Positions 1 through 64,000 of a stretch of DNA of 64,000 bases are shown one piece after another; positions within the stretch are counted from its first letter, which is position 1; the number at the start of each line of letters is the position of its first letter. A program made the translations under genes and the position numbers. Source of the stretch: Prochlorococcus sp. AG-347-K10 (lineage in GTDB: Bacteria; Cyanobacteriota; Cyanobacteriia; PCC-6307; Cyanobiaceae); assembly GCA_003278955.1 (NCBI GenBank), contig QCCB01000006.1, positions 1-64,000 on the forward strand, read 5' to 3'. A model generated the notes under the pieces. It did not search any database, was not told the DNA's origin, and was given only the letters and a program-made list of their open reading frames with translations.

Positions 1-1
1 C

Positions 2-328
2 GATAATCCAAATAAGAAAAGAATTTATGAAATTTCTATTCAGTTACCAGAATTCACATGTAAGTGCCCCTTTTCTGGTTATCCAGATTTTGCAAAGCTA
101 AATATTATTTATCAACCTAATTTGAAAGTCTATGAGTTGAAGTCTTTAAAGCTTTATATTAATAATTTTAGGGATATAAAAATATCACATGAGGAAGTTG
201 TGAATAGAATTATGGATGATTTAGTTAATGAAGGTTCACCTCACTGGATACATTTAAATGCTGCATTTAATCCCAGAGGTAATGTTTCTATGCAGTTAGA
301 TATTTTTAGTGGGCAGAAAAGAAATTAA
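2..328 (+). CDS. queF: NADPH-dependent 7-cyano-7-deazaguanine reductase QueF, 3' part (5' end outside window)
   Basis: Frame is open from base 2: [31 protein letters not shown]...[14 protein letters not shown]; QueF family motifs. Confidence 0.9.
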
Positions 329-1611
329 AAATTTTTTATTTCGTCTGATAATTTAAAAAATTCTTTTTTAAAACCAACTAGATTTTTATTACTAAGGCCT
401 CCAATAGATAACTTTTGTGATTCTTTATTTACCAGAATCCATAATTGGTTAGTTGGTATAAGACTTATAATTGTTCCAAAAATTATTAAGATAAAAGAAA
501 AGTAAATAAATGGTATAGACGGATCATTTTTAATTATTAATCCACTGCTGGGGATTATTTTTTTTAGAGATACTTTTGAAGAGTTAACTTCTGTTGGATC
601 GTCATTGATATAGAGATTATTCCCGGAAAAATTTTCTATATTCGAAATTTTAAGTGGACCATTTTCATTATCTATTGTTAAAAGGAAATTTTTTTTAGTC
701 TCCGATCCTAATTCGACTAAAACTCCCCAAACTTGATTACCGATTTCTGGAATCTCCTTTAATTGTAATTGATAAAGGATATTATCTATTTCTAAAACAA
801 CATTTGATATTTCCCAATCTGCTTGATAGATAGTTAATCCTTTAAACCTGATTGGGTGATTAACTTTGGTTGTTTTTATTTCATTTAAATTTAGATCTTC
901 AGAAGAAAAATTTAATTTTGAAATAAACTGTTTGGGCACACCATCACTTTCACGTTCTATAGAAAAATCGACTAACTTTACATTAGCCTTTGAGTTTGTG
1001 CTCTCATTAACAAGATCTAAAGTTTCTCCAGGCAGTAAATATTGTTCTTTTGATTGACTTGTAAAACTTCCATACGCTGAACCTATAAGTAAGATTATTA
1101 ATCCGATATGTACAACTAAAGGACCAATTTTTCCAATTAATCCCTTTCTTGCAGAAATATGACTGTTAAATTTGTATGTTTTCCATCCTTTTTTTTTAAG
1201 TAATAAATCTACTTTTGATATATGTTCTCCATCTTGATTGATTGGATGACTTGTAGTTAGTTGCAGTTTGCTAAATTTTTTTTCGCTCTTATATTCAATC
1301 CATTTTAATGAAGCTTTTAATGAAGGAATTTGCCTCCTGAAACTACAAGCTGCCAGAGAAATACAAAGAAGAATTAATGTAAATAAAAACCAAAAGCTTG
1401 TATATATATGATCCAATTGAAGTTTTAAGACTTTTTCTCCATCTAAAAATCCAAAAATGGGAGCTCTATCGAAATTATCAATATAGAATTTATTATTACT
1501 ACCTTGAGGAATAAAAGTACCTATTCCACTGGCAATAGCAATGAAGATTATCAGCGATATAGCGAATCTTAAACTTGATATTTTTAAAATTAGATTCTTA
1601 AAAATAATCAT
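325..1611 (-). CDS. ccs1: Cytochrome c biogenesis protein Ccs1/CcsB (ResB family)
   Basis: 428 aa; [25 protein letters not shown] and [22 protein letters not shown] motifs; adjacent to ccdA. Confidence 0.9.
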
Positions 1612-2268
1612 TTAAATCCAATTTGAAAATAAATTTAATAACCCTAGGGAAACTAAAAATATCCCACTTAGAGTCGGAATTATTTGACTAAATTTTCTGA
1701 GAGCTAAAAATTGCTTTAAGTTTTCTGCAGTAGCCCCTGCAATGATTAATGGGGTTACTTGGCCTATCCCAAAGAAAAATAAAAAAATAATAGATATAAA
1801 CGGGTTTTTGGCTTGCGATACCCAAGCCAAAAGAGATGCTAAAACTGGAGTAATGCAAGGTGAAGAGGCTAGCCCAAAAGTAGTCCCTATGGCAAAAGGC
1901 GCTATAAATGTTGGTATTTTATCTTCAATTATTTTTATATCAGGTCCATTCGGAAACTGAAACTTTAGAATTCCTAATAAATTTAAACCCATTATTATTG
2001 CTATTAGGGCAACAAATGAAGTGTAATAAGATGGAATTTGCCCATATATTTTACCTAAGAATCCACTCGCAGCTCCCAGTGCAACAAGCGAAAACACTAC
2101 ACCTCCTGAAAAACTAATAAGTTTAAATTTATTTTTTTCTGTTCCGCCAATATAAGCAATTGTCACTGGAAGTAATGATAATGAACATGGCCCAAGACTT
2201 GTTAAAAGTCCTGCGCTGAAAATCAAAAATATAGTAAATGGACCAGGACTATTTAGACCATTCTGCAT
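1612..2268 (-). CDS. ccdA: Cytochrome c biogenesis protein CcdA
   Basis: 218 aa; SLGPCSLSLLPVTIAYIGG and SSPCITPVLASLLAW. Confidence 0.92.
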   Translation of the reverse strand: MQNGLNSPGPFTIFLIFSAGLLTSLGPCSLSLLPVTIAYIGGTEKNKFKLISFSGGVVFSLVALGAASGFLGKIYGQIPSYYTSFVALIAIIMGLNLLGILKFQFPNGPDIKIIEDKIPTFIAPFAIGTTFGLASSPCITPVLASLLAWVSQAKNPFISIIFLFFFGIGQVTPLIIAGATAENLKQFLALRKFSQIIPTLSGIFLVSLGLLNLFSNWI

Positions 2269-2350
2269 AAGCAGATTACCCTTTTGAGATAATTCTGAAA
2301 TAACTAAATTAAATGATTCGATAACTTGAATTTAATCCTTTAAATTCTAA

Positions 2351-3586
2351 CTAATTAAGACTCTTTCGTGTACTAATCATACCAATGAATCCTGTTGACT
2401 CTAATGAACATCTAACTAACAACCCTGCAATAAAAAAAGATGCTATTAAGGAATTGCCACCATAACTAATGAAAGGTAGTGGTAACCCTGTAGTAGGCAT
2501 TGAACCAGTTGCTACAGCAATATGCATGATTGATTGACCTGTCAACAACACACCACATCCGATAGCAACTAATTTTGTATAGTTGTTTCTGCACTTAAGA
2601 CTAATTCTTAGGCTTATATAAGAAAATACTGCTAAAAATCCTAAGAATAAAGTACACCCCAATAAACCAAATTCTTCCGCAAAAATAGCAAAAATAAAAT
2701 CTGTATACATGAAAGGTAAATACTGTAATTTTTGTATCGATAGTCCAAAACCTTGGCCAAATAGACCGCCTGAACCTATAGCTAATAAACTCTGAACCAA
2801 TTGAAATCCATTTTCTTGTTGATCTTTCCAAGGATTTATAAATGAAGTAACTCTTAGTTTTTGATATTCGTTATTAAGGATGCTGATACATCCAGTAATT
2901 AATCCTATGGAAGCAAATGAGCAAAGAGAGCTAAGTTCTACTCCTCCACATAAACCCATTACCCAAAGAAGAATTCCAGTTAATGATGCAGTACTTAAAT
3001 TAGGCTGTTTAAGTATTAATAAAATTAATAAACCAAAGGTTATGAGTGAAATTAATTTTTTATCATTCTTTACTAGATTCCAATGTGCGAAAAGATTAGA
3101 GGCTTCTAGAATTAGAAAAGGTTTAATTAATTCAGATGGCTGCAGACGTAAATTGCCAAGCACTAGCCATCTTGAAGATCCATTAACTGTAATTCCAGTA
3201 AGATTGGTAAGGAAAATCAAAAAGAATAAAATATAAAAAATAATTCTTGAAAACTTTAAAAGATTTCTAATGTTTGTATTAAGTACGAAATAAAATAAAC
3301 CAATACCTGGAATTGTCCAAATGATTTGTTTTTTTAAGAAGTAAGCCCAATTTCCCATTTCCCTACTAGCCACCCACCAACTTGATGATCCTAGTATGCA
3401 TATTCCTAATATTGACCAAATTCCAATGATGATAATGAGGATTTTTGCTTCATAAGGCCATATCGCCCAAGGTAATGGAAATATATACTCTGTTAAATTC
3501 CTGAAATTTTTTTTGTAATTAGAACTAAAGGTTTTTTTTCTTTTAGAAATTCTTTTATATTTTATTTTTTCTTGACTTATCTCCAA
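2351..3586 (-). CDS. ftsW: FtsW/RodA/SpoVE family cell-cycle protein (FtsW-like)
   Basis: 411 aa; NGSSRWLVLGNLRLQPSELIKP and GLPLPFISYGGNSL. Confidence 0.88.
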   Translation of the reverse strand: MEISQEKIKYKRISKRKKTFSSNYKKNFRNLTEYIFPLPWAIWPYEAKILIIIIGIWSILGICILGSSSWWVASREMGNWAYFLKKQIIWTIPGIGLFYFVLNTNIRNLLKFSRIIFYILFFLIFLTNLTGITVNGSSRWLVLGNLRLQPSELIKPFLILEASNLFAHWNLVKNDKKLISLITFGLLILLILKQPNLSTASLTGILLWVMGLCGGVELSSLCSFASIGLITGCISILNNEYQKLRVTSFINPWKDQQENGFQLVQSLLAIGSGGLFGQGFGLSIQKLQYLPFMYTDFIFAIFAEEFGLLGCTLFLGFLAVFSYISLRISLKCRNNYTKLVAIGCGVLLTGQSIMHIAVATGSMPTTGLPLPFISYGGNSLIASFFIAGLLVRCSLESTGFIGMISTRKSLN

Positions 3587-3852
3587 TTTTTTAGATGTAT
3601 ATTTTCTATTGAGACGTTTAATTGAGATTTTGCCAAGTCTTTTATTAAAGTTTTAAAGTGTTAAAGCAATACAAAAGATGACTTTTCATAAATTTTATTT
3701 TTGAAGATTAAAGTAAAAAATGGCCTACAGATACATCATAAATCTTAAGAATTAATTTTTTATAAAAAAAAACTAGCTAAAAGTCACCTCTCCGTGATAG
3801 ATTCCGTGAGTTTATATACTTACTTAAAACCATTTAAGGGGGTTCCTAAACT

Positions 3853-4329
3853 ATGTTCACATCAGTGGACTCAAATAGAAAAAATCTTGAGCATCCTTCT
3901 AATGAGAATGTTCAACTTCCCCAATCCCTGAATAATTCGATCATCAAAGAAAGTAAATCTGGCATTGCCAATCAAATAGATCATTTGCTTTCCCAAAATG
4001 ATGAATACACAAAATTGCAATTAACAATTTTTGGAATTACTTTTATTGTTTCTATTTTATTAGCAATAATAACTGGAATTTTTCAGGGCTTTACTTTTGG
4101 TTTTAGTATTTTTATAGGTGCAATTGCCGGCATTTTTTACCTACGTTTGCTTGCCAAAAGTATAGGGAAACTTGGTAAAGAATCATCAGGTGTATCAAAA
4201 TTGCAACTATTAGTTCCAGTTTGCCTCTTTATTTTTGTGAGCAAGCTAGGATCTTTGGATATTTTTCCTGCGATGATAGGTTTTTTCATTTATAAGCCTT
4301 CACTCATTCTTTATTTTTCACGTTCTTAA
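3853..4329 (+). CDS. atpI: ATP synthase protein I
   Basis: 158 aa, first gene of atp operon, four predicted TM helices. Confidence 0.8.
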
Positions 4330-4352
4330 GTAAATTTTTTTATTCAAAACAA

Positions 4353-5078
4353 ATGTTTTTTAATTCCTTGCTAACAAATTTTGCAGCATTAGAAGTTGGT
4401 CAACATCTTTATTGGCAAATTGGAAATATCAGACTTCATGGGCAGGTATTTTTAACATCTTGGATTTTATTAGGAGCGTTATTAGTTTTTATTTCTTTAG
4501 GAACTAAAAAAATGGAAAATGATCCTAAAGGCCTTCAAAACCTGCTTGAGTTTCTCTGGGATTACATAAGAGATCTTGCTAGGACGCAAATAGGTGAAAA
4601 AGTATATAGAGATTGGATGCCATTTATAGGTACTTTATTTTTATTCGTCTTTGTTAGTAATTGGGGAGGAGCTTTAATTCCTTGGAGATTGATTAAGTTA
4701 CCAAGTGGAGAATTAGGAGCACCTACTGCAGATATTAATACAACTATAGCCTTGGCTTTATTGGTTTCACTTTCTTATTTCTATGCAGGTTTAAGCAATA
4801 AGGGTTGGAGATATTTTGAATATTATGTTCACCCAACTCCTATTATGCTTCCTTTCAAAATTCTAGAGGACTTTACAAAACCTTTATCACTCTCTTTCAG
4901 GCTATTTGGAAATATTTTGGCTGATGAACTTGTTGTTGGTGTTCTAGTCTTTTTAGTTCCGCTAATTCTCCCAATACCTGTTATGTTCCTAGGATTATTT
5001 ACTAGTGCAATTCAGGCATTGATTTTTGCAACTCTAGCGGCTTACTACATTGGAGAAGCTGTTGAAGAACATCATTAG
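4353..5078 (+). CDS. atpB: ATP synthase F0 subunit a
   Basis: 241 aa; [20 protein letters not shown]. Confidence 0.97.
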
Positions 5079-5146
5079 CTGTCTTCCAATACATTCAGAC
5101 GCTTTTACAAAAGGTCTGTAATCTGGCAAAATATCTAATCGCGTAG

Positions 5147-5164
5147 GTCTGAAAATATCAGACC
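5147..5164 (+). other. Stem-loop between subunit a and subunit c genes
   Basis: GGTCTG-aaaata-tCAGACC perfect 6-bp stem in the 164-nt atpB-atpE spacer; possible processing/differential-expression element. Confidence 0.45.
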
Positions 5165-5224
5165 CATTCTTAAGAGAAAGGATGTCCAAGCGTGTATGAC
5201 AACAAAGATTATCAAAAGTATTAA

Positions 5225-5488
<264 letters not shown>

Positions 5489-5556
5489 AAGTTAATATTG
5501 CTTCTAATCCTTATTAGCAATATTTAAATTTAATTTTTTAACTTCAACTAAAACAT

Positions 5557-6018
5557 ATGTTGGCCTTTAATTTTTTTGGTGCTACAGAAGGTGGATTATT
5601 TGATATAAATGCCACTTTGCCACTAATGGCGATACAAGTAGTTGCACTTACTTACATATTAAATTCTCTCTTTTTTAAGCCTGTTGGCAATGTTGTAGAA
5701 AAAAGAGAAAAGTTTGTAAGTAATAATATTATTGAGGCCAAAAATAAACTTTCTGAGGTTAAAAAATTAGAAGCTGATTTATTAACTCAGCTTCAAAGCG
5801 CTCGTACAGAAGCCCAAAGAATTGTGAGCGAAGCTGAGAATGAGTCTGACAAGCTTTATAAAGAAGCACTAGAACTTGCCAACAATGAAGCAAATGCTTC
5901 AAAAGAAAAAGCAAGACTAGAAATTGAAAGTCAGACGTCTGCTGCTCGTGATCAACTTTCTAAACAGGCTGATGATCTAAGCGAACTTATTGTTAATAGA
6001 TTGATTCTAGAAAAATGA
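5557..6018 (+). CDS. atpG: ATP synthase F0 subunit b'
   Basis: 153 aa, b/b' type TM plus coiled coil, position in operon. Confidence 0.92.
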
Positions 6019-6527
6019 ATTTAACTCTTTTAGCTACAGAAGGTTTTGGATTGAACTTCAATTTATTCGAAACTAATATCCTTAATTGGGCTGTAGTAGT
6101 TTTTGGTCTTTATAAATTTTTGCCTGGTTTCCTAGGTAAAATGCTTCAAAAAAGGAGAGAAGGAATACTTCTTGAATTAAAAGATGCTGAAGATCGACTC
6201 CTAAATGCATCTAAAGCATTAGAAAAGGCTAAGAAAGATTTATATTCAGCAGAAGAAAAAGCTTCTCAAATAAAAGCAGATTCCCTTAAAAGATCTGAAT
6301 CAATCAGAATGGAAAGTGAGAAAAAAGCAATAGAGGAGATGGCACGAATTAAACAAAGTGCAATCTCTGATGAGAGCTCTGAAGCATCCAGAGCAATTTC
6401 TCAACTTCGAAAAGAAGCTGTTGAACTGGCAATTAAGAAAGCTTTAGATTCTCTCCCAAATCGACTTGATAAAACAACACAAGAAAATTTGGTAACTCAA
6501 TCAATTAACAATATTGAGGTGAACTAA
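6015..6527 (+). CDS. atpF: ATP synthase F0 subunit b
   Basis: 170 aa; overlaps upstream and downstream genes; b-subunit pattern. Confidence 0.93.
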
Positions 6528-7069
6528 TGCCACTTTTAAATTCAGTTACTACACCATACGCAGAGGCATTACTTCAAGTTGTGAATGAAAATTCTCAAAC
6601 TGAAGAGATAGTTTCTGAGGTTAAACAACTCTTGGAATTAATAAATGATTCCCCTGAATTGGAGAAGGCACTATCCTCTCCCATTTTAGAAACAGATGCT
6701 AAGAAGAAAATCATTATTGAAATTTTTTCAAATAATGTTAATTCTTCTTTACTGAATTTCTTGAAATTATTAGCCGATAGGCAAAGAATTGGAATCCTTA
6801 CTTCAATTCTTGATAGGTTTTTAGAGATTTACCGAGAAAATAGTAATATTGCTTTGGCAACTGTTACTTCTGCAGTCGAGCTTACTGATGAACAGAAAGG
6901 TTTAATTACCAAAAAAATCATCAATATTGCTGGAACAGAAAAATTAGAACTTGTAACTAAAATCGACCCATCTCTTATTGGTGGTTTCGTCGCCAGTGTA
7001 GGATCAAAAGTAATTGATGCTTCTCTTGCTTCACAAATAAGAAAACTTGGCTTATCTCTTTCCAAGTAA
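6527..7069 (+). CDS. atpH: ATP synthase F1 subunit delta
   Basis: 180 aa; OSCP/delta family; position in operon. Confidence 0.95.
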   Translation: MPLLNSVTTPYAEALLQVVNENSQTEEIVSEVKQLLELINDSPELEKALSSPILETDAKKKIIIEIFSNNVNSSLLNFLKLLADRQRIGILTSILDRFLEIYRENSNIALATVTSAVELTDEQKGLITKKIINIAGTEKLELVTKIDPSLIGGFVASVGSKVIDASLASQIRKLGLSLSK

Positions 7070-7087
7070 CTTTTAAATCAACCTTAA

Positions 7088-8617
<1,530 letters not shown>

Positions 8618-8635
8618 ATTTATTTAGGAGATACT

Positions 8636-9586
8636 ATGGCAAATCTTAAAGAGATTAGAGATCGAATCGTTTCCGTTAAAAATACAAGAAAAATAACGGA
8701 GGCTATGAGACTTGTTGCAGCTGCAAAAGTTAGGAGAGCTCAAGATCAAGTTCTTAAAAGTAGACCTTTTGCAGATAAACTTGCACGAGTCTTAGAAAAT
8801 ATTCAATCCAGAGTAAAATTTGAGGCTGTCGACTCTCCTCTATTATCCAAGAGAGAAGTAAAGAGCATCACTTTGGTCTGCATTACTGCGGATAGAGGTT
8901 TATGCGGTGGTTACAACACAAATATTATAAAAAAGGTAGAAATAAGATACGCAGAATTAGTCAAACAAGGTTATCAGCCAAATTTAATTTTGGTAGGGAA
9001 GAAAGCTATTGGATATTTTCAAAATAGAAAGGATAGATATGTAATTAAAAGTACTTTCAAAGAACTAGAACAGGTTCCTACAGTCAAGGACTCCGAAGGA
9101 GTTACAAATGAGATTTTAGCTGAATTTCTTTCAGAAAATTCTGATAGGGTGGAAATTATTTACACGAAATTCATTACTCTAGTTAGCTGCGCGCCTGTCG
9201 TTCAAACACTACTGCCACTTGACCCTCAAGGAATTGCTGAGGAAAACGATGAAATTTTTAGGTTGACTACAAAAGATAGTAAGTTACTTGTTGAAAAATC
9301 AAATATTGATAAAAGTGATTCAGAGAAATTACCATCAGATATTGTTTTTGAACAAAGTCCTGATCAACTATTAGATTCGTTATTACCATTATATTTACAG
9401 AATCAGGTACTAAGAGCTCTTCAAGAGTCAGCAGCTTCAGAACTCGCTTGCAGGATGACCGCGATGAATAACGCGAGTGATAATGCTAAAGAATTAGCAA
9501 GTACTTTAAATCTAACCTATAACAAAGCTAGACAAGCAGCTATTACTCAAGAAATATTAGAAGTTGTAGGAGGTTCAGCAGTTTAG
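8636..9586 (+). CDS. ATP synthase F1 subunit gamma
   Basis: 316 aa; MANLKEIRDRIVSVKNTRKITEAMRLVAAAK and C-terminal ASDNAKELASTLNLTYNKARQAAITQEILEVVGG. Confidence 0.98.
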   Translation: MANLKEIRDRIVSVKNTRKITEAMRLVAAAKVRRAQDQVLKSRPFADKLARVLENIQSRVKFEAVDSPLLSKREVKSITLVCITADRGLCGGYNTNIIKKVEIRYAELVKQGYQPNLILVGKKAIGYFQNRKDRYVIKSTFKELEQVPTVKDSEGVTNEILAEFLSENSDRVEIIYTKFITLVSCAPVVQTLLPLDPQGIAEENDEIFRLTTKDSKLLVEKSNIDKSDSEKLPSDIVFEQSPDQLLDSLLPLYLQNQVLRALQESAASELACRMTAMNNASDNAKELASTLNLTYNKARQAAITQEILEVVGGSAV

Positions 9587-9602
9587 TAATTAGATTTAGG
9601 AT

Positions 9603-9929
9603 ATGCCTGAATACAATATCAAAGTTCAAATTGAGCAAAAGACTTTTAGTTTTTCATGTTCTGATGATCAAGATATTATTTCAGCGGCAAAAAAGAATGG
9701 AATAGATTTACCAAGTAGTTGTTGTTCAGGAGTTTGTACAGATTGTGCATCCATGATATTGGAAGGATCTGTAGATCAAGAGGATGCGATGGGATTAAAT
9801 GATGATTTAAGGGAAAAGGGCTTTGCACTCTTATGTGTGGCATATCCTAAGTCAGATTTGAATATTGTTATTGGTAAAGATGTCGAAGATGATTTATATA
9901 ATGATCAATTTGGTAAATATCAAAAATGA
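9603..9929 (+). CDS. 2Fe-2S ferredoxin-like protein
   Basis: 108 aa; SSCCSGVCTDCASMILEG plus distal LLCVAYP cysteine. Confidence 0.88.
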   Translation: MPEYNIKVQIEQKTFSFSCSDDQDIISAAKKNGIDLPSSCCSGVCTDCASMILEGSVDQEDAMGLNDDLREKGFALLCVAYPKSDLNIVIGKDVEDDLYNDQFGKYQK

Positions 9930-10117
9930 AATTAAGTTCAATTGATTATTATTTAGATTGGCCAGTTTCAATAAAATTAAAAAATTTAAGGAAATTTATC
10001 ATTGCAAATTTAGAAAAAAAAGGAGATTTAATTCGATGGTCAATTGTTGATATTCAAAATTCTATTGACTCTTTTGAAACAAAAAAACTTAAAATTAAAG
10101 CTGTCTTAGCTAATTAA
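9926..10117 (+). CDS. Hypothetical protein (63 aa), ATGA-overlapped with the ferredoxin gene
   Basis: ORF overlaps preceding stop; MKLSSIDYYLDWPVSIKLKNLRKFI. Confidence 0.7.
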   Translation: MKLSSIDYYLDWPVSIKLKNLRKFIIANLEKKGDLIRWSIVDIQNSIDSFETKKLKIKAVLAN

Positions 10118-10144
10118 AAAATATAAATTGAAATATTTTTAATA

Positions 10145-11203
10145 ATGGAAAATTCACCAACAATATTTATTATTCCAACTGGTATTGGTTGTGAAGTAGG
10201 AGGTTTTGCTGGTGATGCACTCCCAACCGCTAAATTATTAGCATCGGCAAGTGGATGTTTAATTACTCATCCAAATGTTATGAATGGCGGCACTCTTTCT
10301 GAAAAAGATAAAAATATTTTTTACGTTGAGGGTTATAGTTTAGATCGACTTGCTAAAGGAGAAATCGGTTTAAAAAGGGTAAAGCAACAGAAAATTGGAA
10401 TAATTTTTGATTCAGCCATTGAAAAAGAAATATTAGTGAGACATTTACAAGTTGCTGATGCATGTGTTTCTACTTTAGGTATTAATGTTCATTCTTATGT
10501 GATTACAAAAAAGCCATTAAACATAGTTATTGATCCTGATTCTTCAAAAATCAGTGGTGGCACAATTGAAAATCCTGATGCTCTAATTGATGCTGGAAAA
10601 TGTTTAATAGAAAAAGGAGTTACGGCAATAGCAATTGTGGCAAAATTTCCAGATGATTCAGATTCTTTAGAGACAAATATCTATCGAGAGGGGAAAGGGG
10701 TTGATCCTATTTCTGGAGTCGAAGCAGTTATAAGTCATTTAATTAGCAAATTTTTAAAAGTTCCCTGTGCTCACGCACCTGCTTTAAATCAAATTGAATT
10801 GAATGAAAATTTAGATCCTCGTGCAGCTGCGGAAGAAATAGGATTCACCTTTTTACCTTCAGTACTGATTGGGTTAAGTAATGCACCTGACATTGTTGAA
10901 TTGCCTGCTAAAAATGAATCAATCTCACTCCACCCTGATCAGATAGAATCTATTGTTGTTCCTAATGGAGCACTAGGTGGAGAAGCAGTACTAGCAGGGA
11001 TTGAAAAAGGTTTAAATATTATCTCTGTAAAAAATCAAAATACCTTAAAAGTGACAAATGAGTTTTATGATTATCCCAATCTTTTTGAAGTGGATAATTA
11101 TTTAGAAGCTGCAGGCATAATTCTTGCTATCAAAAAAGGTATCAATCTTGATTCAGTTAAACGGCCTTTAAAAAAAATCCAACAGTGTTTTTATGGTGAT
11201 TAA
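10145..11203 (+). CDS. DUF3326 family protein
   Basis: 352 aa; FIIPTGIGCEVGGFAGDALPTAKLLASASGCLITHPNVMNGG. Confidence 0.8.
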   Translation: MENSPTIFIIPTGIGCEVGGFAGDALPTAKLLASASGCLITHPNVMNGGTLSEKDKNIFYVEGYSLDRLAKGEIGLKRVKQQKIGIIFDSAIEKEILVRHLQVADACVSTLGINVHSYVITKKPLNIVIDPDSSKISGGTIENPDALIDAGKCLIEKGVTAIAIVAKFPDDSDSLETNIYREGKGVDPISGVEAVISHLISKFLKVPCAHAPALNQIELNENLDPRAAAEEIGFTFLPSVLIGLSNAPDIVELPAKNESISLHPDQIESIVVPNGALGGEAVLAGIEKGLNIISVKNQNTLKVTNEFYDYPNLFEVDNYLEAAGIILAIKKGINLDSVKRPLKKIQQCFYGD

Positions 11204-12897
11204 TAAGATATTGCTATGGGAACTCTCCAGTCACTTCCTAATGATTGGCTGCTCAGTTTTAGGATTGGAGGAGCCTGCTTTCTTTTGAATTCCGCTTTTT
11301 TTATGAGTGAGAAAATTTTTAAAATTAAATCTTTTTTATAACCATCTTCTTCTAGCTGTAGTAAATCTTTTTTCTCTTCAATAATTCCTTTAAGAATATT
11401 ATCTAAAATAGAATAAGGTGGGAGAGAATCAGTATCTAATTGATCAGGACCTAATTCGGCACTTGGAGCTTTCGTGCGGATGTTTTCTCCAATTATATTT
11501 ACATTAGTATCTAACATATATGACTTTCTATGATTTATTGATTCTTCACTATCAAGCCAATTGCATAATTTAAAAACATTAGTTTTATATAAATCCCCAA
11601 TTACCGATAATCCCCCATTCATATCACCATAAAGTGTGCAATATCCTACAGCTAGCTCTGATTTATTTCCTGTTGAAAGTAATAAATGCTTTTCTTGATT
11701 TGCTAAAGCCATCAGAAGCGTTCCTCTGATCCTTGATTGAATATTTTGATTTGTTATTTCAGCCATCTCGAAAGATATGCTCTTTATAAAAGATTCTTCA
11801 AAAGAATTCATTAGGTTTTCAATTGGGATGCTGTTGAAATTTATTTTTAATCTCCTTGCTAAGTCTTTTGCATCACTTTTTGAATGGGATGAGCTCCATT
11901 TGGAGGGCATTGAGACGCAATAAATATTATTACTGCCAAGAGCGGCTGTCGCAATTGCTGAAACTAGTGCTGAATCAATGCCACCACTTAGTCCAATTAA
12001 AGCTGTTTTAAAACCGCATTTTTGAGCATAATCCCTAACCCCAAGGACTAATGCATCAAAAATTGATGATATTTCAGATTGTTCAAATTCTGTTTTCTCG
12101 GGTATTGTTTGCTCAATATGCCAACTTGAGAGGTCTTCTGAAAAAGATCTCAATTGCTTAATTTTAGATCCATTCTTATTAAGAATAAAACTATTCCCAT
12201 CAAAAATTAAATTATCATTTGCACCAATCTGGTTTACATATATAAGCGGTACTTGAAGATATTTAGCAGCAAAACTGGAAACCTTGGATCTTAGCTCTAA
12301 CTTTTTGAAGGTATATGGGGAGGCCGATAAATTCACTAAGATATCAACTTTTTTTTTCTTTAAATCAGAAATAGGATTTTCTTTATGAATTCCTCTACCT
12401 TCTATATTTTTGTTGACCCATAAATCCTCACATATGGTAAAGCCAATTCGCCAAGTTTTATTACGTATTTCTTTTGTTAATACGGAAACTTTTTCTTCTG
12501 ATCTAAAGTATCTTTTTTCATCAAATACTTCATATGTGGGAAGAATAATTTTTCGAGCAATTATTTTCCACTCACCGCGCTCAAGCAATGCAATAGAATT
12601 ATAAAGATTTGGGAAAAAAGAATCATTTATTATTTCAGCTATCCCTACTGTGATACTCAAGTTTCCATATTTTTTATCAATAACTAAAGCTAATTGGTCA
12701 AGAATTTGATATTGATTTTTGATTAAATTATTTTTTAGAAGTAAGTCATTTGCTGGATATCCCCATAATGACAATTCTGGAGTAAGAACTAAATCAGCAG
12801 AGGTTGAGCTAGCTTTCGAAGCAGCATAAAGAATTTTTTTTGCATTACCCTCTAAATCTCCAACAACTGGATTAATTTGAGCAAGTAAAAACTTCAT
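11200..12897 (-). CDS. nadE: NAD+ synthase (glutamine-hydrolysing)
   Basis: 565 aa; nitrilase-like N domain and ALIGLSGGIDSALVSAIA. Confidence 0.96.
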   Translation of the reverse strand: MKFLLAQINPVVGDLEGNAKKILYAASKASSTSADLVLTPELSLWGYPANDLLLKNNLIKNQYQILDQLALVIDKKYGNLSITVGIAEIINDSFFPNLYNSIALLERGEWKIIARKIILPTYEVFDEKRYFRSEEKVSVLTKEIRNKTWRIGFTICEDLWVNKNIEGRGIHKENPISDLKKKKVDILVNLSASPYTFKKLELRSKVSSFAAKYLQVPLIYVNQIGANDNLIFDGNSFILNKNGSKIKQLRSFSEDLSSWHIEQTIPEKTEFEQSEISSIFDALVLGVRDYAQKCGFKTALIGLSGGIDSALVSAIATAALGSNNIYCVSMPSKWSSSHSKSDAKDLARRLKINFNSIPIENLMNSFEESFIKSISFEMAEITNQNIQSRIRGTLLMALANQEKHLLLSTGNKSELAVGYCTLYGDMNGGLSVIGDLYKTNVFKLCNWLDSEESINHRKSYMLDTNVNIIGENIRTKAPSAELGPDQLDTDSLPPYSILDNILKGIIEEKKDLLQLEEDGYKKDLILKIFSLIKKAEFKRKQAPPILKLSSQSLGSDWRVPIAISY

Positions 12898-13472
12898 TCA
12901 ACTAATTTAGTGGATTCATATAAATTATTCTTCTTAACAAAATCTATTAAAGACGGTGGTAAATTAGAATAATTAAAGTTTAATCTGAACTTAGAACTTG
13001 AAATGTTTGGGATTTTTATGGATGAAATCTTAAATTTCACATTATAAGTTTCTAACATCTTAAGAGTATTTGATTCAACAGGATAACCCTCTCTTAAAAT
13101 TATAAAAAAACTTACCTCTCTAATAATTTTTTCAAAATTTTTCCAGCAGAAAATATCTTGAATTAAATCACTCCCAATAACGAAATCTAAATTATCAATT
13201 TCATAAATTTTTTTACATTTTTTAATCGACTCTACTGCCCATTTGCTAGTGACACTTTGATTAAATAAAATTTTATAATCATCTAAATCTTCAATAAGAG
13301 TTTTTAATAATTCGCTACGGATTGCGATATCCTCTTTATGCTTTTTTTTCGGATTATTACTTACATAACAAATGGTATGAGCATATATTTTAGATAATTC
13401 TTCTAATATTTTCTCATGTCCAATGGTAGGTGGATCTGCACTGGTACCAAATAATGCAACGCTTTTTCCCAT
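12894..13472 (-). CDS. nadD: Nicotinate-nucleotide adenylyltransferase
   Basis: 192 aa; VALFGTSADPPTIGHEKIL; overlaps nadE by 4 bp. Confidence 0.9.
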   Translation of the reverse strand: MGKSVALFGTSADPPTIGHEKILEELSKIYAHTICYVSNNPKKKHKEDIAIRSELLKTLIEDLDDYKILFNQSVTSKWAVESIKKCKKIYEIDNLDFVIGSDLIQDIFCWKNFEKIIREVSFFIILREGYPVESNTLKMLETYNVKFKISSIKIPNISSSKFRLNFNYSNLPPSLIDFVKKNNLYESTKLVE

Positions 13473-13479
13473 TTAAGTT

Positions 13480-14721
13480 TCAAGGCAGAATGCTAACAAA
13501 ATTATTATTAAAATTTCTATTTGAAAAATAAATATTTATATGGTTAAAAATCTCTGAGTCATTAAGATTCATATTTTGGATCAGAATAGCAGGCTCTATA
13601 AAAGAAGCTTTGCTTCTTATAAATATCTCTTTTGCAGCTAATTTCCCAATAATTTTTGTTGAATACACCGCTATTGCTGCTTGAATAATTGCTATGGGTC
13701 CATAGGGTAATAATGAAAGCCCATTAGTAAAAGGTGCTGTTAATAGAATTACTTTCTTAATTAAGTTGAAAGAGGTATTGACGCCGACTTGAGTGACTCC
13801 CAAACATAAATTATTAATAGATATATTTTTAAATATTTTTCTTGTAGATTCACCTTTCAACTTTAAGCCATAAATCTTACTTAATTCGTTAATCAATGCA
13901 GTATCTAGTGCGAAACTACCAGCAACATCAAAAAAAATAAAAGGATTTAGAACTACTGCGGATGCCTTCATAGTCGAAAATTTACCAATAGTTGATTGAG
14001 CTAATTTCTGCCTTCTTTTCAATCTTTGTTCTTTTAATCGCAGAAACAATTTGTCAGCTAATTGAATAGAATTTAATGATAATAATATCTCACCATATTG
14101 ATTGATTAATTTTGCTATGTAATTTTTAAGATTGTTTCCATTATTTATAATTATTGGAATATTTAAATCTTTTGGAAGCTTAAATTCTATATTTTCAATT
14201 ATTTCTTTTAATTCATTTTTATTAAATAGATCGATTTTGTTTAAAATTAAAATAATTTTTTTTCCATCTTTTATAAAAGAGTTGATTTCGTTTAACTCAT
14301 TTCTATTTAAATCTCCCGAAACTATAAAAAGAATAAGATCTGAATGATTTATGTAAGAGTAAACTTTATCTGGAGATTTAATATTGCAGAAATCAAATCC
14401 TGGAGAATCTAGCAACTCTAAACTATTGAGTGTTTGATCTTTAAGATTACAAATTTCCGATTGTATTTCTTTTGTGGTCCCATTAATAATATCTGTTTTG
14501 AATATGTCTTTTTTTAATAAAGAATTTAAAACAGAGGATTTTCCTACACCTGATTTACCATATGCGCCAATTCTTATTTTTTTTTCTTTGAGTCTTAAAA
14601 GTTGTTGATTAAAAGAAATTATTTCTCTATTAAAAAAACTTTTTTCATAATTGGTAAGATCAATAGTCTCCCACCATTTTTTTAAAAGTAAATAATTTTC
14701 TTTAATTTTTAATTGTTTCAT
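13480..14721 (-). CDS. Era-like GTPase with C-terminal DUF697-type membrane domain
   Basis: GAYGKSGVGKSSVLNSLL, LNKIDL; ATG at 14721 overlaps the upstream gene's stop (ATGA), preferred over the 14739 start. Confidence 0.82.
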   Translation of the reverse strand: MKQLKIKENYLLLKKWWETIDLTNYEKSFFNREIISFNQQLLRLKEKKIRIGAYGKSGVGKSSVLNSLLKKDIFKTDIINGTTKEIQSEICNLKDQTLNSLELLDSPGFDFCNIKSPDKVYSYINHSDLILFIVSGDLNRNELNEINSFIKDGKKIILILNKIDLFNKNELKEIIENIEFKLPKDLNIPIIINNGNNLKNYIAKLINQYGEILLSLNSIQLADKLFLRLKEQRLKRRQKLAQSTIGKFSTMKASAVVLNPFIFFDVAGSFALDTALINELSKIYGLKLKGESTRKIFKNISINNLCLGVTQVGVNTSFNLIKKVILLTAPFTNGLSLLPYGPIAIIQAAIAVYSTKIIGKLAAKEIFIRSKASFIEPAILIQNMNLNDSEIFNHINIYFSNRNFNNNFVSILP

Positions 14722-15701
14722 GATTTGTTTTTTGACCAACCGGCTAATACAGATAACACAGCTTCTGCACCAATAATTCCCACGAATCCCCCGAATTCAT
14801 CTACTACTACTTTCACTCCTTTATGATTCTTGTCAAATTTAGTTAATAATTGATCTGCTTTAATCATTTCGGGAATGTAGTCCACAGGTTCGCAAATTTC
14901 TGATAATAATTTTTTATTTTCCCCATTAATTAATTCTGATAACATTTTTTCACGCTTTACTACCCCTTGTATTTTGTCAACTTTATCTCCCAAAATAACC
15001 CACCATGGAGAGCTGTCAGATATTATAAGTTTTGAAATTTCATCAAGATTTGAAGAACCATCAAGACAAGGTGCCGAAACCCTAGGGGTCATTAAGTCTT
15101 TAGCTTTTAAATCATTTAATTGAAAAACCTTAAATATCATTGCTGCCTCATCAGCTTCTATTAAACCTTTCTGACTTCCAATTTTTGCCATTTGTCTAAT
15201 TTCTTCTTCATCAGTTGAAATTTCGTTTTCTGCTGTAATAACAGGAAATATCTGTTCAATTAATATCAAAAATGGCCTCATTAAAGTATTTAATATTCTC
15301 AAAATAGGAACAGATAATAACGCTATTTGAACTGAAAATCTTGTACCAAGAGCTTTGGGTAGTACTTCTCCTACTAAAACAACTAGTATGTAAAAAGTTA
15401 TTGAAAAAAGGGTTAAACCAAAACTGCTATTAATTACCAATGCTCCGTATACTCCTAAAATAAGACTGCCAAATATATTAAATCCATTATTAGTAATAGT
15501 AATTACAGTTAGTGTCCGTCCAAGATGTTTTCTAAGTTTTAGAAGTTGATTTGCAGAACTTTTTGGCTTTTGTTTTGAGGCAATTTCTAAAATTCTTATT
15601 GAATTCACAGCTAAAAAAGCTGCTTCTACTCCCGAACAACATGCTGATCCAATTAAAATGACTATTATAAGTAAAAGTAAACCGTACACACTTGGTTCCA
15701 T
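14718..15701 (-). CDS. CNNM/HlyC-CorC family transporter-like protein (CBS domains)
   Basis: 327 aa; DUF21 N-terminal domain, DLMTPRVSAPCL, VDEFGGFVGIIGAEAVL. Confidence 0.85.
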   Translation of the reverse strand: MEPSVYGLLLLIIVILIGSACCSGVEAAFLAVNSIRILEIASKQKPKSSANQLLKLRKHLGRTLTVITITNNGFNIFGSLILGVYGALVINSSFGLTLFSITFYILVVLVGEVLPKALGTRFSVQIALLSVPILRILNTLMRPFLILIEQIFPVITAENEISTDEEEIRQMAKIGSQKGLIEADEAAMIFKVFQLNDLKAKDLMTPRVSAPCLDGSSNLDEISKLIISDSSPWWVILGDKVDKIQGVVKREKMLSELINGENKKLLSEICEPVDYIPEMIKADQLLTKFDKNHKGVKVVVDEFGGFVGIIGAEAVLSVLAGWSKNKS

Positions 15702-15775
15702 TAAAGTAGATTAGGTACTAAATCTGTTTTAATTCATTCTTCCATTTTTTTTTTAAACACGCCAATACACAATTT

Positions 15776-17101
15776 ATGTTTGTACCTGACCATAAAGTTT
15801 TTGAAGAGAGAAGAGAAATTTTCCTAAATAAATTAGATGGAAAAGCTGCCATTATCCCAGGTGCTAATCTCGTAAAGCATCATGCCGATTGTGAATACCC
15901 TTTTAGACAAGATAGTAATTTTTGGTATTTAACTGGTTTCGATGAGCCGGATGCAATTGCTCTTTTTTTGTCGCATAAGCCAAGGGGGGAGAGATTTATT
16001 ATGTTTGTCGCCCCCAAAGATGTTATAAGTGAAGTCTGGCATGGCTTTAGATGGGGTTTAGAAGGCGCAGAAGACGAGTTTAAAGCTGACAAAGCTCACT
16101 CGATAACGGAACTGAAAGATTTACTTCCAGGTTATATAAAAGGTTCTGATGAGCTTGTTTTTTCAATAGGTAGGTATCCATTGATTGAGAAAATAGTACT
16201 CGAGATATTTTCACAACAACTTGAGAATCGATCAAGATCAGGGATTGGTGCAAATTCTATAAAATCTCCAGAAATTTATTTAAATGACATGAGACTAATT
16301 AAAAGTGAATTTGAAATTAACAGAATGAGAGAGGCTATACAAATTTCAGCAGAAGCTCATGAACTAGTAAGAGAATCTATCTCATCAAAGAAAAATGAAA
16401 GGCAAATTCAGGGTCTTCTAGAGGGCTTCTTTTTGGAAAAAGGGGCCAGAGGACCTGCATATAATTCTATTGTTGCTTCGGGAGATAATGCCTGTATTTT
16501 GCATTACACTTTAAATAACTCACCATTGAAGAAAGAAGATTTATTGTTGGTAGATGCGGGCTGCTCATTGACTGATTATTACAATGGAGACATAACAAGA
16601 ACTATCCCAATAGGTGGAAAATTTTCTAAAGAGCAAAGAGTTATTTACGAAATTGTATTAAGTGCGCAGAAAAATGCAATTAAAAGTGCCGTAACTGGAT
16701 CTAATTCTAGTAATGTTCATAATGTTGCTTTAACAATTCTGATAGAAGGATTGAAGGAAATTGGTTTATTATCGGGCAGCACTGAGGAGATAATAGAGAA
16801 TCAATCATATAAACATCTATACATGCATAGAACTGGACATTGGCTCGGCTTAGATGTTCATGATGTTGGAGCATACAGAATGGGGGACTATGAAGTGCCG
16901 TTACAGAATGGAATGATTCTTACTGTAGAACCAGGGATCTATATAAGTGATAGGATCCCAGTCCCTGAGGGGCAACCTCTAATAGACGAGAAATGGAAAG
17001 GCATAGGGATAAGAATAGAAGACGATGTTCTGGTCAAAGATGCAAACCCAGAAGTTTTAAGTATTGCTGCACAAAAAGAAATTTCTGATTTAGAATTCTA
17101 A
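15776..17101 (+). CDS. pepP: Xaa-Pro aminopeptidase (aminopeptidase P)
   Basis: 441 aa; DAGCSLTDYYNGDITRTIPIGGKFS, HRTGHWLGLDVHDVGAY, GMILTVEPGIY. Confidence 0.95.
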   Translation: MFVPDHKVFEERREIFLNKLDGKAAIIPGANLVKHHADCEYPFRQDSNFWYLTGFDEPDAIALFLSHKPRGERFIMFVAPKDVISEVWHGFRWGLEGAEDEFKADKAHSITELKDLLPGYIKGSDELVFSIGRYPLIEKIVLEIFSQQLENRSRSGIGANSIKSPEIYLNDMRLIKSEFEINRMREAIQISAEAHELVRESISSKKNERQIQGLLEGFFLEKGARGPAYNSIVASGDNACILHYTLNNSPLKKEDLLLVDAGCSLTDYYNGDITRTIPIGGKFSKEQRVIYEIVLSAQKNAIKSAVTGSNSSNVHNVALTILIEGLKEIGLLSGSTEEIIENQSYKHLYMHRTGHWLGLDVHDVGAYRMGDYEVPLQNGMILTVEPGIYISDRIPVPEGQPLIDEKWKGIGIRIEDDVLVKDANPEVLSIAAQKEISDLEF

Positions 17102-17154
17102 AATTTGACTTATTTAATCAATAGATTTATTTTTATAAAGTTTAAAGTTCAAAA

Positions 17155-17313
17155 ATGAATAAGTCAGATTCATATGATTCGAAACTCTCTCAAGCACGAA
17201 GCTTAGCTAGTCAGCTTGGCATGTTCGCAGAAGAAAACGATATTCCTAAAGATCTTTGGGATTCATTGGAAGCTACTATTTATGACTTTTATGAAGTATC
17301 TCATGATAGATGA
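17155..17313 (+). CDS. Hypothetical 52-aa protein
   Basis: Manual translation MNKSDSYDSKLSQARSLASQLGMFAEENDIPKDLWDSLEATIYDFYEVSHDR. Confidence 0.7.
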   Translation: MNKSDSYDSKLSQARSLASQLGMFAEENDIPKDLWDSLEATIYDFYEVSHDR

Positions 17314-17419
17314 AAATCCTGTTTAGAAGCTATCAATAACTAAAATCAAGAAAATTTGAATAAATCAATCAAAATGTGACCATAAACTGATAAATTATTT
17401 ATTAAACATAAATAATTGA

Positions 17420-17896
17420 ATGACCTCATCAGATAAGTTAAATCAAAATTCAACAGAAAAAAAGGAAAAAAACAGTGATGCAACAAAGTCAAAAAAATCT
17501 AATCCTAATTCAGGAATGATGGGTGCCACAGCTGTATTGGCAGCTGCCACAATTGATGAAGATGGAGTGCCTACTGGTTATACACCTAAGCCCGATGAAG
17601 GAAGGTTTATAATTAAAGTATTGTGGCTACCTGATAATGTTGCCTTAGCAGTGGATCAAATAGTAGGTGGAGGCCCAAGTCCCCTTACTGCTTATTATTT
17701 TTGGCCAAGAGATGATGCTTGGGAAAAATTAAAAAGTGAACTAGAGAATAAAGGTTGGATTACAGATAATGAAAGAGTTGAGATATTAAATAAAGCCACC
17801 GAAGTAATAAATTATTGGCAAGAAGAAGGTAAAACAAAGAAATTAGAAGAAGCTAAATTAAAGTTTCCCGAAGTAACTTTTTGTGGAACCGCCTAA
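17420..17896 (+). CDS. 30S ribosomal protein PSRP-3 (Ycf65-like)
   Basis: [43 protein letters not shown]...ATEVINYWQ. Confidence 0.93.
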
Positions 17897-17899
17897 ATA

Positions 17900-18304
17900 T
17901 TAGTTCTTTGCCGCTTGAATCCTGGCCTCAGCCTTTGAAACCTCTTTTAAGGCTTTAATTTTCTCTGGATTTTTTTCATTTTCAGAAAATTTGCTAATTA
18001 CTAATTTTGCTTCTTTAAGATCTTGTTCAGCATTTTGAACATTAATTTCAGAACCTATTTCAGCATTATTTACTAAAACTATGACTTCATCTGATTCAAT
18101 TTCAGCGAAGCCTCCCATTAGAGCTATTGATTTCCATTGGGAATTCATTCTTAGCCTTAAAACGCCAATATCTATAGCAGTAACTAAAGAGATGTGTCCA
18201 GGTAGTATACCAAGTTGACCAGTAGTACTAGGAAGGATTACTTCTTCAGCTTCGCCTTGATAAACATTTTTGTTTGGAGCTAAAACTTTAAGAGAAATTG
18301 CCAT
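17900..18304 (-). CDS. atpC: ATP synthase F1 subunit epsilon
   Basis: 134 aa; [28 protein letters not shown]. Confidence 0.97.
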
Positions 18305-18347
18305 TAATTCAAGATCATTTAGGTTTGATATTTATAAATTTAAATAT

Positions 18348-19811
<1,464 letters not shown>

Positions 19812-20026
19812 TTATTGATTGGTGATGAATAGCTGATTTAAACAGCTCATAATCCGAAAATACTACCACCTCATGGGTAGATTCGTTAAATGGGTTCGGC
19901 CACCCGCACAGTTTAAGTATGGTTTAATTACCGCTTTGCAGATTATGTTGTTGATGATACGGATGGAGAATTTCTCTTTCCAATTTTATGACGCAAAGCG
20001 TCTCAATCATGATCCTCCATTAATCT

Positions 20027-20338
20027 ATGGCAGCTGTTTCACTTACAGTCTCTACAGTAAAACCACTGGGAGATAGAATATTTATTAAAGTTTCCGCATC
20101 TGAGGAAAAAACTGCTGGGGGCATTCTTTTGCCTGATTCAGCTAAAGAAAAACCACAGGTTGGAGAAGTTGCGCAGGTAGGCCCTGGCAAACTTAATGAC
20201 GATGGTTCTCGACAAACTCCTGAAGTGAGTATTGGCGATAAAGTCTTGTACAGTAAATATGCTGGCACAGACATTAAATTGGGAGGAGATGAATATGTCT
20301 TGCTCTCAGAAAAAGATATTTTAGCTGTAGTAAGCTAA
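20027..20338 (+). CDS. groES: Co-chaperonin GroES
   Basis: 103 aa; [36 protein letters not shown]. Confidence 0.97.
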
Positions 20339-20362
20339 AATATTTGTTTCAAAAATTATTAA

Positions 20363-22027
<1,665 letters not shown>

Positions 22028-22056
22028 CTAAACAATAGTTTTTTAATTAATTTTTT

Positions 22057-22087
22057 AAAGGGATCATTGAAAATGGTCCCTTTTTTT
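22057..22087 (+). terminator. Rho-independent terminator after groEL
   Basis: AAAGGGATCATT-gaa-AATGGTCCCTTTTTTT. Confidence 0.85.
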
Positions 22088-22096
22088 ATTCAACTT

Positions 22097-22324
22097 TTAT
22101 GAAAGCCAACCAGCGCTGAGGATAATTGCGAGTGACAAAAATATCACTAAAAAAGTCCAAGTGATTTTGTTTAGAGAGGCTTCTGCACTACTCGCGCTAT
22201 TGAACATAGAACTTCCACTGGCGGCTATTCCTCCCATTCCGTCACCTTTTGGACTATGGAGTAAAACTAAGAGGATGAGAAGAACTCCAGAAAATACCCA
22301 AATCCAACTAAAAATTTGAATCAT
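22097..22324 (-). CDS. secG: Preprotein translocase subunit SecG
   Basis: 75 aa; LLHSPKGDGMGGIAASGSSMF. Confidence 0.93.
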   Translation of the reverse strand: MIQIFSWIWVFSGVLLILLVLLHSPKGDGMGGIAASGSSMFNSASSAEASLNKITWTFLVIFLSLAIILSAGWLS

Positions 22325-22346
22325 TGCTTAAAAACTTTTATTAATT

Positions 22347-23969
22347 TTAAACATGCTGAACTATCTTATTATAACCTTTTAATTCAATTTCTTGGATAAG
22401 TGATTTGCCCGTCATTTCTCTTGGTATTGGGAGATTTAATAATTGCAATAAAGTGGGAGCAATATCTGCTAAGCCAGCATTATCTCTTAAATTAATTTCA
22501 TTTCCCATATTTGGGATTTTTCTCTTTTCACCTTCAATCAAAATTAATGGAACTTTATTTGTTGTGTGTGCTGTCCATGGTTCTCCTTGAGATCCTTTCA
22601 TTACCTCTGCGTTACCATGATCGGCTGTAATAAGAATGCTTCCACCCATTTCTCCAGTAGCATTAACTATTCGTCCGACACATTTATCAACTTTTTCTAT
22701 AGCTTTAATTGTTGCATCCATATTGCCTGTATGACCAACCATATCAGGATTGGCAAAATTGATTACAACAAAAGCGTAATTTCCACTTTTTATTGCTTTA
22801 GAGCAACTAATAGTTAATTCCTCCGCGGACATTTCTGGTTCTATATCATAAGTTGCCACTCTTGGAGATGGAATCAAATGTCTTTCTTCTCCAGGTAAAG
22901 GAATTTCAACTCCTCCATTGAAAAAGTATGTTACATGAGGATATTTTTCTGTTTCCGCGGTTCTGTATTGCTTAAGTCCGTTTTCTGAAACTATTTGTCC
23001 TATAAAATTATTGAGAGATTCAGGAGGAAATGCAACTTTAACAGGAAAATTCTGATCATATTGAGTGAAAGTGACAAAATCTAGATTTGGATAATTTTTT
23101 CTTTCAAAGTCTGAGAACTCCTTAATTGAAAGCGATTTGACTATTTGTCTTGCTCTGTCTGGACGAAAGTTAAAGCAAATCAAACTATCCCCATCTTTAA
23201 GATAGTTTTCAGAAATTCGTATGGGCTCTATAAATTCATCGGTTATGTTTTTGTCATAACTTTCTTCTATGTAATCCTGAGGAGAAATATTTTTGATTTG
23301 GATATCTGGATCAGTCAAATTAGAATATGCTTTTTCTGTTCTATCCCATAAAAGATTTCTATCCATTATCCAGTATCTTCCGCAAATGGAAGCTATTTCG
23401 CCTGTTTTAAATTTTTTTATACATGCTTCTATTTGATTTAGGTATTTAGAGGCACTTTTCGCAGGAGTATCTCTTCCATCAGTAATAATATGGATTGCAA
23501 CTTTTTTAATTTCATTATCAGATGCCCATTTTATTAAACCTAATAAATGATCGATATGACTATGAACTCCTCCATCTGAACATAATCCAGTGATATGCAA
23601 AGTAGAGTTATTTTTCTTTAATGAATCAGCCATCTCTTTTAACTCATTTACCAAGCCTAATTGATTATTTTTTACAATATTTGAAATCCTTACAAGTTCT
23701 TGTTGTATTATCCTTCCCGAACCAATGGTAAGGTGTCCTACCTCGGAATTGCCCATTTGACCATTTGGTAGGCCTACATCAGATCCACTTGCACTTATAA
23801 GGGTGTGAGGATACGCATGCCATAATGAGTCCATTATTGGTGTGTTGGCATTTTCTATGGCATTATCTGATTTTTCTTTTCGATATCCCCATCCATCAAG
23901 TATTGCCAGAACTACAGGGCTCTGAGGAACACTCAATTTTTTTATATTTTTGCTGCTAATCTTTGACAT
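22347..23969 (-). CDS. gpmI: 2,3-bisphosphoglycerate-independent phosphoglycerate mutase
   Basis: 540 aa; [33 protein letters not shown]. Confidence 0.97.
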
Positions 23970-24106
23970 ATTTAGATCAAATTCATTTTTAACTGATCCA
24001 ACCTTAAATTTAGCTTCAAACGTTACTCTTTAACAATTTATATTTAACATAGTTAGCTTTTGCTAATTTATGAAAATATTAGACGACTATTATTTATTAA
24101 TAAATC

Positions 24107-24643
24107 ATGACCAATAAAACAAAAAAGATCGTAATACTTACTGAAGTTGAGCTTAGAAAAACTATTTCGCGTTTAACTTCGGAAATTATCGAAAAAGTAA
24201 AAAAACTTGATAACCTTCTATTGGTTGGTATTCCGACTAGAGGAATTGAGCTGACCGAAGTGCTAGAAAAAGAATTATTCTCTAGGACAGGTTTAAGAGT
24301 TAGAAAAGGAACAATTGATCCAACTTTTTATAGAGATGACCAAAATAGAGTTGGAACTCGCCTAATACAAGCTGCAGATATTCCAACTCCTATTGAAAAA
24401 AAAGAAATTCTTTTAATAGATGATGTAATTTACACAGGTAGAACAATTCGAGCTGCAATGGATGCTTTATATTCTTGGGGCAGACCTCAAAGAGTGATGT
24501 TATTAGTAATGGTAGATAGAGGTCATAGAGAATTGCCTATTCAACCAGATTTTTGTGGTAAAAAAGTGCCAACTAGTAAAATTGAAAGTATTAGTTTACG
24601 TTTAAATAATGTTGATAATGAAGAAGGAGTTTTTCTTGAATAG
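24107..24643 (+). CDS. pyrR: PyrR bifunctional pyrimidine regulator / uracil phosphoribosyltransferase
   Basis: 178 aa; VGIPTRGIELTEVLEKEL, LLIDDVIYTGRTIRAAMDAL. Confidence 0.93.
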   Translation: MTNKTKKIVILTEVELRKTISRLTSEIIEKVKKLDNLLLVGIPTRGIELTEVLEKELFSRTGLRVRKGTIDPTFYRDDQNRVGTRLIQAADIPTPIEKKEILLIDDVIYTGRTIRAAMDALYSWGRPQRVMLLVMVDRGHRELPIQPDFCGKKVPTSKIESISLRLNNVDNEEGVFLE

Positions 24644-24649
24644 TTTTAT

Positions 24650-26218
24650 TCAAAAGATATTTCCTAAATTATATTCTCCTAAAAATTCATCTTCAATATC
24701 AAAACACTTAACCAACAAATCAGCACTTTTTGTAACTTTAAAAAAAAGTTTTAAGTTGTCTTCTCCAATATTTGTTTTATTTTTTAATACTATTTTTAGT
24801 GGTTTTTTGTCCCATTTTATAACTTCTTCTTCATTTTGAACCTCTGATAACTTTGGTAATCCATTTTCGAAAATAACATCAAATGCTCTTTCTTTTTGTG
24901 TCTCTCCTATTATTATTTCGAATATTTTCTGATTATTTTTACTGGGTTGAAGGATCAGTTTAAAAGAGTTTTCTGTTGGCCATGTTTGACCTTTGCAAAA
25001 AATAGGATGCCAAAAGTGTTTTTGTTCTCTCTTATTAAATAATCTTATAGATAATCCTTTGTTCAATATGTCTTTAATTTTTACCCCTGGGGTCATTGCT
25101 AAAGCTCCTAAAGCTATTGATTCGATAGGAGGTGGCGACTTAATTTGAATTTTTGAAATTTTTCTGGTTATCCATTCTTTAATCAATGGTATTTGAGTTC
25201 CTCCGCCAACCAAAACAATTGAATTTAAGTCGTCAACTGTGCAAAATTTGCCTCTTGCTTGATTTAATAAATCTTTAAGTAAAGAATTAAGGTGATTAAG
25301 AAAATTATTTTCAATGAGTATTTTCTCAAATATTTCTTTACTTAGGTAAAATTCTTTTTCTTGATTTTGCTCATTATGTAATTTTACTGGATATTTATTT
25401 TCATATTTGATTGCAGATGAACTTAGTTTACATTTTATTTCTTCAGCCTTTAAAAGATTAGAAACATAATTATTACCTGGAATAAAATAATCAATTATCC
25501 ATTGATCAATATCTTTCCCACCAATTTTTGAACCTGTTTTTCCAATTATTTCAGCACACCTTATTTTTTGTTTTGAAATTGAGCTTACATCATTTCCTTT
25601 GAATTTTAATAGTTCAGCTATTGGACCAGATCTTCCTTCTCCTCCGTCTATTTTGACTATGTTCATATCGATTGTACTTCCTCCAATATCTATTGTCATG
25701 ATCTTTGAGCCAAATGGTACACTTACTCCTAAACTTGCAGCAGTAGGCTCATCAACAAGAGCTATCTCATCTACAGTTACTTCCTCGCAAAGGTTAACTA
25801 ACCATTCTCTGTAACCCTTATATGTATCAATTGGCGCAGTTAAAACAAGTCTTTTAATCTCATATTTGTGAGGAATGTTTGCCCATAATATCTGAAAAAA
25901 TTTTTCGCCACATTCATTGGGATTTAAGATATTTTGTTGATTTGTTTTTTCAACAGGATTTCCAATTAATCTTTTAAAATTCGAATGAAAAAATAAATCA
26001 GAAGTTGAGTTATCTCTCATCTTTAGAGCACTAATACCAATTTTAGCAATCTTAGAAGGTTCCTCGAACCAAACTGCTGTGGGAACAATTCCTGGAGATG
26101 ATGTAATATTCGGTATTTCAACCAAAACAGAATTTATATCTTTTTGATCTTGAAAAGCTATTACGGTATTAGTATTCCCTAAATCAATAGCAAGTGTTCC
26201 AGATAAACATTCTTCCAT
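24650..26218 (-). CDS. Hsp70/DnaK-like family protein
   Basis: 522 aa; GTLAIDLGNTNTVIAF, VDEPTAASLGVSVPFGSKIMTIDIGGSTIDM. Confidence 0.88.
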   Translation of the reverse strand: MEECLSGTLAIDLGNTNTVIAFQDQKDINSVLVEIPNITSSPGIVPTAVWFEEPSKIAKIGISALKMRDNSTSDLFFHSNFKRLIGNPVEKTNQQNILNPNECGEKFFQILWANIPHKYEIKRLVLTAPIDTYKGYREWLVNLCEEVTVDEIALVDEPTAASLGVSVPFGSKIMTIDIGGSTIDMNIVKIDGGEGRSGPIAELLKFKGNDVSSISKQKIRCAEIIGKTGSKIGGKDIDQWIIDYFIPGNNYVSNLLKAEEIKCKLSSSAIKYENKYPVKLHNEQNQEKEFYLSKEIFEKILIENNFLNHLNSLLKDLLNQARGKFCTVDDLNSIVLVGGGTQIPLIKEWITRKISKIQIKSPPPIESIALGALAMTPGVKIKDILNKGLSIRLFNKREQKHFWHPIFCKGQTWPTENSFKLILQPSKNNQKIFEIIIGETQKERAFDVIFENGLPKLSEVQNEEEVIKWDKKPLKIVLKNKTNIGEDNLKLFFKVTKSADLLVKCFDIEDEFLGEYNLGNIF

Positions 26219-26312
26219 ATGAAATTATTTGAATCAATTAAGTTCTTTTTGTAATTTATTTTTGAAACTGTCAAAAAAACTGTAAAATATATATATAGTA
26301 AAACTTTTTTTA

Positions 26313-26549
26313 ATGAACATATCAAATAATGCAGGAATTGATTCTAATGATCTTGCCAAGAGAGGTGAGAGCTTAATAAGAAAATCAACTAATAGATATT
26401 TAACTACAGTTAAAATTGCTTTCAGAGCTAAACAAAGACGTTTTGATGATTTTGATGGCCTATTAGAGGAGTCAACTATTAAACCGGTTCAAAGATCCAT
26501 TATTGAACTTAGCGATGAACAAGACCAACCAGATTTACTTCCCGGCTAA
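26313..26549 (+). CDS. rpoZ: DNA-directed RNA polymerase omega subunit
   Basis: 78 aa; [43 protein letters not shown]. Confidence 0.88.
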
Positions 26550-26551
26550 TT

Positions 26552-26923
26552 TTGGTAAAAGACCAAAAGAGGTGGAGATTACTTAAAGACTTTAAAAAAG
26601 GCAAATTTTGCTTTTTGATTGGGGTTGATAATTGGTCAATTGAGTTACAAAAAAGCGAATTCTATTCACTTTATCTTTTGCTTTTAAGAATAAATCAGCA
26701 ACTATTAGGTATCAAAAATGAACTAATGGATGAAGAGTCTATTACTTTAGAATTAGAACAGCTACCTTGGTATATTGAGTTAATTGGGAAAAAGAATGCA
26801 TGGAGTTTAAGGTTAGTTTTTGAAAGTCAAGACCAAACAAGATCCTTCGAAATGTATTGGCCGATACCAATAGCACAAAATTTATTTTATGAAATAAAAA
26901 AAATGTGGGAATCAATGGATTAA
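26552..26923 (+). CDS. DUF1818-like conserved cyanobacterial protein
   Basis: 123 aa; follows rpoZ; WRLLKDFKKGKFCFLIGVDNWSIELQKSEF. Confidence 0.7.
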   Translation: MVKDQKRWRLLKDFKKGKFCFLIGVDNWSIELQKSEFYSLYLLLLRINQQLLGIKNELMDEESITLELEQLPWYIELIGKKNAWSLRLVFESQDQTRSFEMYWPIPIAQNLFYEIKKMWESMD

Positions 26924-27235
26924 AAGATAAAAAAAATTGGAAATTTTAGAAAATATTTCCCCCTTCAAAAAAAATTTTTTCACAGCTTTTCCACACTATT
27001 TTCTTTAATAAATATCTGATGATCTGAATCATGTGGAAAACTTATAATTTTATTTAAATCTTTATATTTCGGTAAAATTTAATTTTACAAAATTAATTTT
27101 CATGATCCCCTACTTTATGACTGGATTCTCATTATTCTATAAGCTGAGACTGTCTCTTAATAATAATTGTTGACGATTTAGTGATTTTGGAGAAAACTAC
27201 AGCTTGTATCTTTAATTTCAATAAGTTTTTTCAAT

Positions 27236-27487
27236 ATGCCAGAGTTAAATTACGAAGACAATTTAAAAGTTTTATATCACAAAGATGAAGTAATAAGTTT
27301 CAAATGTGAACTACAAGAAAATCTTCAAAAGGCTATGAAAGAATTTGTTGAGGAACATCCTAACTGGGATCAATACAGAATACTTCAAGCTGCTATTGCA
27401 GGATTTTTGATGCAAAAAGGATACCAAAATAGAGATTTAACCAGACTCTATATTGGCAATATGTTTTCAATGAATTTTAAGAACTAA
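27236..27487 (+). CDS. DUF2811-like conserved protein
   Basis: VISFKCELQENLQKAMKEFVEEHPNWDQYRILQAAIAGFLMQKG. Confidence 0.75.
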   Translation: MPELNYEDNLKVLYHKDEVISFKCELQENLQKAMKEFVEEHPNWDQYRILQAAIAGFLMQKGYQNRDLTRLYIGNMFSMNFKN

Positions 27488-27495
27488 AAATTTTT

Positions 27496-27954
27496 TTATA
27501 TTTTTTCTAGTAGGATTTTTGCAATATCGTTTCTGACAGGTAAGATTGATAACCTATTTCCTTTTTTTACAACTAATAACTCATCCTCATTAAATAAAAT
27601 TTTTAATTCAGGTAAACTTAGAATCTTATCAGACTTAGATTTATATTTTACTTTTACACAATCCCATCTCGGATTATCAGGTTTCGATTTTGGATCAAAA
27701 TATTTTGAATGTTTATCAAATTGAGTAGGATCAACAATATTTAGATCTATTACCTCCATAAGTCCTACAATACCTGGAGGTTTACAGTTAGAGTGATAGA
27801 AAAAAACCTTATCTCCTTTATTCATCTTCCTCATAAAATTTCTAGCCTGATAATTTCTTATTCCGTCCCATAAAGTTATTCCGTCATTTTTTAAAGTATC
27901 TATACTGTAAGCGTCAGGCTCACTTTTCATTAGCCAAAAATTTTCTTCAGTCAT
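27496..27954 (-). CDS. EVE domain protein
   Basis: FWLMKSEPDAYSIDTLKNDGITLWDGIRNYQARNFMRKMNKGDKVFFYHS. Confidence 0.92.
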   Translation of the reverse strand: MTEENFWLMKSEPDAYSIDTLKNDGITLWDGIRNYQARNFMRKMNKGDKVFFYHSNCKPPGIVGLMEVIDLNIVDPTQFDKHSKYFDPKSKPDNPRWDCVKVKYKSKSDKILSLPELKILFNEDELLVVKKGNRLSILPVRNDIAKILLEKI

Positions 27955-27979
27955 ATCAAGGGAATTGAAGGAATTTATC

Positions 27980-27999
27980 TGCTAGAATTTTGCTAGAAT
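27980..27999. repeat. Tandem TGCTAGAAT repeat, copy A
   Basis: TGCTAGAATTTTGCTAGAAT, identical 20-mer to 31392-31411. Confidence 0.75.
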
Positions 28000-28121
28000 C
28001 AGATTTTTTTTATATGTTTATTATCCATCAAAGTCACAATTTAGGAAAGTAATGGGTGGCATGGGGGTGCATAGGACCGAGCTGCATCGTATATATGATG
28101 TGATACATTTCTGTTAAAAGT

Positions 28122-28271
28122 TTACGGGTACAACCTTTCAATAGCTTCTTTCTGTTCTTGCTTTTTTTTGTCTTCAGCATCTAAAACAGGGCACGAGTTT
28201 TGATTTAGTGATAAGAGGAAAGTGCTTTTTTTGAATAGTTTGAAAAGTGGTGTAAGTAATAAGTTTTTCAT
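28122..28271 (-). CDS. Hypothetical 49-aa protein
   Basis: Manual translation MKNLLLTPLFKLFKKSTFLLSLNQNSCPVLDAEDKKKQEQKEAIERLYP; starts immediately after the 28272 stop. Confidence 0.55.
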   Translation of the reverse strand: MKNLLLTPLFKLFKKSTFLLSLNQNSCPVLDAEDKKKQEQKEAIERLYP

Positions 28272-28457
28272 TTATTCCCAAGTTTTCATATCAGAGAAGT
28301 CGCTTGCTATTGCATGAAGCATCCCTCCTACAAATGATCTAGGGCAACCAAGTTTGTTAACTAAAACTTCTGATTGTTTTTTGATATCTTCCCATGTAGG
28401 TCTGATATCCTCATTTATTTGTTTAAGGCTAGGTTTAAATTCTTCCGAATCATTCAT
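28272..28457 (-). CDS. Hypothetical 61-aa protein
   Basis: MNDSEEFKPSLKQINEDIRPTWEDIKKQSEVLVNKLGCPRSFVGGML... Confidence 0.7.
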   Translation of the reverse strand: MNDSEEFKPSLKQINEDIRPTWEDIKKQSEVLVNKLGCPRSFVGGMLHAIASDFSDMKTWE

Positions 28458-28539
28458 ATTAATTAAAGGGTATTAACTTATTAAAATTCAAATGATAGTA
28501 AAGAAAATCTCATTTATTTAAATAAATATTCAATAAAAA

Positions 28540-28695
28540 TTACAAAATAAATTCTTTAGAAATTATTCTAAGCTGATTTAAATTCAGATTATTTAAATAA
28601 TTATTTGCAATCAATTTTTCTTCATTAATTTCGAGATCTTTAATCTCAGAAATAATGCTATTAGATATTAAATCAATTAAATGTTCTTTATCCAT
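28540..28695 (-). CDS. Microprotein family A (51 aa), paralog of 61922-62077
   Basis: Manual translation MDKEHLIDLISNSIISEIKDLEINEEKLIANNYLNNLNLNQLRIISKEFIL. Confidence 0.75.
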   Translation of the reverse strand: MDKEHLIDLISNSIISEIKDLEINEEKLIANNYLNNLNLNQLRIISKEFIL

Positions 28696-28896
28696 GACTT
28701 ATATATAAACCCAAAACAAACATTAATTATTTAAAGTCTTCAACTCAACATATAAGTAAAAATACTCAGATAAATATAAAACTCATAGGTTTGCTAAACC
28801 ACTTTAGATGATTGGTATAGAGTGTACGCGATTTATCAGCTACTCACACTTGAGCTTTTTATGTAACATAATAAGTTTACATAAAGTAACAATTAA

Positions 28897-29091
28897 ATGA
28901 AAAGACTTTTTCCTTATATAGCTTTTGCATGTTTAACTGGTTTTACGGCTACGACCGGTTTACCAGTTATAGCAGGCGGTTGTAGCAGCCACATGAACAA
29001 AAAAGCTGAAATCAAATGTGCTGAAGATGATACTGAGTGTCAAATTGAAAAAGCTGAAAAGTTTGATTTAAAAGATTCTCTCAAGTCATAA
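28897..29091 (+). CDS. Small secreted/periplasmic Cys-containing protein (64 aa)
   Basis: Signal-like N terminus MKRLFPYIAFACLTGFTATTGLPVIAGGCSS..., KCAEDDTECQIEKAEKF. Confidence 0.65.
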   Translation: MKRLFPYIAFACLTGFTATTGLPVIAGGCSSHMNKKAEIKCAEDDTECQIEKAEKFDLKDSLKS

Positions 29092-29095
29092 AATC

Positions 29096-29200
29096 ATGAC
29101 TCAAATCGGTTTATTTATGAACTCTGCCCCAAGAGATTTGATTGAGTTCACATTCTTTTCGGCTGTTGGTTTTACTGCAGGATTATTTGGTCTAATTTAG
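29096..29200 (+). CDS. Hydrophobic 34-aa microprotein
   Basis: Manual translation MTQIGLFMNSAPRDLIEFTFFSAVGFTAGLFGLI; 4 bp after the previous CDS. Confidence 0.6.
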   Translation: MTQIGLFMNSAPRDLIEFTFFSAVGFTAGLFGLI

Positions 29201-29597
29201 TTATAGAAAATTGACCCATTCTTTTTTTCTCTTCACCTTTTCAAGTCTTTCTTTCTTTTATGTGATGGCTTGCTTATGGAGAGATTTAATTAATCAAAAG
29301 TAAAAAATATTTTTTAAATTACCTTTTATAGATAAATCTTTGTATGTCTTCGAATAGATTAGATTTTGATTTAAAAAATCCATTACTTTTTAAATAAGAT
29401 TTTCCTTTTTCTATATTTTCAATTCTTTTTTCATAAGAATTTTCATCTAACTTTTTTTGCATAAAAAAATAGTCGGACTCTTATTCTGAATAATGCTCAC
29501 AAAAAAGCGGTTACCTTAAATACAAAATTTAAATTCTTTTTTGAATTTCTTTTCATTCAAACTAAAGATCAAATAAAAAAGTTTATTTCTTAAATTT

Positions 29598-29735
29598 CTA
29601 AGAATCTTTTGATATCTTCTTCTTCATGTCCTCAATATTATTAATTAATTTGTCTAACCATTTTGTATTATCTTCTGGTTTTAAATATTTAATTTTTGGT
29701 TGATTAATTTCAAGAGTCTCAAAATCTCCACTCAT
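29598..29735 (-). CDS. Microprotein family B (45 aa), paralog of 37156-37275
   Basis: Manual translation MSGDFETLEINQPKIKYLKPEDNTKWLDKLINNIEDMKKKISKDS; AAGGAG upstream. Confidence 0.75.
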   Translation of the reverse strand: MSGDFETLEINQPKIKYLKPEDNTKWLDKLINNIEDMKKKISKDS

Positions 29736-29770
29736 AAATTCTCCTTTGTATATTTGTTTAACTACCTCTT

Positions 29771-29838
29771 AGTTCTAATTGATTTGACTAAAACACTGCG
29801 TATCTAATGTGTGCGGTTTGAGGAACATTTAGGTACGG
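29771..29838 (-). promoter_or_regulatory. 68-bp conserved upstream element, copy 1
   Basis: Ungapped alignment with 45926-45993; minus strand CCGTACctaaaTGTTCCTCaaACCGCACACATT...TCAAATCAATTAGAACT. Confidence 0.6.
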
Positions 29839-29962
29839 AAAGAGGTATGTTTTTTTAGCCATTTAAATCTATGGCTGACCTAAATTAGAAATATGGTTGT
29901 CATGAGTCGGTTGCGTTGCTACAACTGAAATCAACCATGAGCTTTAAATTGCATTTAATAAA

Positions 29963-30145
29963 ATGACTTACTACAGTTGCTTTGATCAAAAAGGAAACAT
30001 AATTGCTCGCTGTCAGACTAAAGAAGATATAGATGTTCTTAAGAAAATGGGCAGACCAATAATGGAAATAAAAGAAATGAAAAAAGAGGAATCAGTTGTT
30101 TGTTCTTTAACTGGTAGTCCATCCGATTACAATGAAGATTATTAA
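29963..30145 (+). CDS. Hypothetical 60-aa protein
   Basis: MTYYSCFDQKGNIIARCQTKEDIDVLKKMGRPIMEIKEMKKEE... Confidence 0.7.
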   Translation: MTYYSCFDQKGNIIARCQTKEDIDVLKKMGRPIMEIKEMKKEESVVCSLTGSPSDYNEDY

Positions 30146-30149
30146 AAGT

Positions 30150-30281
30150 ATGACTCAAAGATCACTTCAATTAAATCAACATGGAAGATCAGTAGTTCTT
30201 TTGTTGGTTGCATTGAATAGCATTTGTACTTTCTTTTTTACTTTTGAAAAAGCATTAACTGATCGCGAAAGAGCGAGATAA
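30150..30281 (+). CDS. Hydrophobic 43-aa microprotein
   Basis: Manual translation MTQRSLQLNQHGRSVVLLLVALNSICTFFFTFEKALTDRERAR. Confidence 0.6.
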   Translation: MTQRSLQLNQHGRSVVLLLVALNSICTFFFTFEKALTDRERAR

Positions 30282-30332
30282 AAATATTTAATTATTTGTG
30301 GATTAACAGTATATAAATAAAATTTAAGACAT

Positions 30333-30361
30333 AAAAAAAGACCCTTTTACAGGTCTTTTTT
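30333..30361. terminator. Bidirectional Rho-independent terminator
   Basis: AAAAAAAGACC-cttttaca-GGTCTTTTTT. Confidence 0.85.
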
Positions 30362-30562
30362 AAATGGTGACGACAGAAAGGAGATCTATTTAATAATCAG
30401 ATTAAGAATTTTCTTAGAAATTAGTTTTGAATGTAAAAGTGATAACTCACTTCTTCATGCTTTACAAACGACTTAATTTTTAAGATAGTTCAGAATTAAT
30501 CCCGAAAGATTAATTTCTGATCACTTAACTTTCTTACCGTAAAGGTTAGATAAGTAAATTTA

Positions 30563-30640
30563 CCTTGGTGTTGCAGACCATGGATTAGTGAAGATCTAGT
30601 TGGTCAACCTTGGTCGAGTCGATCACCAGAACTGTCGTAA
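30563..30640. ncRNA. Candidate structured RNA (weak)
   Basis: GC-richer stretch in ~385-bp intergenic gap; CCTTGGT...ACCATGG and TGGT...ACCA potential stems; no ORF. Confidence 0.25.
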
Positions 30641-30747
30641 ATATAAATTAATCGGTCATAAATATTTTGCATGAATCCTTAAGAATGATTTAATCATGAT
30701 TAATTAAATCTTTAATCCGCGGACCACATCATCTCTCAGTAAGCATT

Positions 30748-31104
30748 TTATTTGTTTGTTTTACAAAGAATATAAAGCCAACCAAAGAAAGTAGCAAAAG
30801 CAATTATTAAAGCAATATTGTTATTCAATGGACTTAAATATCTTTCTATTGAAAGTGGCACATGGAGAATAACAAAATACCAATATAGAGCAGATAGTAA
30901 TCCAAACAATAAAGCTAGAAGAATATAAAAAGGCAGGATATAAAATCTTCTTTTTTTTATTCTTTCCTCTGTAATATTTTCGGCTAAACCAATTCTTGAC
31001 CAATAACCACCATTTAATTGAAGAAAAAACTTTAAAAATATTCCGTAAATATTTATAAAAAACCTAGATAAAGCAAATAACGGTGAAATTATAAATCTTT
31101 GCAT
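30748..31104 (-). CDS. Membrane protein, hypothetical (118 aa)
   Basis: Two predicted TM segments; KKRRFYILPFYILLALLFGLLSALYWYFV. Confidence 0.65.
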   Translation of the reverse strand: MQRFIISPLFALSRFFINIYGIFLKFFLQLNGGYWSRIGLAENITEERIKKRRFYILPFYILLALLFGLLSALYWYFVILHVPLSIERYLSPLNNNIALIIAFATFFGWLYILCKTNK

Positions 31105-31118
31105 TACTGCCTTAAAAA

Positions 31119-31292
31119 TTAAATTTGTTCAGTTATGGAAATCTGGCTTATATTATTAACTTTTTTTTCTCTATATTTCGTTAGGAAAAATACCATTGAG
31201 CTAAAAACAACTAAAAATCCTATTAATGATATTCGATAGAAAAGGTCATCAGACATATCAAAAAAAGCTGATCTTTTAAATTTGTTTCTCAT
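31119..31292 (-). CDS. Single-TM 57-aa protein
   Basis: Manual translation MRNKFKRSAFFDMSDDLFYRISLIGFLVVFSSMVFFLTKYREKKVNNISQISITEQI. Confidence 0.65.
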   Translation of the reverse strand: MRNKFKRSAFFDMSDDLFYRISLIGFLVVFSSMVFFLTKYREKKVNNISQISITEQI

Positions 31293-31293
31293 C

Positions 31294-31341
31294 AAAAAAA
31301 AGAGGGTTTTATCCCTCTAAGTTTAGATCGAATGTCAATCA
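31294..31341 (-). repeat. Repeated GAGGG/CCCTC hairpin element, copy 1
   Basis: AAAAGAGGGttttatCCCTCTAAGTTTAGATCgaaTGTCAATCA; matches copy at 46674. Confidence 0.75.
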
Positions 31342-31391
31342 CAAATTATCCTAAATCTTTACCTCAATGGATGCTTTATATTTATTAGTTT

Positions 31392-31411
31392 TGCTAGAAT
31401 TTTGCTAGAAT
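31392..31411. repeat. Tandem TGCTAGAAT repeat, copy B
   Basis: TGCTAGAATTTTGCTAGAAT identical to 27980-27999. Confidence 0.75.
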
Positions 31412-31810
31412 AAAACTTTATAAATTTCAAAAAACCTAGTTATATCAAGCTGGTACATGGTTCATTAGCCAGTGATTAGGATCAGTCATAGCCTATATTT
31501 TGAGGGAAATAGTGCTGCTGGTATGGTGCTGGTATGGACTTTTTTTTGTTAACTTTTTCGAAAGTTAGCCAAATCCAAAGCATTTTGTTTGTTTTATCGA
31601 AGATATTTAGTCTAAGAAAGTTTAGAAAAATATAGAAACAGATCGCTTGAAGTAAACTTTTTTCTGAAATTAACAAACTAGTATTTACCATATTTCGTTT
31701 TATAACTGAGCAAAAACGTGGTCATCTCCTTTAATTGGTTTATAGGTTTGACTCTTAACAAAATTCCTCCATTTTCAGGGTTAAGCTACTTGTCTTTTGT
31801 ATAAATTGAT

Positions 31811-31831
31811 ATTATCTAATTATTAGATAAT
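31811..31831. promoter_or_regulatory. Palindromic operator-like site
   Basis: ATTATCTAA-tta-TTAGATAAT, perfect 9-bp inverted repeat upstream of a leader-sized ORF. Confidence 0.45.
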
Positions 31832-31843
31832 AGGAGATTATTT

Positions 31844-31903
31844 ATGACTTGCGGAAATCCTACTAAACATAAACTTCAACAAGTAGTCCAAGCATTCAAA
31901 TAA
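31844..31903 (+). CDS. Possible 19-aa leader peptide
   Basis: AGGAG then ATG; MTCGNPTKHKLQQVVQAFK; between palindrome and 31972 gene. Confidence 0.35.
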   Translation: MTCGNPTKHKLQQVVQAFK

Positions 31904-31971
31904 TAGTTATTGACTATGGAGCAATGCAATCTTAGGCTTCATTTTAAGTAATGTTCTGAAATCAAGTCACT

Positions 31972-33252
31972 ATGGACGTTTTAGCAACTAACAATCATAA
32001 TAAAATTCATTTAGTAATTGGACCAAGTTCTTCAGGGAAAAGTACTTATATCGTAAGCAACTGCAAAGGATTAGAAGTGATCATGGCATATGAATTCGAC
32101 AAGAAGATGCTGAAAGATGAAAATGTTGTGGTCCATTATAATTCTTTCAGGGGATATTCGAACTCGGTTGAAAATATATCCAGAAAAATAGAAGAAGATT
32201 CAATATTTGCAAAAATATTAAATTCGGGTTTACAAGTTCGCGCATCTGTTATTGTCTGTTCTAAAAGTTGTTTAATTAAGCGTGCAGCATTGCGGAAGGA
32301 AATTGAACCTGGGCTAAGAAAAATGAAAAGCAAATATCCTGATGAAAAAATAATCGAATTAATAAATGTAGTTAATTTAAGAGATCACTATAGTGAAATT
32401 ATCGATTTGTTGCGCCAAAGTTCTGTTGAATTCGAATTAGTAAATTCAAATAGGGATTTCCAAGTAATTCATGAGAAACATCTGCCTGAAGTAATTAAGT
32501 TGCAGCGTCCTGATTATACTAAAGAGGAAGTTCAAGAAATATTAGACAAATATCATTTTGAATACCATTCCATTCAGCTACCTTATGGCTTAAAGACTAA
32601 GGGATCGCCGAGAGATTACAGTATTTTTGAAGGAATTAACTTTAAATCTAAAACCGTTTTGGATGTCGGCTGTGGTTACGGCTCGATGAGTTTTTATGCT
32701 GAAGGGAAAGGCGCAGCTGATATTAAAGGAATTGAGCTTAAGATGCATAGATATATTGGCGGCATCATTTTAAAGAATATACTAGGTTCAATTGTAAAGT
32801 TTGAAAAATTTAACTTATTTGAGACAGATTTCAGTAAAAAATTTGATATTGTAATTCTATTAAATGTTATTCATCATCTACCTGATCCGTTTTTTGCTCT
32901 TAGAAAGCTTGTAGAAATGTCAGGAGATGTTTTTATTCTTGAATTCCCGACGCTTGATGATCCTAAATTTAAATCTACATTGATTTCGGAACAAGGTTCT
33001 ATGTTGAATTCTATAGTATTTCGGATTAAAAATCGGATAAGAAGTTTTTCTAAAAAATTTGTCAAACAAGACGAAAATGAGCTTCCTGTTGTAGGAATAA
33101 GCTTAAAAAGCAAAAAACAAACATTTGTATTCAGTCGAAAAGGGATTGAAAGATATATGAATCAAATTGCCCCAGAGTTTGATCTTGAATTTAGGCAATC
33201 TAATATAAATAATTCTAGGGTTGTTTTGATCGCCAGAAGGGATAAAACCTAA
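31972..33252 (+). CDS. Fusion: N-terminal P-loop nucleotide-binding domain + C-terminal SAM-dependent methyltransferase (CmoB/DUF1698-like)
   Basis: 426 aa; Walker A GPSSSGKST near N terminus; TVLDVGCGYGSMSFYAEGKGA...VILLNVIHHLPDPFFALRKL. Confidence 0.8.
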   Translation: MDVLATNNHNKIHLVIGPSSSGKSTYIVSNCKGLEVIMAYEFDKKMLKDENVVVHYNSFRGYSNSVENISRKIEEDSIFAKILNSGLQVRASVIVCSKSCLIKRAALRKEIEPGLRKMKSKYPDEKIIELINVVNLRDHYSEIIDLLRQSSVEFELVNSNRDFQVIHEKHLPEVIKLQRPDYTKEEVQEILDKYHFEYHSIQLPYGLKTKGSPRDYSIFEGINFKSKTVLDVGCGYGSMSFYAEGKGAADIKGIELKMHRYIGGIILKNILGSIVKFEKFNLFETDFSKKFDIVILLNVIHHLPDPFFALRKLVEMSGDVFILEFPTLDDPKFKSTLISEQGSMLNSIVFRIKNRIRSFSKKFVKQDENELPVVGISLKSKKQTFVFSRKGIERYMNQIAPEFDLEFRQSNINNSRVVLIARRDKT

Positions 33253-33457
33253 GCTTCGAGCTTATATGTGCGAATTAATTAAGGGTAAGTATTTTTTAAA
33301 ATCTTTTTCAAAAAAAATAAACTTAATTCTGGATTTGAGACAAAAAATTTAATTTTGCTAGTACTAGCTTTTAACTATGCAAGTAGTAAGCGTTTCATAA
33401 AAAAACAGCTAATAAAAATAGATTTTATTTATGATATAAAAATTAAGGGAGGATTGA

Positions 33458-33835
33458 ATGTCTATCATTACCGACAATAAAGTGTTAGTAAATATTTACA
33501 GCGGTTTAGAATCCAAAAATAAAATAACTTTAGGTTTATTGGTTGCCCTTACTGCAGAAAAAAACGATCATAAAGTAACACTTTTTCTAGCAGGAGACGG
33601 AGTACAAATATTAAATTGCAAAAAAGCTGGTGAAATAGTTGGTCAAGGTACTGGAGATTTATACGAACATCTTCAAAATTTAAAGAATTCAAAAATTACC
33701 ATATATGTCTCAGGAATGTCTGCTAAATCTAGGGGTTACGATGAGAAGCTTCTAGATGGTTACAATGCAGAGTTTGTTATGCCAGATGTTCTAGTTGAAG
33801 AATCAATTAAAGCGGATAGCGTACTTTGCTATTAA
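33458..33835 (+). CDS. DsrE/DsrF-like family protein
   Basis: 125 aa; HKVTLFLAGDGVQILNCKKAGEI...LKNSKITIYVSGMSAKSRG. Confidence 0.78.
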   Translation: MSIITDNKVLVNIYSGLESKNKITLGLLVALTAEKNDHKVTLFLAGDGVQILNCKKAGEIVGQGTGDLYEHLQNLKNSKITIYVSGMSAKSRGYDEKLLDGYNAEFVMPDVLVEESIKADSVLCY

Positions 33836-33903
33836 AAAAGGAGCTAATTGCTCATTATTGTAGTTTGACTGAAAATCAAAAATAATTGATTCAAGGTTCA
33901 AAT

Positions 33904-34332
33904 TTATCCCTCAGCGGGAACTAAAATTGGAACATCTTTTGCTCCTATTGCTGCAAACCAAACTATTGCATTATCAGTTTTTGCATTACCCATTGTATGT
34001 TTTGGTGTCTTTGGACCAACTATAAAAGTATCACCTGCTGTGTAGATAAGATCTTCCATCCCTTGTCTTTTGACAACTATCGTACCTTGTTCAACATTGC
34101 CTAATAATGGAATTGGATGAGAGTGGAGCGGAACTATCCCTCCTTCAGCTAACTCGACTCTTTGTAATCTTATTTCTGCTTTTCCTTTTGGGTATTTAAG
34201 AACATCTCCATCCATAGTCTCAGAACCTACAAAGACTTCTTGTACATCAACGGGAGATTCTGCAGCTATAGAAATATTAGGGTTGATAAGCATTAATGCA
34301 AAAACAAATGCTATTAATAAATTTTTCATCAT
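33904..34332 (-). CDS. Secreted cupin-domain protein
   Basis: 142 aa; signal peptide; GGIVPLHSHPIPLLGNVEQGTIVV and PKTPKHTMGNA. Confidence 0.8.
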   Translation of the reverse strand: MMKNLLIAFVFALMLINPNISIAAESPVDVQEVFVGSETMDGDVLKYPKGKAEIRLQRVELAEGGIVPLHSHPIPLLGNVEQGTIVVKRQGMEDLIYTAGDTFIVGPKTPKHTMGNAKTDNAIVWFAAIGAKDVPILVPAEG

Positions 34333-34516
34333 GAATGTAAATTTATAGAAAATTATTTAGATTTATAGTATTTATTTTTTTCATTTTTGACAGTACTTGA
34401 TTTTACTTTTCAAGTTATTTAATCTAAAACCATTTTTTAAAAGTTTTTTATAAAGTTATTGAATTTTTATAAATAATTAGTGCAAACACCGATCAAAGTC
34501 ATTCTCATGAAATTTA

Positions 34517-35233
34517 TTAATTTAATTCTTTCATCAATAAATTCCAACCAATTGATGATGCATCCTTATGGAAGGATTCTCTTTCCTCGCACATAAAACC
34601 ATGATCAGCTCCTTTAACTTCAATATAAATAAATCTCTCTTCTAAAGGATCTAGTTTTTTAAATCTTTTTTTAATTTCTAATCTATCTTGTACGGGAATT
34701 AAATCATCTGAAGAACCACATATGAAGTTTAATTTTCCAGAAACTTTTTCTAGTAAATCAATAGGTGCAAAATTAGTATCCTTTCTTGGCGCAGTTACCC
34801 CTGCTCCATAAAAACAAAATGTACTATCTATTCCTTTTAAAGAAGAAGCTATAACTGCTGCATGACCCCCAAAACAAAATCCAATAATTGAGATTTTCTT
34901 TTTTGGATATTTTTCTTTAACCCAATTCAGAGCTGCAGAAATATCTTTAATAATATTTTTTGAAGTGGTTAAATTTTTATGATGCCTGCCTAATTTTAAG
35001 TCTGCTTCGCTGTATGATAAATCTAATTTTGGAGCTGTTCTACCGTAAAGAGGTAAGGCTAATACAGTTACATTTTGTTTAGCTAATTTTTCAGAAAAAC
35101 TTCTTATCCAGTGATTTATCCCAAACACCTCTGGTAAAACTATAGATATATATTTACAGTCACTACCTGAATCTACCCACCAAGATCTAAGAGGTAAATC
35201 ACCACTATAAACTTTTGTCCATTGACCTTTCAT
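34517..35233 (-). CDS. Dienelactone hydrolase family alpha/beta hydrolase
   Basis: 238 aa; IGFCFGGHAAVIAS nucleophile elbow, GADHGF. Confidence 0.85.
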   Translation of the reverse strand: MKGQWTKVYSGDLPLRSWWVDSGSDCKYISIVLPEVFGINHWIRSFSEKLAKQNVTVLALPLYGRTAPKLDLSYSEADLKLGRHHKNLTTSKNIIKDISAALNWVKEKYPKKKISIIGFCFGGHAAVIASSLKGIDSTFCFYGAGVTAPRKDTNFAPIDLLEKVSGKLNFICGSSDDLIPVQDRLEIKKRFKKLDPLEERFIYIEVKGADHGFMCEERESFHKDASSIGWNLLMKELN

Positions 35234-35261
35234 TAGTGATTAAATAAAAAGTTTTTGCCAG

Positions 35262-35300
35262 AAAAAAGAGGATTATGTTCCTCTTAGTTTAGCTTGATTG
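35262..35300 (-). repeat. Repeated GAGG hairpin element, divergent copy 3
   Basis: AAAAAAGAGGAttatgttCCTCTTAGTTTAG; ~30 nt upstream of the 35233 start on the minus strand. Confidence 0.6.
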
Positions 35301-35545
35301 TAAATGTAAAATTTCCTTATTCGATTTTATAAATTAAATCTTAAATTAAGTAGAGAAACTTATATGGAACTCATTTTTATATAAGTTATATAAATCAAAT
35401 TAAGTAGTCTTTTTTACCAAATAAGTGTACCTGTTGCTAAATACATATATTTGTCCTTGAAAAGCCTCTGAAAAATACTTTTTCTTGAAATAAAGATTGA
35501 CAAGACATTCATAAAAAAAACTTTTATAAATCATTAACTTCTTTT

Positions 35546-35860
35546 ATGAATATGTTTCTAACCAACAAGACTCGTTTAAAAATTAAGGATATTGTAAAGA
35601 GGATTTCATTAGATAAACCTGTAGCATTGGAAGAAAGAATTTATGTAGAAAAGCTTGCAAAACATAATTCAACTATATGGACATGGCTTAAGAAAGCTAA
35701 TAGCTTGAGGAGATATGGCAAGCAAAAATCAGATGGAATAAATGGACTCATCCAGAATCTAGGCCTTGATGGCTTAGAAACTGAAAATCATTTTGATCCC
35801 AAAAATGATGATCTTGCTGATTGGTTTAGTGGATCTCCTGATTGGGTGAGGAGGAGCTAA
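35546..35860 (+). CDS. Hypothetical 104-aa protein
   Basis: MNMFLTNKTRLKIKDIVKRISLDKPVALEERIYVEKLAKHNSTIWTWLKKANSLRRYG. Confidence 0.75.
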   Translation: MNMFLTNKTRLKIKDIVKRISLDKPVALEERIYVEKLAKHNSTIWTWLKKANSLRRYGKQKSDGINGLIQNLGLDGLETENHFDPKNDDLADWFSGSPDWVRRS

Positions 35861-35893
35861 TTACCCTTACTTTAAAATGGATTCAAATTAATA

Positions 35894-36058
35894 ATGAAAA
35901 AAGGGAACATCCTCAACTTGTCTTGGAGCATAATCGCAAATACCGAATTGCATACATTCCATTTGAGCATCAGTTAGTTTTCTCTTAATTAATAACGTAT
36001 CAAACAAACCACTAAATTCATGTTGAATTTTATTTTTAATTAGATTTCCGTAAGTCAT
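35894..36058 (-). CDS. Hypothetical ~56-aa protein (edges approximate)
   Basis: Manual translation MTYGNLIKNKIQHEFSGLFDTLLIKRKLTDAQMECMQFGICDYAPRQVEDVPFFHY; AGAAGG upstream. Confidence 0.65.
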
Positions 36059-36082
36059 AATTAACCTTCTTTTTAGAAATTA

Positions 36083-36128
36083 TTTAGAATGAGTTATACA
36101 CAAGAATCAAGAGTTGTAATACCTAAAA
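36083..36128 (-). promoter_or_regulatory. 46-bp conserved promoter-like element, copy 1
   Basis: Minus strand TTTTAGGTATTacaactCTTGATTcttgtgTATaactcattCTAAA; aligns ungapped with 45692-45737. Confidence 0.5.
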
Positions 36129-36355
36129 TATAAACTATAAATTAATCAGTTTTAAATATTTCACTATATTCATAATCAGTATTTTTGCTCTAGGAAATTT
36201 CAATAAGCATCTTTATGTTGGACCAACTGATTGAGGGATAATTACATTAGTACGTTCAAAACGAAATACTTTAAAGACACAAAAAAGATCAACAACACTC
36301 TTTGGTTGGATAAATTAATTAATCAACTTGAAAAAAAATCAAAGGGAGTTTGATC

Positions 36356-36520
36356 ATGAATACATTTAGAAATAAACAATTCAAAAATGAATTAGATCCA
36401 AAGTATGCCTTTTATGATTGTCTTCGTAGTTGCGAAATTAAGATTAATACTGAAAAGCCTCTAGAAGAATGTGTCGAAAATTGTGAACCTAGATTATTAC
36501 CAGAGAATCTCGATGGCTAA
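36356..36520 (+). CDS. Twin-CX3C microprotein (54 aa)
   Basis: Manual translation MNTFRNKQFKNELDPKYAFYDCLRSCEIKINTEKPLEECVENCEPRLLPENLDG; AAGGGAG upstream. Confidence 0.7.
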   Translation: MNTFRNKQFKNELDPKYAFYDCLRSCEIKINTEKPLEECVENCEPRLLPENLDG

Positions 36521-36823
36521 AAATAGGAATTTAAACTCTATTCAATAACTATTTTGACCTTATAGAGTTTTTATGTAGATTTAAGGAGGGTAATCTTAAG
36601 ACCAACCTCGCAATTGAGCTACTTCTTCTAATTATAATTTTAGTTAATTTTGGAGCGATCCTTACCGCTAAAATTTATTCACAATCACTAAAAGAAATTC
36701 AACTTAAGAGAATATTTTGTAGAGAATCTATAAGTAACCCATATTGTGTTTTTTGATAAATTAATTCCAAACTAATAGATCTCAAACTAGAGATCTAATA
36801 TTAAAAGTTAAAGTCCGCAAAAA

Positions 36824-36931
36824 CTAAAAATAAGGTGTATATGGTACTTCTGTTTTTAATGAATCTCCGTAGTAACTTTCAGCTGACTTTACCAAGATCC
36901 AATAAATGAAATTTAGAAATGATTTTTCCAT
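36824..36931 (-). CDS. Microprotein family C (35 aa), paralog of 47878-47997
   Basis: Manual translation MEKSFLNFIYWILVKSAESYYGDSLKTEVPYTPYF. Confidence 0.7.
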   Translation of the reverse strand: MEKSFLNFIYWILVKSAESYYGDSLKTEVPYTPYF

Positions 36932-37155
36932 AGGAATATCTATACCCTTTCCTTATTCAAATCAGAATTTAAAATAAAAACATCGTAGAAAATACTTAAC
37001 TGAAGAGATTTAGATTTTCTTAGTTAATTTGTGTTGGTTAGGTTTGTATGAAATGCTACTAAAGCTTGTCTTATCAACCGATTTGGTAATATTGCTCATT
37101 GATTCCTGTAATTTCAAAAGATATATTAAATGGATAATCTAAATATAAGAAATTT

Positions 37156-37275
37156 ATGAGTACTCAAAAAAGTCAAAGCCATAAAAGACAAGAGCAAAAT
37201 AATACAGAATGGTTAGATGAATTAATCAATAAAATTGAAAATATGAAAAATAAAATATCTAATACTTTTAACTAA
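37156..37275 (+). CDS. Microprotein family B (39 aa), paralog of 29598-29735
   Basis: Manual translation MSTQKSQSHKRQEQNNTEWLDELINKIENMKNKISNTFN. Confidence 0.7.
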   Translation: MSTQKSQSHKRQEQNNTEWLDELINKIENMKNKISNTFN

Positions 37276-37481
37276 TTATTTCTTCTATCATTTATTCCGT
37301 TATTCAATATTTTAAATACTTTTGTAATTAAGCCGGCTGGTTTTTTTAATAAAGTAATTTATTTTATTTTTGCGAAAAGTTATTTAACAATGTTTAAATG
37401 AGAATCTTTTAAAGCAAGTTTATGGTTCATTTTTATTTTTATTGACAATATTGAAATAAGTGTAAAAAGAATTTTAAATTT

Positions 37482-38672
37482 GTGACTGCTGAATCATCTA
37501 AAAATCAAGACTTTATAAGGAAGCATCCCAGTGAAGGAATGGATGCTTTAGAAAAAGAATCAAAATTACCTTTGAAAGGATGGGAAACTGAGGTTGCCCG
37601 AGCAAAGGAATATGGTTTAGAAGGAGCAAAAAGTATTGTCGATAGAAATATATCTACATTTTCAAGAGGAGAATTACCCCATTTTGCAGGTATCAATACT
37701 TTCATGAAAGCTCCATATGTTGAAAATGTAAATGAAGTGGGAAATTATGATGTTGCGATCGTTGGTGTCCCTCATGATTCTGGAACTACTTATAGACCAG
37801 GGACAAGATTCGGACCTCAAGGAATAAGAAAAATTTCTGCTCTTTATACTCCTTACAATTACGAAATGGGAGTGGATCTGAGAGAGCAGATATCTATTTG
37901 TGATGTAGGAGATATTTTTACAATTCCAGCTAATAATGAAAAAAGTTTTGATCAAATTTCAAAGGGGGTTGCTCATATTTTTGCTAGCGGTGCATTTCCA
38001 ATTATTTTAGGTGGAGATCATTCAATAGGTTTTCCTACAGTTAGAGGAGTTTGTCGCCACTTAGGAGATAAAAAAGTAGGGATCATTCATTTTGATAGAC
38101 ATGTAGATACTCAAGAAACAGATTTAGATGAAAGAATGCATACCTGTCCATGGTTTCATGCAACTAATATGAAAAATGCACCTGCAAAAAATCTTGTTCA
38201 ATTAGGTATTGGAGGTTGGCAAGTACCAAGAGAAGGAGTGAAAATTTGCAGGGAAAGAAGTACAAATGTTTTAACAGTTACTGATATTTGTGAAATGGGA
38301 TTAAAAGAGGCCGCTGATTTTGCGATTGAAAAAGCTACTGATGGAACTGACTGCGTATATATTTCTTTTGATATTGATTGTATTGATGCTGGATTTGTCC
38401 CTGGAACTGGTTGGCCTGAACCTGGGGGTTTATTACCTCGAGAGGCATTAAAACTATTGGAGTACATTATCAGAAAAGTTAATGTATGTGGAATTGAGCT
38501 TGTTGAGGTTTCGCCTCCATATGATGTAAGCGATATGACAGCTTTATTAGCTACTAGAGTTATTTGTGATTCAATTGCACATCTCGTAGTAAGTGGTCAG
38601 CTTCCAAGAAAATCTAAACCAGAATGGATTTCAGATAAATGCAATATGTCAGTCGATCAAAAATGGAGATAG
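37482..38672 (+). CDS. gdmH: Ureohydrolase, probable Ni-dependent guanidine hydrolase (GdmH/Sll1077-like)
   Basis: 396 aa, GTG start; arginase fold motifs GGDHS, FDRHVDTQETDLDERMHTCPWFH, SFDIDCIDAGFVPGTGWPEPGG; followed by HypA/HypB-like genes. Confidence 0.82.
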   Translation: MTAESSKNQDFIRKHPSEGMDALEKESKLPLKGWETEVARAKEYGLEGAKSIVDRNISTFSRGELPHFAGINTFMKAPYVENVNEVGNYDVAIVGVPHDSGTTYRPGTRFGPQGIRKISALYTPYNYEMGVDLREQISICDVGDIFTIPANNEKSFDQISKGVAHIFASGAFPIILGGDHSIGFPTVRGVCRHLGDKKVGIIHFDRHVDTQETDLDERMHTCPWFHATNMKNAPAKNLVQLGIGGWQVPREGVKICRERSTNVLTVTDICEMGLKEAADFAIEKATDGTDCVYISFDIDCIDAGFVPGTGWPEPGGLLPREALKLLEYIIRKVNVCGIELVEVSPPYDVSDMTALLATRVICDSIAHLVVSGQLPRKSKPEWISDKCNMSVDQKWR

Positions 38673-38678
38673 ATTTTC

Positions 38679-39035
38679 GTGCATGAAGTAGATATGACAA
38701 AATGCCTTATTCTTTCCATGGAAGAGTGGGCAGAGAAAAAAAATAAAAAAAAAATAGTTGTTGAAAAGATTAATCTTAAGATTGGGGAATTTACTTGCGT
38801 AGAACCAATATCATTAATTAATACTTTTAATGCTGCAGTATTGGGTTCTTGGTTAGATTCCTCTGAGATTACAATTGAGACAATACCTTTTGAAGGGAAA
38901 TGCTCTAAATGCAATAGATTATATTTTCCAAAGAAAGAGAATGGATATAAATCTCCATGTTGCAATTTTAATTTAGAGGAAATTATTAGTGGGAGGGAAT
39001 TAAAAATCGCATCTATTGATTTTAAAGAAAAGTAG
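38679..39035 (+). CDS. HypA-like nickel metallochaperone (GhaA-type)
   Basis: 118 aa, GTG start giving MHEVDMTKCL (Ni-binding N terminus); CSKC...SPCC zinc site. Confidence 0.82.
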   Translation: MHEVDMTKCLILSMEEWAEKKNKKKIVVEKINLKIGEFTCVEPISLINTFNAAVLGSWLDSSEITIETIPFEGKCSKCNRLYFPKKENGYKSPCCNFNLEEIISGRELKIASIDFKEK

Positions 39036-39075
39036 AAATTTAGTATCTAGAATAAAGACGTATTTTCAAATATAA

Positions 39076-39759
39076 ATGCATTTACCAATTTCAGACAAAA
39101 TTGAATTAAATATTCTTCATCAAAATAGTCATCAAGCTGAGAAAAATAAAATCAAGTTTAATAATTATAATTTGCTTTGCTTGAACATCATGAGTAGTCC
39201 TGGTGCAGGAAAAACGAGATTACTTGAAATAACTTTAGAAGATCTTTCAAAAAAATTTCACAGTGCTGTTTTAGAGGGTGATATGACCACTAATCTTGAT
39301 GCGGCAAGATTAGAAAAATTAAATATTCCAGTAGTACCAATTACAACTGGAAGAGCATGTCATCTCGATGCAAATATGGTTAGTGGAGGTTTGAAATTAT
39401 TAGAAAAAAAAATAAATCCTGATTTACTAGATATTTTGTTAGTGGAAAATGTAGGAAATTTAGTTTGTCCTGCAGAATTTGAGATTGGAGAACATTTTAA
39501 AGTTGCTCTTTTAAGTATTACCGAAGGTGAGGATAAACCTTTAAAATATCCAATAATGTTTAGAGAAGCAGATTTAATTTTGATAACTAAAGTTGATTTG
39601 TTACCCCATTTGAATTTTGATATTAACGAATTAAAATCGAACATAGCTTCAACTAACCCTAGGGCAAATGTGATAGAAATTTCTTCGATAACCAAGTCTG
39701 GATTCGATTTATGGCAAGATTGGATTAGTAAAAAGATTCTGAAATTTAAAAATAATTAA
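39076..39759 (+). CDS. HypB-like nickel GTPase chaperone (GhaB-type)
   Basis: 227 aa; IMSSPGAGKTRLLE, EGDMTTNLDAARLE, TGRACHLDANMV, ENVGNLVCPAEFEIGE. Confidence 0.9.
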   Translation: MHLPISDKIELNILHQNSHQAEKNKIKFNNYNLLCLNIMSSPGAGKTRLLEITLEDLSKKFHSAVLEGDMTTNLDAARLEKLNIPVVPITTGRACHLDANMVSGGLKLLEKKINPDLLDILLVENVGNLVCPAEFEIGEHFKVALLSITEGEDKPLKYPIMFREADLILITKVDLLPHLNFDINELKSNIASTNPRANVIEISSITKSGFDLWQDWISKKILKFKNN

Positions 39760-39860
39760 TATTGATTAAGTAAGAGTAATCTCTTAAAAGTATCAGTCAT
39801 TACAACTTTAGATTTGCTTTTTCTTGAGTATTGATAATACGTAATATTTTTTTTTCAAAA

Positions 39861-40859
39861 ATGTTTAAAAAATTGAGAGTTTTCTTTGCCTCTTTGCTTG
39901 CTCTAATATTAGCGATTTCATTAAGTACACTATCAAGTCCTGCAGCTCCAAAAGGTGATCCAATCACTTTGGGATATAGTAACTGGGCAGGATGGTGGCC
40001 CTGGGCGATAGCTGTTGATCAAAAAATGTTTGAAAAAAATGGAGTTAATGTTCAGATGAAATGGTTTGATGGATATGTCCAATCCATGGAAACTTTTGCT
40101 GCTGGTAAAATTGATGGAAATTCACAGACTCTTAATGATACTATTTCGTTCTTGCCAGGAGAGAATGGAGGGGAAGTAGTTGTTTTAGTTAATGATAATT
40201 CTGCAGGGAATGACCAAATAATTGCAGATAAATCAATTAAAAGTGTTGCTGATTTAAAAGGTAAAACAGTAGCAGTAGAAGAAGGTGTTGTAGATGATTT
40301 TTTACTTGTTTTAGCTCTGAATGATGTTGGATTAACTAGGGATGATGTCATTATTAAAGGTCTTCCAACTGATCAGGCTGCAACTGCATTCGCAGCAGGA
40401 AAAGTTGATGCAGTTGGTGCATTCCCTCCATTTACAGGAACTGCAATGAAGAGGCCTGGAGCAAGAGTTATTGCTAGTTCAAAAGAATATCCTGGTGCAA
40501 TCCCTGATTTATTAGCAGTAAGCGGAGATTTGATTTCTGAAAGACCAGATGATGTTCAAAAAATTGTTAAAACATGGTGGGATGTAAGAGAATTCATGGA
40601 AAAAAATCCAAGAAAATCTGAAAAGATCATGGCAAAGCGAGCTGGGATCCCAACACGCGAATACAAACAATATAAAGGTGGAACTAGGTTCTTTTCTTTG
40701 GAAGAAAATTTAGAAGCTTTTAGTGATGGGTTCGGTATGAAATATATGCCTTATGCAGCGAAACAAATGGCAGACTTTATGGTAAAGGTAGGATTTATTC
40801 CTGAAAAACCAGATATGAGTAAATTATTTGACTCTTCGTTCGTTAAAAACATCAGTTAA
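39861..40859 (+). CDS. ABC transporter substrate-binding protein (NMT1/SsuA/TauA-type)
   Basis: Signal peptide; ITLGYSNWAGWWPWAIAVDQKMFEKNGVNVQMKWF...; ATG at 39861 preferred over 39831. Confidence 0.85.
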   Translation: MFKKLRVFFASLLALILAISLSTLSSPAAPKGDPITLGYSNWAGWWPWAIAVDQKMFEKNGVNVQMKWFDGYVQSMETFAAGKIDGNSQTLNDTISFLPGENGGEVVVLVNDNSAGNDQIIADKSIKSVADLKGKTVAVEEGVVDDFLLVLALNDVGLTRDDVIIKGLPTDQAATAFAAGKVDAVGAFPPFTGTAMKRPGARVIASSKEYPGAIPDLLAVSGDLISERPDDVQKIVKTWWDVREFMEKNPRKSEKIMAKRAGIPTREYKQYKGGTRFFSLEENLEAFSDGFGMKYMPYAAKQMADFMVKVGFIPEKPDMSKLFDSSFVKNIS

Positions 40860-40875
40860 TTAATACAAAATTAAA

Positions 40876-41694
40876 ATGGTTAGTTCGAAATTAATCAAGA
40901 GGGATAAATATTTTTTATCCCTCTTTTCATTTGGTAGTGAACCGAAAAAATTAAATAAAATATTTCTTCAAATAGCCTCACTTTTGCTTCCACTTTTAAT
41001 TTGGACATTAGTTTGTCAATTAAAACTTGTAAGTGAAATGTTTTTACCATCACCTTTAGCGGTCTTTTATTCTCTTTTTGATATGGCTGAAAGTGGAATA
41101 TTATTTGAAGATATTTTTGCAAGTACTGGTAGGGTATTTGCTGGTTTTATAATTGCAACAATTTTTTCAATTCCTTTAGGAATTTTAATGGGTTCTTTCC
41201 CTTCTTTTTGTGCGTTATGTGAACCATTAATTGCGATGCTTAGGTATATGCCTGCCGCTGCTTTTTCTCCTTTACTTATTATTTATTTAGGAATTGAAGA
41301 GGCTCCAAAAATTGCATTAATTTTCATTGGTACCGTTTACTTTAATGTTTTGATGGTTATGGATTCAGTAAAATTTGTACCCAAAGAACTCATTGAAACA
41401 ACGCTTACTTTAGGAGGTAATACAAAAGATTTATTGATCAGAGTTATAGCCAGATATTCATTGCCAAGTATTATAGATACTTTAAGAATTAATATTGCAA
41501 CTTCATGGAATTTAGTAATCGTTGCCGAGTTAATTGCAGCAGAAGTTGGTTTAGGTAAAAGGATTCAACTGGCTCAAAGATTTTTTCGCACAGATCAAAT
41601 ATTTGCAGAATTAATAGTGCTTGGATTAATAGGATTTGCTTTGGATATGAGTTTTAGATTGCTACTTAGACGTACATGTAAATGGGCTGTTTAA
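40876..41694 (+). CDS. ABC transporter permease (SsuC/TauC-type)
   Basis: 272 aa; ~5-6 TM, ELIETTLTLGGNTKDLLIRVIARYSLPSIIDTLRINIATSWNLVIVAELIAA. Confidence 0.88.
   Translation: MVSSKLIKRDKYFLSLFSFGSEPKKLNKIFLQIASLLLPLLIWTLVCQLKLVSEMFLPSPLAVFYSLFDMAESGILFEDIFASTGRVFAGFIIATIFSIPLGILMGSFPSFCALCEPLIAMLRYMPAAAFSPLLIIYLGIEEAPKIALIFIGTVYFNVLMVMDSVKFVPKELIETTLTLGGNTKDLLIRVIARYSLPSIIDTLRINIATSWNLVIVAELIAAEVGLGKRIQLAQRFFRTDQIFAELIVLGLIGFALDMSFRLLLRRTCKWAV
40897..40927 (+). terminator. Terminator-like hairpin located inside the permease CDS
   Basis: AAGAGGGATAAA-tattt-TTTATCCCTCTT-TT: perfect 12-bp stem, 5-nt loop, T run. Confidence 0.6.
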
Positions 41695-42456
41695 ATGAAA
41701 TTAGATGTTAATAATATTTCAAAATATTTTGGGGAAGGTTCAAATAGAAAAAAGGCAATTGAGGGAATAAGCTTTTCAATAAGTTCTGGCGAATTTAAAA
41801 CTCTTGTTGGGAGCTCTGGATCAGGTAAAAGTACTATATTGAGGATTATTGCTGGGCTTGAGAGTCCATCTAAAGGGAACGTAAAAGTAGATGGAAAAAT
41901 AGTTAGTGGACCAGGATTGGATAGAGGAATGGTTTTTCAGAAATATAGTCTTTTCCCTTGGCTCACAGCATCTGAGAATATTGCCTTTGGAATGAATTTA
42001 AATTCTTATAAGTTGAAAGAAATAAAATATAGGACATCTTATTTATTAGAAGTAGTAGGTCTTCAGGATTCGGGAAATAAGTATCCAAAAGAATTATCTG
42101 GAGGAATGCAACAAAGGGTTGCAATAGCAAGAGCTCTAGCGACTAACCCTAAAATTCTACTTTTAGATGAACCTTTTGGAGCCTTAGATTTACAGATAAG
42201 AGAATCTATGCAGAAATTTCTCTATGAATTATGGAAAAAAACTTCATTGACAGTTTTACTTATAACCCATGATATTGAAGAAGCATTAGCTCTCTCTCAG
42301 CAAATATGTATTTTAGCACCTAATCCTGGAAGAATCATAAAAGAAGTTAAGGTAGATCTACAAAAAGGAGATTTAGATAAATTGAAACTTGATTCGGATT
42401 TTGCAAAATTAAGATACGAGTTATCTGATTTTTTAAGAGGCCTCCAAAAAAAATAA
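41695..42456 (+). CDS. ABC transporter ATP-binding protein (SsuB/TauB-type)
   Basis: 253 aa; GSSGSGKST, LSGGMQQRVAIARAL, ILLLDEPFGALD. Confidence 0.93.
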   Translation: MKLDVNNISKYFGEGSNRKKAIEGISFSISSGEFKTLVGSSGSGKSTILRIIAGLESPSKGNVKVDGKIVSGPGLDRGMVFQKYSLFPWLTASENIAFGMNLNSYKLKEIKYRTSYLLEVVGLQDSGNKYPKELSGGMQQRVAIARALATNPKILLLDEPFGALDLQIRESMQKFLYELWKKTSLTVLLITHDIEEALALSQQICILAPNPGRIIKEVKVDLQKGDLDKLKLDSDFAKLRYELSDFLRGLQKK

Positions 42457-42459
42457 ATA

Positions 42460-43482
42460 ATGTCAACTAGTTTTTTACCTACTTGGCTTTATAGCGAACA
42501 AAAAATTTTTGAACTTGAATTAGAAAACTATTCAAAAAAATATTGGCACCCATTGATTTTCATAGGAGAAATTAAACCTGGCGAAATATTGGAAAAAAAA
42601 TTCTTTAATCAATCATTATTAATCTCTTGTTCAGAAAAAAACTTAATAACTGTTTTCAAAAATAGATGCCCTCATCGTGGGTCAAAATTGTGTTTGCCAA
42701 AAACAAAATTAAATCCTTCTAAAAATATTTTTTGTCCTTACCATGGCTGGACTTTTGATAGTTTTGGCAAACTAAAAACCTTGCCATTAAAGTACAATTT
42801 TGAAACAAAAATAGAAACAGAGGATTATTTTTTAGAAAAAGTTAACTCTTTAATAAATGGACCTTTAATTTGGATTAATTTCAGCAACAAACCAATATCT
42901 ATAGATGATCAAATTGAGCTTGTTGGGAGAAAATGTAATGATCAATGGGATATGAATTACAATATTTTTTCTGAATTTTCTGATACCTTAAATTGCAATT
43001 GGAAAATTGCCCATGACAATACACTGGACGATTATCATGTAGCAATAGCTCATAAAGATACCCTACATAAAGAACAAGGTCCAATTAAAAACTACAGGTA
43101 TTTCTTCAGTGAATTTTGTAATGTACTTGTTACCCCTCTTAGTAGTGAAGGAAATCTATATACCTTTGGATTACTCCCATGGACCCACCTAATAATCTGG
43201 CCTGGTAAAGGGATTGTTTTAATAAATTATCTTCCTAAAAATATTGGTCAGTGTATTATTGAAATTAAATTAGCCTCTGCTTCTTTATGTAAAAATGATT
43301 TAGAAAATTGGAAAAAAAGTATATTAGAATTTCTTGGAGAAGATAAAGTTATTGTCGAATCAGTTCATAAGTCTTATCTCGAAAATTTTAAACTTGGTCC
43401 GCCTAATAGACTTGAACAAAGGATTATACACTGGCAAAATATTTATAAAGATTTTCTAAATGCATCAGGCATTGCTTTCTAA
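42460..43482 (+). CDS. Rieske non-heme iron oxygenase (ring-hydroxylating/choline-monooxygenase-like alpha subunit)
   Basis: 340 aa; CPHRGSKLCLP...CPYHGWTFDSFGKL Rieske motif; DNTLDDYHVAIAH mononuclear Fe motif. Confidence 0.88.
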   Translation: MSTSFLPTWLYSEQKIFELELENYSKKYWHPLIFIGEIKPGEILEKKFFNQSLLISCSEKNLITVFKNRCPHRGSKLCLPKTKLNPSKNIFCPYHGWTFDSFGKLKTLPLKYNFETKIETEDYFLEKVNSLINGPLIWINFSNKPISIDDQIELVGRKCNDQWDMNYNIFSEFSDTLNCNWKIAHDNTLDDYHVAIAHKDTLHKEQGPIKNYRYFFSEFCNVLVTPLSSEGNLYTFGLLPWTHLIIWPGKGIVLINYLPKNIGQCIIEIKLASASLCKNDLENWKKSILEFLGEDKVIVESVHKSYLENFKLGPPNRLEQRIIHWQNIYKDFLNASGIAF

Positions 43483-43591
43483 AATAATTACTATTTAGTT
43501 CACAAATATTATTAATTAAATTTTTAATTTGGTAGGGATTTGACTACATATTTAATATGCTTTATTGATAATGTAGTTAAGTACAAAAAAG

Positions 43592-43915
43592 TTGATTATG
43601 AAAAATTTTATACTAATAATAGTCTCTTTATCTTTCTTATCTTCTTGCAGTAATGACAAAGATTTTTTTCTCACTAAGGGGAACGCTTTGTTAAGTTGCG
43701 GAGGTAAATCTCGTATTATCGAAAATGATAAAGAAGAGATAATTAATACTGAAGTTAAGGATTTAAGAGATGGAATTGGTAAATACGTTGAATTTACAGT
43801 TGTTGAGACTGATAAAAAAGGAGGCAAATATAGGATTATTAATTGTTTCCCAAGTGAAGAACCACAAGATTCAATAATAAAAACTGTTAAAACAAATTAT
43901 AAATTAAGTAATTAA
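43592..43915 (+). CDS. Small putative lipoprotein
   Basis: Hydrophobic N terminus with lipobox-like LSSCSND. Confidence 0.6.
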   Translation: MIMKNFILIIVSLSFLSSCSNDKDFFLTKGNALLSCGGKSRIIENDKEEIINTEVKDLRDGIGKYVEFTVVETDKKGGKYRIINCFPSEEPQDSIIKTVKTNYKLSN

Positions 43916-43943
43916 AAGTTATTTAAAAATAATTAGCTTACCT

Positions 43944-44807
43944 TTAAGCTGAGATTTTTGATGATTTGATAATTTCCCATGCTTCTGGTGCGGTATCTGC
44001 ATATTGGAAAAGATTTAAGTTTTCATCTGAAATTAATCCAAGATCAGCTAGATATTCGAAGTTAATTATCTTATTCCAATAATCTCTACCAAAAAGTATG
44101 ATTGGGATTTTAGTTTTCATTCCTGTTTGACAAAGTGTCAATAGTTCAAATAATTCATCTAGTGTTCCAAAACCTCCAGGGAAAAATACAGCGGCTACAG
44201 ATCGCATTACAAAATGGATCTTTCGTAATGCAAAATAATTAAACTTAAAGCAAAGACCGGGAGTTATAAAAGCATTTGGGATTTGTTCATTAGGCAGACT
44301 GATATTTAACCCTATAGATTTACAATTTGCTTCAAATGCACCTCTATTAGCAGCTTCCATAATTCCTGGCCCCCCACCTGTCACAATCACATGAGAATTA
44401 CAGTTTTTATTTTGATTACTAATTGAAGCAAGTTTAGAAAACTCCCTTGCGGATTGATAGTAATGACTCATAAGAAGCAAATTTTCTAATCTATTTAAAT
44501 TTCGTTTTAAAAGTATCGATTTAGGATTTTTTTTAAGCAACTCTTCTATATTTTCAAGTCTCTTTTTTATATTTACTTCTTCTGTAATGCTTGCGCCTCC
44601 AAAAATAATTATTGTTGAAAGAATTTTATTTTCTTCAAGGATTAAATCTGGTTTAGTAATTTCAAGAAGCATTCTGACTCCACGCATTTCATTTCGGCTA
44701 AGTAAACCAATATCTTCGTGAGCCAATTTATAAGTATCAGAATTAATAATTAAATTCAGGTTTTTTAAATTATTAATAGGGGATATATGTTTTTTCATTT
44801 CAAACAA
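43944..44807 (-). CDS. LOG family protein (TIGR00730-like, lysine decarboxylase fold)
   Basis: 287 aa; VTGGGPGIMEAANRGAFEA and FFPGGFGTLDELFELLTLCQTG. Confidence 0.92.
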   Translation of the reverse strand: MFEMKKHISPINNLKNLNLIINSDTYKLAHEDIGLLSRNEMRGVRMLLEITKPDLILEENKILSTIIIFGGASITEEVNIKKRLENIEELLKKNPKSILLKRNLNRLENLLLMSHYYQSAREFSKLASISNQNKNCNSHVIVTGGGPGIMEAANRGAFEANCKSIGLNISLPNEQIPNAFITPGLCFKFNYFALRKIHFVMRSVAAVFFPGGFGTLDELFELLTLCQTGMKTKIPIILFGRDYWNKIINFEYLADLGLISDENLNLFQYADTAPEAWEIIKSSKISA

Positions 44808-45318
44808 GAGTTTTAACTTTTCTTTCTAGAGGACTAAAATAGACTCTTTTGATTTTGTTATTTTCGTAAATCCAATAAACAGGCGGACTTTTTCTTGCCT
44901 TAATTAAATTAATTTTGTCTAACTTTTGAGGGGTAAATTCTTTAGAAGGATCAAAAAATTTATCTCTCTTGGGTTGGTTTAAAACAATACTACCTTCTTT
45001 CCCTGAGATAGATCTGTGATAAGTTCCTACAGGAATTTCTAATGCTCCCATAAATCTATTTAAATAAATCACATGATGAGGTTCATCCCAGGAAGGATTT
45101 ATTAAAACAAATGTCCTTTCTCCAGTGATAACTAAATTGTGGTCAATTTGATGATTGTGAACGTAATATTGCTCATCTTTTAAATCATCTGGAGGAGATA
45201 TAGCTTCTCCAGAATGGATCACAACATCAGAACCGTTAGAACTATCTATGCCTGCATCGAAGAATGTGACTTTTGGAGTCTCTCTAAAAATATTTATTGG
45301 GAAGAATCTTAATTCCAT
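44800..45318 (-). CDS. Hypothetical cupin-like protein
   Basis: 172 aa; overlaps LOG gene start; EIPVGTYHRSISGKEGSIVLNQ. Confidence 0.65.
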   Translation of the reverse strand: MELRFFPINIFRETPKVTFFDAGIDSSNGSDVVIHSGEAISPPDDLKDEQYYVHNHQIDHNLVITGERTFVLINPSWDEPHHVIYLNRFMGALEIPVGTYHRSISGKEGSIVLNQPKRDKFFDPSKEFTPQKLDKINLIKARKSPPVYWIYENNKIKRVYFSPLERKVKTLV

Positions 45319-45397
45319 AGTGCTAACTCCCTTTTAGAAAATTTATAAATACTAATAAAAATTTATTTACTTTTTAAAAACAGCTATTTAATTTTTT

Positions 45398-45544
45398 TTA
45401 ATTGCAACAAACCAGGCAATCTTCTTGATTTGGATAATCTATACATTCTTTATTTAAAATTTCTTCTAAAAAATCTACTTTTTTAACATAATCAAGATCT
45501 TTTAATTTTTTGTTTGGAACCGTGAACTGAGTTTGTAGTTTCAT
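45398..45544 (-). CDS. Microprotein family D, Cys-rich tail (48 aa)
   Basis: Manual translation MKLQTQFTVPNKKLKDLDYVKKVDFLEEILNKECIDYPNQEDCLVCCN; AGGAG upstream. Confidence 0.7.
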   Translation of the reverse strand: MKLQTQFTVPNKKLKDLDYVKKVDFLEEILNKECIDYPNQEDCLVCCN

Positions 45545-45559
45545 TTTCTATTCTCCTAA

Positions 45560-45661
45560 TTAATACTGTTTTTTGAATCCATTCCAAGTTTGAGAAAACC
45601 TTAATCCCAGATAAGAAATTAAAATTGTCCAAAATAAAATTTCTATACCTAAATTAGTCAT
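45560..45661 (-). CDS. Single-TM 33-aa microprotein
   Basis: Manual translation MTNLGIEILFWTILISYLGLRFSQTWNGFKKQY; AAAGGAGG upstream. Confidence 0.65.
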   Translation of the reverse strand: MTNLGIEILFWTILISYLGLRFSQTWNGFKKQY

Positions 45662-45691
45662 TTGCTTGGCCTCCTTTCTTACTGATTATTC

Positions 45692-45737
45692 TTTAGTACG
45701 GGTATTATGTAAAAATCAAGCGTAAGAATACCTAAAA
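45692..45737 (-). promoter_or_regulatory. 46-bp conserved promoter-like element, copy 2
   Basis: Minus strand TTTTAGGTATTcttacgCTTGATTtttacaTAatacccgtaCTAAA. Confidence 0.5.
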
Positions 45738-45747
45738 GTTAAAGTTT

Positions 45748-45900
45748 TTAATCACAAAAAATCTTGCAATGGTTGTTACTAGGATGTTCTGTACATTCAT
45801 TATTCCAATAAGCTTCAGTTTTTTTGAGCTTATTATCAAATGAAAGGTCTTTTTTATCCAAATTAATTTCTTGGATAGTAAATGTGTCATATAGTGCCAT
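45748..45900 (-). CDS. Microprotein family D, Cys-rich tail (50 aa)
   Basis: MALYDTFTIQEINLDKKDLSFDNKLKKTEAYWNNECTEHPSNNHCKIFCD; internal ATG preferred over ORF-track start. Confidence 0.65.
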   Translation of the reverse strand: MALYDTFTIQEINLDKKDLSFDNKLKKTEAYWNNECTEHPSNNHCKIFCD

Positions 45901-45925
45901 AAGACTTACCCCTTTACTAAAACTA

Positions 45926-45993
45926 TGTTCTAATTCATTTGAATAGTAAATTTCAAGTTTTATGTGTGCGGTAAGAGGAACAAAATTGTACGG
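45926..45993 (-). promoter_or_regulatory. 68-bp conserved upstream element, copy 2
   Basis: Ungapped alignment with 29771-29838; minus strand CCGTACaatttTGTTCCTCttACCGCACACATA...TTCAAATGAATTAGAACA. Confidence 0.6.
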
Positions 45994-46267
45994 ATTAAGG
46001 ATCAAAAAAAAATCTCAAATTATGAATAATTGCAAGGAAAATATCTTCAAAAAATTTATTCCAATTTTAAAAAAATTTGTATAAATTTTGCTAGAAATTT
46101 TATTCTTTTAATACCTTCTTATGTCTACTAGTATCTATCATTCATCTAATCTATCTGCATATTCTCTTAAAATCTCAGCCATCTTTTGATGTGGAATTTC
46201 TTGTCGATATTCTCTACAAAAATCAAAAAATTTATCTAATAAATCTTTATTGGAAAAGATATAAAAA

Positions 46268-46363
46268 TTAGCGTCTCATTTTAAAAGTAAAGTATGCAAA
46301 CCCACCAAGCAATAAAAGACTTACAACCCCATAAGTAATCGCTATGCCGTAGATGTAAGTCAT
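46268..46363 (-). CDS. TM microprotein, third of overlapped trio (31 aa)
   Basis: MTYIYGIAITYGVVSLLLLGGFAYFTFKMRR. Confidence 0.65.
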   Translation of the reverse strand: MTYIYGIAITYGVVSLLLLGGFAYFTFKMRR

Positions 46364-46500
46364 TTATTTATAAAGACATAAGCAGAATATAAATAAACTA
46401 AGAAAACTCCAATAGCTATGGAACTTCCATAAATAAGAAAGTTCCAAAATCTATATAATTTAGGTTTTTTAAATTCTTTTTCTTCTTCTTTAGTAATCAT
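46360..46500 (-). CDS. TM microprotein, second of trio (46 aa)
   Basis: MITKEEEKEFKKPKLYRFWNFLIYGSSIAIGVFLVYLYSAYVFINK; ATGA overlap with next gene. Confidence 0.65.
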   Translation of the reverse strand: MITKEEEKEFKKPKLYRFWNFLIYGSSIAIGVFLVYLYSAYVFINK

Positions 46501-46613
46501 TTATTTTCTTTTTCTTTTCTGGCAGCATTACCTTTTGCTCTTAATACCAAAGTTATCGTAAGGGCAGCGCTTAATATCACAGCATCAATTAATAGGTGCG
46601 GGGAAATATTCAT
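46497..46613 (-). CDS. TM microprotein, first of trio (38 aa)
   Basis: MNISPHLLIDAVILSAALTITLVLRAKGNAARKEKENK; ATGA overlap with next gene. Confidence 0.65.
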   Translation of the reverse strand: MNISPHLLIDAVILSAALTITLVLRAKGNAARKEKENK

Positions 46614-46673
46614 CAGCTGCAAAGAGAAATAAGAAGAGTCATTATCTTTTCAGCAATAAATCTATTAAACATT

Positions 46674-46720
46674 AAAAAAGAGGGATTTATCCCTCTAAGT
46701 TTAGATCTACTGTCAATCAT
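46674..46720 (-). repeat. Repeated GAGGG/CCCTC hairpin element, copy 2
   Basis: AAAAAAGAGGGatttatCCCTCTAAGTTTAGATCtacTGTCAATCA. Confidence 0.75.
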
Positions 46721-46765
46721 AGTCTACTTAAGCTTTTTAGCTTCTCTAAAAAAACAGTATTTTAT

Positions 46766-46921
46766 TTAGCCAGAGCAAGAGAAGGCACCTGCAAGAATAT
46801 TTTTAAAAATTGGTGCTTGACCCAAGGCATACAAAAAGAAAGTTGATGATGCGAGAGTAATAGCTATTTTAGAAGCCCTGTTAACTTTCAAATTTGATAC
46901 TTTTGCAAATGCAGAGTTCAT
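46766..46921 (-). CDS. Hypothetical 51-aa protein
   Basis: MNSAFAKVSNLKVNRASKIAITLASSTFFLYALGQAPIFKNILAGAFSCSG. Confidence 0.6.
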   Translation of the reverse strand: MNSAFAKVSNLKVNRASKIAITLASSTFFLYALGQAPIFKNILAGAFSCSG

Positions 46922-46997
46922 TTGTTCTTTAATTTATTAATTTTATAATAGCTGCAAAAATTAAATATTCAGCATCAATATTTACTAAAGAATAATT

Positions 46998-47213
46998 TTA
47001 TTGCTCCTTTTTCTCAGCTTGCATTTTTACTAGCTCAAATTCTTTTTTAGAAACTATTCTGATTTTGTATGCTGGATATCTTGTCTTCCACCATTTATTG
47101 ATCGAAATAGCTACTCCTTCTAAATTTTGGGTACAAATATTGACCCATAGAGTTTTAGTTTCAACTTCTTTGTAGAATTCCCAACTTGTAGGTGAAGCCA
47201 TTAAAAATCTCAT
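46998..47213 (-). CDS. Hypothetical protein (71 aa)
   Basis: MRFLMASPTSWEFYKEVETKTLWVNICTQNLEGVAISINKWWKTRYPAYKIRIV. Confidence 0.65.
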   Translation of the reverse strand: MRFLMASPTSWEFYKEVETKTLWVNICTQNLEGVAISINKWWKTRYPAYKIRIVSKKEFELVKMQAEKKEQ

Positions 47214-47522
47214 ATGAGAAAATTCAATAAATTATGGAAAATGGTCCATAAGCTAAAACTTTTTTTAATAAGAGGATTTAGTTGAAGATATAGAGTTTTC
47301 ATTAAGTGGTAATAATAAACTTTTAATAAAAGATTTACATCACGTTCGTCTTCTAAGGAAAGTATTACCTTAATTTTATAACGAGTTTCTATTAAAAAAT
47401 ATCTCCGCAAAGAAGGGGCCAAAATTGACCCCTCTTGGTGAAACTCTTCCAAAGAAACACCATTAAAATCTTACTCTGAAAGTTGCAAAGTTAAACAAAT
47501 TAACAAAATCAAAATTAACAAT

Positions 47523-47732
47523 TTATGCGGCCTTTTTAAAAGGGTTCATATTCCTCAAAAAGTTGTTACTTTTGCGGGTACTCATTTTTCTATATCTTTG
47601 ATTTATATCCAGGATATACTTTCTAGCTTTCTTATCACTTTCAATTTTCTTTTTTCGAAGACGTAAAGCCCTTAAATCTTCTATGGACATGAGGCCATCA
47701 TCTTCATTGAAATTTAAATGATCAAATTGCAT
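47523..47732 (-). CDS. Hypothetical charged 69-aa protein
   Basis: MQFDHLNFNEDDGLMSIEDLRALRLRKKKIESDKKARKYILDINQRYRKMSTRK. Confidence 0.65.
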   Translation of the reverse strand: MQFDHLNFNEDDGLMSIEDLRALRLRKKKIESDKKARKYILDINQRYRKMSTRKSNNFLRNMNPFKKAA

Positions 47733-47877
47733 CAGTTTAAGAAATTAAGTTTCTTCTTTAAGTGCAAGATTAACAACCTTATCATTATTTGCAATAGAGA
47801 TAATTAACCAACTTAACTCAAATTAGTTATTAAATTTTCAGAAAGCTATGAATTTAATTATTAAAAACTTACTAAAA

Positions 47878-47997
47878 TCAAGAAAAATTTTTGATTGAAT
47901 TAGATGGAACTTCTACAGATACAAATGATTCTCCATAATGAGATTCGGCTGATCTTATAAGTAACCAGTAAAAGAAATTAACTAAAGCTTTCTCCAC
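47878..47997 (-). CDS. Microprotein family C (39 aa, GTG start), paralog of 36824-36931
   Basis: MEKALVNFFYWLLIRSAESHYGESFVSVEVPSNSIKNFS. Confidence 0.65.
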   Translation of the reverse strand: MEKALVNFFYWLLIRSAESHYGESFVSVEVPSNSIKNFS

Positions 47998-48400
47998 GAG
48001 GATTTAGCAACTAATTTAAATAAACTCATCATTTTTGTAATAGCAATATACAAAATAAATTTATTACGCAACCAATATATTTACCTCATAAAGCATAGTT
48101 GCATATTAATTAAGAAAAATTTGCACTCTCAGGCCTTAGGCAGCGGTCTTAATCCTAGTGGAATATTGGACTTAAATTTGCTCTATTTTTTTAGCAAAAG
48201 AAAAATAGCACTGCAAGGTAACTAGATCTCCAATTATTATATTTAATTCTGAATAAGCCTTTATCGGTTAATTGATCAAGAGTATCTGAGCAAATGTCGG
48301 TGTTGTTTATTGTATAATTATGTTACAAACATTAGTTATATCAATGGATTCAGTATTTTTGCTCATTGATTAATTAATTCTAATAATAATATTATTATTA

Positions 48401-48514
48401 ATGCCTAAACAAGGTTTAATTTTGAAAAAAATAATTAATTTTTTTAAACTACTTAAGAGAAGAATTGACATTCTCAATGCAGAGGCTGAATTAAAATTTA
48501 TATTGGAAAACTAA
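48401..48514 (+). CDS. Hypothetical 37-aa microprotein
   Basis: MPKQGLILKKIINFFKLLKRRIDILNAEAELKFILEN. Confidence 0.5.
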   Translation: MPKQGLILKKIINFFKLLKRRIDILNAEAELKFILEN

Positions 48515-48517
48515 ATA

Positions 48518-48664
48518 ATGGGATTTCCACATTGCCCTATTTGTGTAGTTCTGGCATTTGTTTCAGTTTTTATGGGAGTTACTCGTAGTTATATGTTCTA
48601 TATTCTTTTCAGGGAGTTTCTGAGAGCAGAATCTAATTTTAAATTGAAGTTTAGTTTCTATTAA
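48518..48664 (+). CDS. Membrane 48-aa microprotein
   Basis: MGFPHCPICVVLAFVSVFMGVTRSYMFYILFREFLRAESNFKLKFSFY. Confidence 0.55.
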   Translation: MGFPHCPICVVLAFVSVFMGVTRSYMFYILFREFLRAESNFKLKFSFY

Positions 48665-48667
48665 TTG

Positions 48668-48696
48668 TTGACATCTAAGTATAAATACTTTATAAA
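48668..48696 (+). promoter_or_regulatory. Consensus sigma-70 promoter
   Basis: TTGACA-N17-TATAAA. Confidence 0.75.
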
Positions 48697-48700
48697 TAGA

Positions 48701-48718
48701 TTGTAGTTAATACTACAA
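48701..48718. promoter_or_regulatory. Palindrome at predicted +1; contains GTAN8TAC (NtcA-type consensus)
   Basis: TTGTAGT-taat-ACTACAA; GTAgttaatacTAC at 48703-48716. Confidence 0.5.
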
Positions 48719-48800
48719 AATCGTCCGATCTACCATCTGATAGACCGCAGTACGACTCAAGCCATAGGACGGGGACTTGAGCAAATTCAGGAGCTGCATC
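48703..48800 (+). ncRNA. Structured 5' leader / candidate sRNA ahead of microprotein
   Basis: CTCAAG(48756-61)/CTTGAG(48776-81) hairpin and crossing CGTCC(48722-26)/GGACG(48767-71) pairing. Confidence 0.45.
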
Positions 48801-48902
48801 ATGGTAAACATGTATTTCAATGGAAAGTCATTCGTATATTGTAGAAAACAAGAAGAAAGGATTATAAAGCTTACTTATAGAGGATCTATTTACTTGAAAT
48901 AA
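48801..48902 (+). CDS. 33-aa microprotein, DUF4278-like
   Basis: MVNMYFNGKSFVYCRKQEERIIKLTYRGSIYLK; KLTYRGxxY motif; AGGAG upstream. Confidence 0.6.
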   Translation: MVNMYFNGKSFVYCRKQEERIIKLTYRGSIYLK

Positions 48903-49382
48903 GATTTCTAATTTCTTTTTTAAAAAAGTTAAGTCATTTATTGAAGTTTTTGAACTCAGTATTTATTAATAAGTTATAAGAAAAACTTATTGTGAACATA
49001 TTTTTTGCCTATTTAAAAATTCATACATTCGTATATTTAGTAACGAGAAATTAATTTAAAAGTAACTATTTTTTAATTAGATTTTTAAAGGGTTATGCAA
49101 CCTATTTCTGAAGAACTTTACAAAAAAATAGTTGAGAGTTCTAAAAAATGAGTAAGTTACTAATTGCTTTATTGGCTTTAGATATAGGGGTTAGTCTGTC
49201 TAAAGTTTTTATTTTTACCTGAAAATCAAATTACTTAGCATAAAAGAAGCAATTGTTTTCTAAAAAAAGAAATAGTTACTGGGTATTATTTATTTAATTT
49301 ATTTAATTTATAAAATACAAAATTAAACCAACAAAAGAGCTACCAAAGAGAAGTAAGACCATTAAAAGTGCTATTAACTTTG

Positions 49383-49769
49383 CTAATCCCATAAAGATAA
49401 ATCCGAATTTCCTGTAGATCTTTGCATCCAGTGAATTTTCCAAACATTATTTACTTTTTTAAAAATTGACGTAACTGTTGGTAAGTCATCATTAGGTGTT
49501 CCTTTATAAGTAAATTTTGAACCAAGCGTAAAAATGCACATTACTATATTTTCGCTTAAAAATTCGAATCGGTGAATTTTAGTTATTTCTGCCTTTTCTT
49601 GAACTATATCACCAGTAATCATTTGTTCGAACCCTTTTGCATCTATAGGATTACCACTCGGTCTTATGAATAAAAAATCTGGAGTCGCATTATAAACAAA
49701 AAATGAGGCCATTTTTTTTGGATTAGCAAACTCATTTAATAATTTAGTTATTGTTTCTTTATCATTCAT
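49383..49769 (-). CDS. SnoaL/NTF2-like (DUF3804-like) protein
   Basis: MNDKETITKLLNEFANPKKMASFFVYNATPDFLFIRPSGNPIDAKGFEQMI...; internal ATG preferred. Confidence 0.75.
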   Translation of the reverse strand: MNDKETITKLLNEFANPKKMASFFVYNATPDFLFIRPSGNPIDAKGFEQMITGDIVQEKAEITKIHRFEFLSENIVMCIFTLGSKFTYKGTPNDDLPTVTSIFKKVNNVWKIHWMQRSTGNSDLSLWD

Positions 49770-49890
49770 AAAAAATAAAATTATTATTTCAATCTTAGAT
49801 CGACTATTAAAAATGAACAATTAGTAGCTGTAATAATTTAAAAAAAAATTCGTTAGGATATTGGAAATAATTTGATTTTTAACTTAAATC

Positions 49891-50013
49891 ATGATCAATT
49901 CATTGAACAAATTATTGCCCGTTGGCAAAAAGCTCAAAAAATATTTGCCTTTCTTTATTGGATTTAAATTGCTCACATTTACTGGCTTTCTTACTTATTT
50001 AATGAATCGCTAA
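49891..50013 (+). CDS. Hypothetical 40-aa microprotein
   Basis: MINSLNKLLPVGKKLKKYLPFFIGFKLLTFTGFLTYLMNR. Confidence 0.45.
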   Translation: MINSLNKLLPVGKKLKKYLPFFIGFKLLTFTGFLTYLMNR

Positions 50014-50058
50014 TTGATAAAACCCTTAAAAAATAAATTTTAAATTAATTAAGATATA

Positions 50059-50265
50059 GTGAATAAAGAAGAACGAATTAAAAGATTTAAGTCTATGTCA
50101 AGTATGCAAAGACAAGAATTGATTTTAAAGAAGATGAAAGAGAGAGGCATAGAGGTAGGAAGTGGAATTCCTAATAAAAAATATGACAGCAAAGAAGTTT
50201 ATGAATTAATTCATATTGCGAATTGCTTTCCTGAATTAAGAGAGAAAAAACGAAAGGATATTTAG
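50059..50265 (+). CDS. Hypothetical 68-aa protein
   Basis: MNKEERIKRFKSMSSMQRQELILKKMKERGIEVGSG (GTG start). Confidence 0.65.
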   Translation: MNKEERIKRFKSMSSMQRQELILKKMKERGIEVGSGIPNKKYDSKEVYELIHIANCFPELREKKRKDI

Positions 50266-50280
50266 GATTATTTAATTTAA

Positions 50281-50661
50281 TTATTTTGGTTTCCTTATTG
50301 CAGCAATTATTAATCCACCTATCAATCCAAGATTAATGAATACTGCTCTTTGATGGAAAGGGAATACATGAAAAATTATTGTTGTTGGAATAAGAAATAG
50401 TAATAAAAAGACTGAACCTATTTTTTGATTTTCTCCAAATATAAAAAATCCAGAACCTAAGATGAGACATATAATTGCTCCCACTAGTAGGATAGATGAA
50501 ATTGGTTCAGGAATCCCTTTTGAAGAAATATATTCAACTGTTTTTTCAAAATTATTTATTTTACTTGGTATTGCTGAGATAAATATTGCTGAAATTGATA
50601 ATCTTGAAAAAAAATCAAAAAAAGATTTGATACTTTTATTTTTTAAAAAAAGATTTTTCAT
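50281..50661 (-). CDS. DoxX family membrane protein
   Basis: 126 aa; FFSRLSISAIFISAIPSKINNFEKTVEYISSKGIPEP. Confidence 0.8.
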   Translation of the reverse strand: MKNLFLKNKSIKSFFDFFSRLSISAIFISAIPSKINNFEKTVEYISSKGIPEPISSILLVGAIICLILGSGFFIFGENQKIGSVFLLLFLIPTTIIFHVFPFHQRAVFINLGLIGGLIIAAIRKPK

Positions 50662-50860
50662 ACACTTATTATAAGAAAAAAAATTATATGCTTTTGATAA
50701 ATACTTAATTAGTCCTAAATACTTCTAAAATTTTTACAAAGAGGTTTAGCTCAATTAATAGAAATCTTTTTAATTAATGTGAATCTTTTTAAGGTAATTA
50801 ATAGTAATTTACGAATTGTCTTTTTATATTTATGAAATGATAAATCTAATTAAAATAAAA

Positions 50861-51337
50861 ATGTTTAAAAAATTTCTTTTAACTTCTTTTTTACTTTTAA
50901 GCTCTCTCGTAACTATATATCCTTCAAAAAAAGAGAATACTAATTTTTTTAATTATTGTTATTCTCTTGAAAAAATAATTTCTAGAAATACAGTAGAAAA
51001 AAGTAAGAATCTATCGAAAAATTTTAAGCCTTTAGCAAAAGATATTACTCTATTTGGGACTAACAAAACTAAAGGTACTTTCGCGAATAAGATGATTGAT
51101 CAATATAAAAATCACAAAAAATTATTTATTGTAAATTTTGTTCCAAATCAAATTTATTGTTTAGCAGGATATTGGATTGAGGAGGTAAGTCCAGGAAAAT
51201 TTGAATCCATTTTCTATGAGAAAACCAAACAAAAAATAAATGAATATAAAAATACAAAAAAAGAAGTAGATGAAATTATTAAAGGAATTAATTTAGAATA
51301 TAAATCTATAAAAAAAGAAATTAATGATTTTTTTTAG
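50861..51337 (+). CDS. Hypothetical secreted protein
   Basis: Signal-like MFKKFLLTSFLLLSSLVTIYPS; internal ATG preferred. Confidence 0.5.
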   Translation: MFKKFLLTSFLLLSSLVTIYPSKKENTNFFNYCYSLEKIISRNTVEKSKNLSKNFKPLAKDITLFGTNKTKGTFANKMIDQYKNHKKLFIVNFVPNQIYCLAGYWIEEVSPGKFESIFYEKTKQKINEYKNTKKEVDEIIKGINLEYKSIKKEINDFF

Positions 51338-51622
51338 TAACTTAAATTCTTTTTCTAATAATATTGATTTATTTGTTATTGTCGATTCATTTTTTTTAGA
51401 TTGCGAAATAAATAATAATACTAATCCCAAAATAACTAAAAATCCAAAAATTGATAAAGAATAAATTATTTTCTTTTTGATATTAAATTTAAGTTTGTTT
51501 TTGGCTCTTCTTTCATAGAAAAGAAATTTTTTATTTGATAATGAATCATATTTTTCAGAATTATTTTCAAAATAATAATTATTAAATAGTTCCTCCCTAT
51601 TTTCAGCAATGTCTATTCGCAA
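51293..51622 (-). CDS. Hypothetical single-TM protein
   Basis: 109 aa; IIYSLSIFGFLVILGLVLLFIS; convergent 45-bp overlap with the plus gene. Confidence 0.5.
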   Translation of the reverse strand: MRIDIAENREELFNNYYFENNSEKYDSLSNKKFLFYERRAKNKLKFNIKKKIIYSLSIFGFLVILGLVLLFISQSKKNESTITNKSILLEKEFKLLKKIINFFFYRFIF

Positions 51623-51980
51623 GTTATTTTCAGATGCACCAACTTTTTAATTAGATTGTTCATAAAAAAATTCATGTATTTTTGAACTATTTGTTATTTT
51701 TTTATTTTTAAAATCAAGTTTACTTTTTTTAAAATCATTATCAAACCATTCGTCATTAACTATAAAGTTTGGTTTAGCAAAATAAGACAAGACTCCATTA
51801 CCAAAAAGTACATAAAAAATAAATCAATAAAAAAAAAGAAAGTTATTTTTGTTGGTAAATTTCATAAATTATGTTTATAAATCACCATTAATTGTCAAGT
51901 TCTTATTAAAAATAATTTATAGATTTTCAATCTTCTAATTATTTGATTGTTTTTTGTATATTAGTTTGAAAGAAAAGTGA

Positions 51981-52136
51981 TTATTTTGACTTTCTTGTGC
52001 CACCGTAGGAATAATTATTATGTTTAGAAATTACATTCCAACATTCTTTACAACAAAAAATCCAGTCTTTATGAATTATGGATTTAACTCTGTAATGAAT
52101 TTTATCTGGCTTATGACATAGATCACATTTTTTCAT
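51981..52136 (-). CDS. Zinc-ribbon-like 51-aa protein
   Basis: MKKCDLCHKPDKIHYRVKSIIHKDWIFCCKECWNVISKHNNYSYGGTRKSK. Confidence 0.7.
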   Translation of the reverse strand: MKKCDLCHKPDKIHYRVKSIIHKDWIFCCKECWNVISKHNNYSYGGTRKSK

Positions 52137-52472
52137 TAATTTTTAACTTTGCTAGATAAATTTTAGATAAGAACAAGTATGATTTAATCATCCACGAAAA
52201 GTATTTTATCCTGTCATTATATAAATGCACTCTACATCTCCTGAAGCAAAGCAGTGGTTTAGTTGAGTGCGATTATTTTTGACTGCATGATAAAAATCTA
52301 ATTTTTACTCTTATAATTTTAAAAATAAACCTATTATTTAAGTAAAATTTTCAGGCATTTTATTTAACTTTAGTTAAAAAAAATTTTTTAATTATACCTC
52401 TCAACATGAACTTTAAAAAGAAAGTCACGATTTTTAATTGATTGATTTTAGTATAGTTTAAAAATAAAAACT

Positions 52473-52616
52473 ATGAACATTTATCTATTTTGGATATTAT
52501 TTTTAGCTCTATGGGCAATAGTTCCTTTGATGATTATTAAAGGTAGATCAGACGAAGCGCCTAAGATTCAGACTTCACCAAAAGTTAAAGAAAAGAAAAA
52601 AGGTTGGTTCAATTAA
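52473..52616 (+). CDS. Single-TM 47-aa microprotein
   Basis: MNIYLFWILFLALWAIVPLMIIKGRSDEAPKIQTSPKVKEKKKGWFN. Confidence 0.6.
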   Translation: MNIYLFWILFLALWAIVPLMIIKGRSDEAPKIQTSPKVKEKKKGWFN

Positions 52617-52701
52617 CGGAATCTTTGACTTAGTAAAAATAATCTGTAAAAAATTTCTTGATAATTTAAATTAAAGTCTAAGTAAACACTATTAATGAAA
52701 A

Positions 52702-53286
52702 GTGAAAAAATTAGAAAATAATTTTCTCTATTTGGTTGTGCTTGGAGGTAGAGCAGAAAAAGCTAATATTGAACTACATGATGTTAGATGGGTTGTTGGA
52801 TCTAAAATTGAAGACACATACGATAGTTTAAGGAATGATTGGTTTGGATCTTCAAGAGGTTTGCATATTGATAGTTATAAAAAAATACAATATATAGATG
52901 GCTATAAGATTAATTTAATAAATGTTGAAAACCATAAAATAGAAAAAAGGCAATTAGAAAAAAAAATAAAGCCAAAAAAAACTTTATGGTTTGTCAATAT
53001 TGGAGGCTATAATCCAACTTCTATGCAGGAAAAACATGAGTTTGGATTAGTTATAGCTTCAAATAAATTAGAGGCAAAAAATATAGCTAAATCTAAATGG
53101 CTTATTGGGTCTAAAAAAAAGCATATAGATGATCTTTCTTCTTTAGAAATGTTGATTAGTTGCGATGATTGTGAACTAATAAAAAAGATAGGTAATTGGG
53201 AAATAGAATTAACTCAAGATAATAGCTTTATTCAAGAAAATAACTATCCTGATTGGTACGGTTATCAAAAAATAGACCGGGAATAA
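52702..53286 (+). CDS. DUF1543-like protein (two repeats)
   Basis: LYLVVLGGRAEKANIELHDVRWVVGSKIEDTYDSLRNDWFG and second half WFVNIGGYNPTSMQEKHEFGLVIASN. Confidence 0.78.
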   Translation: MKKLENNFLYLVVLGGRAEKANIELHDVRWVVGSKIEDTYDSLRNDWFGSSRGLHIDSYKKIQYIDGYKINLINVENHKIEKRQLEKKIKPKKTLWFVNIGGYNPTSMQEKHEFGLVIASNKLEAKNIAKSKWLIGSKKKHIDDLSSLEMLISCDDCELIKKIGNWEIELTQDNSFIQENNYPDWYGYQKIDRE

Positions 53287-53355
53287 AGATTTAAGAATCT
53301 ATTACTTGCAAAAGAATTTTGCAATAATTATATTCTTATTTATATGCTTAAATTA

Positions 53356-54561
53356 TTAAAAAGAACTTGATTTTCTTAATAAATAAATTCCACCTCCAAG
53401 AGAAATTAAGACAGGTAACCATGCAGCAAAAACCGGGGGTAAAATACCTTTTACTCCGAATGAACTAAATAAAAATGACATAACATAATAAATTAATATA
53501 AGAATTACGCTCAATCCAAATCCCTGACTTTTTGAAGATCTTAAATTAGATTTAGATCCCAGACTGCTGCCTATTAAACCAAACACCAAGCATGCAAAAG
53601 GTAGAGTGAATTTTTCTTGAATGCGAACTTTAATTCTTCTTACCTCTTTCAAGTTTCCAGTTTTTTCATAAATTTTTTCTGCTTGCATAGCTTGCTTTAA
53701 AGTCATTTCATTTGCATCCTTAGGTACTTTTGCTAACTCCATAGGCCCTTCCACAAATGGATATGTATATTCTTTAAATTGAATATTTGTAGTTTGTCCG
53801 CTTGGATCAATTGATACAATACTCCCGTCAGAAAATATCCAAGAAGAACTTTTTTTGTCAAATCTTCCATTCTTTGCCTTTAAGATTTGTTGAAAATCTT
53901 CTCTGGAAAAATCTAAAACTGTAACTCCTTCCATAATGTTGTTTTCATACCATGAAGCATAAAATATATGAGTAAGATAAGTATTTATTTTTGTCGGTTT
54001 TTTATTTGATGAACTTATCCTAGATCCATATCTTGAAAACATAATATTGTCTTTTCCTTGTTCGGCGCTAAAAGAACTTCCTATGCCTGCTCTTAATGTC
54101 GTTTCAGCTAATTTATTACTGGCAGGAACTAAATTATCGTTAAAGTAAAAAGTTAATCCTGTCATAAATATTGAAAGGGCAATAGCTGGAGAAATAATTC
54201 TTGAAGTTTTTATACTCAAAGATTTCAAAGCCAACAATTCAGAATTGCTTGATAACTTTCCATAGGCTAATAATGTTGAAAGTAAAACTGCCATTGGGAA
54301 TGATAAGACTAAAAAACTGGGTAAACTAAAAAAAAGAACTTTTAAAGCTAAAAATAAAGGTAAACCAAATTCAACTATTTTTCTTATAAGATCAAACATT
54401 ACTCCAACAGATAATGAAATAACAGTAAAAGCAGAAATTGCAAATATCATGGGAGGTATTATTTGCCCTAACAACCATCTATCTATTAAAGGAATTAAAT
54501 ACCAAGGAGAAATTATTTTATTAACAGTTTTTTTAATTAGTGATTGATTTGAAAGTTTCAA
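53356..54561 (-). CDS. LptF/LptG (YjgP/YjgQ) family permease
   Basis: 401 aa; LLSTLLAYGKLSSNSELLALKSLSIKTSRIISP. Confidence 0.88.
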   Translation of the reverse strand: MKLSNQSLIKKTVNKIISPWYLIPLIDRWLLGQIIPPMIFAISAFTVISLSVGVMFDLIRKIVEFGLPLFLALKVLFFSLPSFLVLSFPMAVLLSTLLAYGKLSSNSELLALKSLSIKTSRIISPAIALSIFMTGLTFYFNDNLVPASNKLAETTLRAGIGSSFSAEQGKDNIMFSRYGSRISSSNKKPTKINTYLTHIFYASWYENNIMEGVTVLDFSREDFQQILKAKNGRFDKKSSSWIFSDGSIVSIDPSGQTTNIQFKEYTYPFVEGPMELAKVPKDANEMTLKQAMQAEKIYEKTGNLKEVRRIKVRIQEKFTLPFACLVFGLIGSSLGSKSNLRSSKSQGFGLSVILILIYYVMSFLFSSFGVKGILPPVFAAWLPVLISLGGGIYLLRKSSSF

Positions 54562-54747
54562 AAGAAGTTTATTTGTTTTTTACTATCTTTTTTAACATTA
54601 TAAAATATCAATGATTTAGAAACCAATATAAAGTTGTTAGTTAAGAAAAATAATTTTTTTTATTTTCAATAATTAATCATAAAAATAATTTATGAAGACT
54701 TGCAATTAAACAAGAAATTTGGTTTCTTAAAAAAAAACAGTTAATTC

Positions 54748-54867
54748 ATGAAAAATAAAACTTTCATATACGAATGCAATTGCACACACTGCCAACAAAA
54801 ATTAAATCAAATTAATAATTCAAAAATATATTGGGATAAACTAATTTTAAGAAAAAAGTTGGTGTAG
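54748..54867 (+). CDS. 39-aa Cys-containing microprotein
   Basis: MKNKTFIYECNCTHCQQKLNQINNSKIYWDKLILRKKLV. Confidence 0.4.
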   Translation: MKNKTFIYECNCTHCQQKLNQINNSKIYWDKLILRKKLV

Positions 54868-55553
54868 CTGCTCTACTAAATCATCTAAAGTTTTAAAACT
54901 TTTTAAGTAGTTTTTTTAAAAAATATTATCTTCAGAAAAAACTTATACGATCTGTATTTTAGTATTAAGCTTTTTTATAATAATAAAAATATTATTTAAC
55001 CTTTTGATTTTTTTTGTAGATCATATTTTCTCTATTTAAAAGAAAAAGGATAATCAAAATACAAGATGGAATGAGAATAAAATCTAAAGACATATATTTT
55101 GTTCAGTCTATTATCTATCTAGCAAATAAATAAGTCTTTGGCATTAGTAGATAATCTTAAAAATTGAATTCAATAGTTCAAATAATTATCTGTATGCTTA
55201 ATATATTTGCTTGCTTTTAAAATTAAAAGAGCTTGCAGTATCCCAACGGCAAGCTCATGACGATTTAGTCAATTCAGATTTTCTGATTTAACCAGCTAAG
55301 CACTTCCTAAATGCTAAAAACATTCTAATAAGTAAAATTACTCACTGTGAGTATAAATGCTTATTTTTAGCGGTTTACCTGAAATTTTGATAATTAAAGG
55401 TGATTTAAATAAAAAATTGTGACTTGTAAAATACCTTTTTAAACAGAAATGTCACACATTGCACCATAGATACCAAGAGGTGAATCATTAAAGGCTTTTG
55501 GTTTACATAAGTTAATATTTGTGTTACTTTAGTTAACAATTATTATCTTTTTA

Positions 55554-55760
55554 ATGACAAAATCAGGAGTAACTACAGAATCAGGTGGCAGACAAAATAT
55601 GTTCCCATCAGAAACTAGGCCTTATATTGATGAAAGTGTGTCTTACGATGGATATCCTCAAAATGCAGAAAAAGTGAATGGTAGATGGGCTATGGTGGGC
55701 TTCATTGCACTATTAGGTGCCTATGTAACAACAGGGCAAATCATTCCTGGAATTTTTTAG
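55554..55760 (+). CDS. hli: High-light-inducible protein (Hli)
   Basis: AEKVNGRWAMVGFIALLGAYVTTGQIIPGIF Chl-binding motif. Confidence 0.95.
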   Translation: MTKSGVTTESGGRQNMFPSETRPYIDESVSYDGYPQNAEKVNGRWAMVGFIALLGAYVTTGQIIPGIF

Positions 55761-56186
55761 TACCTAAATAACTGTTTTTTTAGCCTATTTTCTTTAACCT
55801 TTTTAGAAGAAAAATTTAGATTTTTTATTTTAAATTTGAAAATAAAAAAAACCAAATAAAAGTTATAGCATTTAGGCTAAATATTACTCCTAGAAATATA
55901 TAAGCAAACTTTTTGCCAATAAATGCTGTCTCGGGTTCAAGCTTTACTCTCATTAAATTTTTGAATTATTTTGATAAAGATAGCATCATTTAGCAAGTAA
56001 AATTAAGTACTAAAGAACAAGAATAATCAAATTAATATTTCATTTTAAAAGTTAGTAACTATTATCATTTTCATAACTCAGATTAAATCTTTTTTCGCTA
56101 ACAAAGATTATTAGATTAGCCAAAAAAAATCAATAAAAACACCTAATTTAATTTTAAATTAGGCTATTTGGAGAGAAAAAATTTAT

Positions 56187-56327
56187 TTAGATAAAACCAG
56201 GAATGATTTGACCAGTAGTTAAGTATGCTCCTACTAGAGCAACAAAACCTAACATTGCGAATCTACCATTAAGCTTTTCAGCAACGATTTTTTCTTTTTC
56301 TATTATTTTTGGTTCGTTATTTTTCAT
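56187..56327 (-). CDS. hli: High-light-inducible protein (Hli)
   Basis: MKNNEPKIIEKEKIVAEKLNGRFAMLGFVALVGAYLTTGQIIPGFI; overlaps upstream hli stop by 1 bp. Confidence 0.93.
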   Translation of the reverse strand: MKNNEPKIIEKEKIVAEKLNGRFAMLGFVALVGAYLTTGQIIPGFI

Positions 56328-56434
56328 TAGAACCAACCTGGAATGATCTGGCCTGTTGTGACGTATGCACCAACTGCTGCAACGAAACCTAACATTGCGG
56401 CCCAACCATTAAAACGTTCTGCTTCTGGAGTCAT
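56327..56434 (-). CDS. hli: High-light-inducible protein (Hli, 35 aa)
   Basis: MTPEAERFNGWAAMLGFVAAVGAYVTTGQIIPGWF. Confidence 0.92.
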   Translation of the reverse strand: MTPEAERFNGWAAMLGFVAAVGAYVTTGQIIPGWF

Positions 56435-56614
56435 GTTGTTTAAGTAATTTGTAAACAAATATAACATAATTATTTAGTATTGTAAAGAGAATCATAGATT
56501 ATTCCTTATTTTTTCAGGATAATTTAAAAAACTGCTACATATTTGTGTCGAAATATACCTTATTGATGTTTCTATTTTTGTTCTGATTTTTTAAATTTGA
56601 AAAAATCTATAAGC

Positions 56615-56724
56615 TTTTCACCTCGTATTTTTAGAGGTATATCCTCATTTAGAGGTAATTTAAATTAATATGTATCAAGAGTCAGCTAGTAGGGATACAG
56701 GCTGACTCTTTTTTTTTTTTTTTT
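56615..56724 (+). ncRNA. Candidate sRNA: two tandem CCTC/GAGG hairpins plus strong terminator, no ORF
   Basis: CCTCgtatttttaGAGG, CCTCatttaGAGG, then AAGAGTCAGC...GCTGACTCTT(T)n. Confidence 0.45.
56677..56724 (+). terminator. Strong Rho-independent terminator
   Basis: AAGAGTCAGC-tagtagggatacag-GCTGACTCTT followed by T run. Confidence 0.88.
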
Positions 56725-56805
56725 GAGAATTTTTGGTTTTTGACTAAAAATATTTTTTAGAATCCAAATAATTGCTATTAATAAATTAGATATATATATG
56801 GATTT

Positions 56806-56970
56806 ATGTCATTCGCGACCTACTACATGCATTTAATTTTTGGAAGGATTCCTTCTCTAATGAGTTCTGATTTAATACTTTATATCTTGCCTGCTCTTAC
56901 CATTTCAATATTATTCTTTAGCCTTAAAATAATGTTTTTCAAGACTCCTAAATTGAGAAAGGTTAAATAA
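56806..56970 (+). CDS. Membrane 54-aa microprotein
   Basis: MSFATYYMHLIFGRIPSLMSSDLILYILPALTISILFFSLKIMFFKTPKLRKVK. Confidence 0.55.
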   Translation: MSFATYYMHLIFGRIPSLMSSDLILYILPALTISILFFSLKIMFFKTPKLRKVK

Positions 56971-57022
56971 TCAAGTATTTTAGAATTATTCTTTTTACTG
57001 AAGCGCCCAATTTTTTTTAATT

Positions 57023-57640
57023 TTGGATAATAGACTTTTTTTTTCGGCAACTCAAAGAAATAGAGACTGCATTGGGGATGTACTATCCAGAATTATAAAA
57101 AAAGGTTCAGTATTGGAAATCGGGAGTGGCAGTGGTGAACATGGAGTGGTTTTTCAAAAACGATTTCCTGGAATAATTTGGCAAACAAGTGACCCAGAGT
57201 TAATGCATAGAAAAAGTATAAGTTCTTGGATTGAGTATGAAGGACTAACTAAGAAAATGCCCCAGCCTCTTGATATTGATGTAGAAAAAATTCCTTGGAA
57301 AATTCCATTGATATTAGCTCATTCTTTGCAAGGAATAGTCTCTATAAATATGATTCATGTAGCAGAATGGTCTTGTACTGTAGCGCTCTTTAGAGAGTCA
57401 GGAAAATTACTGAATAAGGGACAATTTTTGATTTTGTATGGGCCATTTAAAATTTGTAATAAGAATACAAGTGAAAGTAATTATTTTTTTGATAATTCAT
57501 TAAAAATGCAAAATGATCTTTGGGGTATTAAAAATCTTGAGGAAGTTTGTGATGAGAGTAAGAAAAATGGTTTTGCTCAAGAGGATATTATTAGGATGCC
57601 TGCAAATAATTTTTCAATAATTTACAGAAAGGTTTCTTGA
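57023..57640 (+). CDS. DUF938-like SAM-dependent methyltransferase
   Basis: FSATQRNRDCIGDVLSRIIKKGSVLEIGSGSGEHGVVFQKRFPGIIWQTSDP (TTG start). Confidence 0.88.
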   Translation: MDNRLFFSATQRNRDCIGDVLSRIIKKGSVLEIGSGSGEHGVVFQKRFPGIIWQTSDPELMHRKSISSWIEYEGLTKKMPQPLDIDVEKIPWKIPLILAHSLQGIVSINMIHVAEWSCTVALFRESGKLLNKGQFLILYGPFKICNKNTSESNYFFDNSLKMQNDLWGIKNLEEVCDESKKNGFAQEDIIRMPANNFSIIYRKVS

Positions 57641-57690
57641 TAAGGCAAATACAAATATCAATAAGTTTTTAAAATCATCTTATTAGATTA

Positions 57691-57852
57691 TCAACCTGAT
57701 AGTTTTTTGCTCCATTCTTTATGCTTTTGATCTAAATCTGAAATTTTTTCGCCTAAACTCAGCTGTCTTTCTAATAATTCAACTTTTGTAAGTGTTATTT
57801 TTTCCGAATAAAATTTAATAGGCTGTTTACCATGTAAATTGTCACCACTCAT
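57691..57852 (-). CDS. Hypothetical 53-aa protein
   Basis: MSGDNLHGKQPIKFYSEKITLTKVELLERQLSLGEKISDLDQKHKEWSKKLSG. Confidence 0.65.
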   Translation of the reverse strand: MSGDNLHGKQPIKFYSEKITLTKVELLERQLSLGEKISDLDQKHKEWSKKLSG

Positions 57853-57959
57853 AGAATTACTAAGCTTGCGAATACTTTCTAAGATGAAAAATTTGTTATA
57901 GCTAATTCTTTTATATTTTTTTCAGATTTGCGTAAATTAATGTGATAAAGAATTGATGC

Positions 57960-59138
57960 TTATTGTGTTTTGAATCCACCATTTTTGTATGAAGATTGCC
58001 ATATATATCTGCCTCTCTTGATATCTGACTTAACAGCAACGCAATTGCAAGCAATATTCCATAGAGCTTTGTGTATTGGATCAGGATTAAAAAGATATGC
58101 TTTTTTAAAGGCTTTTTTAATTAAGACAGTTGCCTTTTTTGCATGATAATGAGGGATTGTTGGACATACATGATGAACGACATGACTAGCACCTATATTA
58201 TGGTGGAGAAAATTAAGGACTTTACCGTAAGGCCTATCAATTGATAGAAATGCCCCTTTCATAAAGGAAAATTCCGTATTTGAAAGATGAGGTACATCAG
58301 AATCTGTATGATGAAGCCATGTATAAACTACTAGCCAACAATTAACTACTAATAAAGGACCAAAATATAGAGCAATTACTGGAAATATTCCACACTTGAA
58401 AACTAAATAAATAATGCCTAATAATGTCAAACCTACACCAATATCTGATATCCAAACCTTCTTGGCCCATATTGATGGCCATAATGCTTTAGAGAATGGT
58501 TTAATTGGCCAAAAATGATTTGAAGTTCCATATTTAATACCTCCTGTACTGCCCGTAAGTAAATAAGCAGGCCATCCAAATATTAGATGTAAAATAATTT
58601 GAAGAACTCCATAATTTTTCTTACCTAACGAATTTGAAAAATGTAATTCTTTTTCTCCGCCAACTTTTTCTGTAACTCCATTCCCTTTAATTACTAAAGG
58701 TACGTGAGTTTCTCCATTGGTTATGTTATTTGTGAATCTATGATGAACTGCATGAGAACGCTGCCAAGAAAAATAGGGGACTAAGAGTAATGAATGTAGT
58801 AAATAACCAGTTATAGATTCCAATGTCTTGTTTTTAGAGAACGCTCCATGTCCACATTCATGCGCAATTACCCAGAATCCCATTGCAGTGGTACCTGATA
58901 GTAATACGTAAATAATCCAAATTGGGATCATTTGGGGGGTAAATGGAATAGATAACCCTATCGCAACAACTAATGATTGAATTAAAGATGATTGTAAAAG
59001 ATACCTCAATGAAGTTTTGGTATTGCACTTAAAGTAGTGTTTTGGGATAACATCCTGAAATTCTTTTATGCTTGGAATATCTTTATCCTCTATTACAAGC
59101 GCTTGGCCTTTAAGACCTGAAAAATTTATATTACTCAA
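57960..59138 (-). CDS. Fatty acid desaturase (DesA-type)
   Basis: 392 aa; HECGHGAF, HAVHHRFTN, HVVHH histidine boxes. Confidence 0.9.
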   Translation of the reverse strand: MSNINFSGLKGQALVIEDKDIPSIKEFQDVIPKHYFKCNTKTSLRYLLQSSLIQSLVVAIGLSIPFTPQMIPIWIIYVLLSGTTAMGFWVIAHECGHGAFSKNKTLESITGYLLHSLLLVPYFSWQRSHAVHHRFTNNITNGETHVPLVIKGNGVTEKVGGEKELHFSNSLGKKNYGVLQIILHLIFGWPAYLLTGSTGGIKYGTSNHFWPIKPFSKALWPSIWAKKVWISDIGVGLTLLGIIYLVFKCGIFPVIALYFGPLLVVNCWLVVYTWLHHTDSDVPHLSNTEFSFMKGAFLSIDRPYGKVLNFLHHNIGASHVVHHVCPTIPHYHAKKATVLIKKAFKKAYLFNPDPIHKALWNIACNCVAVKSDIKRGRYIWQSSYKNGGFKTQ

Positions 59139-59385
59139 ATTTTTTGGTTAAGAATTTTGTTTAATAAAAGTGAATTTATATATTCTATTATCCATCACAG
59201 GATCTCATAATGAAAAGAATTTATAATTTTTTTTCGATAAAGTTTTTAAGATTTTAATTCCTCTTCAAATAAAACTATTCGTACCAAACATTTTTTATTT
59301 TATTCTTTTATCGCAATCTTATTAATTATTTATTGATATCCTTTTTATGCTAGTAGTCTTTGCTCTTCTTTAAAGCTTAATTAAT

Positions 59386-59517
59386 TTAAAGACCGCGTAT
59401 ATACCTCTTTGGTAAACCAGATTGTTTACGTGGCTTTACTAAAATAGGTAAAACAATAACTCCTACTGTGAAAAGACAGATTGGTGCAACTACCATCAAT
59501 ATAGATTCTAGAGACAT
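59386..59517 (-). CDS. Single-TM 43-aa microprotein
   Basis: MSLESILMVVAPICLFTVGVIVLPILVKPRKQSGLPKRYIRGL. Confidence 0.65.
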   Translation of the reverse strand: MSLESILMVVAPICLFTVGVIVLPILVKPRKQSGLPKRYIRGL

Positions 59518-59705
59518 GAATAATTTTGAATTTATTTATAAATAGCAGGATTTTTTTTTAAAGTCATGCGTATTTATATCTATTTTGTGAGAATAGATTC
59601 AAAATTTTTATAAACTATTAAGCAAAAAAGAAAAAAAGATTAAAAAAAATCAATTTTTTCATAATCCATTCTATTAACTTAATCATTATTTATAAAAAAT
59701 TAGTT

Positions 59706-59840
59706 ATGGATGAAGAAAAAAAGTGGATGCTTATGACTTATTATTGCCCAACCCATGGTGATTCAGGTTTTGTAAAACCAATTCAACTAACAAAAAAAGA
59801 AATTAGTAAAACATTCTCAAAAAAAACTAGGATTTCTTAA
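59706..59840 (+). CDS. Hypothetical 44-aa microprotein
   Basis: MDEEKKWMLMTYYCPTHGDSGFVKPIQLTKKEISKTFSKKTRIS. Confidence 0.55.
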   Translation: MDEEKKWMLMTYYCPTHGDSGFVKPIQLTKKEISKTFSKKTRIS

Positions 59841-59986
59841 ATTAATTTTTTAAAATAAAACCTAAGATATTCCGAAAATGTTCTAAATCTTGATTGAAAT
59901 CTGTTTAATTAAAATTGATATCTTACAAAAATTCGATAAGCTGCTTTTTTATCAGCATTATTGGTAAATATATTTAAAAAAACAAC

Positions 59987-60139
59987 TTAATTTGTATCAG
60001 AATCGCATGTTAATTCACATTGATTAAGATCATGAGATGATATCTTTTCTAAAATTCTTAACATATCAATTTCTGAAAGCTCTCCATTCGAGTTCCATTT
60101 TAAAGTTGTTTTCCTTTGAGGTGAATTTTTTTTATTCAT
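59987..60139 (-). CDS. CX3C-containing 50-aa microprotein
   Basis: MNKKNSPQRKTTLKWNSNGELSEIDMLRILEKISSHDLNQCELTCDSDTN; overlaps end of upstream twin-CX3C gene. Confidence 0.65.
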   Translation of the reverse strand: MNKKNSPQRKTTLKWNSNGELSEIDMLRILEKISSHDLNQCELTCDSDTN

Positions 60140-60290
60140 TTTGCTCACCCCCCTTTAAATGAACTTCTAAACAACGAGTAATACATTCTTGATGACCATC
60201 CACAATACTGCATTCAGTAATACACTCAAAATATGAATTAATAGAATCTATTTCTGTGTTCTGGTTGGTAGAAACAAATGAATCATTCAT
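60132..60290 (-). CDS. Twin-CX3C microprotein
   Basis: MNDSFVSTNQNTEIDSINSYFECITECSIVDGHQECITRCLEVHLKGGEQNE; internal ATG preferred. Confidence 0.65.
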   Translation of the reverse strand: MNDSFVSTNQNTEIDSINSYFECITECSIVDGHQECITRCLEVHLKGGEQNE

Positions 60291-60579
60291 AATATTGTCT
60301 AATTTATTTGGAATAGAGATATAGCACGAATTTATGTTCAATAATTAAATTTATTAAGTGAATTAGAAAAAATAAGTATTATTTACTAAAGCTATATTTC
60401 ACCTAGTTTGCCTTAAAAAAGGTAGTATTATTATCCTTTTAAAAGATAGAAGAAAAAAACACTTTTGATAATTTAATATTAATTTTATCAGTTAATTTTT
60501 CAAAAAAATCAGCATAAAGACTGATTTACTTTTAAGTAATTTAGTTAGAAGATAAAAAAGTACACTTTTAAATTTTCAA

Positions 60580-60732
60580 ATGAAATCATTAATTAATTGG
60601 CTTTCGAAAATGTTAGAGAGTATGGCAAATGCTTTTATGCATCCTTTAAAAAATGACTTACCTCCATCTATTGGTACTCATGCATATAGCAGTATTCCCA
60701 TAAAAAGAAAATTGAGAAGAAGGCTGAATTAG
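60580..60732 (+). CDS. Hypothetical 50-aa protein
   Basis: MKSLINWLSKMLESMANAFMHPLKNDLPPSIGTHAYSSIPIKRKLRRRLN. Confidence 0.65.
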   Translation: MKSLINWLSKMLESMANAFMHPLKNDLPPSIGTHAYSSIPIKRKLRRRLN

Positions 60733-60735
60733 GTA

Positions 60736-61869
60736 TTAACTTATTGGAATTAATTTTTCATTTTTATTATCCCAAATAATATATTTGAAGCAGTTTGAAA
60801 AATCTCTTAATTTTAAAAACTTTGATTGTTGCAGCAAATGAATGTTTGCTTTATGACAAGCTCTTAAGTTGTAATTAGGTATTCTCTCAGAGAGATGATG
60901 AATGCTGTGGAATGATATGTCTGCTAAAAACCAATTTAGCCAGTTAGGTATATCTAAATTGCTACTACCTAAAATAGCTCCATCGATGAGATCCCAATTC
61001 TTTGTATTTTTAGCATATGCATTCTCATAGTTATGTTGTACGAAAAAAACACATATTAAAATTGCTGCTGATAAGGTTAATAAAATGGAATAAAATGATA
61101 AGAAAAAAACTAACCCCAACCATTTACACATAAAAATCCACCCTATTATCACTACTATGTTATTGATTATTAATTCACATAGTTCACTAAAATTATTTCC
61201 ATAATCAGAAAAAGGTGGTTTGAATCTTGAATTAATAGCTAAAAGTTGAAAAATTTCTCTTTTTTTTATTTTGATAAAAGTCTCTTCCAATATATCTTTA
61301 ATGAAATTAAAAATAATAATGACAAGTCCTAATCTAGGTTTTAAAACTAAGTAAAAAAAACCGCCAGGTAAAAGCATCATCCAGTTTCGACTTACTTTAT
61401 AAAATATTTGCTCTCTTTTTGTAAGAGATTCATAATCTTCAAGACTTAAAACATCTATCGGACCTTTGTAAATTTCCCAATTTCCATTATTTCTATGATG
61501 AAATGCATGATCAATTGACCATGACTTTTGGGGAATACCATTAACCAATCCAAGTAAAAATCCAAAAAAGCGGTTTAATTTTCGTTTTGTAAAAAGAGAA
61601 TTATGACCGCAATCATGCATTAATGAGAACGTTCGAGAAGAGAATAGAGTTAGAAGAACTAAAAAAGGTATTAATAGGAATCCTTTAATCAATAATGAAA
61701 AAGATTGATTTATTATTTGGTGGACGATTAACCAAATAGAAAAGATTGGGAAGATGGTAGAAATAATTTGATAAGAAGCTCTAATATTATTTCTTTTTAA
61801 AAATGGTTTGATTAAAAAATCATCTCTATTTACTTTAAGCATATTTCCCTTATTTTTTGATGCTAACAA
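60736..61869 (-). CDS. Fatty acid desaturase family protein
   Basis: 377 aa; HDCGHNSLF, HAFHHRNNG, HSIHHLSE. Confidence 0.88.
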   Translation of the reverse strand: MLASKNKGNMLKVNRDDFLIKPFLKRNNIRASYQIISTIFPIFSIWLIVHQIINQSFSLLIKGFLLIPFLVLLTLFSSRTFSLMHDCGHNSLFTKRKLNRFFGFLLGLVNGIPQKSWSIDHAFHHRNNGNWEIYKGPIDVLSLEDYESLTKREQIFYKVSRNWMMLLPGGFFYLVLKPRLGLVIIIFNFIKDILEETFIKIKKREIFQLLAINSRFKPPFSDYGNNFSELCELIINNIVVIIGWIFMCKWLGLVFFLSFYSILLTLSAAILICVFFVQHNYENAYAKNTKNWDLIDGAILGSSNLDIPNWLNWFLADISFHSIHHLSERIPNYNLRACHKANIHLLQQSKFLKLRDFSNCFKYIIWDNKNEKLIPIS

Positions 61870-61921
61870 TTTTTAAAAAGTGTTGATTATTTTATAAGCA
61901 AAAAAATATTTAAAAACCATA

Positions 61922-62077
61922 CTAAAGAATAAATTCTTTAGACATAGTTCTCAATTGATCTAGATTTAATCTTTCTAAGTAATTTTTAAAGTCACTAAGA
62001 TTCTTATTAGAGTCAGAATTTTTACTCTCGTAAAGAAGACTATTAGAAATTAAATCAATAAGATGATCTTTATCCAT
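61922..62077 (-). CDS. Microprotein family A (51 aa), paralog of 28540-28695
   Basis: MDKDHLIDLISNSLLYESKNSDSNKNLSDFKNYLERLNLDQLRTMSKEFIL. Confidence 0.75.
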   Translation of the reverse strand: MDKDHLIDLISNSLLYESKNSDSNKNLSDFKNYLERLNLDQLRTMSKEFIL

Positions 62078-62163
62078 ATCTCCTTATAGACCAAAATTCC
62101 TGTTAAAAAAATTAAGGTCTTGAATTCGAGATCATTAATTCATCTCTATTAAATAGAAATTAT

Positions 62164-62382
62164 TTATAAATTTTTTAAATCTTGTTCTATTTTTTCTAAT
62201 CTTTCATTTAATTCTTTTTGTTCCTTAATTAAGTTTTTTTTCTTTTCTGCAAGCTCTTTGTTCAAAGGAGAATTGAAATATTTTTGGTAAGAGACAAAAA
62301 AAACTGCTATCGCTACTGCAATGCCAAGAGCACCAATTATTAAAATTGGAGATGAAGGAAAGTCGTAAAATGGAATTGACAA
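62164..62382 (-). CDS. TM plus coiled-coil 72-aa protein
   Basis: PILIIGALGIAVAIAVFFVSYQKYF...EKKKNLIKEQKELNERLEKIEQDLKNL. Confidence 0.7.
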   Translation of the reverse strand: MSIPFYDFPSSPILIIGALGIAVAIAVFFVSYQKYFNSPLNKELAEKKKNLIKEQKELNERLEKIEQDLKNL

Positions 62383-62588
62383 TGTACTTTACTAAAAATA
62401 AATTCTAGCTATCTCATAAAAAAAAATGAGTAATAAATACTTATTCTTTAAAAGGCTTTATGATAATTATGTTAGTTATTTTGTAAAAAAAATAAGTTTA
62501 ATCTTTAATTGGTTTTTTAAAATTAAGTATTTGTACAGCTGTCAAAGAATAAATAACTAATAATGATTAAACTAGTAAAAATTTTTTC

Positions 62589-62906
62589 ATGAAGAAAATC
62601 ATAAATAAAAAAAATAATAAAAATGAACCATGGTTTAAATGGTTAACGAGAGAACTTAATTCTTATGAAGCTTTTCAGGATTTCGAATCAGGCAAGAATC
62701 CACGAGATGTAGCAGAGGATTTTATTTCTAGAAATAGTACTGCTATTTCAGAAGTTTTCGAGAATTTTGATGAAGAAGATAAAGATACACTCGATCAGTT
62801 TCTTAAATTAACCGAATGCGAGATGCATGTGTTTAAAATTCTAGAAAAACAAATAGAGTTAAGAAAAAAGGTAAGATTTGTAGATTTTAAAAAAAGAAAA
62901 AATTGA
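62589..62906 (+). CDS. Hypothetical 105-aa protein
   Basis: WFKWLTRELNSYEAFQDFESGKNPRDVAEDFISRNSTAISEVFENFDEED. Confidence 0.7.
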   Translation: MKKIINKKNNKNEPWFKWLTRELNSYEAFQDFESGKNPRDVAEDFISRNSTAISEVFENFDEEDKDTLDQFLKLTECEMHVFKILEKQIELRKKVRFVDFKKRKN

Positions 62907-62917
62907 GAAGTTACTTT

Positions 62918-63253
62918 CTATATAAGTTTATTTTTCCCATTACCAGTCTTACCAAAGCCTAGCCAGATGAACCACAAGATCCATCCTAAGATAGGTATTA
63001 AATTAATAAAGATCCATTTCCAATCTTTTCCAAAATCTTTGATTCTTCTTACATCAATAGCTATTTGAGGAATGATACAAACTATGCCATAAACATTGAA
63101 ACCAAATGTTTTTAAAAATATTGGGATAGTTAGGAAAGAAATTATAAGATTCGCTAGTTGTACTAACCACCAGTCCGATCGAGATGTGAATCCTTTGAAG
63201 TCTGTAGCTTTAATCCAAAACTCTTTATATGCGTTTAAAAAGTCATTAAACAT
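62918..63253 (-). CDS. DUF805 membrane protein
   Basis: YKEFWIKATDFKGFTSRSDWWLVQLANLIISF...RRIKDFGKDWKWIFINLIPILGWILWFIW. Confidence 0.85.
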   Translation of the reverse strand: MFNDFLNAYKEFWIKATDFKGFTSRSDWWLVQLANLIISFLTIPIFLKTFGFNVYGIVCIIPQIAIDVRRIKDFGKDWKWIFINLIPILGWILWFIWLGFGKTGNGKNKLI

Positions 63254-63321
63254 AAATTAAAAATTCAAAGAATCTAACATTATCAATTTAATCTTTAATT
63301 TATCAAAATATTATTTATTTA

Positions 63322-63486
63322 CTAAATAGGATCAAATAAATTCATATCATTTGAATCTTGTTTTGAAATCTCATCTTGATTTGGTAATGAACAGAATCCG
63401 TCTTTGCAAATCATCTTTTCTTTTGCAATACCGTTAGGTTTTGAGAATATGTTTTTGTTACTGTTATTTGAAGATTCCTTCAGCAT
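63322..63486 (-). CDS. Hypothetical 54-aa protein
   Basis: MLKESSNNSNKNIFSKPNGIAKEKMICKDGFCSLPNQDEISKQDSNDMNLFDPI. Confidence 0.55.
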   Translation of the reverse strand: MLKESSNNSNKNIFSKPNGIAKEKMICKDGFCSLPNQDEISKQDSNDMNLFDPI

Positions 63487-63568
63487 TTATATAAAAAAAT
63501 TAAATCCATTATTAAATTAATAACTTAATTTATTTTTATAAGCAACAAAATTAATATTAATTATTTAT

Positions 63569-63664
63569 TTACTTTTTTTGATTTGGCAAGTCTCTCCAAA
63601 ACAGCGCCATTATATAAATGAATAAAGATATAGAACAAATATAAAGTAAAGAATTTAGATGCAT
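63569..63664 (-). CDS. Single-TM 31-aa microprotein
   Basis: MHLNSLLYICSISLFIYIMALFWRDLPNQKK. Confidence 0.5.
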   Translation of the reverse strand: MHLNSLLYICSISLFIYIMALFWRDLPNQKK

Positions 63665-64000
63665 TTTTATTTATTAAAGTAATAAAAAGAAGTCCTTTCA
63701 TAAAAATGGGATTTCAACAGATTGGTAATTTTTTGACTTAGCAATCAAATAAATTCTAGTATTTATTTAAGTTTTTTATGCTTTCCCCAAACTTTGAGAA
63801 GGAAAAGTTTTTAAATTTTTGGAATATATCTATTTAGTTAGTAAAACTTATAAATCTAAGAGTTTTATAAATCTAATCAAATTCTACATTTTTGACTATT
63901 AATTGTATTTCACGATCTATCCTTATTTATTTCTGTTAGAGCTTTTCTACCTTCCTTAAGGGTTCTTAAGACGAGCCAAGTTAGAGAGGAAATCATAAGG

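Follow-up and report, generated by a model that had tools for sequence, protein, structure and literature searches.

A gene for a Rieske non-haem iron oxygenase closes the guanidine import and hydrolysis operon of Prochlorococcus sp. AG-347-K10, a member of the most abundant group of photosynthetic microbes in the sea, raising the question of what an oxygenase contributes to this route. That guanidine is used in marine systems has only lately come to be recognised. Dore et al. 2023 (PMC10119275; Pro-eCAG_004 / Syn-eCAG_001 with CK_00002251) have already reported this cluster and noted a Rieske gene downstream, and the accessible portion of that paper assigns the gene no function as an enzyme and analyses neither its phylogeny nor its active site or regulation. 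A search of the open-licence literature found no description of its function and none linking Rieske enzymes to methylguanidine in such a role. The gene is real, conserved and uncharacterised. As far as literature searches show, the definition of its clade, its tie to the transporter, its failure of the Group V signatures, the electron-donor argument and the proposed regulatory swap are new.

Gene order and features of the operon

The window, meaning the whole 64,000-nucleotide stretch analysed, comes from a Prochlorococcus-type genome of 34 contigs and 1.34 Mb that is 82% complete. Seven genes run on the forward strand from 37482 to 43482 in the order GdmH-HypA-HypB-SBP-permease-ATPase-Rieske, where SBP is the substrate-binding protein (Table 1). 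The Rieske ORF is intact, begins with ATG and is the last of the seven. The initial annotation had placed its start 3 bp after the ATPase stop, and the ORF ends confirm this (ATPase end 42456, Rieske start 42460). Where Prochlorococcus has both genes (54 loci), the spacing was 3 bp in 46, -1 in six, -11 in one and 9 in one, and these short or overlapping gaps make co-transcription and translational coupling likely. An alternative ATG for the SBP gene lies at 39861, 30 nt downstream of the listed TTG. In profile searches the transporter proteins scored as sulfonate/taurine/urea-type.

Table 1. Positions in the window of the operon genes and the putative regulatory boxes
Feature	Position	Strand	Basis
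NtcA-like box GTATGAAATGCTAC, 436 nt upstream of GdmH	37046..37059		GTA-N8-TAC pattern
GdmH guanidine hydrolase (Ni ureohydrolase), 396 aa	37482..38672	+	homology to solved Synechocystis enzyme
HypA-type nickel metallochaperone, 118 aa	38679..39035	+	profile matches
HypB-type nickel GTPase, 227 aa	39076..39759	+	profile matches
NtcA-like box GTATCAGTCATTAC, upstream of SBP gene	39790..39803		GTA-N8-TAC pattern
ABC substrate-binding protein (SBP), 342 aa from listed TTG, SsuA family TIGR01728	39831..40859	+	profile matches
ABC transporter permease, 272 aa	40876..41694	+	profile matches
ABC transporter ATPase, 253 aa, taurine/nitrate/SaoA-like	41695..42456	+	profile matches
Rieske non-haem iron oxygenase, 340 aa	42460..43482	+	metal ligands, Pfam domains, fold model

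Metal sites, selective constraint and fold

The Rieske and mononuclear iron motifs, described as intact from the outset, were borne out by the ligands and by both Pfam domains, which scored above their cut-offs (PF00355 Rieske, 53.5 bits against 20.3; Ring_hydroxyl_A, 32.8 bits against 24.9). The cluster ligands lie in C70-P-H72-R-G and C92-P-Y-H95, and the mononuclear site in D190-D191-Y-H193-V-A-I-A-H198, to which we add D295 as a third ligand missing from the initial annotation. In the alignment, H193, H198 and D295 correspond to CntA H208, H213 and D323. These three residues and the [2Fe-2S] ligands C70, H72, C92 and H95 were invariant in 28 family sequences, as were T188, D191, V194 and the bridging carboxylate D190, three residues ahead of the first iron His. 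Five sister-group Rieske proteins (L144-L148) carry Cys at the bridging position (HDNTLCDYH) and retain the next Asp; this Cys is unusual because CntA loses its activity when the bridging residue is changed.

The median pairwise dN/dS within Prochlorococcus was 0.20 for the Rieske gene and 0.05-0.10 for its operon neighbours, so that the gene is under purifying selection, albeit some two- to fourfold weaker than theirs. Between Prochlorococcus and Synechococcus, identity was ~38% for the Rieske protein and ~86% for GdmH. The enzyme is retained but fast-drifting. A structure model of the Rieske protein reached a pLDDT of 86.5 and a pTM of 0.87, with pLDDT <50 at residues 204-208; the positions of active-site residues were taken from the sequence alignment.

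Comparison with other Rieske oxygenases

The carnitine monooxygenase CntA, an enzyme that cleaves the C-N bond of an amine, was the nearest relative both by profile (E 3e-34, nearly full length) and by fold (E 1e-19, TM 0.78, 21% identity). The Rieske protein shares with this Group Va enzyme (PDB 6y9c, 6y8j, 6y9d, 6zgp) the Rieske ligands, the His-His-Asp site and an ED..VES.Q helix in register. It differs in the bridging residue (E205 in CntA, D190 here), in the pi-cation residue (Y203, T188 here) and in Cys206/Cys209 (D191/V194 here). Only one of the seven carnitine contacts is retained (F319, F291 here); the others, Y203, Y225, F258, N270, Y295 and Y315, are replaced by T188, T201, L233, I245, I267 and K285 in a mapping made by hand from the profile alignment with a 20-residue chain offset.

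Group V is split by the residue at CntA position 203, which is Tyr or Phe in Va and Asn in Vb (PMC7948474), and a Cys-x-x-Cys pair at 206/209 near the iron is a trait of some of its members (PMC10952381). Both signatures were absent: all 28 family sequences had Thr188 in place of Tyr, Phe or Asn, and all 28 had D191 and V194 in place of the Cys pair. Stc2, the stachydrine demethylase of Group Vb, has a related fold that ranked with the best matches (TMq ~0.8) and performs N-demethylation, but its Cys pair is missing here, as is the Asn of Group Vb at position 203. The glycine betaine monooxygenase GbcA, also of Group Vb, supplied the best NCBIfam model (NF058607), although the match reached 82.8 bits against a cut-off of 670 and covered residues 6-203 only. 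In the tree, the Rieske groups from Cyanobiaceae and from outside the family formed one separate clade (support 98/97); the same tree leaves the placement of this clade inside or outside Group V undecided at depth and does not fix its nearest relatives.

The initial likening to quaternary-amine monooxygenases therefore stands for the fold and the best matches (CntA), and fails for the substrate-binding signatures (T188, D191 and V194 against Y203, C206 and C209). The protein resembles an amine monooxygenase in outline but, judged by its residues, fails the Group V signature tests. Because Cys206 of CntA sits ~4.4 A from the substrate ammonium, which Y203 likewise adjoins, the invariant Asp191 at the Cys206 position would be a natural anchor for a guanidinium group, and the invariant Thr/Asp combination would suit hydrogen bonding to guanidinium better than to a quaternary amine. 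An Asp at this position also occurs in another cyanobacterial Rieske protein (L143), so it is not unique to the clade.

Guanidine hydrolysis and electron supply

GdmH matched the solved Synechocystis enzyme (7esr/7oi1, deposited as 'Probable agmatinase 2') with an E value of 4.5e-226. Its residues T103 and W311 fall, with one offset of 6, on the guanidine-specificity positions T97 and W305 of that enzyme, whose native length we take to be 390 aa for this register. Thr and Trp at 97/305 make the enzyme guanidine-specific (PMC11410670). Urease was also present. The GdmH operon of Synechocystis PCC 6803 has the same six genes for guanidine hydrolase, HypA/HypB and ABC transporter, but no Rieske gene is present there (PMC10119275).

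Electron supply was assessed through proteins with an NAD_binding_1 domain. Only one was found, FNR-sized in an open frame of 371-405 aa, in each of the present genome (G000) and the complete Rieske-bearing genomes G044 and G325. A CntB/GbcB-type FAD/NAD/[2Fe-2S] reductase was found in neither complete genome nor in G000, a further difference from CntA that agrees with the earlier remark that no partner reductase was evident in the window. Since a CntB/GbcB/VanB-type reductase would carry NAD_binding_1 and only the FNR-like protein exists, photosynthetic ferredoxin is the likely electron donor of the Rieske protein, by analogy with plant choline monooxygenase, which is reduced by ferredoxin.

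Distribution and linkage across genomes

Within the genus Prochlorococcus, the Rieske gene was present in 60 of 266 genomes, GdmH in 54 and both in 51; the Rieske count omits a match of 30% identity in G265. Twelve discordant genomes were opened, and 11 were rejected as genuine exceptions to the linkage, being cut by contig ends. Only G235 looks real. Here, the last third of the Rieske gene alone lies beside the gene that normally precedes the operon (L050, 64-2183); the operon has been lost or the contig is chimeric, and it looks like a real loss.

Across the family Cyanobiaceae, the Rieske gene was found in 71 of 300 genomes, GdmH in 99 and both in 69 (Fisher p 4e-41, to be read as a guide only, as related genomes are not independent). 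Of the 69 genomes with both, 64 have the two genes on a single contig in the same orientation, separated by 2.3-5.9 kb. The Rieske gene keeps its position at 54/54 of the Prochlorococcus loci where both are present, and likewise in other genera. In the phylum sample, GdmH was present in 58 of 386 genomes, 43 of these being outside Cyanobiaceae. Full-length Rieske homologues outside the family were found in five genomes (E 1e-68 to 1e-76; next match 1e-35), every one with GdmH, and three of the five, all from one other cyanobacterial family, had the identical seven-gene order. The linkage of GdmH, the ABC transporter and the Rieske gene, on which the initial annotation had staked its reading, therefore holds across genomes (69/71 in Cyanobiaceae, 5/5 outside). 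It is real and old, extending over Prochlorococcus, Synechococcus/Cyanobium and the three genomes of the other family.

The exceptions show which partner the Rieske gene follows. The GdmH-HypA-HypB module of G443 lies ~163 kb away from an intact SBP-permease-ATPase-Rieske block (L101/L102). In G519 the Rieske gene is ~145 kb from GdmH, and in G704 it is solitary, with GdmH-HypA-HypB elsewhere. The Rieske gene of G603 stands within a second, diverged ABC operon (SBP 29% identical) in the order SBP-permease-biuret-hydrolase-like protein-ATPase-Rieske (L148, 7366-11906), apart from the GdmH operon; the biuret-hydrolase-like enzyme scored 91 bits against a cut-off of 370, and GdmH has its own complete transporter operon elsewhere in the genome. 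Conversely, GdmH occurred without the Rieske gene in 30 family genomes, with transporter genes behind GdmH in all nine that were opened. The Rieske gene tracks the transporter more than GdmH. Because operons without it are common and it stays with the transporter when GdmH splits off, it looks like an accessory tied to the importer's cargo, in a guanidine route that works without it. In freshwater Cyanobium, the SBPs of operons with and without the Rieske gene were equally similar to the SBP of the window.

A search of viral contigs returned no relative and hence no phage-borne copy. Horizontal transfer to an 'Acidiferrobacteraceae' genome (L225, PBSU01000039.1) was considered and rejected, as the whole operon is Synechococcus-like and mis-binning is likelier.

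Regulation of the operon

A guanidine-I riboswitch was found ahead of the operon in Synechococcus/Cyanobium, where Dore et al. (PMC10119275) also report one at the Synechococcus cluster. It was found as well in both of the two tested among the three seven-gene operons from outside the family, and ahead of five Rieske-bearing operons outside Prochlorococcus in all. In Prochlorococcus it was absent even at permissive thresholds. This differs from Synechocystis PCC 6803, which has the riboswitch, and Prochlorococcus has NtcA-like boxes instead. The split modules of G443 and the GdmH module of G519 had no guanidine-I riboswitch at gathering score, and the Rieske operon of G603 gave no riboswitch match. 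The only weak match of the first Prochlorococcus riboswitch search, to a U4 RNA, was dismissed as chance, being below the gathering score and inside a coding gene.

The GTATCAGTCATTAC box of the window ends 27 nt before the listed SBP start. The pattern GTA-N8-TAC was present ahead of the SBP gene at 48/48 Prochlorococcus loci, with the six defining bases fixed and the spacer variable, and a box of the GTATGAAATGCTAC kind was upstream of GdmH at 31 of 41. In the window as a whole, 13 sites of this pattern were counted against 6.2 expected from shuffles. The Synechococcus loci that were checked had no NtcA-like box ahead of the SBP gene. The conserved boxes together with the missing riboswitch suggest that Prochlorococcus swapped guanidine sensing for nitrogen-stress control via putative NtcA sites, and that the transporter-Rieske half may form its own transcript.

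Proposed function and alternative explanations

We consider the chances even that the Rieske protein serves as an accessory N-dealkylase, driven by ferredoxin, and liberates guanidine from what we infer to be N-substituted guanidines. The ABC importer would take up guanidine and related guanidinium compounds, and the Rieske protein, reduced by ferredoxin, would hydroxylate the carbon bonded to a guanidine nitrogen of the N-substituted compound. The hydroxylated product would then fall apart into guanidine and an aldehyde, GdmH would split the guanidine into urea and ammonia, and urease would complete the route. Methylguanidine is the simplest candidate and other N-alkyl guanidines are possible; that methylguanidine alone is the substrate is doubtful. 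An unmasking enzyme would have a place in such a route because GdmH-type guanidinases refuse methylguanidine, yielding no urea from it or from arginine, creatine and others, in line with previous findings for the enzyme from cyanobacteria (PMC11410670). A C-N cleaving monooxygenase tied to the importer next to GdmH, its cation site altered, would fit this place. Operons without the Rieske gene are common, as expected of an accessory step. The proposal is further favoured by the co-occurrence with GdmH, the conserved gene position, the guanidine-I riboswitch ahead of the operon in Synechococcus/Cyanobium and the other family, the purifying selection and the presence of urease. More tentatively, and at somewhat below even probability, these proteins would constitute an undescribed Rieske clade, so far cyanobacterial only, that is wired to photosynthetic ferredoxin and N-dealkylates guanidinium compounds via the invariant Thr/Asp pair.

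A comparable arrangement is known from Vreelandella boliviensis, where MgdH/MgdL likewise provide an oxygenase in a guanidine operon that frees guanidine from methylguanidine (PMC12508155). It differs in that MgdH is a 2-oxoglutarate dioxygenase rather than a Rieske protein and is followed by the lyase MgdL. No MgdL-like lyase was evident in the Prochlorococcus operon, which counts against N-dealkylation, although N-(hydroxymethyl)guanidine does break down slowly in vitro. Methylguanidine is not bound by the guanidine-I riboswitch tested in Vreelandella, so the proposed substrate would act as an inducer only by an indirect route. The faster evolution of the Rieske gene relative to its neighbours also counts against the proposal, as does the literature search, which found no marine source of methylguanidine.

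Since the Rieske gene of G603 accompanies a biuret-hydrolase-like enzyme and has no riboswitch match, its substrate may be a different nitrogen compound. Extended to all members, the Rieske protein would oxidise a ureide, amine or betaine delivered by the same taurine/urea-like importer, within a broad organic-nitrogen island for which guanidine is one substrate. The architecture would be like that of tauABCD, where the compound taken up by the importer is cleaved by a partner oxygenase, and the sulfonate/taurine/urea-type scores of the transporter proteins, the ~163 kb split in G443 that leaves the Rieske gene with the transporter rather than with GdmH, and the separate importer and hydrolase in G603 all point the same way. 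We nevertheless regard this as rather unlikely, given the presence of GdmH in all five Rieske bearers outside the family, the guanidine-I riboswitch ahead of five Rieske-bearing operons outside Prochlorococcus, and the freshwater Cyanobium SBPs, whose similarity to that of the window is equal with and without the Rieske gene. A larger guanidino metabolite (arginine, homoarginine, agmatine, guanidinobutyrate or creatine), hydroxylated at the carbon beside its guanidine nitrogen, would involve the same chemistry and release the same product for GdmH. Plant homoarginine-6-hydroxylases and the ethylene-forming enzyme, which have other folds, free guanidine in this manner. There is thus precedent for its release by oxygenases (PMC11018352), and a charged molecule of such size is also the substrate of CntA. 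The replacement of the CntA polar contacts Y225, N270 and Y295 by T201, I245 and I267 in the hand mapping speaks against a substrate of this kind, though not decisively, and we judge it improbable.

Guanidine itself could be the compound oxidised, perhaps to N-hydroxyguanidine in a detoxification or signalling role, which would be in keeping with the place of the gene downstream of a guanidine riboswitch in Synechococcus/Cyanobium. Within an operon for nutrient acquisition, such an activity would set the enzyme in competition with GdmH and waste reductant and nitrogen, and the literature search found no precedent, so it appears very improbable. Most remote is the idea that the gene is a passenger without a role in guanidine metabolism. 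No other gene of the operon is so weakly constrained (dN/dS 0.20 vs 0.05-0.10) and many operons lack it, but this value still denotes purifying selection, all 28 family sequences share the metal ligands and the place after the ATPase is conserved over two families.

That Prochlorococcus and Synechococcus keep an oxygenase at the importer suggests that modified guanidines, and not free guanidine alone, are among the environmental substrates. If N-dealkylation is correct, substituted guanidines would be open to both genera as a source of nitrogen that has so far gone unrecognised in the ocean. According to an idea put forward in PMC10119275, the cluster owes its absence from low-iron waters to its Fe-S protein; the iron need of the Rieske protein gives this explanation a concrete form.

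Additional genes in and around the operon

A type III glutamine-synthetase-family gene lies between HypB and the SBP gene in L107 (7526-8878), L094 (11783-13189) and the freshwater Cyanobium loci among L222-L237. Its closest PDB match was glutamate--methylamine ligase (9qur, E 6e-111), and it was dropped as a clue to the pathway because it occurs in operons with and without the Rieske gene. Downstream of the Rieske gene in two freshwater Cyanobium loci (L233, 9179-12569; L236, 9925-12565) are an alpha/beta hydrolase and a second glutamine-synthetase-like gene, with a fatty-acid-desaturase-family protein in addition in L233; these genes possibly belong to another nitrogen-compound pathway.

In the window, a Glutamine-II riboswitch (48719-48781, 58.4 bits) lies ~5 kb downstream of the Rieske gene and is followed by small ORFs only. 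A conserved 172-aa ORF without a Pfam match (44800-45318, reverse strand) adjoins a LOG/lysine-decarboxylase-family gene, and both are retained next to the operon in most Prochlorococcus loci.
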